Assembly (NCBI GenBank): GCA_031256895.1
Contig: JAIRPR010000064.1
Coordinates: 1 to 44,137, forward strand
Origin: Coriobacteriaceae bacterium
GTDB lineage: Bacteria > Actinomycetota > Coriobacteriia > Coriobacteriales > Eggerthellaceae
DNA length: 44,137 bases
Reading direction: 5' to 3'
Every line of letters begins with the position of its first letter. Positions within the stretch are counted from its first letter, which is position 1. Shown one piece after another: positions 1-44,137 of this stretch. A model generated the notes under the pieces. The model did not search any database, was not told the origin of the DNA, and worked only from the letters and a program-made list of their open reading frames with translations. The position numbers and the translations under genes are program-made.

Positions 1-2999
1 CTGCCGGTGGCCACGATGTCGCCCTTGGCCACCTTGGCTCCGGTCGCCTTGTTGAAGGCGGTCACCTGTCCGGCGGCCACCAGGTCGGCGTTGGCGGCGG
101 CGACACCAGGCGCCACCAGATAGGCTGGGGTGGCACCGTATATCACATAGTCGGCGTTCTGGCCGATTATCTTCCCGCCGCTCACGCAGAAGTCCACGGT
201 ACCCTGGGCCTTGGGGCTTGCGGGATCGATCTCCACGGTGTAGGTGACGGGTTGAAGGGTTCCATAAGCTGCCACATCGGCACTCACCATGCCTGAGGCT
301 TTGATGTCTGCCTTGGACACAGGCTTGCCCGTGGCCTTGTTGAATGCGGTCACCTGGCCTGCCAGCACAGGGTCCGCATTCACGGCAGGCACACCGGCGG
401 CCACCAGGTATTGCGGGGTCACGCCGTAGATGATGTAATTCGCGCTTTCGCCGATTATCGTGCCGCCGCTCACATAGAAGTCCACATCGCCCTCCGCCTT
501 GACAGGGCTGGGGTCGATGGCCACGGTGTAGATCACGGGCTGGGCGGTACCGTACTTCGCCACGTCTGCGCTCACGGCGCCCGACACGGCTATGTCGCCC
601 TTGGCCACCGGGGTGCCTGTGGCCTTTTCGAAGGCGGTCACGCTGCCGGCTGCCACCAGGTCGGCGTTGGCGGCGGCCACGCCTGCGGACACCAGATAGC
701 TGGGGGTCGTGCCATAGATGATATAGCGGTCGCTTTCGCCGATTATCGTGCCGCCGCTCACATAGAAGTTCACCGTGCCCTGGGCAGGGGGTGTGCCCTT
801 ATCGTTGCGTATCGTGTAGGTGACCGCTTGGGCAGTGCCATAGAGCCCCACATCGGCCGACACGCTGCCGGTGACCACGATGTCGCCCTTGGCCACCGGG
901 GTGCCTGTGGCCTTTTCGAAGGCGGTCACGCTGCCGGCTGCCACCAGGTCGGCGTTTGCGGCGGCCACGCCGGGCGCCACCAGATAGGTGGGCGTTGCGC
1001 CATAGATCACGTAGTCGGCGTTCTGCCCGATGATGGCCCCGCCGGATACGTAGAAGTCAACCGTGCCTGAGGCCTTGGGCAGGGATGCATCCGCAGTGAC
1101 GGTATAGCTTATGGCTTGGGGAGAGCCGAAGGAGGCCTCCAAGCCGGACACCGAACCGACGATGCCTATCCCCCCCGAGGGAACCTGCGCGCCGGTCACC
1201 TTATCATAGGCGGTCACCTGTCCGGCTGCCACCAGGTCGGCGTTTGCGGCGGCGACGTCTGCCACCGTGAGGTACTGCGGGGTGGCACCGAAGATGACAT
1301 AGCCTTCGCTCTGGGCGATGATGGCACCACCGGACACGATGAAGTCAACGCTGGCCGTGGCTTGCGGGTTCGTGGGGTCGATGCCCACCGTATAGGTGAT
1401 GCCCTGGGCAATGCCGAAGAGCGAAGGATCGGCGGAAAGGGTGCCGGCTGTCACCAGGTCGGTCTTGGCCACCGGAGCGCCGGTCGCCCGGTTGAATGCG
1501 GTCACCGCCCCCGCCAACACCAGGTCGGCATTTGAGCGGGCTACATCCCGTACTTCCAGGAACTGCGGCGTCACGCCATATATCACATAAGCTGCGTTCT
1601 GACCGATGATCGAGCCCGCAGAAGTGTAGAAGTCCACGATGCCGCTTGCCTTAGGCATTCCCGTGTCATATCTCACCGAATAGGTTATGGGCTGGGCGAG
1701 GCCAAAGAGCGAGGGGTCGACGGAAAGGGTGCCGACAGCCACGATATCGGTCTTGGCAACCGGTGCGCCCGTCTGCCGATGGAAGGCGGTCACCGCACCG
1801 GCCTGGACCAAGTCGGCGTTGGCGGAAGCGACACCGGGCGCCACCAGGTACTGCGGCGAGATGCCGTAGATCACGTAATCGGCGTTCTGGCCGATGATGT
1901 CACCTGCGGCCACATAGAAGTCCACCTTTCCGGAAGCCTTGGGCGTTCCCGTGTCATATCTCACCGAGTAAGTGATGGCCTGAGAGGTGCCAAAGAGCGA
2001 GGGGTCGGCAGAAAGGGTGCCGACAGCCACGATGTCGCCCTTGGCAACCGGTGCGCCCGTCTGCTTGCGGAAGGCGGTCACCGTGCCTGCCAGCACCAGG
2101 TCGGCATTGGCTGCGGCTACGCCGGGTGCCACGAGGTAAGTGGGGGTCGCGCCATAAATGACGTAATCGTTGTTCTGGCCGATGATAGCGCCGCCGCTCA
2201 CGTAGAAGTCCACGGTGCCGATTGCACGGGGGTTGCCGGTGTCAGCGCGGATCGTGTAGGTGACGGTCTGGGCGGTGCCGAAATCGGCCACGGCTTCGGA
2301 AACAGTGCCGCTAGTCTCGATGTCGCCCTTGGCAACCTGGGCGCCGGTCGGCCGGTAGAACGCCGTCACCACACCGGCCTGCACCAGGTCGGCGTTGGCA
2401 GAAGCAACACCGGCTGCCACCAGGTACTGCGGCGAGCTGCCATAGATGACGTAATCGGCATTCTGTCCGATTATCTCCCCTTCACTCACATAGAAGTCGA
2501 CCTTGCCGACTGCCCGGGGGCTGCCGGTATCGCCCTTTATCTGGTAGCTTATGGGCTGGGCTATGCCAAAGAGGGCAATATCGGCCGACAGGGTGCCGCT
2601 GGCCTCGATGTCGGTCTTGGCAACCGGGGCGCCGGTCGCCCGATTGAAGGCGGTCACCTGGCCAGCCAGCACGCGGTCGATGTTTGCCATGGCCACGCCG
2701 GGGGCAATCAGATACTGCGGGGTAACGCCATAGATGACGTAATCGGCGCTCTGGCCGATGATGGTCCCGGCACTCACGTAGAAGTCCACCGTTCCTGAGG
2801 CACGGGGGTTGCCTGCGTCGCTCCGTACCAGGTAGGTGACGGATTGGGCGGTGCCGAAATCGGCTGCGTCGTCGGATATGACCCCTATTGCCAGGATGTC
2901 TGACTTGGCAACCGGAGCACCGGTCGCCCGGTTGAAAGCGGTCACCGCACCGGCCTGCACCAGGTCGGCATTGGCTGGTGCCACGCCGGGGGCGAGCAG
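1..2999 (-). pseudogene. Giant adhesin, third segment, open to the left edge (partial)
   Basis: Hand translation of the minus strand in the same frame from 2999 down to base 1 gives uninterrupted repeat protein of about 10.4 units, with no stop codon. The ORF track omits it because the frame leaves the window without a stop. The units resemble those of the middle segment but are somewhat more varied: one has 'TPQFLEVRDVARSNADLV', another replaces VDFY with VNFY. Whether the C-terminus carries a cell-wall anchor cannot be seen here. The segment is called pseudogene only because it lies behind two stop codons. The coding frame itself shows no decay. Confidence 0.7.
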
Positions 3000-3002
3000 T
3001 TA
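3000..3002 (-). other. In-frame TAA stop inside a later repeat unit
   Basis: The codon stands where nearly all units have TAC or TAT (Tyr) in 'TPQ-Y-LVAPGV'. Here the sequence reads CAG TAA CTG CTC, so the final base of the Tyr codon has changed. The frame is open on both sides. Confidence 0.9.
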
Positions 3003-6000
3003 CTGCGGGGTGGTGCCGTATATCACGTAGTCTGTGTTCTGGCCGATGATGGTCCCGGCACTCACGAAGAAGTTCACGGTGCCTATGGCCTGGGGGCTTC
3101 CAGCATCGCCCCGGATAGTGTAGGTCACGGTCTGCGCGGTGCCGAAAAGGGCCACATCGGCAGACACGCTGCCCGTTGCCAGGATGTCGGCCTTGGCCAC
3201 CGGGGCGCCGGTCGCCCGGTTGAAGGCGGTCACCGTGCCGGCCTGCACCAGGTCGGCATTGGCAGCAGAAACACCAGGTGCCACCAGATAGGTGGGGGTC
3301 ACGCCATAGATGACGTAATCCTGGTTCTCGCCTATGATCGCCCCGGCGCTCACGTAGAAGTCAACGCTGCCGCTGGCCTTGGTGCTCGAGGGATCCACCG
3401 CCACGGTGTAGATGACGGTCTGCTTTTTGCCGTAATCCGCAACTGCGGCGCTCAGGGTGCCGTTTGCACTGATGTCAGCGGCATCCACCTTGGCCCCGGT
3501 CGCCTTGTTGTAGGCGGTCACCGCACCAGCATGCACCAGGTCGGCATTGGCGGCAGGGACGCCTGCGGCAACCAGGTAGGTGGGGGTCACGCCATAGATG
3601 ACGTAATTCGCGTTCTGCCCGATGATGGCCCCGCCGTTCACATAGAAGTCCACGCTGCCGCTTGCCGGGGGGCTTGCAAGGCCGATGTTCACCGTATAGG
3701 TGACGGTCTGTTTGCTGCCATAGTCGGCAACGGCGGCGCTCAAGGCGCCCGATGCCTGGATGTCGCCCTTGGCCACCGGGGCGCCGGTCGTCTTGTTGTA
3801 GGCGGTCACCGCACCAGCCAACACCAGGTCGGCATTGGCGGCAGGGACGCCAGCTGCCACCAGGTACTGAGGGGTGGCGCCATAGATGACGTACTCCGCG
3901 TTCTGCCCGATGATGGAACCCCCGCTCACGTAGAAGTCAACAGCTCCGCTCGCTTGAGGGCTGGCAGGATCCACGGCCACGGTGTAGGTGATGGTCTGCT
4001 TCGTGCCAAAATCGGCAACCGCGGCGCTCAAGGCGCCGTTTGCCCTGATGTCGCCTTTGGCGACCTTGCCACCGGTGGCCTTGTTGAATGCGGTCACCGC
4101 ACCGGCCTGCACCAGGTCGGCGTTTGCAACGGGCACGCCCGGGGCTACCAGGAACTGAGGGGTCGTGCCATAGATGACATAGTCTGCGGTTTCGCCGATT
4201 ATCGACCCGCCGCTCACATAGAAGTCCACAGGACCGCTTGCCTGGGGGCTTGCAAGATCCACTGCCACGGTGTAGGTGATGGTCTGCTTCGTGCCGAAGT
4301 CTGCCACATCAGCGCTCAAGGTGCCGGTTGCCTGGATGTCGGTCTTGGCCACCTTGGCACCGGTCGCCCGGTTGAATGCGGCCACCGCACCAGCCTCCAC
4401 CAGGTCGGCGTTGGCAGCAGCAACCCCTGCTGCCACCAGGTACTGGGGGGTGGACCCGTAGATCACGTAATCGGCAGTCTGTCCGATGATGGACCCCCCG
4501 TTCACGTAGAAGTCCACGATGCCCGCAGCCTTCGGGTTGCTGTTGTCATGGCGCACGGCATAGGTGATGGGTTGCGCGATGCCGAAGCGAGCGACGTCGT
4601 CAGTCAAAGACCCGCTTACGACCAGGTCGGTCTTGGCCACCTTGGCACCGGTCGCCCGGTAGAAGGCCGTCACCTTGCCTGCAAGCACCAGGTCGGCGTT
4701 GGCGGCGGTCACACCAGGGGCAACCAGGTACTGCGGAGTCTCACCATAGATGACGTAGTCGGCGTTCTGGCCTATGATGGCTCCACCGCTCACGAAGAAG
4801 CCAACGATGCCTATGGCCTTGGGGCTGCCCGTATCGCCCCGCACGGTATAGGTGACGTTCTGCGCCGTGCCGAAGAGGGCTACATCGGCGGATATACTGC
4901 CGCTGGCCTCGTTGTCGGTCTTGGCCACCTTGTCACCGGTCGCCCTGCGGAAGGCGGTCACCTGGCCGGCCGACACCAGGTCGGCGTTGGCTGCGGCCAC
5001 GCCAGAGGCAACCAGGTACTGCGGCGTGGCGCCGTAGATGACGTATTCCGCGTTCTGGCCTATGATGGACCCGCCGCTCACATAGAAGTCAACGGTGCCT
5101 ATGGCTTGGGGATTCCCTGTATCGCCCCGCACCGCGTAGGTGACAGGCTGGCGGGTGCCATAGTCTGCCACGGCATCGGAAAGGCTGCCACTGGCAAGGA
5201 TGTCGGCCTTGGCCACCGGTGCGCCGGTTGCCTTGCGGAAGGCCGTTACTGCCCCTGCCAGCACCAGGTCGGCGTTGGCGGATGCCACGTCCGGGGCAAC
5301 CAGGTAGGTGGGGGTCACCCCGTAGATAACGAAATCATCATTCTGGCCTATGATAGTGCCGCCGCTCACATAGAAGTCAACGGTGCCTTGGGCGCGGGGG
5401 CTGCCCGTGTCGCCCCGCACCATGTAGGTGATGGATTGGGCAGACCCATAACTTGCCACATCGGCGGAGATACTTCCGCTGGCCTCGATATCGGTCTTAG
5501 CCACCTTGGCACCGGTCGCCCGTTTGAAGGCAGTCACTTGTCCGGCTTGCACCCGGTCGGCGTTGGCGGCAGCCACACCGGGGGCGACCAGGTACTGAGG
5601 GGTCACGCCGTAGATCACGTAGTCGGCGTTCTGGCCTATGATGGACCCGCCGCTCACGAAGAAGTCAACCGTACCTATAGCCTGGGGGTTTCCTGTATCA
5701 CCCCGCACCGTGTAGGTGACGGCCTGGCGGGTGCCGAAGGTGCCCACGTCATCGGAAATACTGCCGCTTGCCTCGATGTCGCCCTTGGCTACCGGGGCGC
5801 CGGTGGCCTTGCGGAAGGCCGTCACCGCGCCTGCCAGCACCAGGTCGGCGTTGGCTGCAGCCACACCGGGGGCGACCAGGTACTGCGGGGTCGTGCCATA
5901 GATGACATAATCGGCGTTCTGGCCGATGATGGCCCCGCCGCTCACGTAGAAGTCCACGGTGCCTTGGGCGCGGGGGCTGCCGGTGTCGCCCCGTACGGTA

Positions 6001-7103
6001 TAGACGACAGGTTGCGCAGTGCCAAAGGCGCCCACGGCATCAGAAATACTGCCGTTTGCCTCGATGTCGCCCTTGGCAACCTGGGCACCGGTGGCCCTGC
6101 GGAAGGCCGTCACAGCACCTGCCAGCACCAGGTCGGCATTGGCTGCGGCCACACCAGGGGCGACCAGGTACTGCGGAGTGGCGCCGTAGATGACGTAGTC
6201 GGCGTTCTGGCCGATGATCGCCCCACCGCTCACATAGAACTTGACCTGGCCGGAAGCCGGGGGATTGCTTGGGTCGGCCTTCACGGTGTAAGTGACCGGT
6301 TGGGCCATGCCGAAGTACTGGGAGTCACCCGAAAGAAGCCCACTAGCCTCGATATCGCCCTTGGCCACCGGGGCACCGGTAGCCTTGCGGAAGGCGGTCA
6401 CAGCCCCTGCGGCCACGAGGTCTGCGTTGGCTGCGGCCACACCGGGGGCAACCAGGTACTGAGGGGTGGCCCCGTAGATCACGTATTCGGCGCTCTGGCC
6501 TATGATGGTGCCGCCGCTCACGTAGAAGTCCACCGTGCCCGATGCCTTCGGTGTCGCCGTGTCGATGGCCACCGTGTAGGTGATCTGCTGCTTGGTGCCG
6601 AAGAGGGCGGGGTCATCGCTCACCGTGCCGCTTGCCTGGATGTTTCCTTTGGGCACGGCAAAACCCGTCGTCTTGTTGAAGGCGGTCACCTGGCCTGCCA
6701 GCACGGGATCGGCTGCTACCGCTGCCACGCCAGGGGCCACCAGGTACTGAGGGGTGACGCCATAGATGATGTATTCGGCGCTCTGGCCTATGATGGTGCC
6801 GCCGCTCACGTAGAAGTCCACCGTGCCGGAGGCCTTGGTGGGGCTGATGTCAGATGTCACGGTGTAGGTGACCCTTTGGGCGCTGCCAAAGAGCGTCGTG
6901 TCGGCAGATACCGCACCGACGACCGCAAGCTCGCTCTTGGGCACGGGGGTGCCGGTCGCCTTCTTGAATGCGACCACCTGGCCTGCTGTCACCAGGTCGG
7001 CGTTTGCCGTGGGCACGCCTGCAGCCACCAGATAGGTGGGGGTCGTGCCATAGATCACGTAGTCGGCGCTCTGGCCTATGATGGTGCCGCCGCTCACGTA
7101 GAA
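3000..7103 (-). pseudogene. Giant adhesin, middle segment: 14 repeats between two in-frame stops
   Basis: This is the direct continuation, in the same frame, of the 7104-12278 reading frame after its TAG. It holds only 96-aa repeats of the type 'YVIYGxTPQYLVAPGVAAAN...'. The spacing between the two stops is exactly 14 x 96 + 24 codons, so there is not one net indel in 4.1 kb. The ORF track starts it at GTG 7097, but no Shine-Dalgarno sequence precedes that codon and it lies 6 bases past the stop, so independent initiation is unlikely. It ends at TAA 3000-3002, where other units have a Tyr codon (TPQ-Y-LV). It may be translated only by readthrough, in cells where the stop has been recombined away, or not at all. 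A sequencing error at the stops cannot be excluded. Confidence 0.7.
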
Positions 7104-7106
7104 CTA
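7104..7106 (-). other. In-frame TAG stop inside repeat unit 5
   Basis: The codon takes the place of Asp/Asn (GAC/AAC) in most units at 'V-D-FYVSGG'. The unit directly before has TAC (Tyr: 'VYFQVSGG') at this position, so one change from TAC would give TAG. The flanking codons GTG and TTC TAC GTG match the other units exactly. Confidence 0.9.
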
Positions 7107-10100
7107 CACCATTCCGCTGGCCGGAGGGGTGCTGGGGTCGATGTTCACCGTATAGGACACCGTTTGGGCAACCCCGTAGTCGGCCACGGCATCTGATAGG
7201 CTGCCGACAATGCTGATGGCGCTCGCCGGGACCGGGGTTCCGCTGGCCTTCTCAAAGGCGCTCACCTGACCTGCTGCCAGAAGGTCGGCATTGGCTGCGG
7301 GCACGCCTGCAGCCACCAGGTAGGTGGGGGTCGTGCCATAGATGACATAGTTTGCGTTCTGGCCGATGATGGTGCCGCCCGACACCTGGAAGTACACGGT
7401 GCCCGAAGCCCGAGGGCTGCTGGTGTCGGAATTCACCGTATAGGCGACCGGCTGGGCTGTGCCGAACAAGGCCGCACTGTCTGAGAGAGAAGGCGTTGCA
7501 CTGATGCCCGCAGAAGGCACCTTGTTGCCGCTTGCCTTCTCGTAGGCGCTCACATGGCCTGCGGCCACCAGGTCGGCATTGGCTGTCGCCACACCTGCAG
7601 CCGAAAGGTACTGGGGCGTCGCGCCGAACACGATGTAGGAAGCGCTTTCGCCGATGACCGCACCCTCCGACACATAGAAGCCCACGGATGCGGAAGCCGG
7701 GGGGCTGCTGACATCGGCCGCAACGGTATAGCGTACCTGCTGCAGAACGCCCAAGCTGGCTGCATCCTTTGCCAAAGGCCAGCCGCTGATGTCGATGCCC
7801 GATGCCGGCACCGGGGTGCCGGTGGCCTTCTCATAGGCCCTCACGCTGCCGGCGGCAACCAGGTCCGCATTGGCGGCGTCGACGCCCGAGACGGGCAGGA
7901 AGCGGAGGGTCTCGCCATAGATGACGTAGCGGGCGCTCTGCCCGATGACCGTGCCTTCGGACACATAGAAGTCCACGGTGCCAGAGGCCTTGGGCACACT
8001 GGTGTCTGCGGCCACGGTAAAGCTTATCGCTTGGCGCACACCCAGGTCGCTGTCCTGCCTGCCCAACACGCCTGCCACGGTGATGCCGGAAGCGGGCACG
8101 GTGGCACCGGTGGCCTTTTCCCGGGCGCTCACGCGGCCGGCCGTCCTCAGGTCGGCATTTGCGGCATCGACTTCAGAGACCGAAAGGAACTGCGGGGTCT
8201 GGCCGTACACCACATAGCTCGCGCTTTCCCCTATGATATCCATACCGACCAGGTAGTCGCGCCAAGCAGTGGCGGTGTTGCCATCGGAATCGGTGACCTC
8301 ATAGCTCACCCGGAAGACGCCAGGCACCGAGGTGTCGAAATAGCTTGCGGTGTTCGTTATCGGGCTTCCGGCGCCGTCGAGCACCCTCAGCCTGCCGGAA
8401 GCGATGAGCCCCGGCAATGAAAGCGCCGTCCAGGCGTCTTCGGCATCGGCCACGGCGACCCCGCTGTAAAGGTCCGACAGCGTTGGCACAGCAGCACCAA
8501 TGCCTAGGACGACCTGGGATGAAGCCGTTATCGTAGGGGTGCCGTCCGCGATGTTCACCGCAATGGTGGCCGAAGCGGCAGGCTCTTCCACCACATAGGC
8601 CACGAAGGAGTCGTTCGCCACGTGGTCCTTGGTGAAGCTCTCGTTCCGTATGGCCACGGTGGCAGCCGTCGTCTGGATGCCCGAGGCAGTGAAGCCGGTG
8701 ACGCGGTAGGCGCCCAGGCCGTGATAGCTTGGCTGCGAAAGCAAGGCCAGGCGGTCGGCGCTGCCCAAGGCCAGGTAGGAATCGACCCAGGCGTGGTTTC
8801 TGCGGGTGTTGTTGGCAGTGTAGTTCAGCACATAGCCGTTATGGTAGATGACATCGGCCGGCTCCACCCTGACATAGACCGTCTTCTTGTAGGCGGTGTT
8901 CTTGTCGAGCTGCACGGTGACCTTGTAGTAGCCGCCCGTGTCGGGGATGCTGGCTGTGTTGTTTATCGGGAAGGTGGTGTTGGCGGCATCGATGCTCACC
9001 GCTTGGGACGACCCATCGCTCAAGTCGGTAGCGCCCGCTTTGACCAACAGCAGCAACTGTGCCGCACTGGTGGTGGCGCGCGCTTGAATCATGCCTATGA
9101 CCTGGCTCTCAGCAAGAACGTCATAGGCGGTGGGCTGCACGGTGACATAAGGGGCAGAAGCAAAGCTGGCATCGTGGTAGGCGGTGGCGCCTGCCGGGGC
9201 GCTTGCGGTTCCTGCCGGGTTCGTGTTGCCCAGCCTGTCCACCAGCTGCACGTACACGCGGTCGTCCGCTTGGAGGGGCAGACCGGCCGGCAGCACCAGC
9301 TCATAGGTGCCCGTGGTGGGGCTTGTCTGCACCAGGCTCACCGCGGCATCGGTGGCCTTGTCCTTGATAACGCTGCCGTTCGCACGTACGATGCTGTAGA
9401 CTGCGCCGCCGGGGATGACAGGGCCATCGCTCAAGGGGTCTGCCAACGACGTCGTCATCGACCAGGTGCCTTCCAGGGTGCGCTCATTGGACCATATGGG
9501 GGATGCGGTCGTCATGACAGCAGCTTTGGGCGGGGTCGTGTCCGTGACCACCTCCACATCATCGGTGATGTACTCCGCAATCAACGAATCGGGGTCGTTC
9601 TTGTCCGCAGTGCCGCGCCAGGCATCGATGACCTCGTAGCGTGCGCCCTCCACCGCGAAGGAGCCCAGATCGAACTCTATCATGCCCTGGCGGGTGGTGC
9701 CAAAGACGTCCATCTCGTAGGTGCTCGAAGCCGTCATGGTGCGGGTGGTGCCCCCCAAGGAAGCCGGCAGCGTCTCTTTCAGCACGGCATAGACCTCGCC
9801 ATCATAGGCGGGGCGGCCGTCATCATCCAGTCCCTCAGGCACGCGCGCCTGCACGTATACATGTTTGTCGGCGTTCTCGACCGGCAGGATGTCGGTGATG
9901 CGCGGCGGCGCGTTGTTCGCGCTCAGGCGGATGAGCCGGTTGGGGTACACGGTCTTCCCCGCCCAGGTGTTGTTGCTGTTCCAGCCACCGAAGCTCGAGC
10001 TATAATTGCCCTTTTCCAGGCTGATGGCAGGGGCCGGCCATTTGTCGGGATCGCCTGTAGGCGAGTTGTCCTGTGTGTATTCCCAGCCCAGGAAGCGGCT

Positions 10101-12278
10101 GTTCCGTATATCCAAAACACCTCCGATCCAGACGGAAAGGGCAGTGGGGCCGTTGGAGTTGCCGCTTGCCCGAAGCTTGTAGGAGCGCTGCTGGATGTCG
10201 AAGTAACGGGGGAAATCCATGGTGAAGGTGAAGTCGTAGCCGTCTATGACGCCGTCTAGCTGTCCTAAGGTGCCCGATCCCCCGTCGGTGCGCCCATAGG
10301 CTTCCAGTATGGAACCGGGGCCCACGTTGAAAGAGAGCGATGAGTTGTTGTTCGAGATGGCAGCGCCGTATTCCGCATACAGGAGCAAGGCGCTCTTCTC
10401 GCCGGTGACCTCCAACAGGTTGTTGGTAGCAGAGCTCGGCATCCAGATGGCGGCGTTCTGCGCATCCCCATGGGGGGTGGTGGCGTGCTCGCGTTTGTTG
10501 CCTTCGTTATGGATGCGGCACATGGCGCCGTTGATGACCCGTATGCTGTTGTTGTTGGATGCCAGCACCAAGGCGTCCTGGTTGTAGCGGTCTGCGTTGG
10601 TGCTCACTCCGGGGTCCTTGCGCACTATCTCGAACAATGCCTGGTCGGTCACCAAAGCCTGCACACTGCGACGCATGTACAGCGTTCCTATGATTGCGTT
10701 GTCGATCCCGGTGTCCTTCGACTGGAAGTAGGCTTGGGAGCCTTGCCCTGCGATATCGATGCGCCCGTTCATCAGGTTCATCGACAAGGCATTGCCTAAG
10801 CCGTTGTTGACAACGCGCAGCTCGGCGCCGCCCGTCACAGTAAGGCCGGCATCGCCCGAGGCGTTCTGCCCGCTCAAGGCAAGCACCGCTCGGGACATAA
10901 GGTTGGTGTTCGCCGCTGTCGAGGTCCCGTCCCCCGTGATGGTCACAACAGCACCGTTCACCAGGGTCATCTCTGCCTTGCCGTTCGTTGCAGGGGCTGC
11001 CGCTGTATCCCAGCCCTCAATTTCCCCCAAAGCAACCGCGATACCCGACCCCGTGGACTCAAAAGCGGTGACCGGGCCCTTGTTGATGTTCACCACCGCG
11101 TTGTCGTACACACGGAAGTAGGTGCCTATGCTGTTGTTGCGCCCATTGCCCGTCAGGTTGACGCCCCGGCTGTTGCCGCTGAAGTCCAGGTACACCTGGG
11201 CACCGGCTTCCACCGTGAGGCCTTTCGCGTGGATATGCCCTTTCTGGCTGGCATTGGTTAACATGCTGACGTTCGACGCCCAGCGCACCGTGCCCGCAAG
11301 CACCAGGTCGCTGTTGGGGGCGCTGAAAAGCGGCGCGGTGTTGGCGTTGTCGCTCGCGACGCCTTCCAGGCGCACCGTCCAGTTGCGCGTGTCCTGCTCG
11401 AAGGTGGCGGCGGTGCCGGACTGGGTGGCAGCTGTGGTGGTGCCGGTGGTCACGTTGGCGTGGATGATGAAGTGGCTGTTCTTTGCCGTGGCCCCGCTGG
11501 TTGCGGTCTTTCTTACCACAAGGTCTACCAGGGAAAGGGTCTTCGCTGACGCCACGTTGGCCAACGTGAGGCCACGCCCGGTGTTGGTGCCGTAATCCAG
11601 CAGATGGCCATGGCCGTTTATGGTGAGGCTCTTGTCGATGTTGGCGGGGTTGGTGCCGTCATAGGTGATGTCTGCCCCCAGGTCAATGGTATCGCCTTCT
11701 GCGGCACCGTTCATCGCGGCGACGAAATCTGCCCAAGTGGTCACCGGGGCAGCGGCAGGCGTGAAATCGCGTGCCTGGGGGCTGAGCAGCCCATCGGCAG
11801 CCTGTGCGCCCCCCTCGATAGGTCCGGTTGCTGCGGCTTCATCGGGGTTCTCGGCGGCTCCAATGGCTTCCGTTGCCTCGGTGGCATCGCCACCTTCAGA
11901 GGCCTCCGTGGCCTCGGCAAGGCTGCTTCCCCCGGCAAGGCTGCCTAGCTCGGCAAGGCTGCCTGCCTCGGCGAGGCTTCCCGCCATGGCGCCAGCCATG
12001 CTCGCAGCAAGGTTGCCGGACGTGCCGCTTTCTGCGGCGCTCTCGTCGGCAAAGATAAGGCCGGTGCTTTGCAGAGGGTTCAAGGTGAGCACCAGGGCTA
12101 TGGTGAGCACCAGGGCAAGCAGCCGCTGGCCCTTCCTCACGATGCCGGTGCCCTTCAAAGCCCGGTTCCTGACCTTCTGCTGCGCGGTTGCGGCTTCACC
12201 CGCAGGGGTTGCGCTGCACCTGCCTTGGATGCCTTTTACCCACACGTCTGCGTTCCTCGTCTTGCTGGACCTGTCCAT
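7104..12278 (-). CDS. Giant secreted adhesin, N-terminal segment (1724 aa, ends at an in-frame TAG)
   Basis: Probable surface adhesin. A long basic N-terminus (residues 1-50) precedes a hydrophobic signal segment (about 52-67) with likely cleavage near 'IFA-DES' (about 77). Residues 80-165 are Ala/Glu/Gly-rich with short GSLAE-type repeats. From about 178 ('TTWADFVAAMN') to roughly 650 the pattern of Asn/Gly-rich short strands fits the pectate-lyase-like beta-helix adhesin family. Ig-like modules follow, and from residue about 1339 the 96-aa tandem repeats begin. The ATG at 12278 has a strong SD (AAGGAGAAGG, 8-nt spacing). The reading frame ends at TAG 7104-7106 inside repeat unit 5, but the same frame stays open to the window edge. 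This is therefore probably the first part of a protein of more than 4000 aa that has been interrupted. No anchor motif is visible because the C-terminus lies outside the window. Adhesin role is family-based inference. Confidence 0.85.
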   Translation of the reverse strand: MDRSSKTRNADVWVKGIQGRCSATPAGEAATAQQKVRNRALKGTGIVRKGQRLLALVLTIALVLTLNPLQSTGLIFADESAAESGTSGNLAASMAGAMAGSLAEAGSLAELGSLAGGSSLAEATEASEGGDATEATEAIGAAENPDEAAATGPIEGGAQAADGLLSPQARDFTPAAAPVTTWADFVAAMNGAAEGDTIDLGADITYDGTNPANIDKSLTINGHGHLLDYGTNTGRGLTLANVASAKTLSLVDLVVRKTATSGATAKNSHFIIHANVTTGTTTAATQSGTAATFEQDTRNWTVRLEGVASDNANTAPLFSAPNSDLVLAGTVRWASNVSMLTNASQKGHIHAKGLTVEAGAQVYLDFSGNSRGVNLTGNGRNNSIGTYFRVYDNAVVNINKGPVTAFESTGSGIAVALGEIEGWDTAAAPATNGKAEMTLVNGAVVTITGDGTSTAANTNLMSRAVLALSGQNASGDAGLTVTGGAELRVVNNGLGNALSMNLMNGRIDIAGQGSQAYFQSKDTGIDNAIIGTLYMRRSVQALVTDQALFEIVRKDPGVSTNADRYNQDALVLASNNNSIRVINGAMCRIHNEGNKREHATTPHGDAQNAAIWMPSSATNNLLEVTGEKSALLLYAEYGAAISNNNSSLSFNVGPGSILEAYGRTDGGSGTLGQLDGVIDGYDFTFTMDFPRYFDIQQRSYKLRASGNSNGPTALSVWIGGVLDIRNSRFLGWEYTQDNSPTGDPDKWPAPAISLEKGNYSSSFGGWNSNNTWAGKTVYPNRLIRLSANNAPPRITDILPVENADKHVYVQARVPEGLDDDGRPAYDGEVYAVLKETLPASLGGTTRTMTASSTYEMDVFGTTRQGMIEFDLGSFAVEGARYEVIDAWRGTADKNDPDSLIAEYITDDVEVVTDTTPPKAAVMTTASPIWSNERTLEGTWSMTTSLADPLSDGPVIPGGAVYSIVRANGSVIKDKATDAAVSLVQTSPTTGTYELVLPAGLPLQADDRVYVQLVDRLGNTNPAGTASAPAGATAYHDASFASAPYVTVQPTAYDVLAESQVIGMIQARATTSAAQLLLLVKAGATDLSDGSSQAVSIDAANTTFPINNTASIPDTGGYYKVTVQLDKNTAYKKTVYVRVEPADVIYHNGYVLNYTANNTRRNHAWVDSYLALGSADRLALLSQPSYHGLGAYRVTGFTASGIQTTAATVAIRNESFTKDHVANDSFVAYVVEEPAASATIAVNIADGTPTITASSQVVLGIGAAVPTLSDLYSGVAVADAEDAWTALSLPGLIASGRLRVLDGAGSPITNTASYFDTSVPGVFRVSYEVTDSDGNTATAWRDYLVGMDIIGESASYVVYGQTPQFLSVSEVDAANADLRTAGRVSAREKATGATVPASGITVAGVLGRQDSDLGVRQAISFTVAADTSVPKASGTVDFYVSEGTVIGQSARYVIYGETLRFLPVSGVDAANADLVAAGSVRAYEKATGTPVPASGIDISGWPLAKDAASLGVLQQVRYTVAADVSSPPASASVGFYVSEGAVIGESASYIVFGATPQYLSAAGVATANADLVAAGHVSAYEKASGNKVPSAGISATPSLSDSAALFGTAQPVAYTVNSDTSSPRASGTVYFQVSGGTIIGQNANYVIYGTTPTYLVAAGVPAANADLLAAGQVSAFEKASGTPVPASAISIVGSLSDAVADYGVAQTVSYTVNIDPSTPPASGMV

Positions 12279-12777
12279 AAGAATATCCTTCTCCTTTTAA
12301 CCTGGAATGCATCAAGATTGCTCGGCTGCTTGACTCGACCTTACTCGAACTGCCACCTGACCTTGTGCATGCGCCTTTCCTGGATGGCATGTCTGTCCAG
12401 AACCGCAATTCTCCACAAGCGGTACCGAAGCTTTATGCACCCATTCATCCGCACCCATGCCTGCAAAACCTCCTGGCCGCACAGGCGCACACGGATGGCG
12501 CTCAACACACAAAGTTTAGGATATGGTTCCGTTTCCCTCACAAATTGCTACGAGTTGTATTCATAGCACGACGAATGGTAACGTTTTTCCCCTCCCCTGC
12601 CACTTTACGGAAGAGCAAACATTGCGCAATGGCTGCGTGACAGTTGGAAGGCGCCGGTAATCCACTTGAAAGAAAGCCTTATAGTTTCCCGAGCCAGCTG
12701 ATGTGCTGGCTTATGCCTGCGTGTCGCGGACAGCGGGCAGGCATCGGCACAGGAAAGGAAACAGGAGGAAACAAGAC
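12279..12777. promoter_or_regulatory. Divergent intergenic region between adhesin and flavoprotein
   Basis: About 500 bases without a convincing gene. It must hold the promoters of both the adhesin (leftward) and the reductase operon (rightward). A perfect 12-bp palindrome, CATTGCGCAATG, lies at 12620-12631 and is a possible operator. TATAGT at 12680-12685 is a possible -10 for the rightward operon, though no good -35 is seen. A leftward TTGTGA / TAAACT pair near 12530-12560 has a long 19-bp spacer and is weak. The small ORFs listed here look like chance frames. Confidence 0.4.
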
Positions 12778-14703
12778 GTGAAGAAGACAAGCATAACCAG
12801 GCGCGACCTGTTCAAGGGCACAGCCGTACTGGGAGCAGGCGCAGCGGCGGCCTCGGTGTTCGGATCGCTTGTCGGGTGCAGCGACCCGAAGAAGGAAAAG
12901 GGCATGATAGCCGTGACCGCATCGGGGCGCAGCTTTGCCGTGCATGGCGCTGACATCGTGGTGGTGGGCGGGGGCATGGCGGGCATGAATGCCGCCCGTG
13001 TCGCCAACAACCGGGGCGCCTCGGTCATCCTGGTGGACAAAGGCCCCTTGGGGCATTCGGGCAACTCGGGGGTGCTCTGGGGCCAGACCTTCGTCAGTTC
13101 CGAGAACACCCACGACAACGGCGAAAAGGGCGCGGAGTTCATCACCATAGACGTGATGGGCATCCTGGACCAGGAACAGGCAAGAAACGTGTCACGTGCC
13201 CATATCGAGGCGCAGCCGCGCTCGATGATCGAACAGGCAGGCAACATGTTCCAGCGCGACGATGCCGGGAACACCGTGGGCGTCGATGCGCAGGACGAGA
13301 TATCCGTGACCCACAACGCGCTCCACAAACAGCAGGCCCAAGCCCTCAGAAGGCGCGGCATACCCGTCTTCGAGCACACCATGATGATCGATGTCCTGGT
13401 GTATGAAGGGCAGGCAGCGGGCATCGTGGCCATCGACCTCTTCGATGGCAGCGCACATGTCTTCCGGGGGAAGAAGGTTATCCTTTGCACCGGGGGCTAC
13501 CATTGGGCAAGCGGCAAGACGGGCGGCGGGCCCGAATCGACCGGGGAAGGCCATCTTGCCCTCCTGAAACGCGGCCTTGCCTTCAAGGACATGGAGTTCC
13601 CCCAGTACGACTTCTGCGGCATACATCCCTTCGGCTACCGCCCCGACAAGGAAAAGGACGCCATCGAGATAGCGGTGACCTATCCTTTGAACGGCGAGAT
13701 ACACCACCGTATCTACAACTCGGACAAGCAGTCCTTCACCAATGCCTTCTTCGAGGACCCCGAAGTGCAGAGCATCGCCTCTTTCCAGGGCACGCTGATC
13801 ACCGCCGCCAAGGAGCTCTACCAGGGCAAGGGTACCCCCGGCGACGGCACGGGCAATGGTGTCTATTTCGGGCTTGCCGGCATCATGGAAGAGCCCAACA
13901 CCCAATCATACCCTTCCTACAAGGGCATCACGCAAAACGTCATTGCCAACATGGGCTATGCCTGGCCCGATTACCTTGAATGCGTCGCGAACGAGTACAG
14001 TTCGTGCGGGGTGCCCCGTCAAGACCCTGCCACCTGCGAATCCGAGATACCTGGGCTCTACACCGTGTTCGTGGCGCTTTCGGCCATGAGCAGCATGTGG
14101 AACTGGGGGCAAAGCTACCTGGCCGGGGGCGATGCCGCGAAGAAGGCGGCTTCGGTGAAAGCCTTGCCTGCCTATGGCATCGAGGATGTCGATGCGGCAT
14201 TGACCCAGGCCTATGGCATGCTGTCGGCACAGCCCAAAGACGGCATCCGTTCGACCGAGGTGCATCGCAAGATCCAGCGCGCCTTCTATCGAGGCCAGGA
14301 CTTCATGAAGGATGAAGAAGGCATGCAGGTGATGCTGGCCGAGCTGGAAAGGATACAAAAGGAAGACGTCCCCCGGATGTATTGCCTGGACAGGTCCTTG
14401 ACCTGCAACCGTGATTGGAAGATGGCCATGGAAGTGGAAAGCATGTTGACCTGTTCCCTGGCAACCGTGCACGCAGCCCTCGCACGCAAGGAGAGCCGTT
14501 CGCCCTTCTTCCGCAGCGACTACCCCAAGATGAACAACTCTGACTATCTGTGCTACCTGTGGACAAGCCTTGACAAGAACGGCAACTGGAAGGTCGAGAA
14601 GGGCGATATCACAGACACCGTTGTCCCCCGCGACAAGATACGGCAGATCCTTGACGACAGCGACCCCCGCTACGACATATCGATAGCCAATAAATACCTC
14701 TAG
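12778..14703 (+). CDS. Tat-exported FAD-binding reductase (fumarate reductase flavoprotein-like)
   Basis: A 641-aa flavoprotein of the FrdA/SdhA superfamily (FAD_binding_2 type). The start is set at GTG 12778, not at the track's 12703, because AGGAGG lies about 9 nt upstream and the protein then opens with a Tat signal: 'TRRDLFKG' at 7-14, a hydrophobic Ala/Gly core, and 'SLVGC' with Cys34 as a possible lipobox. The dinucleotide fold 'VVVGGGMAGMNAA' is at about 61-73, followed by 'GHSGNSGVLWG' (the region of the FAD-linking His in FrdA), 'VILCTGGYHW', and 'DMEFPQYDFCG'. The C-terminal 'RDWKMAMEVESML' and 'ALARKESRS' regions match the FrdA helical domain. The usual 'QYHPTG' and 'CRGEGG' active-site motifs are not present as such, so the electron acceptor may not be fumarate. 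The partner Fe-S gene follows, but no membrane anchor gene is adjacent. Confidence 0.85.
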   Translation: MKKTSITRRDLFKGTAVLGAGAAAASVFGSLVGCSDPKKEKGMIAVTASGRSFAVHGADIVVVGGGMAGMNAARVANNRGASVILVDKGPLGHSGNSGVLWGQTFVSSENTHDNGEKGAEFITIDVMGILDQEQARNVSRAHIEAQPRSMIEQAGNMFQRDDAGNTVGVDAQDEISVTHNALHKQQAQALRRRGIPVFEHTMMIDVLVYEGQAAGIVAIDLFDGSAHVFRGKKVILCTGGYHWASGKTGGGPESTGEGHLALLKRGLAFKDMEFPQYDFCGIHPFGYRPDKEKDAIEIAVTYPLNGEIHHRIYNSDKQSFTNAFFEDPEVQSIASFQGTLITAAKELYQGKGTPGDGTGNGVYFGLAGIMEEPNTQSYPSYKGITQNVIANMGYAWPDYLECVANEYSSCGVPRQDPATCESEIPGLYTVFVALSAMSSMWNWGQSYLAGGDAAKKAASVKALPAYGIEDVDAALTQAYGMLSAQPKDGIRSTEVHRKIQRAFYRGQDFMKDEEGMQVMLAELERIQKEDVPRMYCLDRSLTCNRDWKMAMEVESMLTCSLATVHAALARKESRSPFFRSDYPKMNNSDYLCYLWTSLDKNGNWKVEKGDITDTVVPRDKIRQILDDSDPRYDISIANKYL

Positions 14704-14867
14704 CTGCTCCTGGACGGAAAGGGGCGTAGTGCCAGGCGGCTTAAAGCCGGTGGTGCACCCCGAGGGAGTCCTGTTGGGCAGCCTTTCCGGTGAATATCCC
14801 GACACAGCAGCCAAGCCAGCTCAATCCTATCCGTTCAGACCCGACCACCCTGTGACAAGGAGGCATC

Positions 14868-15611
14868 ATGCCTGAAAATTTCAAGATAAGCATCATGAAG
14901 CACGACCCTTCCCTCAACGAGAAGCCGGCGAAGAAGACCTACGAGGTGCCCGACGACCCCGAGTTCGCACCGATGACCGCCTTGAAGGCGCTCCACTACA
15001 TCAACCGTTACCTTGAGCCGGTGGCCTACGACTACAACTGCCGTCGCGGCACCTGCGGGCGCTGCGCCATGATGATAGACGGCCAACCAAGGCTTGCCTG
15101 TCTCTTCCCCCTCAGTGGCAGCCATACGCTCGAGCCCCTCTTTGGCTTCCCCGTCGTGCGCGACCTTGTCGTTGACAAGGGGGAAGCCTATGCCCGATTC
15201 GTCAACAGCAACCACTCTATCAAGACCTTAGGGCCAAAGCAGGTCTTGAAGCCGATACCTTTCAAACATTGGGAAGAGAAGATATACCCCTTGAACTCCT
15301 GTCGCGAATGCATGTCCTGCTATGCGAGCTGCCAATCGTGGCACCTGTTCAACCGGAAGGGTTCGTATGCGGGCCCGGGCGCCATGCAACAGATCTACCT
15401 GCGCCACATCGACACCGAAGACAAGATGGACCGCATCGAACAGGCGGTCTTCTCAGGCTTGTTCGAATGCGTCCAATGCGGCACCTGCACCCAGGTCTGC
15501 CCCGCCCTGATACCGGGTTCAGAGAACATCAAGGCTATGATGGACGAAGCCGAGGCACGCGGCCTGAAGCCCGCCTCTGGCCAGGCGACCGATTATTGGC
15601 CTGCACTGTAA
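14868..15611 (+). CDS. Iron-sulfur subunit of the reductase (FrdB/SdhB-like)
   Basis: A 247-aa electron-transfer subunit. The N-terminal plant-type ferredoxin part has Cys58, 63, 66 and 78 ('CRRGTCGRC'...'RLAC') for a [2Fe-2S] cluster. Two cysteine groups follow: 145-148-151-155 ('CRECMSCYASC') and 201-204-207-211 ('CVQCGTCTQVCP'). The second group has a full CxxCxxCxxxCP set, where E. coli-type FrdB binds a 3Fe-4S cluster with one Cys fewer, so two [4Fe-4S] clusters are possible. A strong SD (AAGGAGG) precedes ATG. It has no export signal and would have to be carried by the Tat signal of the flavoprotein upstream. The 164-nt gap to that gene has no clear terminator, so one operon is likely. 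It converges with the next gene, leaving only 7 nt between the stops. Confidence 0.9.
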   Translation: MPENFKISIMKHDPSLNEKPAKKTYEVPDDPEFAPMTALKALHYINRYLEPVAYDYNCRRGTCGRCAMMIDGQPRLACLFPLSGSHTLEPLFGFPVVRDLVVDKGEAYARFVNSNHSIKTLGPKQVLKPIPFKHWEEKIYPLNSCRECMSCYASCQSWHLFNRKGSYAGPGAMQQIYLRHIDTEDKMDRIEQAVFSGLFECVQCGTCTQVCPALIPGSENIKAMMDEAEARGLKPASGQATDYWPAL

Positions 15612-15618
15612 GCCTTGG

Positions 15619-17016
15619 TCAGGCAAGCTTTGAGGCATCGACGGCCACGATATGCCCTTCTGAGTCCTCGAAGATGCACAGCGAGCCATCGCGGCTCTCA
15701 TAGATATGCCGGAAACGGGCGAAGGCACCCTTCAGGGGAACCCGCACCGCCTGCTGGCGATCCTGGGCAGCTTGCGCGGGAGCGCCTTGCGCGGGCTTTG
15801 CTGCCGCCGGATGGGCAGAAGCGCTTGGGGCGGGTTTCGCTGCGGCCGGTTGCGCAGCGGCGGCCTGTGCGGCTTGTACCGGCTTCCCTGCCGCCAGATG
15901 GGCGGAAGCAGCCGGTGCGGGCTTCTGGGCTGCTGGTTGGACGGAAGCGGTTTGCACCGGCCTTAGGGCCGCTGCTTGGGCGAAAGCAACGGGGGCTGTC
16001 TTTATTGCCGCTGTCTGGGTGTTTGTTTGCGCAGAGTCAATGCCCGAAAAGGCGAGGGGCTGTGCAGCAATACCCGGGACCTTGGCACTCTGGGGTGCAG
16101 CGGCCGGGGCGCCGGACGGGCTTGCTGCGGAGGCCCGGGCAATGGTGACCTGAGACTCGGCAGCTTGGACCGACACGGAATGGGTCGAGACAGAATAGGT
16201 GACGCCTTGGATCAGGTCTTGGGCATCCGGCTTGATCATCAGGGGCAAGGTGGCTGCGAGTTGGGCAGCTGTCTGGGCATGCAGCGCAGGGTTGGCCTGG
16301 GCGCCTGCGGCCTGATGCACAGCTGCCTGATGCGCGGCGGCTTCATGTGCAGCGGCTTCATGTGCGGCGGCTTCATGTGCGGCGGCTTCATGTGCAGCGG
16401 CGAACACGGCTGTTGGCTGTGAGGGCACCGGTTGGGCATATCCTGGGCGGCTTGCGGCGGAAGGGGCGCCAGAGGCCTGCCGCGAAGCCGTCGGGGCTTC
16501 TTCGGCAACCGCGCCAGACGGCCTTGGACGTTCCCTATTGCTGAACGCGTCCCCCACAACAGGGTGGTTTCCCCCAGAAGGGGCCGTCTCGCGAGGACTT
16601 GCGCCCAAGGGCACCGATGCGGCGCTTGCTGATGCGTAAGGCGCCGTTTCCGGCACAAGGGTCTCTCGGGGGGCTTGTGCAGGATAGGCAGCCCCGAGAG
16701 GGGGCTGTCCAGGATCCGAGGACGTCAGAGCGGGCATCCCCGGGGAGGTATCGGCATTCCCGTTCCTCGATGGCTCGTACTGGTCATGTTGGACGGCAGC
16801 GCCCATCCCCAACTTCCCGAGAAGCGAGGTGTTGGCCTGCGATATGGCAAGGAGCTCGTTCGCAAGCGCCTCGCGGTCCTTCTCTCGCGATGCGCCTTGC
16901 AGCCTTTTGGCTATCTGTGCCACGCGTCCCCACGAAAGCGCGTCGAAGCTCTCTTTCCGTGAAGCTAATTTGTCTGCTTCAACAATTATGTGTTGTTCAG
17001 CCGACTTCTTGAACAT
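15619..17016 (-). CDS. Ala-rich low-complexity protein of unknown function
   Basis: About 465 aa, not recognised. The start is placed at 17016 ('MFKKSAEQ'), with AGAGGAAGGG just upstream, because the track's ATG at 17043 overlaps the promoter -10 box. The N-terminal 65 residues are charged and helical ('FDALSWGRVAQIAKRLQ') and look like a small folded domain. A long Ala/Pro/Gln-rich region follows, with a run of AAAHE pentapeptides and blocks of 'AAAKPA'/'AQPAA'. The last 45 residues ('GAFARFRHIYESRDGSLCI' onward) again look folded. No signal peptide or membrane segment is seen, so it is probably cytoplasmic. The layout of two small domains joined by a flexible linker suggests a tether or scaffold, but no function is claimed. 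Confidence 0.7.
   Translation of the reverse strand: MFKKSAEQHIIVEADKLASRKESFDALSWGRVAQIAKRLQGASREKDREALANELLAISQANTSLLGKLGMGAAVQHDQYEPSRNGNADTSPGMPALTSSDPGQPPLGAAYPAQAPRETLVPETAPYASASAASVPLGASPRETAPSGGNHPVVGDAFSNRERPRPSGAVAEEAPTASRQASGAPSAASRPGYAQPVPSQPTAVFAAAHEAAAHEAAAHEAAAHEAAAHQAAVHQAAGAQANPALHAQTAAQLAATLPLMIKPDAQDLIQGVTYSVSTHSVSVQAAESQVTIARASAASPSGAPAAAPQSAKVPGIAAQPLAFSGIDSAQTNTQTAAIKTAPVAFAQAAALRPVQTASVQPAAQKPAPAASAHLAAGKPVQAAQAAAAQPAAAKPAPSASAHPAAAKPAQGAPAQAAQDRQQAVRVPLKGAFARFRHIYESRDGSLCIFEDSEGHIVAVDASKLA
16310..16400 (-). repeat. 15-bp tandem repeats encoding AAAHE units
   Basis: The minus strand encodes about six copies of the Ala-Ala-Ala-His-Glu/Gln pentapeptide. The first four are nearly identical at DNA level (15-bp period, plus-strand unit close to GCGGCTTCATGTGCA). 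Slippage here would change the length of the linker in frame. Confidence 0.85.
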
Positions 17017-17041
17017 ATGAACCCTTCCTCTGAGAAGTTTC

Positions 17042-17068
17042 ATTATAGCGCTTAATGGCAGATGTCAA
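17042..17068 (-). promoter_or_regulatory. Near-perfect sigma70-type promoter of the Ala-rich protein gene
   Basis: On the minus strand, TTGACA (17063-17068) and TATAAT (17042-17047) are both exact consensus hexamers, with a short 15-bp spacer. The predicted start near 17035 gives a leader of about 18 nt that still includes the SD. This fixes the translation start at 17016. Confidence 0.75.
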
Positions 17069-17417
17069 GACAGGAAGATGCAGATAAAGGTATTAAAATA
17101 GATACCTTGCAATTATCCGCGCCCCGGCCAAAGGATGAAGCACGCATACGTCCTATCGTTGTTTGAGGCCTGTCCCTTGAACTAAGATGCCAGTCAAACG
17201 TTTGGGTTCCGTCATAAGGCCTTACCTTGCAGATCCAAGGCCTGAACAGTCACGATACCTTCGATATGTCAAGACCCAAGGACCGGCCACTCCTGCCTGC
17301 CGGCAGCACTTGATGAATGCCAGCCGTTCCCTGGAGGGTCCGTAAGCCCCTTCGCGTTCGTTTCTCCTGCTACCGGCACCACTTGATGCATGACAGCTGC
17401 GGCTGGCATACGCTGCG
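17048..17417. other. Intergenic region with operator-like inverted repeat
   Basis: About 370 bases between truA and the Ala-rich gene, with no gene seen. AAGGTAT(8 nt)ATACCTT at 17087-17108 is an inverted repeat just upstream of the promoter and could be an operator. An imperfect direct repeat containing CACTTGATG occurs near 17300 and again about 74 bp later. No clear T-tailed terminator for truA was found. Confidence 0.4.
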
Positions 17418-18326
17418 TCAATAGGAGACCTGCCAAAAGACCAGTCCATGGGCCGGAGCGGTCTGCCCGGCTGCACGGCGGTCGCAGGCCAAGAGCACGT
17501 CTTGTGCCCATCTTGCGGGGCGGTTCCCCAGACCTATCGCCACCATGGTGCCCACTATGGTGCGCACCATGGAATGGAGGAAGGCGTTCCCCACCACCTT
17601 GATGACCACCAGGTTTTCCCCCATAAGGCACTCTTCTTCCACGGCGATCTGCATGACCTTGCGATTGGTCGGCTTGTCCTGGGCAGACACCGCCTTGCAG
17701 AAGCTCTTGAAGTCGTGTTCTCCTATCAGATAGGCTGCGGCATCCCGCATGGCCTCCAAATCCAGGGGCCGGCCAAGATGCCAGACCCTGTCGGCCAGAA
17801 GGACCGGCCGTGCCTCACCGGTGGCGATAAGGTAGCGGTACTCGCGCGACCTGGCATCGAAACGGGCAGAGAAGCCTGGTGCGCGTTCCTCTATAGCCAG
17901 GATTGCCGCGTTGTCGTCGATGAGTGCGTTCAAGGATCGCAAAAGCCCCGGAAGGGGGCGCCCCTGCAGCTCTGAAGGGCTCACGTCGAAGCTTACCACC
18001 TGGCCTTTGGCATGGACACCGGCATCGGTCCTTCCGGCGCAGGTCGTCTCTACCTGCCTGCGGTACAGGATCCGCAAGGCATTGTTCAGGCTTCCTTGCA
18101 CGGTGGGCTGGCCTGGCTGCTGCGCAAAGCCTGAGAAGTGCAGGCCGTTGTAAGACATGGTCAAGGCAAGCGTATGGAAGGGATGGGGCGCTGCATCCGG
18201 AGCGGGGCGCCCAGCGGCATCCGGCACGGGATTCCCAGCGGCTCCCGGCGCGGCAGCCGGCGCGGCAGCCGGCGCATCGTGGGCTTGAGACCCCTGTACA
18301 GCAGCATTGTCTACGAGGCTTGCCAT
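17418..18326 (-). CDS. truA: tRNA pseudouridine(38-40) synthase TruA
   Basis: 302 aa. TruA isomerises uridines 38-40 in the anticodon arm of tRNAs. The catalytic aspartate lies in 'AGRTDAGVHA', and the usual 'SYNGLHFSGF', 'FSARFDARSREYRY' and 'NAFLHSMVRTIVG' blocks are present through to the C-terminus. The first 45 or so residues are an Ala/Pro-rich extension (short 'PAAAP' and 'PDAAG' repeats) not usual for the family. The core starts near 'HTLALTMSYNG'. The ATG overlaps the end of dnaE by 16 nt, so the two are translationally coupled in one transcript. Confidence 0.95.
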   Translation of the reverse strand: MASLVDNAAVQGSQAHDAPAAAPAAAPGAAGNPVPDAAGRPAPDAAPHPFHTLALTMSYNGLHFSGFAQQPGQPTVQGSLNNALRILYRRQVETTCAGRTDAGVHAKGQVVSFDVSPSELQGRPLPGLLRSLNALIDDNAAILAIEERAPGFSARFDARSREYRYLIATGEARPVLLADRVWHLGRPLDLEAMRDAAAYLIGEHDFKSFCKAVSAQDKPTNRKVMQIAVEEECLMGENLVVIKVVGNAFLHSMVRTIVGTMVAIGLGNRPARWAQDVLLACDRRAAGQTAPAHGLVFWQVSY

Positions 18327-21300
18327 ACCGGCCTTCCGAAAAGGTCCCCGATCTCCGAAAGCAGGGCGGCATTGCGGGCATCCACGGTAAGGGGCAGTTC
18401 TGCCCTGAACTTCCGCCCGTCGCTTTGGCTCACGAACAGCACCACGCCGTCGCGCCCCGGATGGGCTTGCAGGATGCGGTTCAGCTTCATGGATGCGGTC
18501 TGGTTGAACTCTGCCGAGGCCACCTTGAGCTCCAGATGGACAGGTCCGCTGCCGTCTGCGTCACTCAGCTCAAGCGCCTCGGCATCGAAGACGAGCAGCT
18601 GGTTCCCCCGGTCTGAATGTTCGAACTTGCCTTTCACCTTGATGATGGCATCTTCTTTGATGACCTCTTTGGCCTCTTCGAACTTGAAGCAGACGCATTC
18701 GATATGCCCGGTCGTATCCTCTAACACGAAGTTCGCCATCTTCTTGCCAAGCTTCGTGAAACGTTCGTTCACGCCCGAGACCATGCCCACGAAGGTCCCC
18801 GAAGGTATGTCTTTCTCACGCTCTGCCAGGTCACCAAGGCTGAAGGGCGACATACGCGCTATGAGCGACTCGTAGGGCTGGAGTGGATGCTCGGAAACGT
18901 AGATCTTCAGGATCTCCTTCTCGAAGGCCAGCTTCACCCGTTTCTCCCATTCGATGCCGTCGGGGGCGGGTATGTCTTGGCCGAAGCCCGAATCAGGCTC
19001 GTCGGCAAAGAGGTCGAACATGCTGGTCTGGCCTGCGTCGCGGTCGCGCTGGCGCTTCGAGGCCATTTCAAGGAGCTGCGTCTCATCGATGAAGCCCATG
19101 AGCTGCTTGCGCGTGTAACCGGTCGAATCGAAGGCTCCCGCCTTGATGAGCGCGTCGAGCACCTTGCGGTTGTAGCATTTCGAATCCATGCGGTTCACGT
19201 AATCGTGGAGCGAGGTGAAACGCCCGCCGGCTCTGCGTTCTTTGACGACCTCTTCGGCCACCTTCTCCCCCACGCCCCGGATGCCGGCTAGCCCGAAGCG
19301 GATGCCTTCTTCGGTGGGGGTGAAATCGAGGTTCGAGGTGTTGATGTCGGGCGGCATGACCGGGATGCCGGAATGGTTGCAGCTTGCGATATACTTCATC
19401 AGACGGTCGGCATTGCCCATGTACGAGGAAAGCACGGCTGCCATATAGTCGAAGGGGTAATGTGCCTTGATGTAGGCGGTGCGCATGACGATGACCGCGT
19501 AAGCCGCGGAATGCGACTTGTTGAAGGCGTACTTCGCGAACTTCTCGGCATCTTCCCATATCCTTTTCGCGACCTCGAGCGAATAGCCGTTCTGGACGGC
19601 GCCGTTGTTCCAATCCTCTTGCAGTTGGCGCATGATGTCGATGTTCTTCTTGCCCATGGCCTTGCGCAGCTTGTCGGCCTTGCCGGCCGAGAAGCCGCAC
19701 ATCCGCATGGACACCTGCATGATCTGTTCCTGGTAGACCATGGTGCCATAGGTCTCTTCCAAGATGGGGCGCAGACGGTCGTCATAATAGTTGACCTGGG
19801 TCTGGCCTTTCGCGCACTTCACGAAGTCGTCCACCATGCCCGACTCCAAGGGGCCGGGGCGGTTCAGGGCGATAGAGGCCACGATGTCAGAGAAATGGCG
19901 CGGCTTCATGCGGGCGAACAGGCTGACATACAGGGCGCTCTCCACCTGGAAGAGGCCGTCCATGTTGCCGCTGCACATGAGCTCGAAAGCGGCATTGTCG
20001 TCAAGGGGTATCTCTTCCGGCTTTATCTCCACCCCGAAGCGTTCTTTGACGTTCTTGCATGCCCGCGAGATGACCGAAAGGGTGCGCAAGCCCAGGAAGT
20101 CCATCTTCAACAGGCCAAGGTTGGGCGTATAGTGGCCGTCGTACTGGGTGATGATGTCGCCGCCCTTGGTGTCGCGCTTCATGGGGATGTGGTCAGAAAG
20201 GGGGTCGCGGCAGATGATGGTGGCGCAAGGATGCACGCCTTCGCCCCTCACGTGGCCTTCGATGGAAAGTGCCGCATCAAGCACGGCCTTGCTGTCGGGC
20301 TCGGAATCGTATGCCTTCTTGAGGTCGGGGTTCTTGGCGAAGGCTTCCTCCAGCTTGATGCCCAGCTCGTTTCCGACTATCTTGGCCAGGCGGTCGCCTA
20401 CGCTGTAGGGGTAGTCGAGCACCCGCGCCGCATCGCGGATGGCGTTCTTCGCCTGCAAGGTGCCGAAGGTGATCACGCTGGCCACGTGGTCTTCGCCATA
20501 TATCTCCTTCACATGGGCGATGACGTCGTCGCGGCGCTCGTCGTCGAAATCGACATCGATATCGGGCATCTCGACGCGTTCCTCCGAAAGGAAGCGCTCA
20601 AAGAGCAGGCCGTTCGACAAAGGGTCGAGGTCGGTGATGCCCAAGGCATAGCTCACGATGGACCCTGCGGCCGATCCGCGCCCCGGGCCCACGCCGATGC
20701 CATTGTCCTTTGCCCATTGGATGTATTCCTGTACGATAAGGAAATATGCCGGGAAGCCCTGCCGTATGATGACGTCGGCCTCGTGTTCGTAACGGGTCAT
20801 GACCTCGTCATTCAGGTCTTCGCCATAGCGGTGGTGCAGGCCTTCGAGGCACTGCTTGCGGAAATAGCTCTCCTCGGTCTCGCCTTCCGGCAGCGGGAAG
20901 CGCGGAAGGATAGGGTCGCTGTTGAGCACCACGTTGCATTTCTCGGCGATCCTCACCGTGTTGTCGCAGGCCTCATCGAAGTCTTTGAGGGCTGCCCGCA
21001 TCTCTTCCTCGGTCTTCATGTAGAACTGGTCGTTCGTGAAGCGCATGCGGTCGGGGTCGTTCATGGTGGAAGCGGTGCCGATGCACAGCAGGATGTCCTG
21101 GGCACGGGCATCCTCTTGCAAGAGGTAATGGAAGTCGTTCGTGGCAACGGTCTCCAAGCCCAGCTCGTGCGCTATCCTTGCCAGCTCGAAGTTCAGCTGG
21201 TTCTGCGTCATGCCGCCCTCGGTGGTGAGCCCTTGGTCTTGGAGCTCTATATAGAAGTCGCCCGGCTCATAGACGCTTGCCAGCTTGCGCGCCCATTCGA

Positions 21301-21775
21301 GCGCCTCGTCGAAACGGCTCTGGTCTATCATCCGGGGCACTATCCCCGCAAGGCAGGCACTGGTGGCTATGATGCCTTCAGAGTATCTTTGCAGCATGGA
21401 AAAGGTGGTGCGCGGCTTGTAGTAGAAGTTGTCGATCTGCGATTCTGAGACCAGCTTGATCAGGTTGTGGTAGCCGGTGTCGTTCTTTGCCAACAGCAGC
21501 ATGTGGTAGAGCTTGGGCTTGGCATCGCGCTTCAGTTCCTCATCAGTGGTGAAGTATATCTCACAGCCGAAGATGGGCTTCACCCGGATGCCCGTTTCCT
21601 TTTCAACGGTATCGCAGGCCTCGCTGAGCTCGGGCACCCCGCTCATCACGCCGTGGTCGGTGATGGCTATAGCCGGCATGCCCAGAGCGGCTGCACGCCG
21701 GACCATTGCTTCGATATGTGTCGCGCCATCGAGCAGCGAATACTGTGTATGGTTATGAAGATGCACGAATGCCAT
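18311..21775 (-). CDS. dnaE: DNA polymerase III alpha subunit
   Basis: 1154 aa from ATG 21775, the replicative polymerase catalytic subunit of the DnaE type. It has the N-terminal PHP domain ('FVHLHNHTQYSLLDG', 'ITDHGVMSG'), the polymerase aspartates in 'MPDIDVDFDDERR' preceded by 'GPGRGSAAGS', the 'NRPGPLESGM' and 'FNKSHSAAYA' blocks, a helix-hairpin-helix region ('GIRGVGEKVAEEV'), and a C-terminal OB fold ('GTFVGMVSGV'). The track's longer start at 21853 is rejected: the extra 26 residues match nothing in the family, and that codon lies inside the likely promoter. Co-transcribed with truA. Confidence 0.97.
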   Translation of the reverse strand: MAFVHLHNHTQYSLLDGATHIEAMVRRAAALGMPAIAITDHGVMSGVPELSEACDTVEKETGIRVKPIFGCEIYFTTDEELKRDAKPKLYHMLLLAKNDTGYHNLIKLVSESQIDNFYYKPRTTFSMLQRYSEGIIATSACLAGIVPRMIDQSRFDEALEWARKLASVYEPGDFYIELQDQGLTTEGGMTQNQLNFELARIAHELGLETVATNDFHYLLQEDARAQDILLCIGTASTMNDPDRMRFTNDQFYMKTEEEMRAALKDFDEACDNTVRIAEKCNVVLNSDPILPRFPLPEGETEESYFRKQCLEGLHHRYGEDLNDEVMTRYEHEADVIIRQGFPAYFLIVQEYIQWAKDNGIGVGPGRGSAAGSIVSYALGITDLDPLSNGLLFERFLSEERVEMPDIDVDFDDERRDDVIAHVKEIYGEDHVASVITFGTLQAKNAIRDAARVLDYPYSVGDRLAKIVGNELGIKLEEAFAKNPDLKKAYDSEPDSKAVLDAALSIEGHVRGEGVHPCATIICRDPLSDHIPMKRDTKGGDIITQYDGHYTPNLGLLKMDFLGLRTLSVISRACKNVKERFGVEIKPEEIPLDDNAAFELMCSGNMDGLFQVESALYVSLFARMKPRHFSDIVASIALNRPGPLESGMVDDFVKCAKGQTQVNYYDDRLRPILEETYGTMVYQEQIMQVSMRMCGFSAGKADKLRKAMGKKNIDIMRQLQEDWNNGAVQNGYSLEVAKRIWEDAEKFAKYAFNKSHSAAYAVIVMRTAYIKAHYPFDYMAAVLSSYMGNADRLMKYIASCNHSGIPVMPPDINTSNLDFTPTEEGIRFGLAGIRGVGEKVAEEVVKERRAGGRFTSLHDYVNRMDSKCYNRKVLDALIKAGAFDSTGYTRKQLMGFIDETQLLEMASKRQRDRDAGQTSMFDLFADEPDSGFGQDIPAPDGIEWEKRVKLAFEKEILKIYVSEHPLQPYESLIARMSPFSLGDLAEREKDIPSGTFVGMVSGVNERFTKLGKKMANFVLEDTTGHIECVCFKFEEAKEVIKEDAIIKVKGKFEHSDRGNQLLVFDAEALELSDADGSGPVHLELKVASAEFNQTASMKLNRILQAHPGRDGVVLFVSQSDGRKFRAELPLTVDARNAALLSEIGDLFGRPVWQAS

Positions 21776-21838
21776 TGTGTATGCCCTGTTCCCTTGTTGT
21801 GGACTCCGCTTGCGTGTGTGGTCGTGAACCCTTGGAGC

Positions 21839-21866
21839 GGTATACCCGCGCACTACGAAGGGTCAA
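21839..21866 (-). promoter_or_regulatory. Likely dnaE promoter
   Basis: On the minus strand, TTGACC (21861-21866), a 16-bp spacer, then TATACC (21839-21844). The predicted transcript start near 21832 leaves a leader of about 57 nt before the dnaE ATG. Confidence 0.5.
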
Positions 21867-22110
21867 GGCCTTTCCGTGAACCGGTGCCTCCTTACCTGCT
21901 CGTCAGATGTTCCCAAACCATGTGAGACCATAATAGCAGGATTCGGGGGCTTGCACAGAGAACATGCGATGGAGATTTGGTGGGCGGTTGCCTCACCCAA
22001 GACAGGCTCGCCCAAAGGCAGACTCACCCAAAGGCAGCCTCATCCAAGACAGGCTCGCCCAAAGGCAGCCTCCCCCCGCATGCCACACCGGGGAGAGGCT
22101 GCACCCATTT
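21867..22110. other. Spacer between atp operon and dnaE with direct repeats and a stem-loop
   Basis: No gene. With the dnaE promoter and leader, the gap between atpC and dnaE totals 335 bases. A 47-bp-period direct repeat (21991-22067) contains CAAGACAGGCTCGCCCAAAG twice. A stem-loop follows directly behind atpC (listed separately). Confidence 0.6.
22065..22102 (-). terminator. Stem-loop behind atpC, possible atp operon terminator
   Basis: Arms of 13 bp (GCAGCCTCCCCCC / GGGGAGAGGCTGC) pair with one mismatch around a 12-nt loop, 8 nt after the atpC stop codon. Only a weak T-stretch follows on the minus strand, so it may be an imperfect intrinsic terminator or a 3'-end stabiliser. Confidence 0.5.
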
Positions 22111-23959
<1,849 letters not shown>

Positions 23960-24889
23960 TTACTCCTCCAATGCCGCAGCGCCGCCCACGATCTCTGAGA
24001 TCTCGGTGGTGATGGCGCCTTGGCGTACACGGTTGTATATTCTGGTCAAGGTATCGACCATTTCAGTAGCATTATCGGTTGCCGACTTCATCGCGTTGCG
24101 GCGGGCGCCCTGCTCGCCGGCTGCGGAATCTATCAGGGCGTGGTACAGGGTGGTCTTGACATAGGCCGGAGCCAAGCGGTCCAGCACGGCTTCGGCGCTC
24201 GGCTCGAAGGCGAACTCCCCGTGAAGGCGGGCCTTTTCCTGGGCGGAATCCCTTTCGGCCTTCAGCTCGCGATGGTAGGTGCCCTCACGTGCGGCAAGCA
24301 GCACCCCGGTATCGACCGGCAGGATGCGTTCTTCACGTAAGACCTGTTCCGCTGCGTTCTTCGCATGGTTGTAGACGACGACTACCTCGTCGATGGCTCC
24401 GCTCGTATAGCCTTCGATGGCATAGGCCGCGATGGACGCTGCCTCTTCGACCGTGGGATCGGCGGAAAGGTCGCGGAACTCAAGGACCGGCTTGATCTTC
24501 CGGTAGTTGAAATACCCGACCGCCTTTTTGCCGCACGCTATCAGGTGGGTCTGGATGCCGATGGCTGCCTTCTCTTTCATGAGGCGCTCGACACGGCGCA
24601 AGACATTGGCATTGAAGCCGCCCGCCAGGCCACGGTCGGAGACCACAGCAACGATCAGCGTGCACTTCACCTCGTCATGTGTCTGCAGCAAGGCGCAATC
24701 GGAGCCTTTCACCAGTTCTGCAACGTGCGCCAGCATCTCGGCCATCGAATCGGCATAAGGCGTCGCGGCCTCTACGCGCTCGTTCGCACGACGGATCTTA
24801 GCGGCCGCAACCATTTCCATGGTACGCGTAATCTGCTTCGTCGAACGGACGGAGTTGATTCGCTTCTCTATGTCTTTCAGGTTGGGCAT
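23960..24889 (-). CDS. atpG: F1 ATP synthase gamma subunit
   Basis: 309 aa, the rotor shaft. It shows the conserved N-terminal 'RINSVRSTKQITRTMEMVAAAKIRRA', the 'SDRGLAGGFNANV' block, and the C-terminal 'MKSATDNATEMVDTLTRIYNRVRQGAITTEISEIVGGA' (quoted here only as the family's terminal helix region). There are 11 nt between the atpA stop and this ATG, with GGTAGG as the ribosome site. Confidence 0.97.
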   Translation of the reverse strand: MPNLKDIEKRINSVRSTKQITRTMEMVAAAKIRRANERVEAATPYADSMAEMLAHVAELVKGSDCALLQTHDEVKCTLIVAVVSDRGLAGGFNANVLRRVERLMKEKAAIGIQTHLIACGKKAVGYFNYRKIKPVLEFRDLSADPTVEEAASIAAYAIEGYTSGAIDEVVVVYNHAKNAAEQVLREERILPVDTGVLLAAREGTYHRELKAERDSAQEKARLHGEFAFEPSAEAVLDRLAPAYVKTTLYHALIDSAAGEQGARRNAMKSATDNATEMVDTLTRIYNRVRQGAITTEISEIVGGAAALEE

Positions 24890-24900
24890 GTCCTACCTGC

Positions 24901-26472
24901 CTATTCCGACGCCGAAACCGCGAACTGCGTTTTGAAGGTCTCAATGGCAGCGTTCAGATCGGATTCTATCTCGTCGGTGAACTTCTTCTCGGTGGCGACC
25001 GCAGAAAGCACTTCCGGCCTTGTGCCGCGCAGGAAGTCGATGAGCTCTCCCCTGAAACGCACGACGTCTGAGACCGGGATGTCGTCAAGGTAGCCCTTGC
25101 CGCCGGCATAGATTGATATCGCCTGCTCCTCGACAGGCATGGGCACATAGCGGCCTTGCTTCAAAAGCTCGGTCATGCGGGCGCCGCGATTGAGCTGTTG
25201 TTGGGTCGCCTTGTCGAGGTCGCTCCCGAACTGGGTGAAGGCCTGCAGCTCGCGGTAGGCGGCCAAGTCGAGGCGCAAGGACCCCGCAACCTGCTTCATC
25301 GCCTTGATCTGGGCGGAGCCTCCGACTCGGGAGACCGAGATGCCCACGTTGACAGCAGGGCGCTGCCCTTGGTAGAACAGGTCTGATACCAGGAATATCT
25401 GCCCATCGGTGATGGAGATCACGTTGGTGGGGATATAGGCCGAGACATCGCCTGCCTGGGTCTCGATGACCGGCAACGCGGTGAGCGATCCCGCGCCGTT
25501 CTTGTCCGAGAGCTTCACGGCACGTTCCAAGAGGCGTGAATGCAGGTAGAAGATGTCGCCCGGGTAGGCTTCGCGTCCGGGCGGGCGGCGCAGCGTCAAT
25601 GACATCTGGCGATAGGCGACCGCCTGTTTCGAGAGGTCGTCATAGATGCACAGCACGTGACGGCCTTTGTTGGTCTCGCTGGCAGGCTTGCCGTCTGCGC
25701 CGTTGTACATGAAGAACTCGCCCATGGCGGCGCCGGCCATGGGGGCGATGTACTGCAGGGGCGCCGAATCGGATGCCGATGCCGAGACGACGATCGTGTA
25801 ATCCATGGCGCCGTAGCGTTCAAGCGTCTCCACCAGGCCCGCAACGGTGGACGCCTTCTGGCCGATGGCCACATAGATGCAGATCATGTCTTTGCCCTTT
25901 TGGTTGATTATCGTGTCCACGATAATCGAGGTCTTACCGGTCTGGCGGTCGCCGATTATCAGCTCGCGCTGACCGCGACCGATGGGTATCATCGAGTCGA
26001 TGGCCAGGATGCCGGTCTGCATGGGCTCGCACACGCCCTGGCGCTCGATGACGCCGGGGGCGCGGAACTCGACCGGTCGCATGCCTTCGGCCTTGATGGG
26101 GCCCTTGCCGTCGATGGGCATGCCCAGGGGGTTCACGACGCGGCCTATCATCTCTTTGCCCGAAGGCACCTCTACGATACGGCCTGTCGTCCTTACCTGG
26201 TCGTTTTCTTTGATTGTCGTGACTTCGCCCAGAAGCACGGCTCCGACCTCTTCTTCTTCGAGGTTCTGGGCAAGGCCGTAGACGGTGTGCCCTTCGCTGC
26301 TCACGAACTCCAAGAGCTCGCCTGCCATGGCGTCCTTGAGGCCGTCGATACGGGCGATCCCGTCTCCGACCTGGATGACGGTACCGACCTCACGGGATTC
26401 GACGCTGGTCTCTAGGGCATCGAGCTGTTTGCGCAGCGCCTCGTCGATAGACTTTGCGGTTATCTCAGTCAC
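24901..26472 (-). CDS. atpA: F1 ATP synthase alpha subunit
   Basis: 523 aa, the non-catalytic nucleotide-binding subunit. It has '[17 protein letters not shown]', Walker A '[10 protein letters not shown]', Walker B-like '[13 protein letters not shown]', and '[19 protein letters not shown]'. The start codon is GTG 26470-26472, overlapping the atpH stop by 8 nt. GGAGGTGA lies 6 nt upstream, inside atpH. Confidence 0.98.
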
Positions 26473-27055
26473 TGGCTTTCACCTCCATCTGTGATTGTTT
26501 AAGGGTTCTTCGCGCGCCTTCGAGGTGCGATCTGATGCTGGCGTCTATCCGCCTGCCTCGGGCGCTCATGATGATGCCGCCTAGGATTGAGCGGTCGATA
26601 TGCTCGCGCAGGACCACCCTGGTGCCCAGATCGGCCGCGGCTTTCTCGCTTATCAGCTGGCGGAGGCCGTCATCGAGCGGCACGGCAGTGGTCACGTCGA
26701 CTATGTTCAAGTCGAAGCGCTGCTCAAGCTGTTCGGTGTAGCTCGCCCATACCCGGCTGACCAGGCTGAAATCGCCCCGTTGCGCCATTACGGCCAATGC
26801 CTCGACCAGAAGGGGGGTCACCCCGAGGCCGGTGAGCACATTGACCATTATGGCCTTATGCTGCTCGGGCGTATAGCGCTTGTCATCCAAGGCATTGGCA
26901 AGCTCCAGGCTCTCCCGCGTGTACCTCACCAAGGCCTCGAGCTCGTCGCGCACCTGCACGGCTGCTTCCTGTCCGCCGCTTGCGAACGCACCGTCGAGCA
27001 GAAGGCTTGCATAGGCGGCTATCTTCTTCTTGACGACCTGGCGGTTAATGGGCAT
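26465..27055 (-). CDS. atpH: F1 ATP synthase delta subunit
   Basis: 196 aa, joining F1 to the peripheral stalk. It is recognised by the helical N-terminal domain ('[10 protein letters not shown]'), the '[13 protein letters not shown]' block, and the C-terminal '[21 protein letters not shown]' region, together with its place between b and alpha. It overlaps atpF by 11 nt. Confidence 0.93.
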
Positions 27056-27695
27056 TGAAGGTACCTGCCTCGTTCACGTAGCGCTCGACCACGCGGCGAT
27101 GCTCGGCATCGTCAAGGTCGGTGCCTATCAGCCGCGAGGCCACGGCGATAGAGGTGTCAGCCACCGTGCTCTGCAGCTCGGCGATGGCCGCCTTCTTCTC
27201 CGCCTCGATGGCTGCCCGGGCTTTGGCGATGATGCCGTCGGCTTCAGCTTGGGCACGGGCGCCCAGGTCGGCCATGGCTGCCTCGCCGGTCTTCTTCGCA
27301 TCGGCTATGATGGTTGCCGCCTGCGCCTTTGCTTCGTCGAGCTGCTGGCGGTACTCTTGGAGCAGCCTTTCGCTCTCGATGCGCGCCGCCTCGGACCTCT
27401 CAAGGGACTCCTTGATGGACGCCTCGCGCTTGTCGAGCATCGCGGCGAACATCGGCCAACCGAACTTGGCCAGCACGATGCACAAGGCGATGAAGCAGAC
27501 AAGCATGGGGATGAATTCCGCCATGTCGGGCAGAATGGCCGAGATGCCTGCGGCGCCTTCCGTGGCGCCTTCCGCTGTGGCCGCCTCCTCGTTAGCGAAG
27601 GCAGCAAGGGGGAAGGCGGTCAGCCCGGCAATGGCGGCAAGCGTGGGGGCGCAAGCCGTTGCGAGCGCCTTTTTCACTCCTGCTTTCACGTGCAT
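27045..27695 (-). CDS. atpF: Fo ATP synthase b subunit with N-terminal signal-like extension
   Basis: 216 aa from ATG 27695, or 214 aa from GTG 27689. The SD GGAGGA directly abuts the ATG but sits about 6 nt from the GTG, so GTG may be the true start. An N-terminal signal-peptide-like stretch ('KKALATACAPTLAAIAGLTAF...AAFA-NEE') comes before the normal single membrane helix ('FIPMLVCFIALCIVLAKFGWP'). The long charged coiled coil follows ('MLDKREASIKESLERSEAAR' and on), as in the peripheral stalk. The track's 296-aa version is an upstream extension in a shadow frame of atpE. The extra hydrophobic segment is unusual compared with E. coli AtpF; it could be cleaved or be a second membrane helix. 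Confidence 0.93.
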   Translation of the reverse strand: MHVKAGVKKALATACAPTLAAIAGLTAFPLAAFANEEAATAEGATEGAAGISAILPDMAEFIPMLVCFIALCIVLAKFGWPMFAAMLDKREASIKESLERSEAARIESERLLQEYRQQLDEAKAQAATIIADAKKTGEAAMADLGARAQAEADGIIAKARAAIEAEKKAAIAELQSTVADTSIAVASRLIGTDLDDAEHRRVVERYVNEAGTFNAH

Positions 27696-27738
27696 TCCTC
27701 CTTCCAGGCTTTCGTATACTTGCACTACGAACGCCTGT

Positions 27739-27957
27739 CTAGACGAGGAAGGACATGACGAAGCCGATGAGGCCGAGGGCTTCGACCAGGGCAGCACCAA
27801 TGATGAAGTTGGTGAACAGGCGCCCCGCGAGTTCCGGTTGGCGGGCCGAAGCGGTGCAGCAGCCATAGCAGGCGATGCCGATGCCGATACCGGCACCGAT
27901 GACGCCCAAGCCATACCCGACGAGCTTAAGAGCACTGAGCACGAATACTGTTTCCAC
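27739..27957 (-). CDS. atpE: Fo ATP synthase c subunit
   Basis: 72 aa from GTG 27957 (AAAGGAGG, 6-nt spacing); the track's longer start at 27987 runs through the ribosome site. It forms a two-helix hairpin with the Gly-rich first helix '[10 protein letters not shown]', the polar loop 'ARQPE', and the ion-binding Glu59 in 'ALVEALGL'. Ala follows the Glu instead of Ser/Thr and no first-helix Gln is seen, which points to proton rather than sodium coupling (inference). Three cysteines at 30-34 in helix 1 are unusual. Confidence 0.96.
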
Positions 27958-27975
27958 GTTTTTCCTCCTTTGACC

Positions 27976-27995
27976 GTTTAAGGACACCCTTAAAC
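27976..27995 (-). promoter_or_regulatory. Perfect stem-loop just before the atpE ribosome site
   Basis: GTTTAAGG-GTGT-CCTTAAAC on the minus strand: 8-bp perfect arms and a 4-nt loop, ending a few nt before AAAGGAGG. It lies in the 145-nt atpB-atpE gap, the longest gap between atpB and atpC. It could protect or mark a processed 5' end that allows high c-subunit synthesis (inference). Confidence 0.5.
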
Positions 27996-28102
27996 ATCCA
28001 AGTTCTACTATTTCTTCAACCGGTTATGGAAGACCCGGCTAAAACCGAATAAATGCCCCGCCTTCATGATTGCGGGCGTTGCCTGAGGCTCACCTGTCCA
28101 TC

Positions 28103-28888
28103 CTAGTGCTCGGAAGTGGCAAGCGAGATGTACACCGCGCTCAGTATAGTGAACACATAAGCCTGCAAGAAGGCCACCAGGACCTCCAGCGCATACATGG
28201 CCACCAGGAACAAGACCCAGCCCACAGCGGGCAGGGCATACATGAGGTCGGTGTTGTTGATGGCATAGGAAATGAACAGGCTGGTCAACAAAGCGAATAT
28301 GCCCAACACCATATGCCCCGCGAACATGTTGGCATACAACCGGACCGCCAGGGTGAGCGCGCGCAGGCAGGCCGAGACCAGCTCCAGGAACCACACGATA
28401 GGCACCAGCACGATGGGCAGGCCAGAAGGGCAGAAGCTCTTCAGGTAGCCCAGGCCGCCATGGGCCTTGACACCCCAGTAGTTGAAGTACACGAACGAGA
28501 CGATAGCCAGCGCCCAGGTCACGCTGATGGACCCGGTCGGAGTCTTGCATCCGGGGATGAGGCCTACGAAGTTGCTTATCAGGATGAAGAAGAAGATCGA
28601 TGCCAGGAAGGGCACATGCCTTTTGTAGCCGTGTCCGATGGCATCCTTCGCCACCCCGCCCCGCACCAGATCATAGCCGTACTCGACCATGTTGACGAAC
28701 TTGTTCGAGGGCACCGGCTTGAGCTTGTGCGCCGCCACCAGCACGACTATCAGGGTAAGGGCAAGGCAGATGAACATCCAGAAGACATACTGCGTCAGGC
28801 CTATGCCACCTTCGCCGACCAGGAAGGCCGAATCGAAGGACGCCTTAAGATGGGGAATCTCTTCCTTTAGCGCATCAAGAGGATTCAC
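28103..28888 (-). CDS. atpB: Fo ATP synthase a subunit
   Basis: 261 aa with several membrane helices; it forms the proton half-channels. The essential Arg is R183 in 'LAVRLYANMFAGH'. Other family blocks are 'NMVEYGYDLVR', 'PFLASIFFFILISNFVGLIP', and the C-terminal 'LVAFLQAYVFTILSAVYI'. The start codon is GTG 28888 with AAGGAAAGGA upstream. First of the core atp genes. Confidence 0.97.
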   Translation of the reverse strand: MNPLDALKEEIPHLKASFDSAFLVGEGGIGLTQYVFWMFICLALTLIVVLVAAHKLKPVPSNKFVNMVEYGYDLVRGGVAKDAIGHGYKRHVPFLASIFFFILISNFVGLIPGCKTPTGSISVTWALAIVSFVYFNYWGVKAHGGLGYLKSFCPSGLPIVLVPIVWFLELVSACLRALTLAVRLYANMFAGHMVLGIFALLTSLFISYAINNTDLMYALPAVGWVLFLVAMYALEVLVAFLQAYVFTILSAVYISLATSEH

Positions 28889-29002
28889 GTTGTGTTTTCC
28901 TTTCCTTACTCATCTTGCATAAAATGTAAGTGCTGTTCCTATCGTTCCTGCACTGCACAAGGGGCCTTATCGTTACGGCACTGCGCAGAAGGCGCCCTCA
29001 GG

Positions 29003-29302
29003 TCATTTCCTGACCAGCCGGTACACGCCGTAGCCGATTGCCGATGCGATAAGCCCGCCGACCAGCGAGAGCGCGAACGGCAAGACCATGTCCCGCGCCA
29101 GAAAGACGCAGAGGAACAATATTGCCGCAAGCAAGAGGAATGATATGAGCACTCCCAGCAGCAGGGCCCCCGCTTCGCCCAAGGCAGATGTGGCCGTTGC
29201 CCGGCGCGCAAGCCGCGTCCCGAGCAACAAAGGCGCAAACCCGGCGAACCCGGAAAGCACACCTAACACGATAGCAACAACCATAGCCTGCTTTCTGAGC
29301 AC
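29003..29302 (-). CDS. Small membrane protein, possible AtpI-like
   Basis: 99 aa from GTG 29302, or 93 aa from ATG 29284. It is almost wholly hydrophobic, with three to four membrane segments ('VVAIVLGVLSGFAGFAPLLLG', 'LLLGVLISFLLLAAILFLCV', 'ALSLVGGLIASAIGYGVY') and a short basic C-terminus. It sits 114 nt upstream of atpB, where many bacteria have atpI. The sequence itself is not diagnostic, so the AtpI call rests on position and topology. Confidence 0.6.
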   Translation of the reverse strand: MLRKQAMVVAIVLGVLSGFAGFAPLLLGTRLARRATATSALGEAGALLLGVLISFLLLAAILFLCVFLARDMVLPFALSLVGGLIASAIGYGVYRLVRK

Positions 29303-29537
29303 TCCCGTTCACTTACAACAAACCAACGGGTATGGTAACGGAAAAGCCCCACCCATGACCAAGAAAGCGTCAAAACATTACAAAAAACTGGTAAATGGCA
29401 AAGCAATATGCAAGAGCCGGGCGGCCTTGGGCGCTTTCGGGGCCTTGGGCGCCGGCGGGGGTCATGAAGGCACGCAGCTTGAACAGGTCGGGGACCTTCG
29501 CGGCCTTCATGGCTTTCAGGGCCCTTGGGCACCGGCA

Positions 29538-29993
29538 TCAGGCTGTGAAGGCGCGCAGCCTGATGCCGGCTTCCTGAAGCAGCGACAAGGCCAGATCGTC
29601 GCTGTAGGGGTTTTGATAGACTATCTCGACCACCCCTGCGTTGATGAGCATCTTCGCACACACCACGCAAGGCTGATGGGTGACATAGATGACCGAGCCG
29701 GATATGTCTATGCCATAACGTGCCGCCTGGATGATGGCGTTCTGCTCGGCATGCAGCCCGCGGCATATCTCGTGGCGCTGCCCGCTGGGCACCCCGAGCT
29801 GCTGGCGCAGGCAACCGGTCTCGATGCAGTGGGTGAGGCCGCTGGGGACCCCGTTGTACCCGGTCGCCAAGATACGGCGGTCCTTCACAATGACGGCTCC
29901 CACCGCCCGGCGCAGACAGGTGGTCCTGGTGGCCACCTCATGCGCCAGGGTCATGAAGTACTCATCCCACGACGGCCTGTTGTATCCTTCCAT
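29538..29993 (-). CDS. Deoxycytidylate (dCMP) deaminase
   Basis: 151 aa, zinc-dependent deaminase making dUMP from dCMP for thymidylate synthesis. The zinc and proton-transfer motifs are 'LHAEQNAI' (HAE) and 'QPCVVCAKM' (PCxxC). '[11 protein letters not shown]' and '[11 protein letters not shown]' are typical of the ComEB/dCMP deaminase family. It lies 21 nt after upp, so pyrimidine salvage genes form one operon. The 235-nt gap to the atpI-like gene has GC-rich imperfect repeats and no clear terminator. Confidence 0.92.
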
Positions 29994-30014
29994 GGATAGA
30001 TCCCCTTCCTGGGC

Positions 30015-30656
30015 TTACTTCGTCCCGAAGATGCGGTCGCCCGCATCCCCCAGCCCAGGCACGATATACGCATCATCGTTGAGGCCTTCGTCGATGGCAC
30101 AGGTGTAGACGTGCACCTTCTGGTCGGCGGCCAAGACGGTCTCGATGCCGATGGGCGCCGCCACAATGACCGCCAGCTTGATGCTTTTCACGCCCTGCTT
30201 GCGCAGGTAGGCTATAGCCGCTGTGGCAGACCCGCCAGTTGCCAGCATGGGGTCTACCAGGATGACGTCGCGCTCGGCGATGTCCTCGGGCAGTTTGGCA
30301 TAGTATTCGACCGGCTCATGCGTCTCTTCGTTACGGTACATGCCCAGATGGCCCACGCGCGCGGCAGGGGTCAGCTCGAGCATGCCCTCGACCATGCCCA
30401 GGCCTGCCCGCAGTATGGGCACTATGGCCACCTTCTTCCCCTTGATGGACTTACAGGCGGCGCGGGCTATGGGCGTCTGCACCTCGATATCGACCAGAGG
30501 AAGATCCCTGGTGGCCTCGTATCCCTCGAAGATGGCTATCTCCTTTATGAGGTCGCGGAACTTCTTCGACGAGGTCTCAGAGCTTCGCAGGATGGAGAGC
30601 TTGTGCTGCACCAGCGGATGGTCGAGCACCGTGACACGGTCGTATGCCTGGGTCAT
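30015..30656 (-). CDS. upp: Uracil phosphoribosyltransferase
   Basis: 213 aa, converting uracil and PRPP to UMP. The PRPP loop is '[14 protein letters not shown]', and '[15 protein letters not shown]' and the C-terminal '[15 protein letters not shown]' are classic for Upp. The start is ATG 30656 ('MTQAYDRV'), 13 nt after the glyA stop; the track's 276-aa version extends through glyA in another frame. Confidence 0.97.
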
Positions 30657-30669
30657 CTTCGGCACCTTC

Positions 30670-31926
30670 TCAATAGTCGAATTCGGGGTACAGCGGATGT
30701 CTTGCGATGATGGCATCGACCTCTTCCTTGATGGCCGCAAGGCCTGCCTCGTCATGCACCGAGAACATGGTGCGGGCGATAAGGGCGCCCACCTGGTAAC
30801 AATCCCCCGCATCGAGGCCACGGGTGGTCGCCGCAGCAGAGCCAACCCTGATGCCGCTGGTCACAAAGGGCGAACGCGGCTCATTGGGAATCGAGTTCTT
30901 GTTGACCGTCAGGCCGACACGCTCGAGCAGCTTCTCGGCGTCCTTCCCGGTCACATCTGCCGCCGTCAGGTCCACCAGGCACAGATGGTTGTCGGTGCCG
31001 CCAGAGACCAGGCGCAGGCCGCCATCCATCATGCCTTTGCCCAGCTGCTCGGCATTCACGACCACTTGGTCGATGTAATCGGCATAACTGGGCTGCAAAG
31101 CTTCGCCGAAGGCGACCGCCTTGCCTGCGATCACATGCATGAGCGGGCCGCCCTGTGCACCGGGGAAGACTGCCTTGTCTATCTTTGCGGCGATCTCTTC
31201 ATTGTTGGTCAGGATGAAGCCGCCACGGGGTCCGCGCAAGGTCTTGTGGCTGGTGGAGGTGACCACATCGGCACAAGGAAGCGGGCTTGGGTGGGCACCG
31301 GTTGCCACGAGGCCTGCGATGTGGGCCATGTCCACCATGAACAAGGCATCGACCTCATGGGCGATGGCTGCCATGCGCTCGAAGTCTATCGTGCGTGGAT
31401 AAGCCGAAGCCCCGCCCACGACAAGGCGTGGGCGCAGCTCTTTGGCAAGGCGGGCCATTGCCTCGTAGTCGATCGTCTCAGTTTCAGGATGAAGGCCATA
31501 GGCGGCGAAGCGGTAGTATTTCCCCGAGAAGTTGACCGGTGAGCCATGGGTGAGGTGGCCGCCCTGGTCAAGGCTCATACCCAAGACGGTGTCGCCCAGG
31601 TCGAGCAGGGCGGTGTAGGCGGCGAAGTTCGCATTGGCACCGGAATGGGGCTGCACATTGGCGAACGAGCAGTTGTAGACCGCGCAAGCCCGCTCACGCG
31701 CAAGATCTTCGGCGATATCGACCTTCTCGCAGCCGCCATAGTAGCGCTTGCCGGGATAGCCTTCCGCGTACTTGTTGGTCAGCACGCTGCCGACCGCCTC
31801 CATGACGGAAGGCGAGGTGAAGTTCTCCGAGGCTATCAGCTCGATGCTTGAACGTTGGCGGGCCAGTTCCTGGGAAAGCGCGTTCGCGACGGCGGGGTCT
31901 GTTCGAGAGACATATTGCAGCGGCAT
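30670..31926 (-). CDS. glyA: Serine hydroxymethyltransferase
   Basis: 418 aa PLP enzyme exchanging serine and glycine with tetrahydrofolate. The PLP-binding Lys lies in '[15 protein letters not shown]'. The N-terminal '[16 protein letters not shown]' and '[17 protein letters not shown]' blocks are complete. ATG is preceded by AAAAGGAG. It leads the glyA-upp-dCMP deaminase operon; together with atp this matches a gene order known in Firmicutes. Confidence 0.98.
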
Positions 31927-32030
31927 CGTACCCTACTCCTTTTGCGTGGGGGCCTCATCGCTCAAGGCCCTGTTCTGGTAAGCTTCAGGCTTGGGTTCCC
32001 GGTACTGCTTGGGGCCAGCCTTCAGTGCCC

Positions 32031-32039
32031 ATTGTAGCA
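32031..32039 (-). promoter_or_regulatory. Extended -10 promoter candidate for glyA
   Basis: TGCTACAAT on the minus strand fits an extended -10 (TGnTATAAT, one mismatch). No good -35 is seen. The leader of about 98 nt would hold a small hairpin, GGGCCT/AGGCCC (31950-31970), before the ribosome site. Confidence 0.45.
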
Positions 32040-32106
32040 CGTCCAAGCCCCCAGCGTGCCCTTCGTCATGCTTTCAACAAGCCTGGTGGCCACAGGTTGC
32101 CTGCCT

Positions 32107-32276
32107 GGTTGCTTGACGGGCGGCTTGACGGGCGGCTTGACGGGTTGCTTGACGGGTTGCTTGACGGGCGGCTGTGCGCCTTCCCCCTGTCTGGCGGCCA
32201 CAGGTCGCCTACCAGGTTGCTTGACGGGTTGCTTGACGGGTTGCTTGACGGGCGGCTGTGCGCCTTCCCCCTGTCT
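32107..32276. repeat. Duplicated arrays of a 12-bp repeat (GGTTGCTTGACG / GGCGGCTTGACG)
   Basis: Five units at 32107-32166 and three at 32215-32250, each array followed by the same 26-bp tail (GGCGGCTGTGCGCCTTCCCC and on). Units differ only at two bases (TT or CG). The whole block appears duplicated with a period of about 84 bp. Confidence 0.9.
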
Positions 32277-32289
32277 TCCCCTGTCCGCC

Positions 32290-33528
32290 TCATTCTGCCA
32301 GGAACAGGCTTCCCATGAAGGTGTGGCCTTCGGCAAGCAAAAGGCCGGTGGCGCCGGCCTGCGCCTCGGTCATACGTTGTGCGCCATTGTGGCTGACGCC
32401 CGGGCCTGCCAGCACAAAGGGCACCGGTTCGCGCGAATGCTTCCTGGTTGTAAGCGGTGTGGGGTGGTCGGGCATGACCGCTATGCGCAAGGGGTGCGAA
32501 CGGGCGTACTCGAGCAGGGGTGCCAGGATATGGGCGTCGCTTTGCTCTATGCTGTTGCGCTTCTCGTCGGGACGGCCGTCGTGGCCTGCCGCATCGGGCG
32601 CCTCCACATGGACGATGACGACCTCGTTCCCTTCCTTCAGCAGGGATATTGCCCCCCTTCCTTGTGCCGCGAAGTCGTTGGTGGGGCCATCGGTGACCCC
32701 TGCGAACTCGCAATACCGCATGCCTGTCATGAATGCCAAGCCTTTTAGCAGGTCAACGGCAGAATTGACCACCGCCTTCTTATGGTGCCTCTGGGCGAAG
32801 GGCACCAGTGACGAAGGCCTCATGCCTGGCCAGAAAGCCCAGACATGGTTGGCTGGCCACAGGCCTGCGCCCACGCGTCGTGCGTTCAGGGGGCTTGCGG
32901 CAAGCACCTTGTTCGCGGCCTGGATATAGCCGGTCAGGGCATGTGCCGCCTCATATGCGGCATGGCCTTCGGGTATGCCGCCCCCGCCGGGAAGCTGCGG
33001 CTGATATGCAGCCGTGATGTCGCGGCCCGTGTTGTCATGGGGGGTTGCATAAGCAAGGCCCATGAGCTCGGGGTGGCCGTTGACTACCAGGACCTGCCGA
33101 AACGAGGTGCCCGGATACAAGGTGAAGGTGTCGCTGTCGAGGGCAGACTTCAATTCTGCAGCCAAGGCGTTGCCGTCCTCGGTGGAGATGTTGTCGGTCG
33201 AATAGCCCCTCATGACGCCGTCTTCCACATAGCAGAGGTTCAACCGGAAGGCGACCTGCCCTGGCTCGAGGCAGATGCCGAGCGCAGCCGCCTCGATGCC
33301 GCCACGGCCAAGGTCGAAGGCGGCTGGGTCGTAACCCATGATGGAGAGGCAGGCGACGTCCGAACCGCTTTCCTTGGATGGGGGCACGTTCTGCATGAGC
33401 CCCGTGATGCCCGTCTGTGCCAAATGGTCAAGGCAGGGCGTACGGCTTGCCTCAAGGCTGGTCCTGCCCCCGAACTCAGGAACCGGGCAGCCCGACGCCC
33501 CATCGAGTATGACTAGTGCGTATTGCAT
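32290..33528 (-). CDS. apgM-type phosphoglycerate mutase family protein; proposed homoserine kinase
   Basis: 412 aa metalloenzyme of the alkaline phosphatase superfamily, related to archaeal-type cofactor-independent phosphoglycerate mutase. The nucleophile region is 'KESGSDVACLSIMGYDP'. Metal ligands are in 'LVILDGASGCP', 'DAAGHDGRPDEK', 'VMPDHPTP' and 'RKHSREPVPFV'. A subset of this family occurs beside threonine genes in genomes without a normal ThrB and has been named a proposed homoserine kinase. Here it is divergent from thrC across an 86-bp promoter region, which supports that role. Without a genome-wide look for ThrB and other phosphoglycerate mutases, either function remains possible. 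Confidence 0.85.
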   Translation of the reverse strand: MQYALVILDGASGCPVPEFGGRTSLEASRTPCLDHLAQTGITGLMQNVPPSKESGSDVACLSIMGYDPAAFDLGRGGIEAAALGICLEPGQVAFRLNLCYVEDGVMRGYSTDNISTEDGNALAAELKSALDSDTFTLYPGTSFRQVLVVNGHPELMGLAYATPHDNTGRDITAAYQPQLPGGGGIPEGHAAYEAAHALTGYIQAANKVLAASPLNARRVGAGLWPANHVWAFWPGMRPSSLVPFAQRHHKKAVVNSAVDLLKGLAFMTGMRYCEFAGVTDGPTNDFAAQGRGAISLLKEGNEVVIVHVEAPDAAGHDGRPDEKRNSIEQSDAHILAPLLEYARSHPLRIAVMPDHPTPLTTRKHSREPVPFVLAGPGVSHNGAQRMTEAQAGATGLLLAEGHTFMGSLFLAE

Positions 33529-33572
33529 GAAATCCTCCGCGCTTGGTCGTGCTTCGTTCTTTTTTCGTGCAT

Positions 33573-33601
33573 AGTATACGTTACCGATAACGTCCTCAGA
33601 A
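33573..33601 (-). promoter_or_regulatory. Promoter candidate for the apgM-type gene
   Basis: On the minus strand, TATACT (33573-33578) is a good -10. TTCTGA about 17 bp upstream is a weak -35. The spacer is occupied by the palindrome listed below. Confidence 0.45.
33578..33593. promoter_or_regulatory. Operator-like palindrome between the apgM-type gene and thrC
   Basis: ACGTTA-CCGA-TAACGT is a perfect 6-bp inverted repeat with a 4-nt centre, in the 86-bp region shared by the divergent genes. It lies within the leftward promoter spacer and 22 bp from the thrC start, so one bound regulator could control both. Confidence 0.5.
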
Positions 33602-33614
33602 GGAAGAATGTCCT

Positions 33615-35165
33615 ATGACCCAGGTTTTCTACATCGACACACGCGGCCACTGCACCGAGCCGGTTCCTTTCACCGAGGCCTTGGTACAAGGGCTTGCCCC
33701 GGGCGGGGGGCTCTTCGTGCCGGTGAGCCTTCCCCATTTGAACCTTGATGAGATAGCGGCTCTGGCTAAGCTTCCTTATGCCGCCCGCGCCGCAGCCATC
33801 TACCAGGCTTTCGGAGTCGATCTCGAGCCTGAAGCCGTTGACGGGCTGATGGCGCAGGCTTATGGCAGCAACTTCGATGACCCCGATATCTGCCCGATAA
33901 CCTCGCTTGACGCTAACACCCATGTCCTTGAGCTGTGGCACGGCCCCACCAGCGCCTTCAAGGATATGGCGTTGCAATGCCTCCCCCGCTTCTTTTCGGC
34001 AAGCACCCGACAGCTGCGGGCACGAGGGCTGCCTGTCCCTGAGTTCTGCGTGTTGGTGGCCACTTCGGGCGATACCGGGAAGGCTGCCCTGGAGGGCTTC
34101 AAAGACATGCCCGGAGTGAGCATCGGCGTGCTGTTCCCGCAAGACGGGGTGAGCGACATCCAGTACAAGCAGATGGCGACCCAGTCGGGAAGCAATGTGA
34201 TGGTTTGGGGCGTTGAAGGGAACTTCGACGACTGCCAGACGGGCGTGAAGGCGGTGTTTGCGGACCGCGCCTTCAACGAACGTCTCGAACGGGAAGCCAA
34301 TGTTGCTTTGACCAGCGCTAATTCTATCAATTGGGGGCGGCTGCTGCCCCAGGTCGTCTATTATGTGTCAAGCTACGCAAGCTTGGTCGCCCAAGGGAAG
34401 ATAGCCTGCGGGGAAGCCATCGATGTGTGCGTGCCCACAGGGAACTTCGGGAACATCCTGGCCGCATGGTATGCGAAGCGCATCGGCACCCCCCTGGACA
34501 TGCTGATGTGCGCAAGCAACGAGAACCGGGTGCTGACCGACTTCATCAACACCGGGCGCTACGACATCTCCCAAAGGCAGTTCCTTTTGACCCCCTCCCC
34601 TTCGATGGACATCCTGGTGTCATCGAACCTTGAACGGCAGCTCTTCGAGCTCAACGGGCGCGATGCCATGGCCATCCGCACCTGGATGGAGGACCTGCGC
34701 GATGGAGGGCAGTTCAGGGTCGATGTCGACACCTTCGCCGCGCTGCGCAGGCATTTCGTGGCAGATTCGGTGAGCAACGCCGATTGCCTCGCAACTATCA
34801 GGCAGGCTTTTGAGAAGCACCGCTACCTTCTTGACCCCCATACCGCTGTCGCCTATCGTGTGGCAGAGCGCCTGCGGGGGCAAAACCCCGTCCTTATCGC
34901 CGCCACCGCCCACTGGGCGAAGTTCGGCGATTCCGTCTATCGGGCGCTGCACGGGATGGAGCCGAACGAGTCCCTCCCCGAAAACATACGGAGCTTGAGC
35001 GGTTGTGGGCTCAATAGGCTTATCTCCACCGAGACTCAGTGCTACAATATTCCCCAAGGCCTGGCTCGACTCGATGGGCTCGACCTTCGTTTCACCGATG
35101 TCATCAAGAAGCCTGCAGAAAGCATCGAAGAAGCAGTCCTGCAGTTCTTGGGAATTGGCGGTTGA
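33615..35165 (+). CDS. thrC: Threonine synthase
   Basis: 516 aa PLP enzyme turning O-phosphohomoserine into threonine. The PLP Lys is in 'HGPTSAFKDMALQ'. 'VATSGDTGKAALEG', 'SANSINWGRLLPQ' and 'VPTGNFGNILAAWYAKR' are family hallmarks of the longer class of ThrC. The C-terminal ~55 residues ('LSGCGLNRLIST' onward) form an extra tail. AGAAGGAAG upstream of ATG is the ribosome site. Its substrate would be made by the divergent neighbour if that is a homoserine kinase. Confidence 0.96.
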   Translation: MTQVFYIDTRGHCTEPVPFTEALVQGLAPGGGLFVPVSLPHLNLDEIAALAKLPYAARAAAIYQAFGVDLEPEAVDGLMAQAYGSNFDDPDICPITSLDANTHVLELWHGPTSAFKDMALQCLPRFFSASTRQLRARGLPVPEFCVLVATSGDTGKAALEGFKDMPGVSIGVLFPQDGVSDIQYKQMATQSGSNVMVWGVEGNFDDCQTGVKAVFADRAFNERLEREANVALTSANSINWGRLLPQVVYYVSSYASLVAQGKIACGEAIDVCVPTGNFGNILAAWYAKRIGTPLDMLMCASNENRVLTDFINTGRYDISQRQFLLTPSPSMDILVSSNLERQLFELNGRDAMAIRTWMEDLRDGGQFRVDVDTFAALRRHFVADSVSNADCLATIRQAFEKHRYLLDPHTAVAYRVAERLRGQNPVLIAATAHWAKFGDSVYRALHGMEPNESLPENIRSLSGCGLNRLISTETQCYNIPQGLARLDGLDLRFTDVIKKPAESIEEAVLQFLGIGG

Positions 35166-35315
35166 ACCGGGACATGTGCTGACGCCTTCCCCGCACATCC
35201 GTGCTGCAGGCAGGCTTTCACGTCCGGGACGGCTTGGCCGCTGCTTCCATGGGGAACTCAGGGCAGCAAGAAGACATGCAATAACCACACCGAGAAGCGT
35301 TGTAACGAGGAGACT

Positions 35316-35657
35316 ATGAAGAATCTATCCAAGCTCGAACCGAGTATCCGGCTTAGCATCGAAGGCCCCGACAACAAGGGCGGCTCGGTCTTCGGCCCGG
35401 GCATTGCTGCCCTTTGCCTGGGAGTGCGCGAGATAGGGTCGCTCAACGCCGCCGCAAAGGGCATGGGCATGGCCTATTCGAAGGCATGGCGCATCATCAA
35501 GGACACCGAAGCCGCATTAGGGGTGCTGCTGCTCAACCGTGACGGCGCCCATGGCAGCACGCTCACCGACGAAGGCAACAAGCTGCTCGACATCCACATC
35601 GAGCTCCATGACCGCTTGACAGAAGAAGCGGCCAAGATATACCAGAGCCTGCTCTAG
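35316..35657 (+). CDS. ModE/LysR-like winged-helix DNA-binding protein
   Basis: 113 aa. It matches the N-terminal DNA-binding domain of ModE: 'FGPGIAALCLGVREIGSLNAAAKGMGMAYSKAWRIIKDTEAALG' covers the helix-turn-helix (only this domain is present), then 'GSTLTDEGNKLLD'. The molybdate-binding domains of full ModE are absent. In this lineage such single-domain proteins are often near molybdoenzyme or cofactor genes, but none is visible here. GAGGAG lies upstream of ATG. It follows thrC by 150 nt and may share its transcript or use its own promoter. Confidence 0.8.
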   Translation: MKNLSKLEPSIRLSIEGPDNKGGSVFGPGIAALCLGVREIGSLNAAAKGMGMAYSKAWRIIKDTEAALGVLLLNRDGAHGSTLTDEGNKLLDIHIELHDRLTEEAAKIYQSLL

Positions 35658-35858
35658 GCGGATCGGATTCCACCCGCGGGGTGTTCGGGACGCCGGATAG
35701 CAGGGGCTCCGGGTGGCTGGGCACTCCGGGCGGCTGCGGACTGCGGCTCATCGGGGGCTCCGTGCGGCCGGGGGCTGCCCTCGCTCGGCTGGCTTGTGGG
35801 CTTGTGCCTGTTGAGGCTTGAAGGCTGAAGCCTCAGCCTGCGTGTGACTTCCCTTTCG

Positions 35859-36278
35859 TTAGCCGCAATGGGGCTGCTCCTCGGCGACCACATTCCAACC
35901 CACCCCGAACCTATCGGTGACTGCGGCATGGAATACGCTGTAGAACGTCTCAGTGGGCGGAAGCGTTGTCTTTCCGCCGTCACACAGCGCTTCAAAGACC
36001 TCCGCCGCAAGCTTCCCGGTCGAAACGATCGCGGAAAGCCTTATGCCTTCCCCTTTTGCCACCGGTGTGGCCTCATCGGCAAACCAGACGTCCGTGCCGC
36101 ATATGGTCATTTCCGCATGCATGACCCACGTCCGCAAGAGCTCGGGCGGCGTCTCAGACCCTTCCGGCATATAATCGCCGTAGGGCATGACCTTCGGCTC
36201 GTCGCACCGAAAGACCGAACGATAGAAGGCTAGAGCCTCTGCGCATTCGCCATTGAAAACAAGGTACGGGGATATCAT
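35859..36278 (-). CDS. VOC-family (PhnB/glyoxalase-like) protein
   Basis: 139 aa with the pattern of the PhnB-like branch of the vicinal oxygen chelate superfamily: 'ISPYLVFNGECAEALAFYRSVF', 'HAEMTICGTDVWFAD', and the C-terminal 'YSVFHAAVTDRFGVGWNVV'. Such proteins are often small binding or resistance proteins, and the substrate cannot be told from sequence. AGGAAGG precedes the ATG. The 200-nt stretch between this stop and the ModE-like gene is GC-rich with no gene seen. Confidence 0.85.
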   Translation of the reverse strand: MISPYLVFNGECAEALAFYRSVFRCDEPKVMPYGDYMPEGSETPPELLRTWVMHAEMTICGTDVWFADEATPVAKGEGIRLSAIVSTGKLAAEVFEALCDGGKTTLPPTETFYSVFHAAVTDRFGVGWNVVAEEQPHCG

Positions 36279-36309
36279 CTTTGCCTTCCTTCCCTTTACT
36301 CTCTTGTTG

Positions 36310-36318
36310 ATTATAGCA
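36310..36318 (-). promoter_or_regulatory. Extended -10 promoter of the VOC gene
   Basis: TGCTATAAT on the minus strand is an exact extended -10. The predicted start near 36303 gives a leader of about 25 nt before ATG 36278. No clear -35 is seen, as is usual for this promoter type. Confidence 0.6.
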
Positions 36319-36419
36319 GAAACGAGCTGATGCTTTGGCGCCTATCGATCGAGCGGGGTACTGTTCGGCGGAGGAATGGGCATGTAAGGGGCATGGAAGG
36401 GGGCAGTCTTTTTCAAAAA

Positions 36420-36447
36420 CGGGATACCGTTTCTAAACAGTATCCCG
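36420..36447. repeat. 28-bp near-perfect palindrome
   Basis: The outer arms CGGGATAC and GTATCCCG and the inner GTTT-CT-AAAC are symmetric, with a single non-pairing position per arm. It could be an operator or a cruciform; no T-run follows on either side that would make it a classical terminator. Confidence 0.6.
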
Positions 36448-36559
36448 CTCTTGGGGTTTGTACTATCCCGCTTGCCCGCTGCCATAAAAAATGTTAATTT
36501 TACTGGCTTTTTGCCTGTTTTCTTATGTCAGCGGGGTTAAGGGGGCAGTCTTTTTCGTA

Positions 36560-36575
36560 TGTTTCACGTGAAACA
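36560..36575. promoter_or_regulatory. parS-like site 1 (exact 16-mer)
   Basis: TGTTTCACGTGAAACA is the centromere-like sequence bound by ParB (consensus TGTTNCACGTGAAACA, conserved across Firmicutes and Actinobacteria). The match is exact and fully palindromic. No parA or parB gene lies in the window. Confidence 0.75.
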
Positions 36576-36605
36576 TTTGTTCTTCTGCTCCGTTCATTCC
36601 CAGGG

Positions 36606-36621
36606 CGTTTCACGTGAAACA
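36606..36621. promoter_or_regulatory. parS-like site 2 (15 of 16)
   Basis: CGTTTCACGTGAAACA differs from site 1 only in the first base and lies 46 bp away. The following 30 bp are also repeated nearly exactly, so the two sites arose by tandem duplication. Confidence 0.7.
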
Positions 36622-36639
36622 TTTGTTCTTCTGTTCCGT

Positions 36640-36960
36640 TCATTCCCACGGCGTTGCTTCTTGCGCATACTGTGCGACCAGGCGGCCGAACACCATGGCG
36701 CCTCCAAACCCTATGCCTGAGGGGGCCTTCGTGCTGTGGTTCTTGATGTCAACGCCGTACTTCGCATAATTGCAGATGCCTCCGGCGCAGTACAGCCCTT
36801 CGATAGCTTCACCGAACACATCGATGACCTGCGATCTTTCGTTCTCCCTTAAACCGCCGGTCGTCGAGTACATGACCATGCCCGCCTCGAAGGCGTAGAA
36901 GGGCCCTTCGTCGAGAGCCTCGGGCACCAAGAAGACGACACCCCTGCCTGAAATTTCCAC
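36640..36960 (-). pseudogene. C-terminal remnant of an FAD-dependent fumarate reductase-like flavoprotein
   Basis: 106 aa open frame matching only the end of the flavocytochrome c / urocanate reductase-type flavoproteins: 'GPFYAFEAGMVMYSTTGGLR', 'QVIDVFGEAIEGLYCAGGI', then 'GFGGAMVFGRLVAQYA'. A whole protein would need several hundred more residues with the FAD dinucleotide fold, which is absent. Upstream sequence in other frames gives nothing recognisable. The GTG at 36960 has no good ribosome site. It is best read as a 5'-truncated relic of one of the many exported flavoproteins in this lineage. Confidence 0.8.
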
Positions 36961-37177
36961 AGCGACACACGCGAGAGGTGTAGCGGCTTGCCGGTTTGAG
37001 GAAGATGTCGCCCCCGCACCCCGATGGCATCTGTTATGGCATCTGTTATGGCATCTGCGCCCTCTCAGGCTGCATCGGACTTGTTGAATGCAAGAGACAA
37101 CTCATGAGCAACAGGTAAGCGTTGCGTGAGCACCTCTTGATCGGTGCCTAAACAACTCGTAGGCAACTCGTGAGCTG

Positions 37178-37212
37178 CGCGTGAGCGGCTGCAGCTTGCG
37201 GCCGCTCACGCG
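37178..37212 (-). terminator. Strong stem-loop behind the permease gene
   Basis: Perfect 12-bp arms (CGCGTGAGCGGC / GCCGCTCACGCG) with an 11-nt loop, beginning 11 nt after the permease stop codon. There is no T-run, so it is either a non-canonical terminator or a 3'-end stabiliser. A short 12-bp tandem repeat (GGCATCTGTTAT) lies further left near 37020-37050. Confidence 0.45.
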
Positions 37213-37223
37213 TATGGCTTGAC

Positions 37224-39335
37224 TCAGCCCCGCACCGCGCGGATGGTGTTTCGGGATGCCAGATAGGTGAACAGGAAATAGCCGCCGTACACCGCAACTG
37301 CGACAGAGGCCGTCATGGCAAGGGGTGCCTCGATATCGAGGTGGCCGAAGAGCTGCACGACGTCCTTTGCCACGCTCATGGCGACCGCCGAATGAGCCAA
37401 CGCCAAGACCAACGGGAACACGAAGTATATGACCGTCTGCCAGAACAGGGCGCCGTTCACCATGCGCTTGTCGGTGCCTATCTTTCCCAACAGGGCGTAG
37501 CGCTGGGCATTATCGGCAGCCTGGGTCAGCTGTTGGAGGGCCAGAATGGCCGCGCAGGTTATCAACAGGATGAGCCCTATATAGATGGCCAGATAAGAGA
37601 TGACCGCGGTAAGGCTGTTGTTCTGTTCGTAATAATCCTGGGCGCTCGATCCCGAAATGAATGGCCAGCCGTAATCGCCCTTGTTGAGATCGTTTACGGT
37701 GCCGTTATAATAGGCGTTGCCATACGCGGCAGCCACTGCCGCGGTGAAAAGGGGGTCTATGGTCTCACGTGCGCCATTGAACTTGATGTTGAGGACCGAT
37801 TTCGAAGGGCTCGTGCCTGCGGGGACCACCGCATCCGGCACCACCAGCACCCCGCTGTTGCCGCCTGCCTGCCCGGTTGCCACCAGCGTGTCAAAGGCCT
37901 CCTTGCCTTGGGGGCGCAGCGTTGTGCCGAACACCTCAAGCACGCCCCCCTGCCTGAAGAAGCCCTCGTAAAGGCCTTGGAAATCATCCATATCGCACCA
38001 GACGGCGAACTCGTCTGCAGCAAGCGACGCTGGTGCCTCCCCCAAAGAGGCGCGAAGGGCGTTGAATCGGGAAAGCGTTATGACATCGACAGGGGTCTCG
38101 CGCAGGCGCGTGCCCTCTATCTCGGCATAGGCTCCCGAGAAGCGGTAGCCGGAAACATCAAGGAGGTCGCCTAAGGTGATCCCCGCATCGAACAGGTCTA
38201 TCTGCACGCTGGAGCCGACAAGGCTGTCCCAGCTTTCCACGTGGCGGGCGAAGGCACGCGCCATGTCGTAGCCATCGGCTTGGGCCTGCCTCTCCACGAT
38301 GGTCTGTTCTTCCCCGGGCATCTGGCCGACCCCATAGTTTGCCACATAAGAGGCATCGAAGCGCGTGTTCTTTTCCAACATGCCATTGAACGAGGTCACC
38401 GTGGAAAAGCCGATGCACATGGCGGTCAGGGCACAGAACAGCACCATGCAGACCAGAGAAATCGAGAGGAACGCGGAATTGACCTTGCTTGAAAGCTGCC
38501 GCAGGGTGAACATGTTCAGACCCCTGAGGTAGAGGCCTTTGCTGCCTTGTACCAGCCGCAGCAGGAAGCCCGCAAGCGAGAAGAAGAACAGCACGGTGCC
38601 CGTGCATACCAACAGGGTTGATGCAATGAACTGGTTGCCGAAGTCGAGCATCCCGTTATCGATGAGCAGCCAGTAGGACACGCCGATCATCGCCAGGGAG
38701 ACAACGAACAAGACAATGGCGGCAGAAAGCCTTCTCAACTTGGGGCTTTCGCTCATCTGTCCGGCCAACAGAAGGTCTATCAGCTTATAGCGCGATACCG
38801 TGACAATGTTGAACACCAGCACGCACACGAAGATGATGATGAAGCAGCCAAGGGTGAACGCAGCTGCCCCGGGCGAGAAGAACAGGGCGAAGCCCGCGAC
38901 CTCTGTCTCGAAGAGCAATGCGGTCACCAAGAGCAGCACCTGGGAAAGCAGGTAGCCCAGCACCAGGCCTGCCACCAATGCCCCGAGGCCGACCAATACC
39001 GTCTCCATCACGATGATGCGTGAGATATGGCCCCGTGACATGCCCAGGCTCAAGAAGATGGCGAACTCCTTCTTGCGCCGACGGATAAGGTAGCGGTTGG
39101 CATAAAGGACCAAGAAGCCGAAAACCACCGCCAAGAACACCGTGACCATCTGTATGAGCGATTCAAGCATGCCGATAACCTGCATCTGGCGCTCCGACAG
39201 CGTGAGGACCGCCTGTTGGTCGGCTATGGAATTGAAGGCATAGAACACACAGGCGCCGAAAGCCAAGGTGAAGAAATAGATGGCGAAATCCCTCAACGAG
39301 CGACGCACCGAACGGAAGGCGAGCTTTGCGTACAT
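37224..39335 (-). CDS. FtsX-like ABC transporter permease (BceB type)
   Basis: 703 aa membrane protein. After 'MYAKLAFRSVRRSLRDFAIYF', helix 1 and three helices of an FtsX core ('VIGMLESLIQMVTVFLAVVF', 'VLVGLGALVAGLVLGYLLSQ' and others), about ten helices are seen in all, with a large extracytoplasmic domain of about 200 residues (about 330-575) between helices 7 and 8. That loop is the peptide-sensing hallmark of BceB-type transporters, which remove antimicrobial peptides from lipid II-cycle targets and signal to a partner kinase. TAAGGAGG, containing the stop codon of the ATPase gene, is the ribosome site, 10 nt between genes. Confidence 0.9.
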   Translation of the reverse strand: MYAKLAFRSVRRSLRDFAIYFFTLAFGACVFYAFNSIADQQAVLTLSERQMQVIGMLESLIQMVTVFLAVVFGFLVLYANRYLIRRRKKEFAIFLSLGMSRGHISRIIVMETVLVGLGALVAGLVLGYLLSQVLLLVTALLFETEVAGFALFFSPGAAAFTLGCFIIIFVCVLVFNIVTVSRYKLIDLLLAGQMSESPKLRRLSAAIVLFVVSLAMIGVSYWLLIDNGMLDFGNQFIASTLLVCTGTVLFFFSLAGFLLRLVQGSKGLYLRGLNMFTLRQLSSKVNSAFLSISLVCMVLFCALTAMCIGFSTVTSFNGMLEKNTRFDASYVANYGVGQMPGEEQTIVERQAQADGYDMARAFARHVESWDSLVGSSVQIDLFDAGITLGDLLDVSGYRFSGAYAEIEGTRLRETPVDVITLSRFNALRASLGEAPASLAADEFAVWCDMDDFQGLYEGFFRQGGVLEVFGTTLRPQGKEAFDTLVATGQAGGNSGVLVVPDAVVPAGTSPSKSVLNIKFNGARETIDPLFTAAVAAAYGNAYYNGTVNDLNKGDYGWPFISGSSAQDYYEQNNSLTAVISYLAIYIGLILLITCAAILALQQLTQAADNAQRYALLGKIGTDKRMVNGALFWQTVIYFVFPLVLALAHSAVAMSVAKDVVQLFGHLDIEAPLAMTASVAVAVYGGYFLFTYLASRNTIRAVRG

Positions 39336-39345
39336 GGCGGCCTCC

Positions 39346-40113
39346 TTACAGCACTTCTGCCGTCTCGCCGCCCAGGAAGCCTACGACCTCCATGATGCGG
39401 TCGAAGAACTGCTTGCGTGGGGCGTCGCCCCGATGTATCTCATTGAAGAGGCGGCCATCGCGCAAGAACAGGATGCGATGGCAGTAACTCGCCGCGAAGG
39501 GGTCATGGGTGACCATCAGGATAGTTGCTTTGACCTCTGCATTAAGGGCTTCGAAGCTCTCAAGCAGCCTGCGTGCGCTCTTTGAGTCGAGTGCACCGGT
39601 AGGCTCGTCAGCAAGGATCAAGGTGGGGTTGCCGATAAGGGCGCGCGCTGCCGCAACCCGCTGCTTCTGGCCTCCCGAAAGCTGGTGCGGGAACTTCTCC
39701 AGCGCATCGCCTATTTGCAAGGCGGCAGCGGCAGCCTGCACCCGGGCGGGTATCTCTGAGGCAGGCGCCTTGGCGATGGTGAGCGCAAGTGCGATGTTCT
39801 CGAATGCGGTCAAGGTGTCAAGCAGGTTCGAGTCTTGGAAGATGAAGCCCAGTTCGTCCCTTCTGAAGCGGGCAAGCTCGTTTCCGGCAAGCGCCGTGAT
39901 GTCGCGCCCGCCGATGTGGATGAACCCAGCACTCACACTGTCTATCGTGGCAATGCAATTCAGCAGCGTGGTCTTGCCAGAGCCCGAAGGGCCCATGACG
40001 CCCACGAACTCGCCCTGTCTGACGTTGAAGGACACGCCGTCAAGGGCCTTGGTCACGTTGCTCCGATTGCCATAGTATTTCTCGATGTCCTTGCATTCCA
40101 ATACCGTATCCAT
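39346..40113 (-). CDS. ABC transporter ATPase (BceA type)
   Basis: 255 aa of the LolD/MacB/BceA group. Walker A is 'GPSGSGKTTLLN', the Q-loop is 'FIFQDSNLLDTL', the signature is 'LSGGQKQRVAAARAL', Walker B is 'LILADEPTGALD', and the H-loop is 'MVTHDPFAA'. It powers the permease next to it. The ATG has GAAAGGAAG upstream. It is separated from the kinase gene by 513 bp of repeats, so it may be transcribed separately from the regulator genes. Confidence 0.95.
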   Translation of the reverse strand: MDTVLECKDIEKYYGNRSNVTKALDGVSFNVRQGEFVGVMGPSGSGKTTLLNCIATIDSVSAGFIHIGGRDITALAGNELARFRRDELGFIFQDSNLLDTLTAFENIALALTIAKAPASEIPARVQAAAAALQIGDALEKFPHQLSGGQKQRVAAARALIGNPTLILADEPTGALDSKSARRLLESFEALNAEVKATILMVTHDPFAASYCHRILFLRDGRLFNEIHRGDAPRKQFFDRIMEVVGFLGGETAEVL

Positions 40114-40626
40114 AAGCTTCCTTTCTCAAGCCAGCCCCCTGCATGCACCGCTCCTGTCGGCTTGCATAGCAGCCCTTGCGTCCGAGAAGCCGTGCTTGCT
40201 CCCAAAACCATGCCAGGGCTATCGAACCTGTCTTTCTTGTCGTCCCCTACTATGCCACTGAGGATCCAAGGCTGCCTTAGGGAAGGCTTACGGCAAACGA
40301 ACAATCCTGTAAGCTTACGGGGGCACCGGGCGGTTCCCTATGGCGCTGCATGCCTCCCTCACGTACCCCCGTACGCCACGGTCGGCCTTCGCGCCATTTG
40401 GAACCGCCCGGTGCCCCCTCTGCGGGCCTGGAGCCGGGCGGCCCATGGGATGCTGCATGCCTGGCTCACGTACCCCCGTACGCCACGGTCGGCCTTCGCG
40501 CCATTTGGAACCGCCCGGTGCCCCCTTTGCGGGCTTGGAGCCGGACGGCCCATGGGATGCTGCATGCCTGGCTTTTATGTGGGGCAGGCATCACCCCTTC
40601 AGTTGGGGACTGCCTTCCCGTAAGAA
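40114..40626. other. Repeat-filled spacer between kinase and ABC genes
   Basis: No gene. About half is occupied by the 107-bp tandem repeats (listed separately). A GTAAGCTTAC palindrome at 40309-40318 touches the left inverted arm. The ABC promoter presumably lies in 40114-40300, but no convincing hexamer pair was found. Confidence 0.6.
40319..40573. repeat. 107-bp tandem repeat with large inverted arms
   Basis: Units begin at about 40345, 40452 and 40559 (the third is cut short). Each holds the core CTCACGTACCCCCGTACGCC. A left arm GGGGGCACCGGGCGGTTCC (40319-40337) is the exact reverse complement of 40400-40418 and of 40507-40525, and the pairing extends inward through ATGGCGC / GCGCCAT. 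The region can therefore form a long hairpin in alternative ways. Confidence 0.85.
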
Positions 40627-41750
40627 CTATTCGTTCAGGGGTAATGCGATAGATACCGTGGTACCACTGCCCAGCACGGACGTGAGAGAGATGGCAAGGC
40701 CCATCTTCAGGCACAGGCGTTGGCACAGGTAAAGGCCCATCCCAGTCGATCGCTGGTTGATGCGCCCGTTCGCACCGGTGAAGCCTTTGTCGAACACCCG
40801 CGCCACATCTTCTGCCGTGATGCCGATGCCGTTGTCCCGGATACTGAGGAGAACCCGCTCATGCACGGTGCCCGCCTCAAGCAGCAAGGCTTGGAACCAC
40901 AAGGTGGGAGGATCGCCCTGCCGATGCTCGGGGCCTGTACCAGGGTCGGTGAGGGGGTCTGCGTCAAGGCAGGCATCCGCAACAGCCACAAGACCTGACT
41001 CAGCTGCATCGTCGGTTGCGGCTTGCGGTACGCAACCGCATTCGCGATGATCTGCCCCAGGATGAAGTCAAGCCATTTGGGGTCTGACAAGACCTCGAGA
41101 TCAGGAGGAAGCCCTTCGAGGTCCAAGGCCATGCCGGCTTCGATAAGCAGGCGTGCCCGTTTCTGTAACGCTGACTTCACCAGGGAACCCAGAGAGACCT
41201 TCTGTATCAGATAGTCCTTTTCAAGCGTCGCGCTGCGGGCATAATAGAGCGCCTGGTCGACAAAAGCCTCGACCCGGGCAAGCTCTAGGGAAAGCGAGGG
41301 CGCCAGGCTGCCCTTGTTGTTCTCCAGGATAAGGCCACACGCCGCAAGCGGCGTCTTGATCTCATGGACCCAGGTCTCCAGGTAATCCCGGTATTCCTCG
41401 CTTGCGCGGCGATGACGCAAGATGATGTCGTTCATGCTCTTCCCCGCCGCCCTCAAGGCATCATGGTCGAGCCTGCCTTCAAAGAAGGCGGGGCGGTCAA
41501 GGAGCTCGGCGATAAGATGGGGTTGGTCCAGATCCCTTAAAAGATAATAAAGACGCTGATAAAAGCTTCGTCTGAGCAGGTAATCATACACAAGCGCTGC
41601 CGCAGCAGCAAGCACCACGACCAAGTCGATGAAAGCCGTTGCAACGGTCCCATAACCGAACACCACCAGGGCAAGGGTAAGGAAGGCCAACACAAGGGCC
41701 AGCATGGCCAGCGCGAATGCCTTGTCCCTGATATAGCGGGCAAAGCTCAT
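40627..41750 (-). pseudogene. BceS-like sensor histidine kinase, frameshifted
   Basis: Two frames together make one kinase. The first (from ATG 41750) has two membrane helices with almost no external loop (intramembrane-sensing type), the H-box His129 in 'ETWVHEIKTPL', and the N-box start 'QIIANAVAYRKPQ'. It then runs into nonsense-like sequence and stops at 40707. The second frame (ending 40627) supplies the missing ATPase motifs 'LLSIRDNGIGI', 'GFTGANGR' and 'STGMGLYLCQRL'. The switch lies between about 40870 and 41020 and fits loss of one base or gain of two. A sequencing error or a real knockout are both possible. The ATGA overlap with the regulator gene shows normal operon structure. Confidence 0.8.
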
Positions 41751-42439
41751 GCCTGCCCCTCATGCGGGTCGTGCAGCAGATAGCCCTGGCCGCGGCGCGT
41801 TTGGAGGAAGGAATCCCCCACACCGATGCCGGCAAGCGTGGCGCGCAGGCGGTTGACATTCACCGTGAGCGTGTTGTCGTCGACGAACTCATCCGAGAGC
41901 CACAGCTCTGCCTGGATGTCGTAGCGCGAGACTATCTCGCCTTTATGCCTCATCAGCAAAGAGAGGATGCGCAGCTCGTTCTTGGTCAGGCTTGTCGTGC
42001 GTCCCTCGAACGAAGCCTCGCTGCGCGCCGCGTCCAAGCTGACCCCCGCGAATACCTGCGCAGGCTCTGGCCGGTCGGAATAGCTCCGCCGCAGCAATGA
42101 GGCGATATGCGCAAGCAGGATAGGCGGGTCGTAAGGCTTGGCGATGAAATCGTCCGCCCCCCGCTCAAGGGCCAAAAGCTCGTCCATGCTGTTGTCGCGG
42201 CTGGTGACCACGATGATGGGAAGCTGGCTGTGCCTGCGGATCTCTTGGCACACCAGCTGGCCGTCAAGCATCGGCAGCGACAGGTCAAGCAGGAGCAGGT
42301 CGGGAGCGGAAGCTATCACCGCTTCGGGCACCTGCGTGAATTCCTCGGTAGCAGTTGCAGCATAGCCGTTGTTCCGGAGCAAGGTGACCAGCTCGTCACG
42401 TACCTTCCGGTCGTCCTCGACTACGAAGATGCTGAACAT
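41747..42439 (-). CDS. OmpR/PhoB-family response regulator (BceR type)
   Basis: 230 aa. The receiver domain has the acidic pair 'VVEDD', the phosphorylation site Asp52 in 'LLLLDLSLPMLDG', and Lys101 in 'IAKPYDP'. The C-terminal winged helix has 'LTKNELRILSLLMRHKGEIV' and ends 'TRRGQGYLL'. In Bce modules this protein turns on the ABC genes when the transporter senses a peptide. It overlaps the kinase gene by 4 nt (ATGA). GAAGG lies upstream of its ATG. Confidence 0.94.
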   Translation of the reverse strand: MFSIFVVEDDRKVRDELVTLLRNNGYAATATEEFTQVPEAVIASAPDLLLLDLSLPMLDGQLVCQEIRRHSQLPIIVVTSRDNSMDELLALERGADDFIAKPYDPPILLAHIASLLRRSYSDRPEPAQVFAGVSLDAARSEASFEGRTTSLTKNELRILSLLMRHKGEIVSRYDIQAELWLSDEFVDDNTLTVNVNRLRATLAGIGVGDSFLQTRRGQGYLLHDPHEGQA

Positions 42440-42509
42440 GTCATCAACCTTCCTTTATGCATCATGTGACCCCCTCCCCCCATGGGGCAATCGATGGATG
42501 GAGGCCTCC

Positions 42510-42664
42510 TGAAAAGCGAGCGATGCGTACAGACGGTACGAGAGCGAGGTTTGAAGGCCTTATGCATTTGACAACCTCATGGGGCGCTCGGTGAATGCAT
42601 AAGGCCTGAAAAGCGAGCGATGCGTACAGGCGGTACGTGAGCGAGGTTTGAAGGCCTTATGCAT
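42510..42664. repeat. Pair of 58-bp repeats with 13-bp inverted ends
   Basis: Copies at 42510-42567 and 42607-42664 (period 97) differ at only a few bases and carry GCGATGCGTACAG.CGGTACG. The second copy is bounded by ATGCATAAGGCCT (42595-42607) and its reverse complement AGGCCTTATGCAT (42652-42664). The element lies between the MarR and response regulator genes. Confidence 0.85.
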
Positions 42665-42675
42665 CACCCAGCGCC

Positions 42676-43152
42676 TCATGAGGCACCCTCCTGCTCGAAG
42701 AAGGCCTTAACTTTGCCCAGTGCCCTCGCAAAGACCTCCACTTCTTCTTCGGTCAGTCCGGCGAGCGATTCGTTTATCATCTTTTGATGGAACAGGCTGT
42801 GGGCACGATAGGCCTGACGCCCTTTCTTGCTCAGGGCGATGAGCACCTTGCGGCGGTCGCTCTCGCTGCGCCGACGTTCTATGAAGCCTTTCTCGACCAG
42901 CTTGTTGACCGCTGTGGTCAGGGTGGCAAGGGTGACCCCGAGGCGTGAGGCCACGACGTTCATGGGGTTCTCTTCATAGAGGCCCAGCGCGACCAGCGTA
43001 TGCACCTCGGACATCGTGAGGCCTTCGGTGAGCTTGCTGCGCAAGGACCGCTCTTCTATGCGCAGGATGGCGTTGAAGGTGGTCGAGAGCAGGTCGTCGA
43101 GATGCTGGTACCTGCCCCTTCCCTTTTCGCTGAAGCGTTCCTGGTCATTCAT
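42676..43152 (-). CDS. MarR-family transcriptional regulator
   Basis: 158 aa from ATG 43152 ('MNDQERF'); the track's 43200 start adds residues from the rnr frame. The winged helix-turn-helix is 'LTMSEVHTLVALGLYEENPMNVVASRLGVTLATLTTAVNKLVEKGFIERRRSESDRR' in outline, ending with the basic wing 'ESDRRKVLIALSKKG'. The layout resembles FabT-like MarR regulators, but no target is visible. Its start overlaps the rnr stop by 8 nt (ATGAATGA), so the two genes are co-transcribed. Confidence 0.92.
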   Translation of the reverse strand: MNDQERFSEKGRGRYQHLDDLLSTTFNAILRIEERSLRSKLTEGLTMSEVHTLVALGLYEENPMNVVASRLGVTLATLTTAVNKLVEKGFIERRRSESDRRKVLIALSKKGRQAYRAHSLFHQKMINESLAGLTEEEVEVFARALGKVKAFFEQEGAS

Positions 43153-44137
43153 GGCTGCCCGCCATCCTGAAATCAAGGCGCCCCAAACGCTGGTCAGCAC
43201 GCTGAAGGACGACCCGTACCCTTTGTCCCAACCGGTAGCTCTTCCCGCTTTCCTCGCCTGTCAGGGTATGCCTTTGGGGATCGAAGGCAAAGTACTCGTT
43301 CCCGAGCGCGTCAAGGCCTATCATGCCTTCGGCGGTGTTCGCAAGTCGTACGAAAAGGCCATGACGGGCGACCCCCGAGATGACCGCATCGAAGGCAGAG
43401 CCGACCTCATGCGCAAGGAACTCTATCATCTTCATCTCTTGGGATTCACGGGCTGCCGCTTCGGCTATGCGCTCCTGCTTCGATGAGTGTTCGGCAAGAA
43501 GGGCCAGGTCATGTCCCTTGACTTTTGCGCTCTTGCTGCCTTTTCCACTCTGGGTTGTGCGGGGGTGCTGTGCGGCCTGAGCGCCAGCCGTGCCCTGTGC
43601 GGCCTGTGCGGCCTGAGCACCAGACTGCTCTTGCGCGCCCTGCGCGCCCTGCGTGCCTTGCGTGCCTTGCGTGCCTTGCGCGCCCTGTGCGGCCTGCGTG
43701 CCCTGCGTGCCCTGTGCGTCCTTTGCGGCCTGCGCACCAGACTGCTCTTGTGCGCCTTGCGTACCCTGCAGGAACGACTTGACGATGCGATGGACTACCA
43801 AGTCGGGATAGCGCCTGATAGGGCTGGTGAAATGTAGGTACTGGCTACGGGCGAGGCCGAAATGCCCGTCAGCGCAAGCGCGGTACTCCGCCCTCTGCAT
43901 GGCACGCAGGACAAGGTTCGAGACAAGCTCTTCCTCGGGCTTTCCTTTTGTGCGCTCCAACACCTCCTGGATGCAGAAAGGGTTCCCCGCGACGAAGTCT
44001 GCCGCCGGGATGTCGGAGAGGTAGTCGAACTCGCGTATGATGGGCACCAAAGCGGCCAGGCCGTCGGATGCCGGGGCGTCATGCACCCGGAATATGCCCG
44101 GCAGCCCATGTTCGGCCAAGAAACCCGCGATCGTCGT
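43145..44137 (-). CDS. rnr: Ribonuclease R, C-terminal part (partial, runs off right edge)
   Basis: At least 330 aa of a 3'-5' exoribonuclease. The frame is open to the window end, so the ORF track's TTG start at 44119 is not real. 'GIFRVHDAPASDGL', 'MQRAEYRACADGHFGLA', 'YLHFTSPIRRYPDLVVHRIV' and 'EHSSKQERIAEAAARES' are RNB-domain hallmarks. The S1 domain follows ('SAFDAVISGVARHGLFVRL') to the C-terminus. Between 'VHRIVKSFL' and 'LALLAEHSS' lies an insertion of about 80 residues made of Gln-Gly-Thr/Ala repeats, much longer than usual here. Confidence 0.93.
   Translation of the reverse strand, partial: TTIAGFLAEHGLPGIFRVHDAPASDGLAALVPIIREFDYLSDIPAADFVAGNPFCIQEVLERTKGKPEEELVSNLVLRAMQRAEYRACADGHFGLARSQYLHFTSPIRRYPDLVVHRIVKSFLQGTQGAQEQSGAQAAKDAQGTQGTQAAQGAQGTQGTQGTQGAQGAQEQSGAQAAQAAQGTAGAQAAQHPRTTQSGKGSKSAKVKGHDLALLAEHSSKQERIAEAAARESQEMKMIEFLAHEVGSAFDAVISGVARHGLFVRLANTAEGMIGLDALGNEYFAFDPQRHTLTGEESGKSYRLGQRVRVVLQRADQRLGRLDFRMAGSHE
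43520..43768 (-). repeat. Low-complexity insertion in rnr (GTQ/GAQ repeats)
   Basis: The coding strand reads as repeats of 9 bp encoding G-T-Q, G-A-Q and A-A-Q triplets, with 'AQEQSGAQAA' present twice. It is rich in Gln, Ala, Gly and Thr, ends in a basic Lys/Ser patch, and probably forms a flexible loop. Confidence 0.85.

What the first reader, a model, noticed from the sequence alone, without database searches (positions are those of the whole stretch)
32290..35165. Divergent apgM-type gene and thrC: candidate non-canonical homoserine kinase
The apgM-like subset found beside threonine genes has been proposed as the missing homoserine kinase in genomes without ThrB. The shared promoter with thrC here supports this. 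It would be a phosphatase/mutase-superfamily enzyme doing kinase chemistry.
Basis: partly seen in the sequence, partly recalled or inferred. Interest (0 to 1): 0.55.

Follow-up and report, generated by a model that had tools for sequence, protein, structure and literature searches.

The report
Threonine-linked phosphoglycerate-mutase-like enzyme gene
A gut bacterium has, back to back with its threonine synthase gene, a mutase-like enzyme gene that is clearly not its glycolytic mutase and probably helps make threonine, but the genome also has another likely homoserine kinase, so the 'missing kinase' it was thought to replace is probably not missing.

Summary
In detail: apgM-type gene 32290-33528 (-) and thrC 33615-35165 (+) are divergent across 86 bp, in an Eggerthellaceae MAG (77.5% complete). 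The protein belongs with the 'proposed homoserine kinase' (TIGR02535/PRK04200, 'ThrB2') clade, not with archaeal phosphoglycerate mutases, but scores below the TIGR02535 cut-off. The divergent apgM/thrC pair occurs in 40 of 57 informative Coriobacteriia loci. GpmI is present, so it is not the only mutase. Three basic residues of archaeal mutases are replaced by Tyr109, Phe232 and Glu309 throughout the clade. No GHMP ThrB or thrB_alt was found in the genus, but the window genome and 20 of 21 other Eggerthellaceae tested carry a second shikimate-kinase paralogue whose best match is the experimentally based Desulfovibrio homoserine kinase model. Elsewhere in the class, and in Pelotomaculum, the apgM-type gene coexists with canonical thrB. 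The gene is threonine-linked but not simply a ThrB replacement; only family f5 has it as the sole known candidate. Best reading: a ThrB2-like phosphotransferase feeding ThrC, redundant here with an SK-type kinase. Function untested.

The parts
32290..33528 (-). apgM-type (ThrB2-like) metalloenzyme, 412 aa; conserved D9, S56, D312, H316, D354, H355, H364; clade-specific Y109, F232, E309, P311, P353
33529..33614 (.). 86-bp divergent intergenic region; 15-nt block 33564-33578 conserved in the genus; inverted repeat 33578-33593 in the window only
33615..35165 (+). thrC, threonine synthase (long type), 516 aa
35316..35657 (+). small LysR/ModE-type HTH protein, 113 aa, conserved next to thrC in Coriobacteriales with and without the apgM-type gene
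30670..31926 (-). glyA, serine hydroxymethyltransferase; neighbour downstream of the apgM-type gene, not found near it in the two genus mates, so probably not part of the unit

Best explanation
The gene encodes a metal-dependent phosphotransferase of the ThrB2-like branch of the ApgM family, dedicated to threonine synthesis and not to glycolysis. Most likely it phosphorylates homoserine to the O-phosphohomoserine that ThrC uses: a phosphoryl group is taken from a donor onto Ser56 at the two-metal site and passed to the hydroxyl of homoserine, with Glu309 holding the amino group where a mutase has a Lys. In this genome it would be one of two such activities, the other being a shikimate-kinase-type homoserine kinase on another contig. 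Shown: genes, arrangement, conservation, clade, residue switch, presence of GpmI, no GHMP or APH-type ThrB found, presence of the SK paralogue. Inferred: substrate, donor, role of Glu309, redundancy.
For: Divergent thrC neighbour in 40 of 57 informative Coriobacteriia loci. Tree: the thrC-linked clade is sister to Pelotomaculum-type proteins, of which the two scanned pass TIGR02535 (494-505 bits), and is split from archaeal PGMs and second-type ApgM copies with 100/100 support. Metal and nucleophile residues are kept, while R113, R226 and K302 of the archaeal enzymes become Y109, F232 and E309 in nearly all 72 clade members. GpmI is present in all three genus members and in 48 of 48 apgM-bearing genomes of other orders. 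Family f5 (G040, G049, G057) has apgM and thrC, and no GHMP thrB, thrB_alt or SK-type kinase found. BT2402 mutants of the family are rescued by threonine (PMC7311316). High-confidence model (pLDDT 96) closest to archaeal ApgM 2zkt.
Against: BT2402 did not complement E. coli thrB (PMC7311316). The gene family coexists with canonical thrB in 65 of 69 other-order genomes and in the Pelotomaculum hom-thrB-lysC cluster. Most Eggerthellaceae have hom and thrC without it. The window protein misses the TIGR02535 cut-off (363.5 against 446.3). The SK paralogue gives this genome another candidate kinase. The residue comparison rests on two archaeal structures and eight second-type copies.
Confidence: 0.45

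Rival explanations
1. The SK-type paralogue (G000:C18, about 9695-10369) is the homoserine kinase of this genome and of Eggerthellaceae generally, and the apgM-type protein does another threonine-linked job (for example a phosphatase or phosphotransferase acting on a pathway intermediate).
For: SK-b present in 21 of 22 Eggerthellaceae tested plus G038, absent from three genomes with thrC-adjacent thrB and from G062. Best family NF040667, 164-174 bits, at most 111 for shikimate kinases, while the other SK in the same genome is the reverse. It lost the shikimate-binding Arg (FR to FI) and GGG became GGS in the copies read in full. The Desulfovibrio member complements E. coli thrB (PMC5764234). 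ApgM-type coexists with thrB elsewhere.
Against: Below the NF040667 cut-off of 197 bits. Family f5 has neither SK-b nor thrB and still keeps apgM and thrC. BT2402 is needed for growth without threonine in a genome without thrB. G001 showed no SK-b (83% complete).
Confidence: 0.38
2. A phosphoglycerate mutase isozyme that happens to sit beside thrC.
For: Over the TIGR00306 apgM cut-off (369 against 320); catalytic metal site conserved; closest solved structures are archaeal PGMs.
Against: GpmI already present; basic residues of the mutases replaced across the clade; thrC linkage conserved across the class.
Confidence: 0.1
3. Chance neighbour with an unrelated phosphatase function.
For: 17 of 57 informative loci lack thrC next to it; most Eggerthellaceae lack the gene.
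Against: The same divergent arrangement recurs in more than a dozen families of the class and never in another orientation; Pelotomaculum keeps it beside lysC-thrB-hom.
Confidence: 0.05

Closest known systems
TIGR02535 / PRK04200 'proposed homoserine kinase' (ThrB2; Bacteroides thetaiotaomicron BT2402)
   Same: Same clade of the ApgM family, linked to threonine/aspartate-family genes, metal site kept, Ca-site Glu of the archaeal enzyme not kept (Q38 here, R38 in BT2402 per PMC9765024)
   Different: Window protein scores 363.5 against a 446.3 cut-off; 34-37% identical to Pelotomaculum members; genome also has an SK-type candidate kinase
Archaeal ApgM phosphoglycerate mutase (PDB 2zkt, 3kd8/3idd)
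   Same: Fold, two-metal active site, nucleophilic Ser (E 2.6e-53; TM 0.79)
   Different: R113, R226, K302, T304, G345 replaced by Y, F, E, P, P; separate clade at 100/100; linked to thrC
NF040667 Desulfovibrio homoserine kinase (DvMF_0971, shikimate-kinase relative)
   Same: Not the window gene but its likely functional partner or rival: SK-b in the same genome is nearest this model
   Different: Unrelated fold (P-loop kinase); SK-b of the window genome is 24 bits below the curated cut-off
GHMP homoserine kinase ThrB (TIGR00191)
   Same: Proposed same reaction
   Different: Unrelated family; not found in the three genus members; weak hits there are IspE

Membership tests
TIGR02535 proposed homoserine kinase (ThrB2) | Score at or above the curated cut-off 446.3 bits | tested here: not met
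   363.5 bits; genus mates 352-382
TIGR02535 proposed homoserine kinase (ThrB2) | Phylogenetic grouping with TIGR02535-passing proteins, apart from archaeal PGMs | tested here: met
   100/100 split; the two Pelotomaculum-type members scanned pass
TIGR02535 proposed homoserine kinase (ThrB2) | Gene linkage to threonine biosynthesis | tested here: met
TIGR02535 proposed homoserine kinase (ThrB2) | Genome lacks another homoserine kinase | tested here: inconclusive
   No GHMP or APH type, but SK-type candidate present, below its cut-off; MAG 77.5% complete
TIGR02535 proposed homoserine kinase (ThrB2) | Phosphorylates homoserine | not testable with these tools
   Needs an assay; BT2402 failed complementation (PMC7311316)
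TIGR00306 apgM (subfamily) | Score at or above 320 bits | tested here: met
   369.2 bits
Archaeal ApgM phosphoglycerate mutase (PRK04024 equivalog) | Score at or above 489 bits | tested here: not met
   235.7 bits; 2zkt itself 590.9
Archaeal ApgM phosphoglycerate mutase (PRK04024 equivalog) | Basic residues R113, R226, K302 of 2zkt | tested here: not met
   Y109, F232, E309
NF040667 SK-type homoserine kinase (for SK-b, G000:C18) | Score at or above 197 bits | tested here: not met
   173.4 bits, yet best of all models by 62 bits
GHMP homoserine kinase ThrB (TIGR00191) | Protein over 168.25 bits in the genome | tested here: not met
   Best 21 bits in G000 by genome scan, identified as IspE

The most novel reading that the evidence does not exclude
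A class-wide, thrC-paired branch of the ApgM family catalyses homoserine phosphorylation from a non-ATP donor through a phosphoserine intermediate, marked by a Lys-to-Glu switch at the active site (E309), and is the sole homoserine kinase in one Coriobacteriales family (f5), while Eggerthellaceae use an unrecognised shikimate-kinase-type homoserine kinase.
Probability: 0.3. Interest if true: 0.7.

Novelty: new variant of a known kind. Interest (0 to 1): 0.42.

Why it matters
Homoserine kinase is one of the commonest gaps in predicted amino acid pathways (20% of 148 prototrophs in PMC7311316), and whether the ApgM-like family fills it is unresolved. These data supply clean test sets: genomes with only the ApgM-like gene, only the SK-type gene, only ThrB, or pairs of them. 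They also supply a small set of residues to test, and they caution that thrC linkage alone does not show that ThrB is replaced.

Tried and rejected
The search for related loci with the single window protein found nothing; with an eight-sequence alignment it gave 50 loci. Weak TIGR00191 hits in the genus looked like a divergent ThrB but are IspE. TIGR00938 thrB_alt: no hit over cut-off in 61 genomes. Idea that the apgM-type gene is the genome's only mutase: rejected, GpmI present (in G000 split over two contigs). Idea that apgM and thrB exclude each other: true within the order in the sample, false in other orders and in Pelotomaculum. Rfam: no hit in the window. Sigma-70 and terminator scan of the intergenic region: nothing. 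The palindrome in the spacer is not conserved in genus mates and has chance about 0.08.

Full report
WHAT IS THERE. The window lies on contig 1 of a 2.36-Mb, 224-contig MAG that is 77.5% complete. The apgM-type ORF is 32290-33528 (-), 412 aa, with a ribosome-binding site and start conserved in the genus. thrC is 33615-35165 (+), 516 aa. Start codons are 86 bp apart.

FAMILY. NCBIfam gives TIGR00306 apgM 369 bits (cut-off 320, met), TIGR02535 'proposed homoserine kinase' 363.5 (cut-off 446.3, not met), PRK04200 361, and archaeal PGM PRK04024 only 236. The archaeal structure 2zkt gives the opposite order: PRK04024 591, TIGR02535 323. In an 82-row maximum-likelihood tree the window groups with its two genus mates (100/100), inside a Coriobacteriales clade, inside a Coriobacteriia clade. 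That clade is sister to Pelotomaculum-type proteins, of which the two scanned pass TIGR02535; archaeal PGMs and a second, more mutase-like copy found in some genomes fall on the other side of a 100/100 branch. The archaeal rows have long branches, so their exact place is less sure than the split. The predicted structure is confident (pLDDT 96.1) and its best PDB match is 2zkt.

ACTIVE SITE. The metal and nucleophile residues (D9, S56, D312, H316, D354, H355, H364) are kept. Columns constant in the ThrB2-like clade but different in both archaeal enzymes are Y109 (R113), F232 (R226), E309 (K302), P311 (T304) and P353 (G345), with conservative changes at V48 and M106; Y109, F232 and E309 are invariant in a separate 33-sequence alignment of the clade. 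Loss of three positive charges and gain of a negative one close to a metal ligand is what one would expect if the acceptor changed from an anionic phosphoglycerate to an amino acid. That reading is inference: no ligand-bound structure was examined.

NEIGHBOURHOOD. Of 63 ThrB2-like loci in the class, 6 have under 1.5 kb upstream and cannot be judged. Of the remaining 57, 40 have thrC upstream and divergent, none in another orientation. A small LysR/ModE-type HTH gene stays with thrC, also in genomes without apgM. No glycolytic need is apparent: GpmI is present in all three genus members (in the window genome split over two contigs) and in 48 of 48 apgM-bearing genomes of other orders.

IS A HOMOSERINE KINASE MISSING? 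hom and thrC are present. GHMP ThrB was not found in the three genus members: the only GHMP protein in each is IspE. thrB_alt was not found. However, Eggerthellaceae carry two shikimate-kinase-family genes. One is an ordinary shikimate kinase. The other (SK-b; G000:C18 about 9695-10369) is best matched by NF040667, the Desulfovibrio homoserine kinase, at 173 bits against 111 for the best shikimate kinase model; the cut-off of 197 is not reached. In the ordinary copies the order is reversed. SK-b has lost the shikimate-binding Arg (FR to FI; residue role from general knowledge of shikimate kinases) and has GGS for GGG in the copies read in full. It is found in 21 of 22 Eggerthellaceae tested (G001, 83% complete, is the exception) and in G038 of another family. 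It is absent from G039, G048 and G060 (thrB beside thrC), from G062 (hom-thrB), and from the f5 genomes G040, G049 and G057. The Desulfovibrio protein was shown to complement E. coli thrB (PMC5764234). The window genome is therefore probably not without a homoserine kinase.

DOES THE GENE REPLACE THRB? Within the order, apgM and thrB never co-occur in the 250-genome class sample, but most Eggerthellaceae have neither. In the other orders of the class, 65 of 69 genomes with an ApgM-family match also have canonical thrB, in a hom-thrB pair in 20 of 20 loci inspected, while apgM stays opposite thrC elsewhere on the genome. In Pelotomaculum and relatives the apgM-type gene sits near lysC-thrB(-hom) in 12 loci. 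So linkage to threonine genes is robust, replacement of ThrB is not general, and only f5 fits the simple 'missing kinase' picture. Published work points the same way: ThrB2 mostly complements absence of thrB in gut genomes but 22 of 300 have both (PMC9026213), and BT2402 is needed without threonine yet does not complement E. coli thrB (PMC7311316).

VERDICT. Best single reading: a homoserine-phosphorylating enzyme redundant with an SK-type kinase (0.45), closely followed by another threonine-linked function with SK-b as the kinase (0.38).

Noticed in passing
G000 contig C18 about 9695-10369 (locus L215:3812-4486, +): Second shikimate-kinase paralogue, found in 21 of 22 Eggerthellaceae tested, best matched by the Desulfovibrio homoserine kinase model NF040667; probable unrecognised homoserine kinase of the family.
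   Followed up: yes
36560-36575 and 36606-36621: Two copies in a 46-bp tandem repeat of TGTTTCACGTGAAACA (one exact, one with one mismatch), the parS chromosome-partition consensus as recalled; 0.01 expected by chance.
   Followed up: partly
32111-32252: 12-bp tandem repeats (GCTTGACGGGCG-like) just downstream of the apgM-type stop codon, between it and glyA.
   Followed up: no
1-12278: About 288-bp repeats over 1-7600 encoding Ig-like (Big_3_5) repeats, beside a 1724-aa protein with a pectate-lyase-like adhesive domain: large surface proteins.
   Followed up: no
35316-35657: 113-aa LysR/ModE-type HTH protein kept beside thrC across Coriobacteriales; in some loci it lies between apgM and thrC. 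Candidate regulator.
   Followed up: partly
L131:4001-9184 and similar Pelotomaculum loci L117-L133: Gene passing the 'proposed homoserine kinase' cut-off lies beside a canonical hom-thrB-lysC cluster, so the TIGR02535 name does not imply absence of ThrB.
   Followed up: yes
40345-40573: 107-bp tandem repeat, 2.1 copies at 95% identity, next to a two-component system.
   Followed up: no
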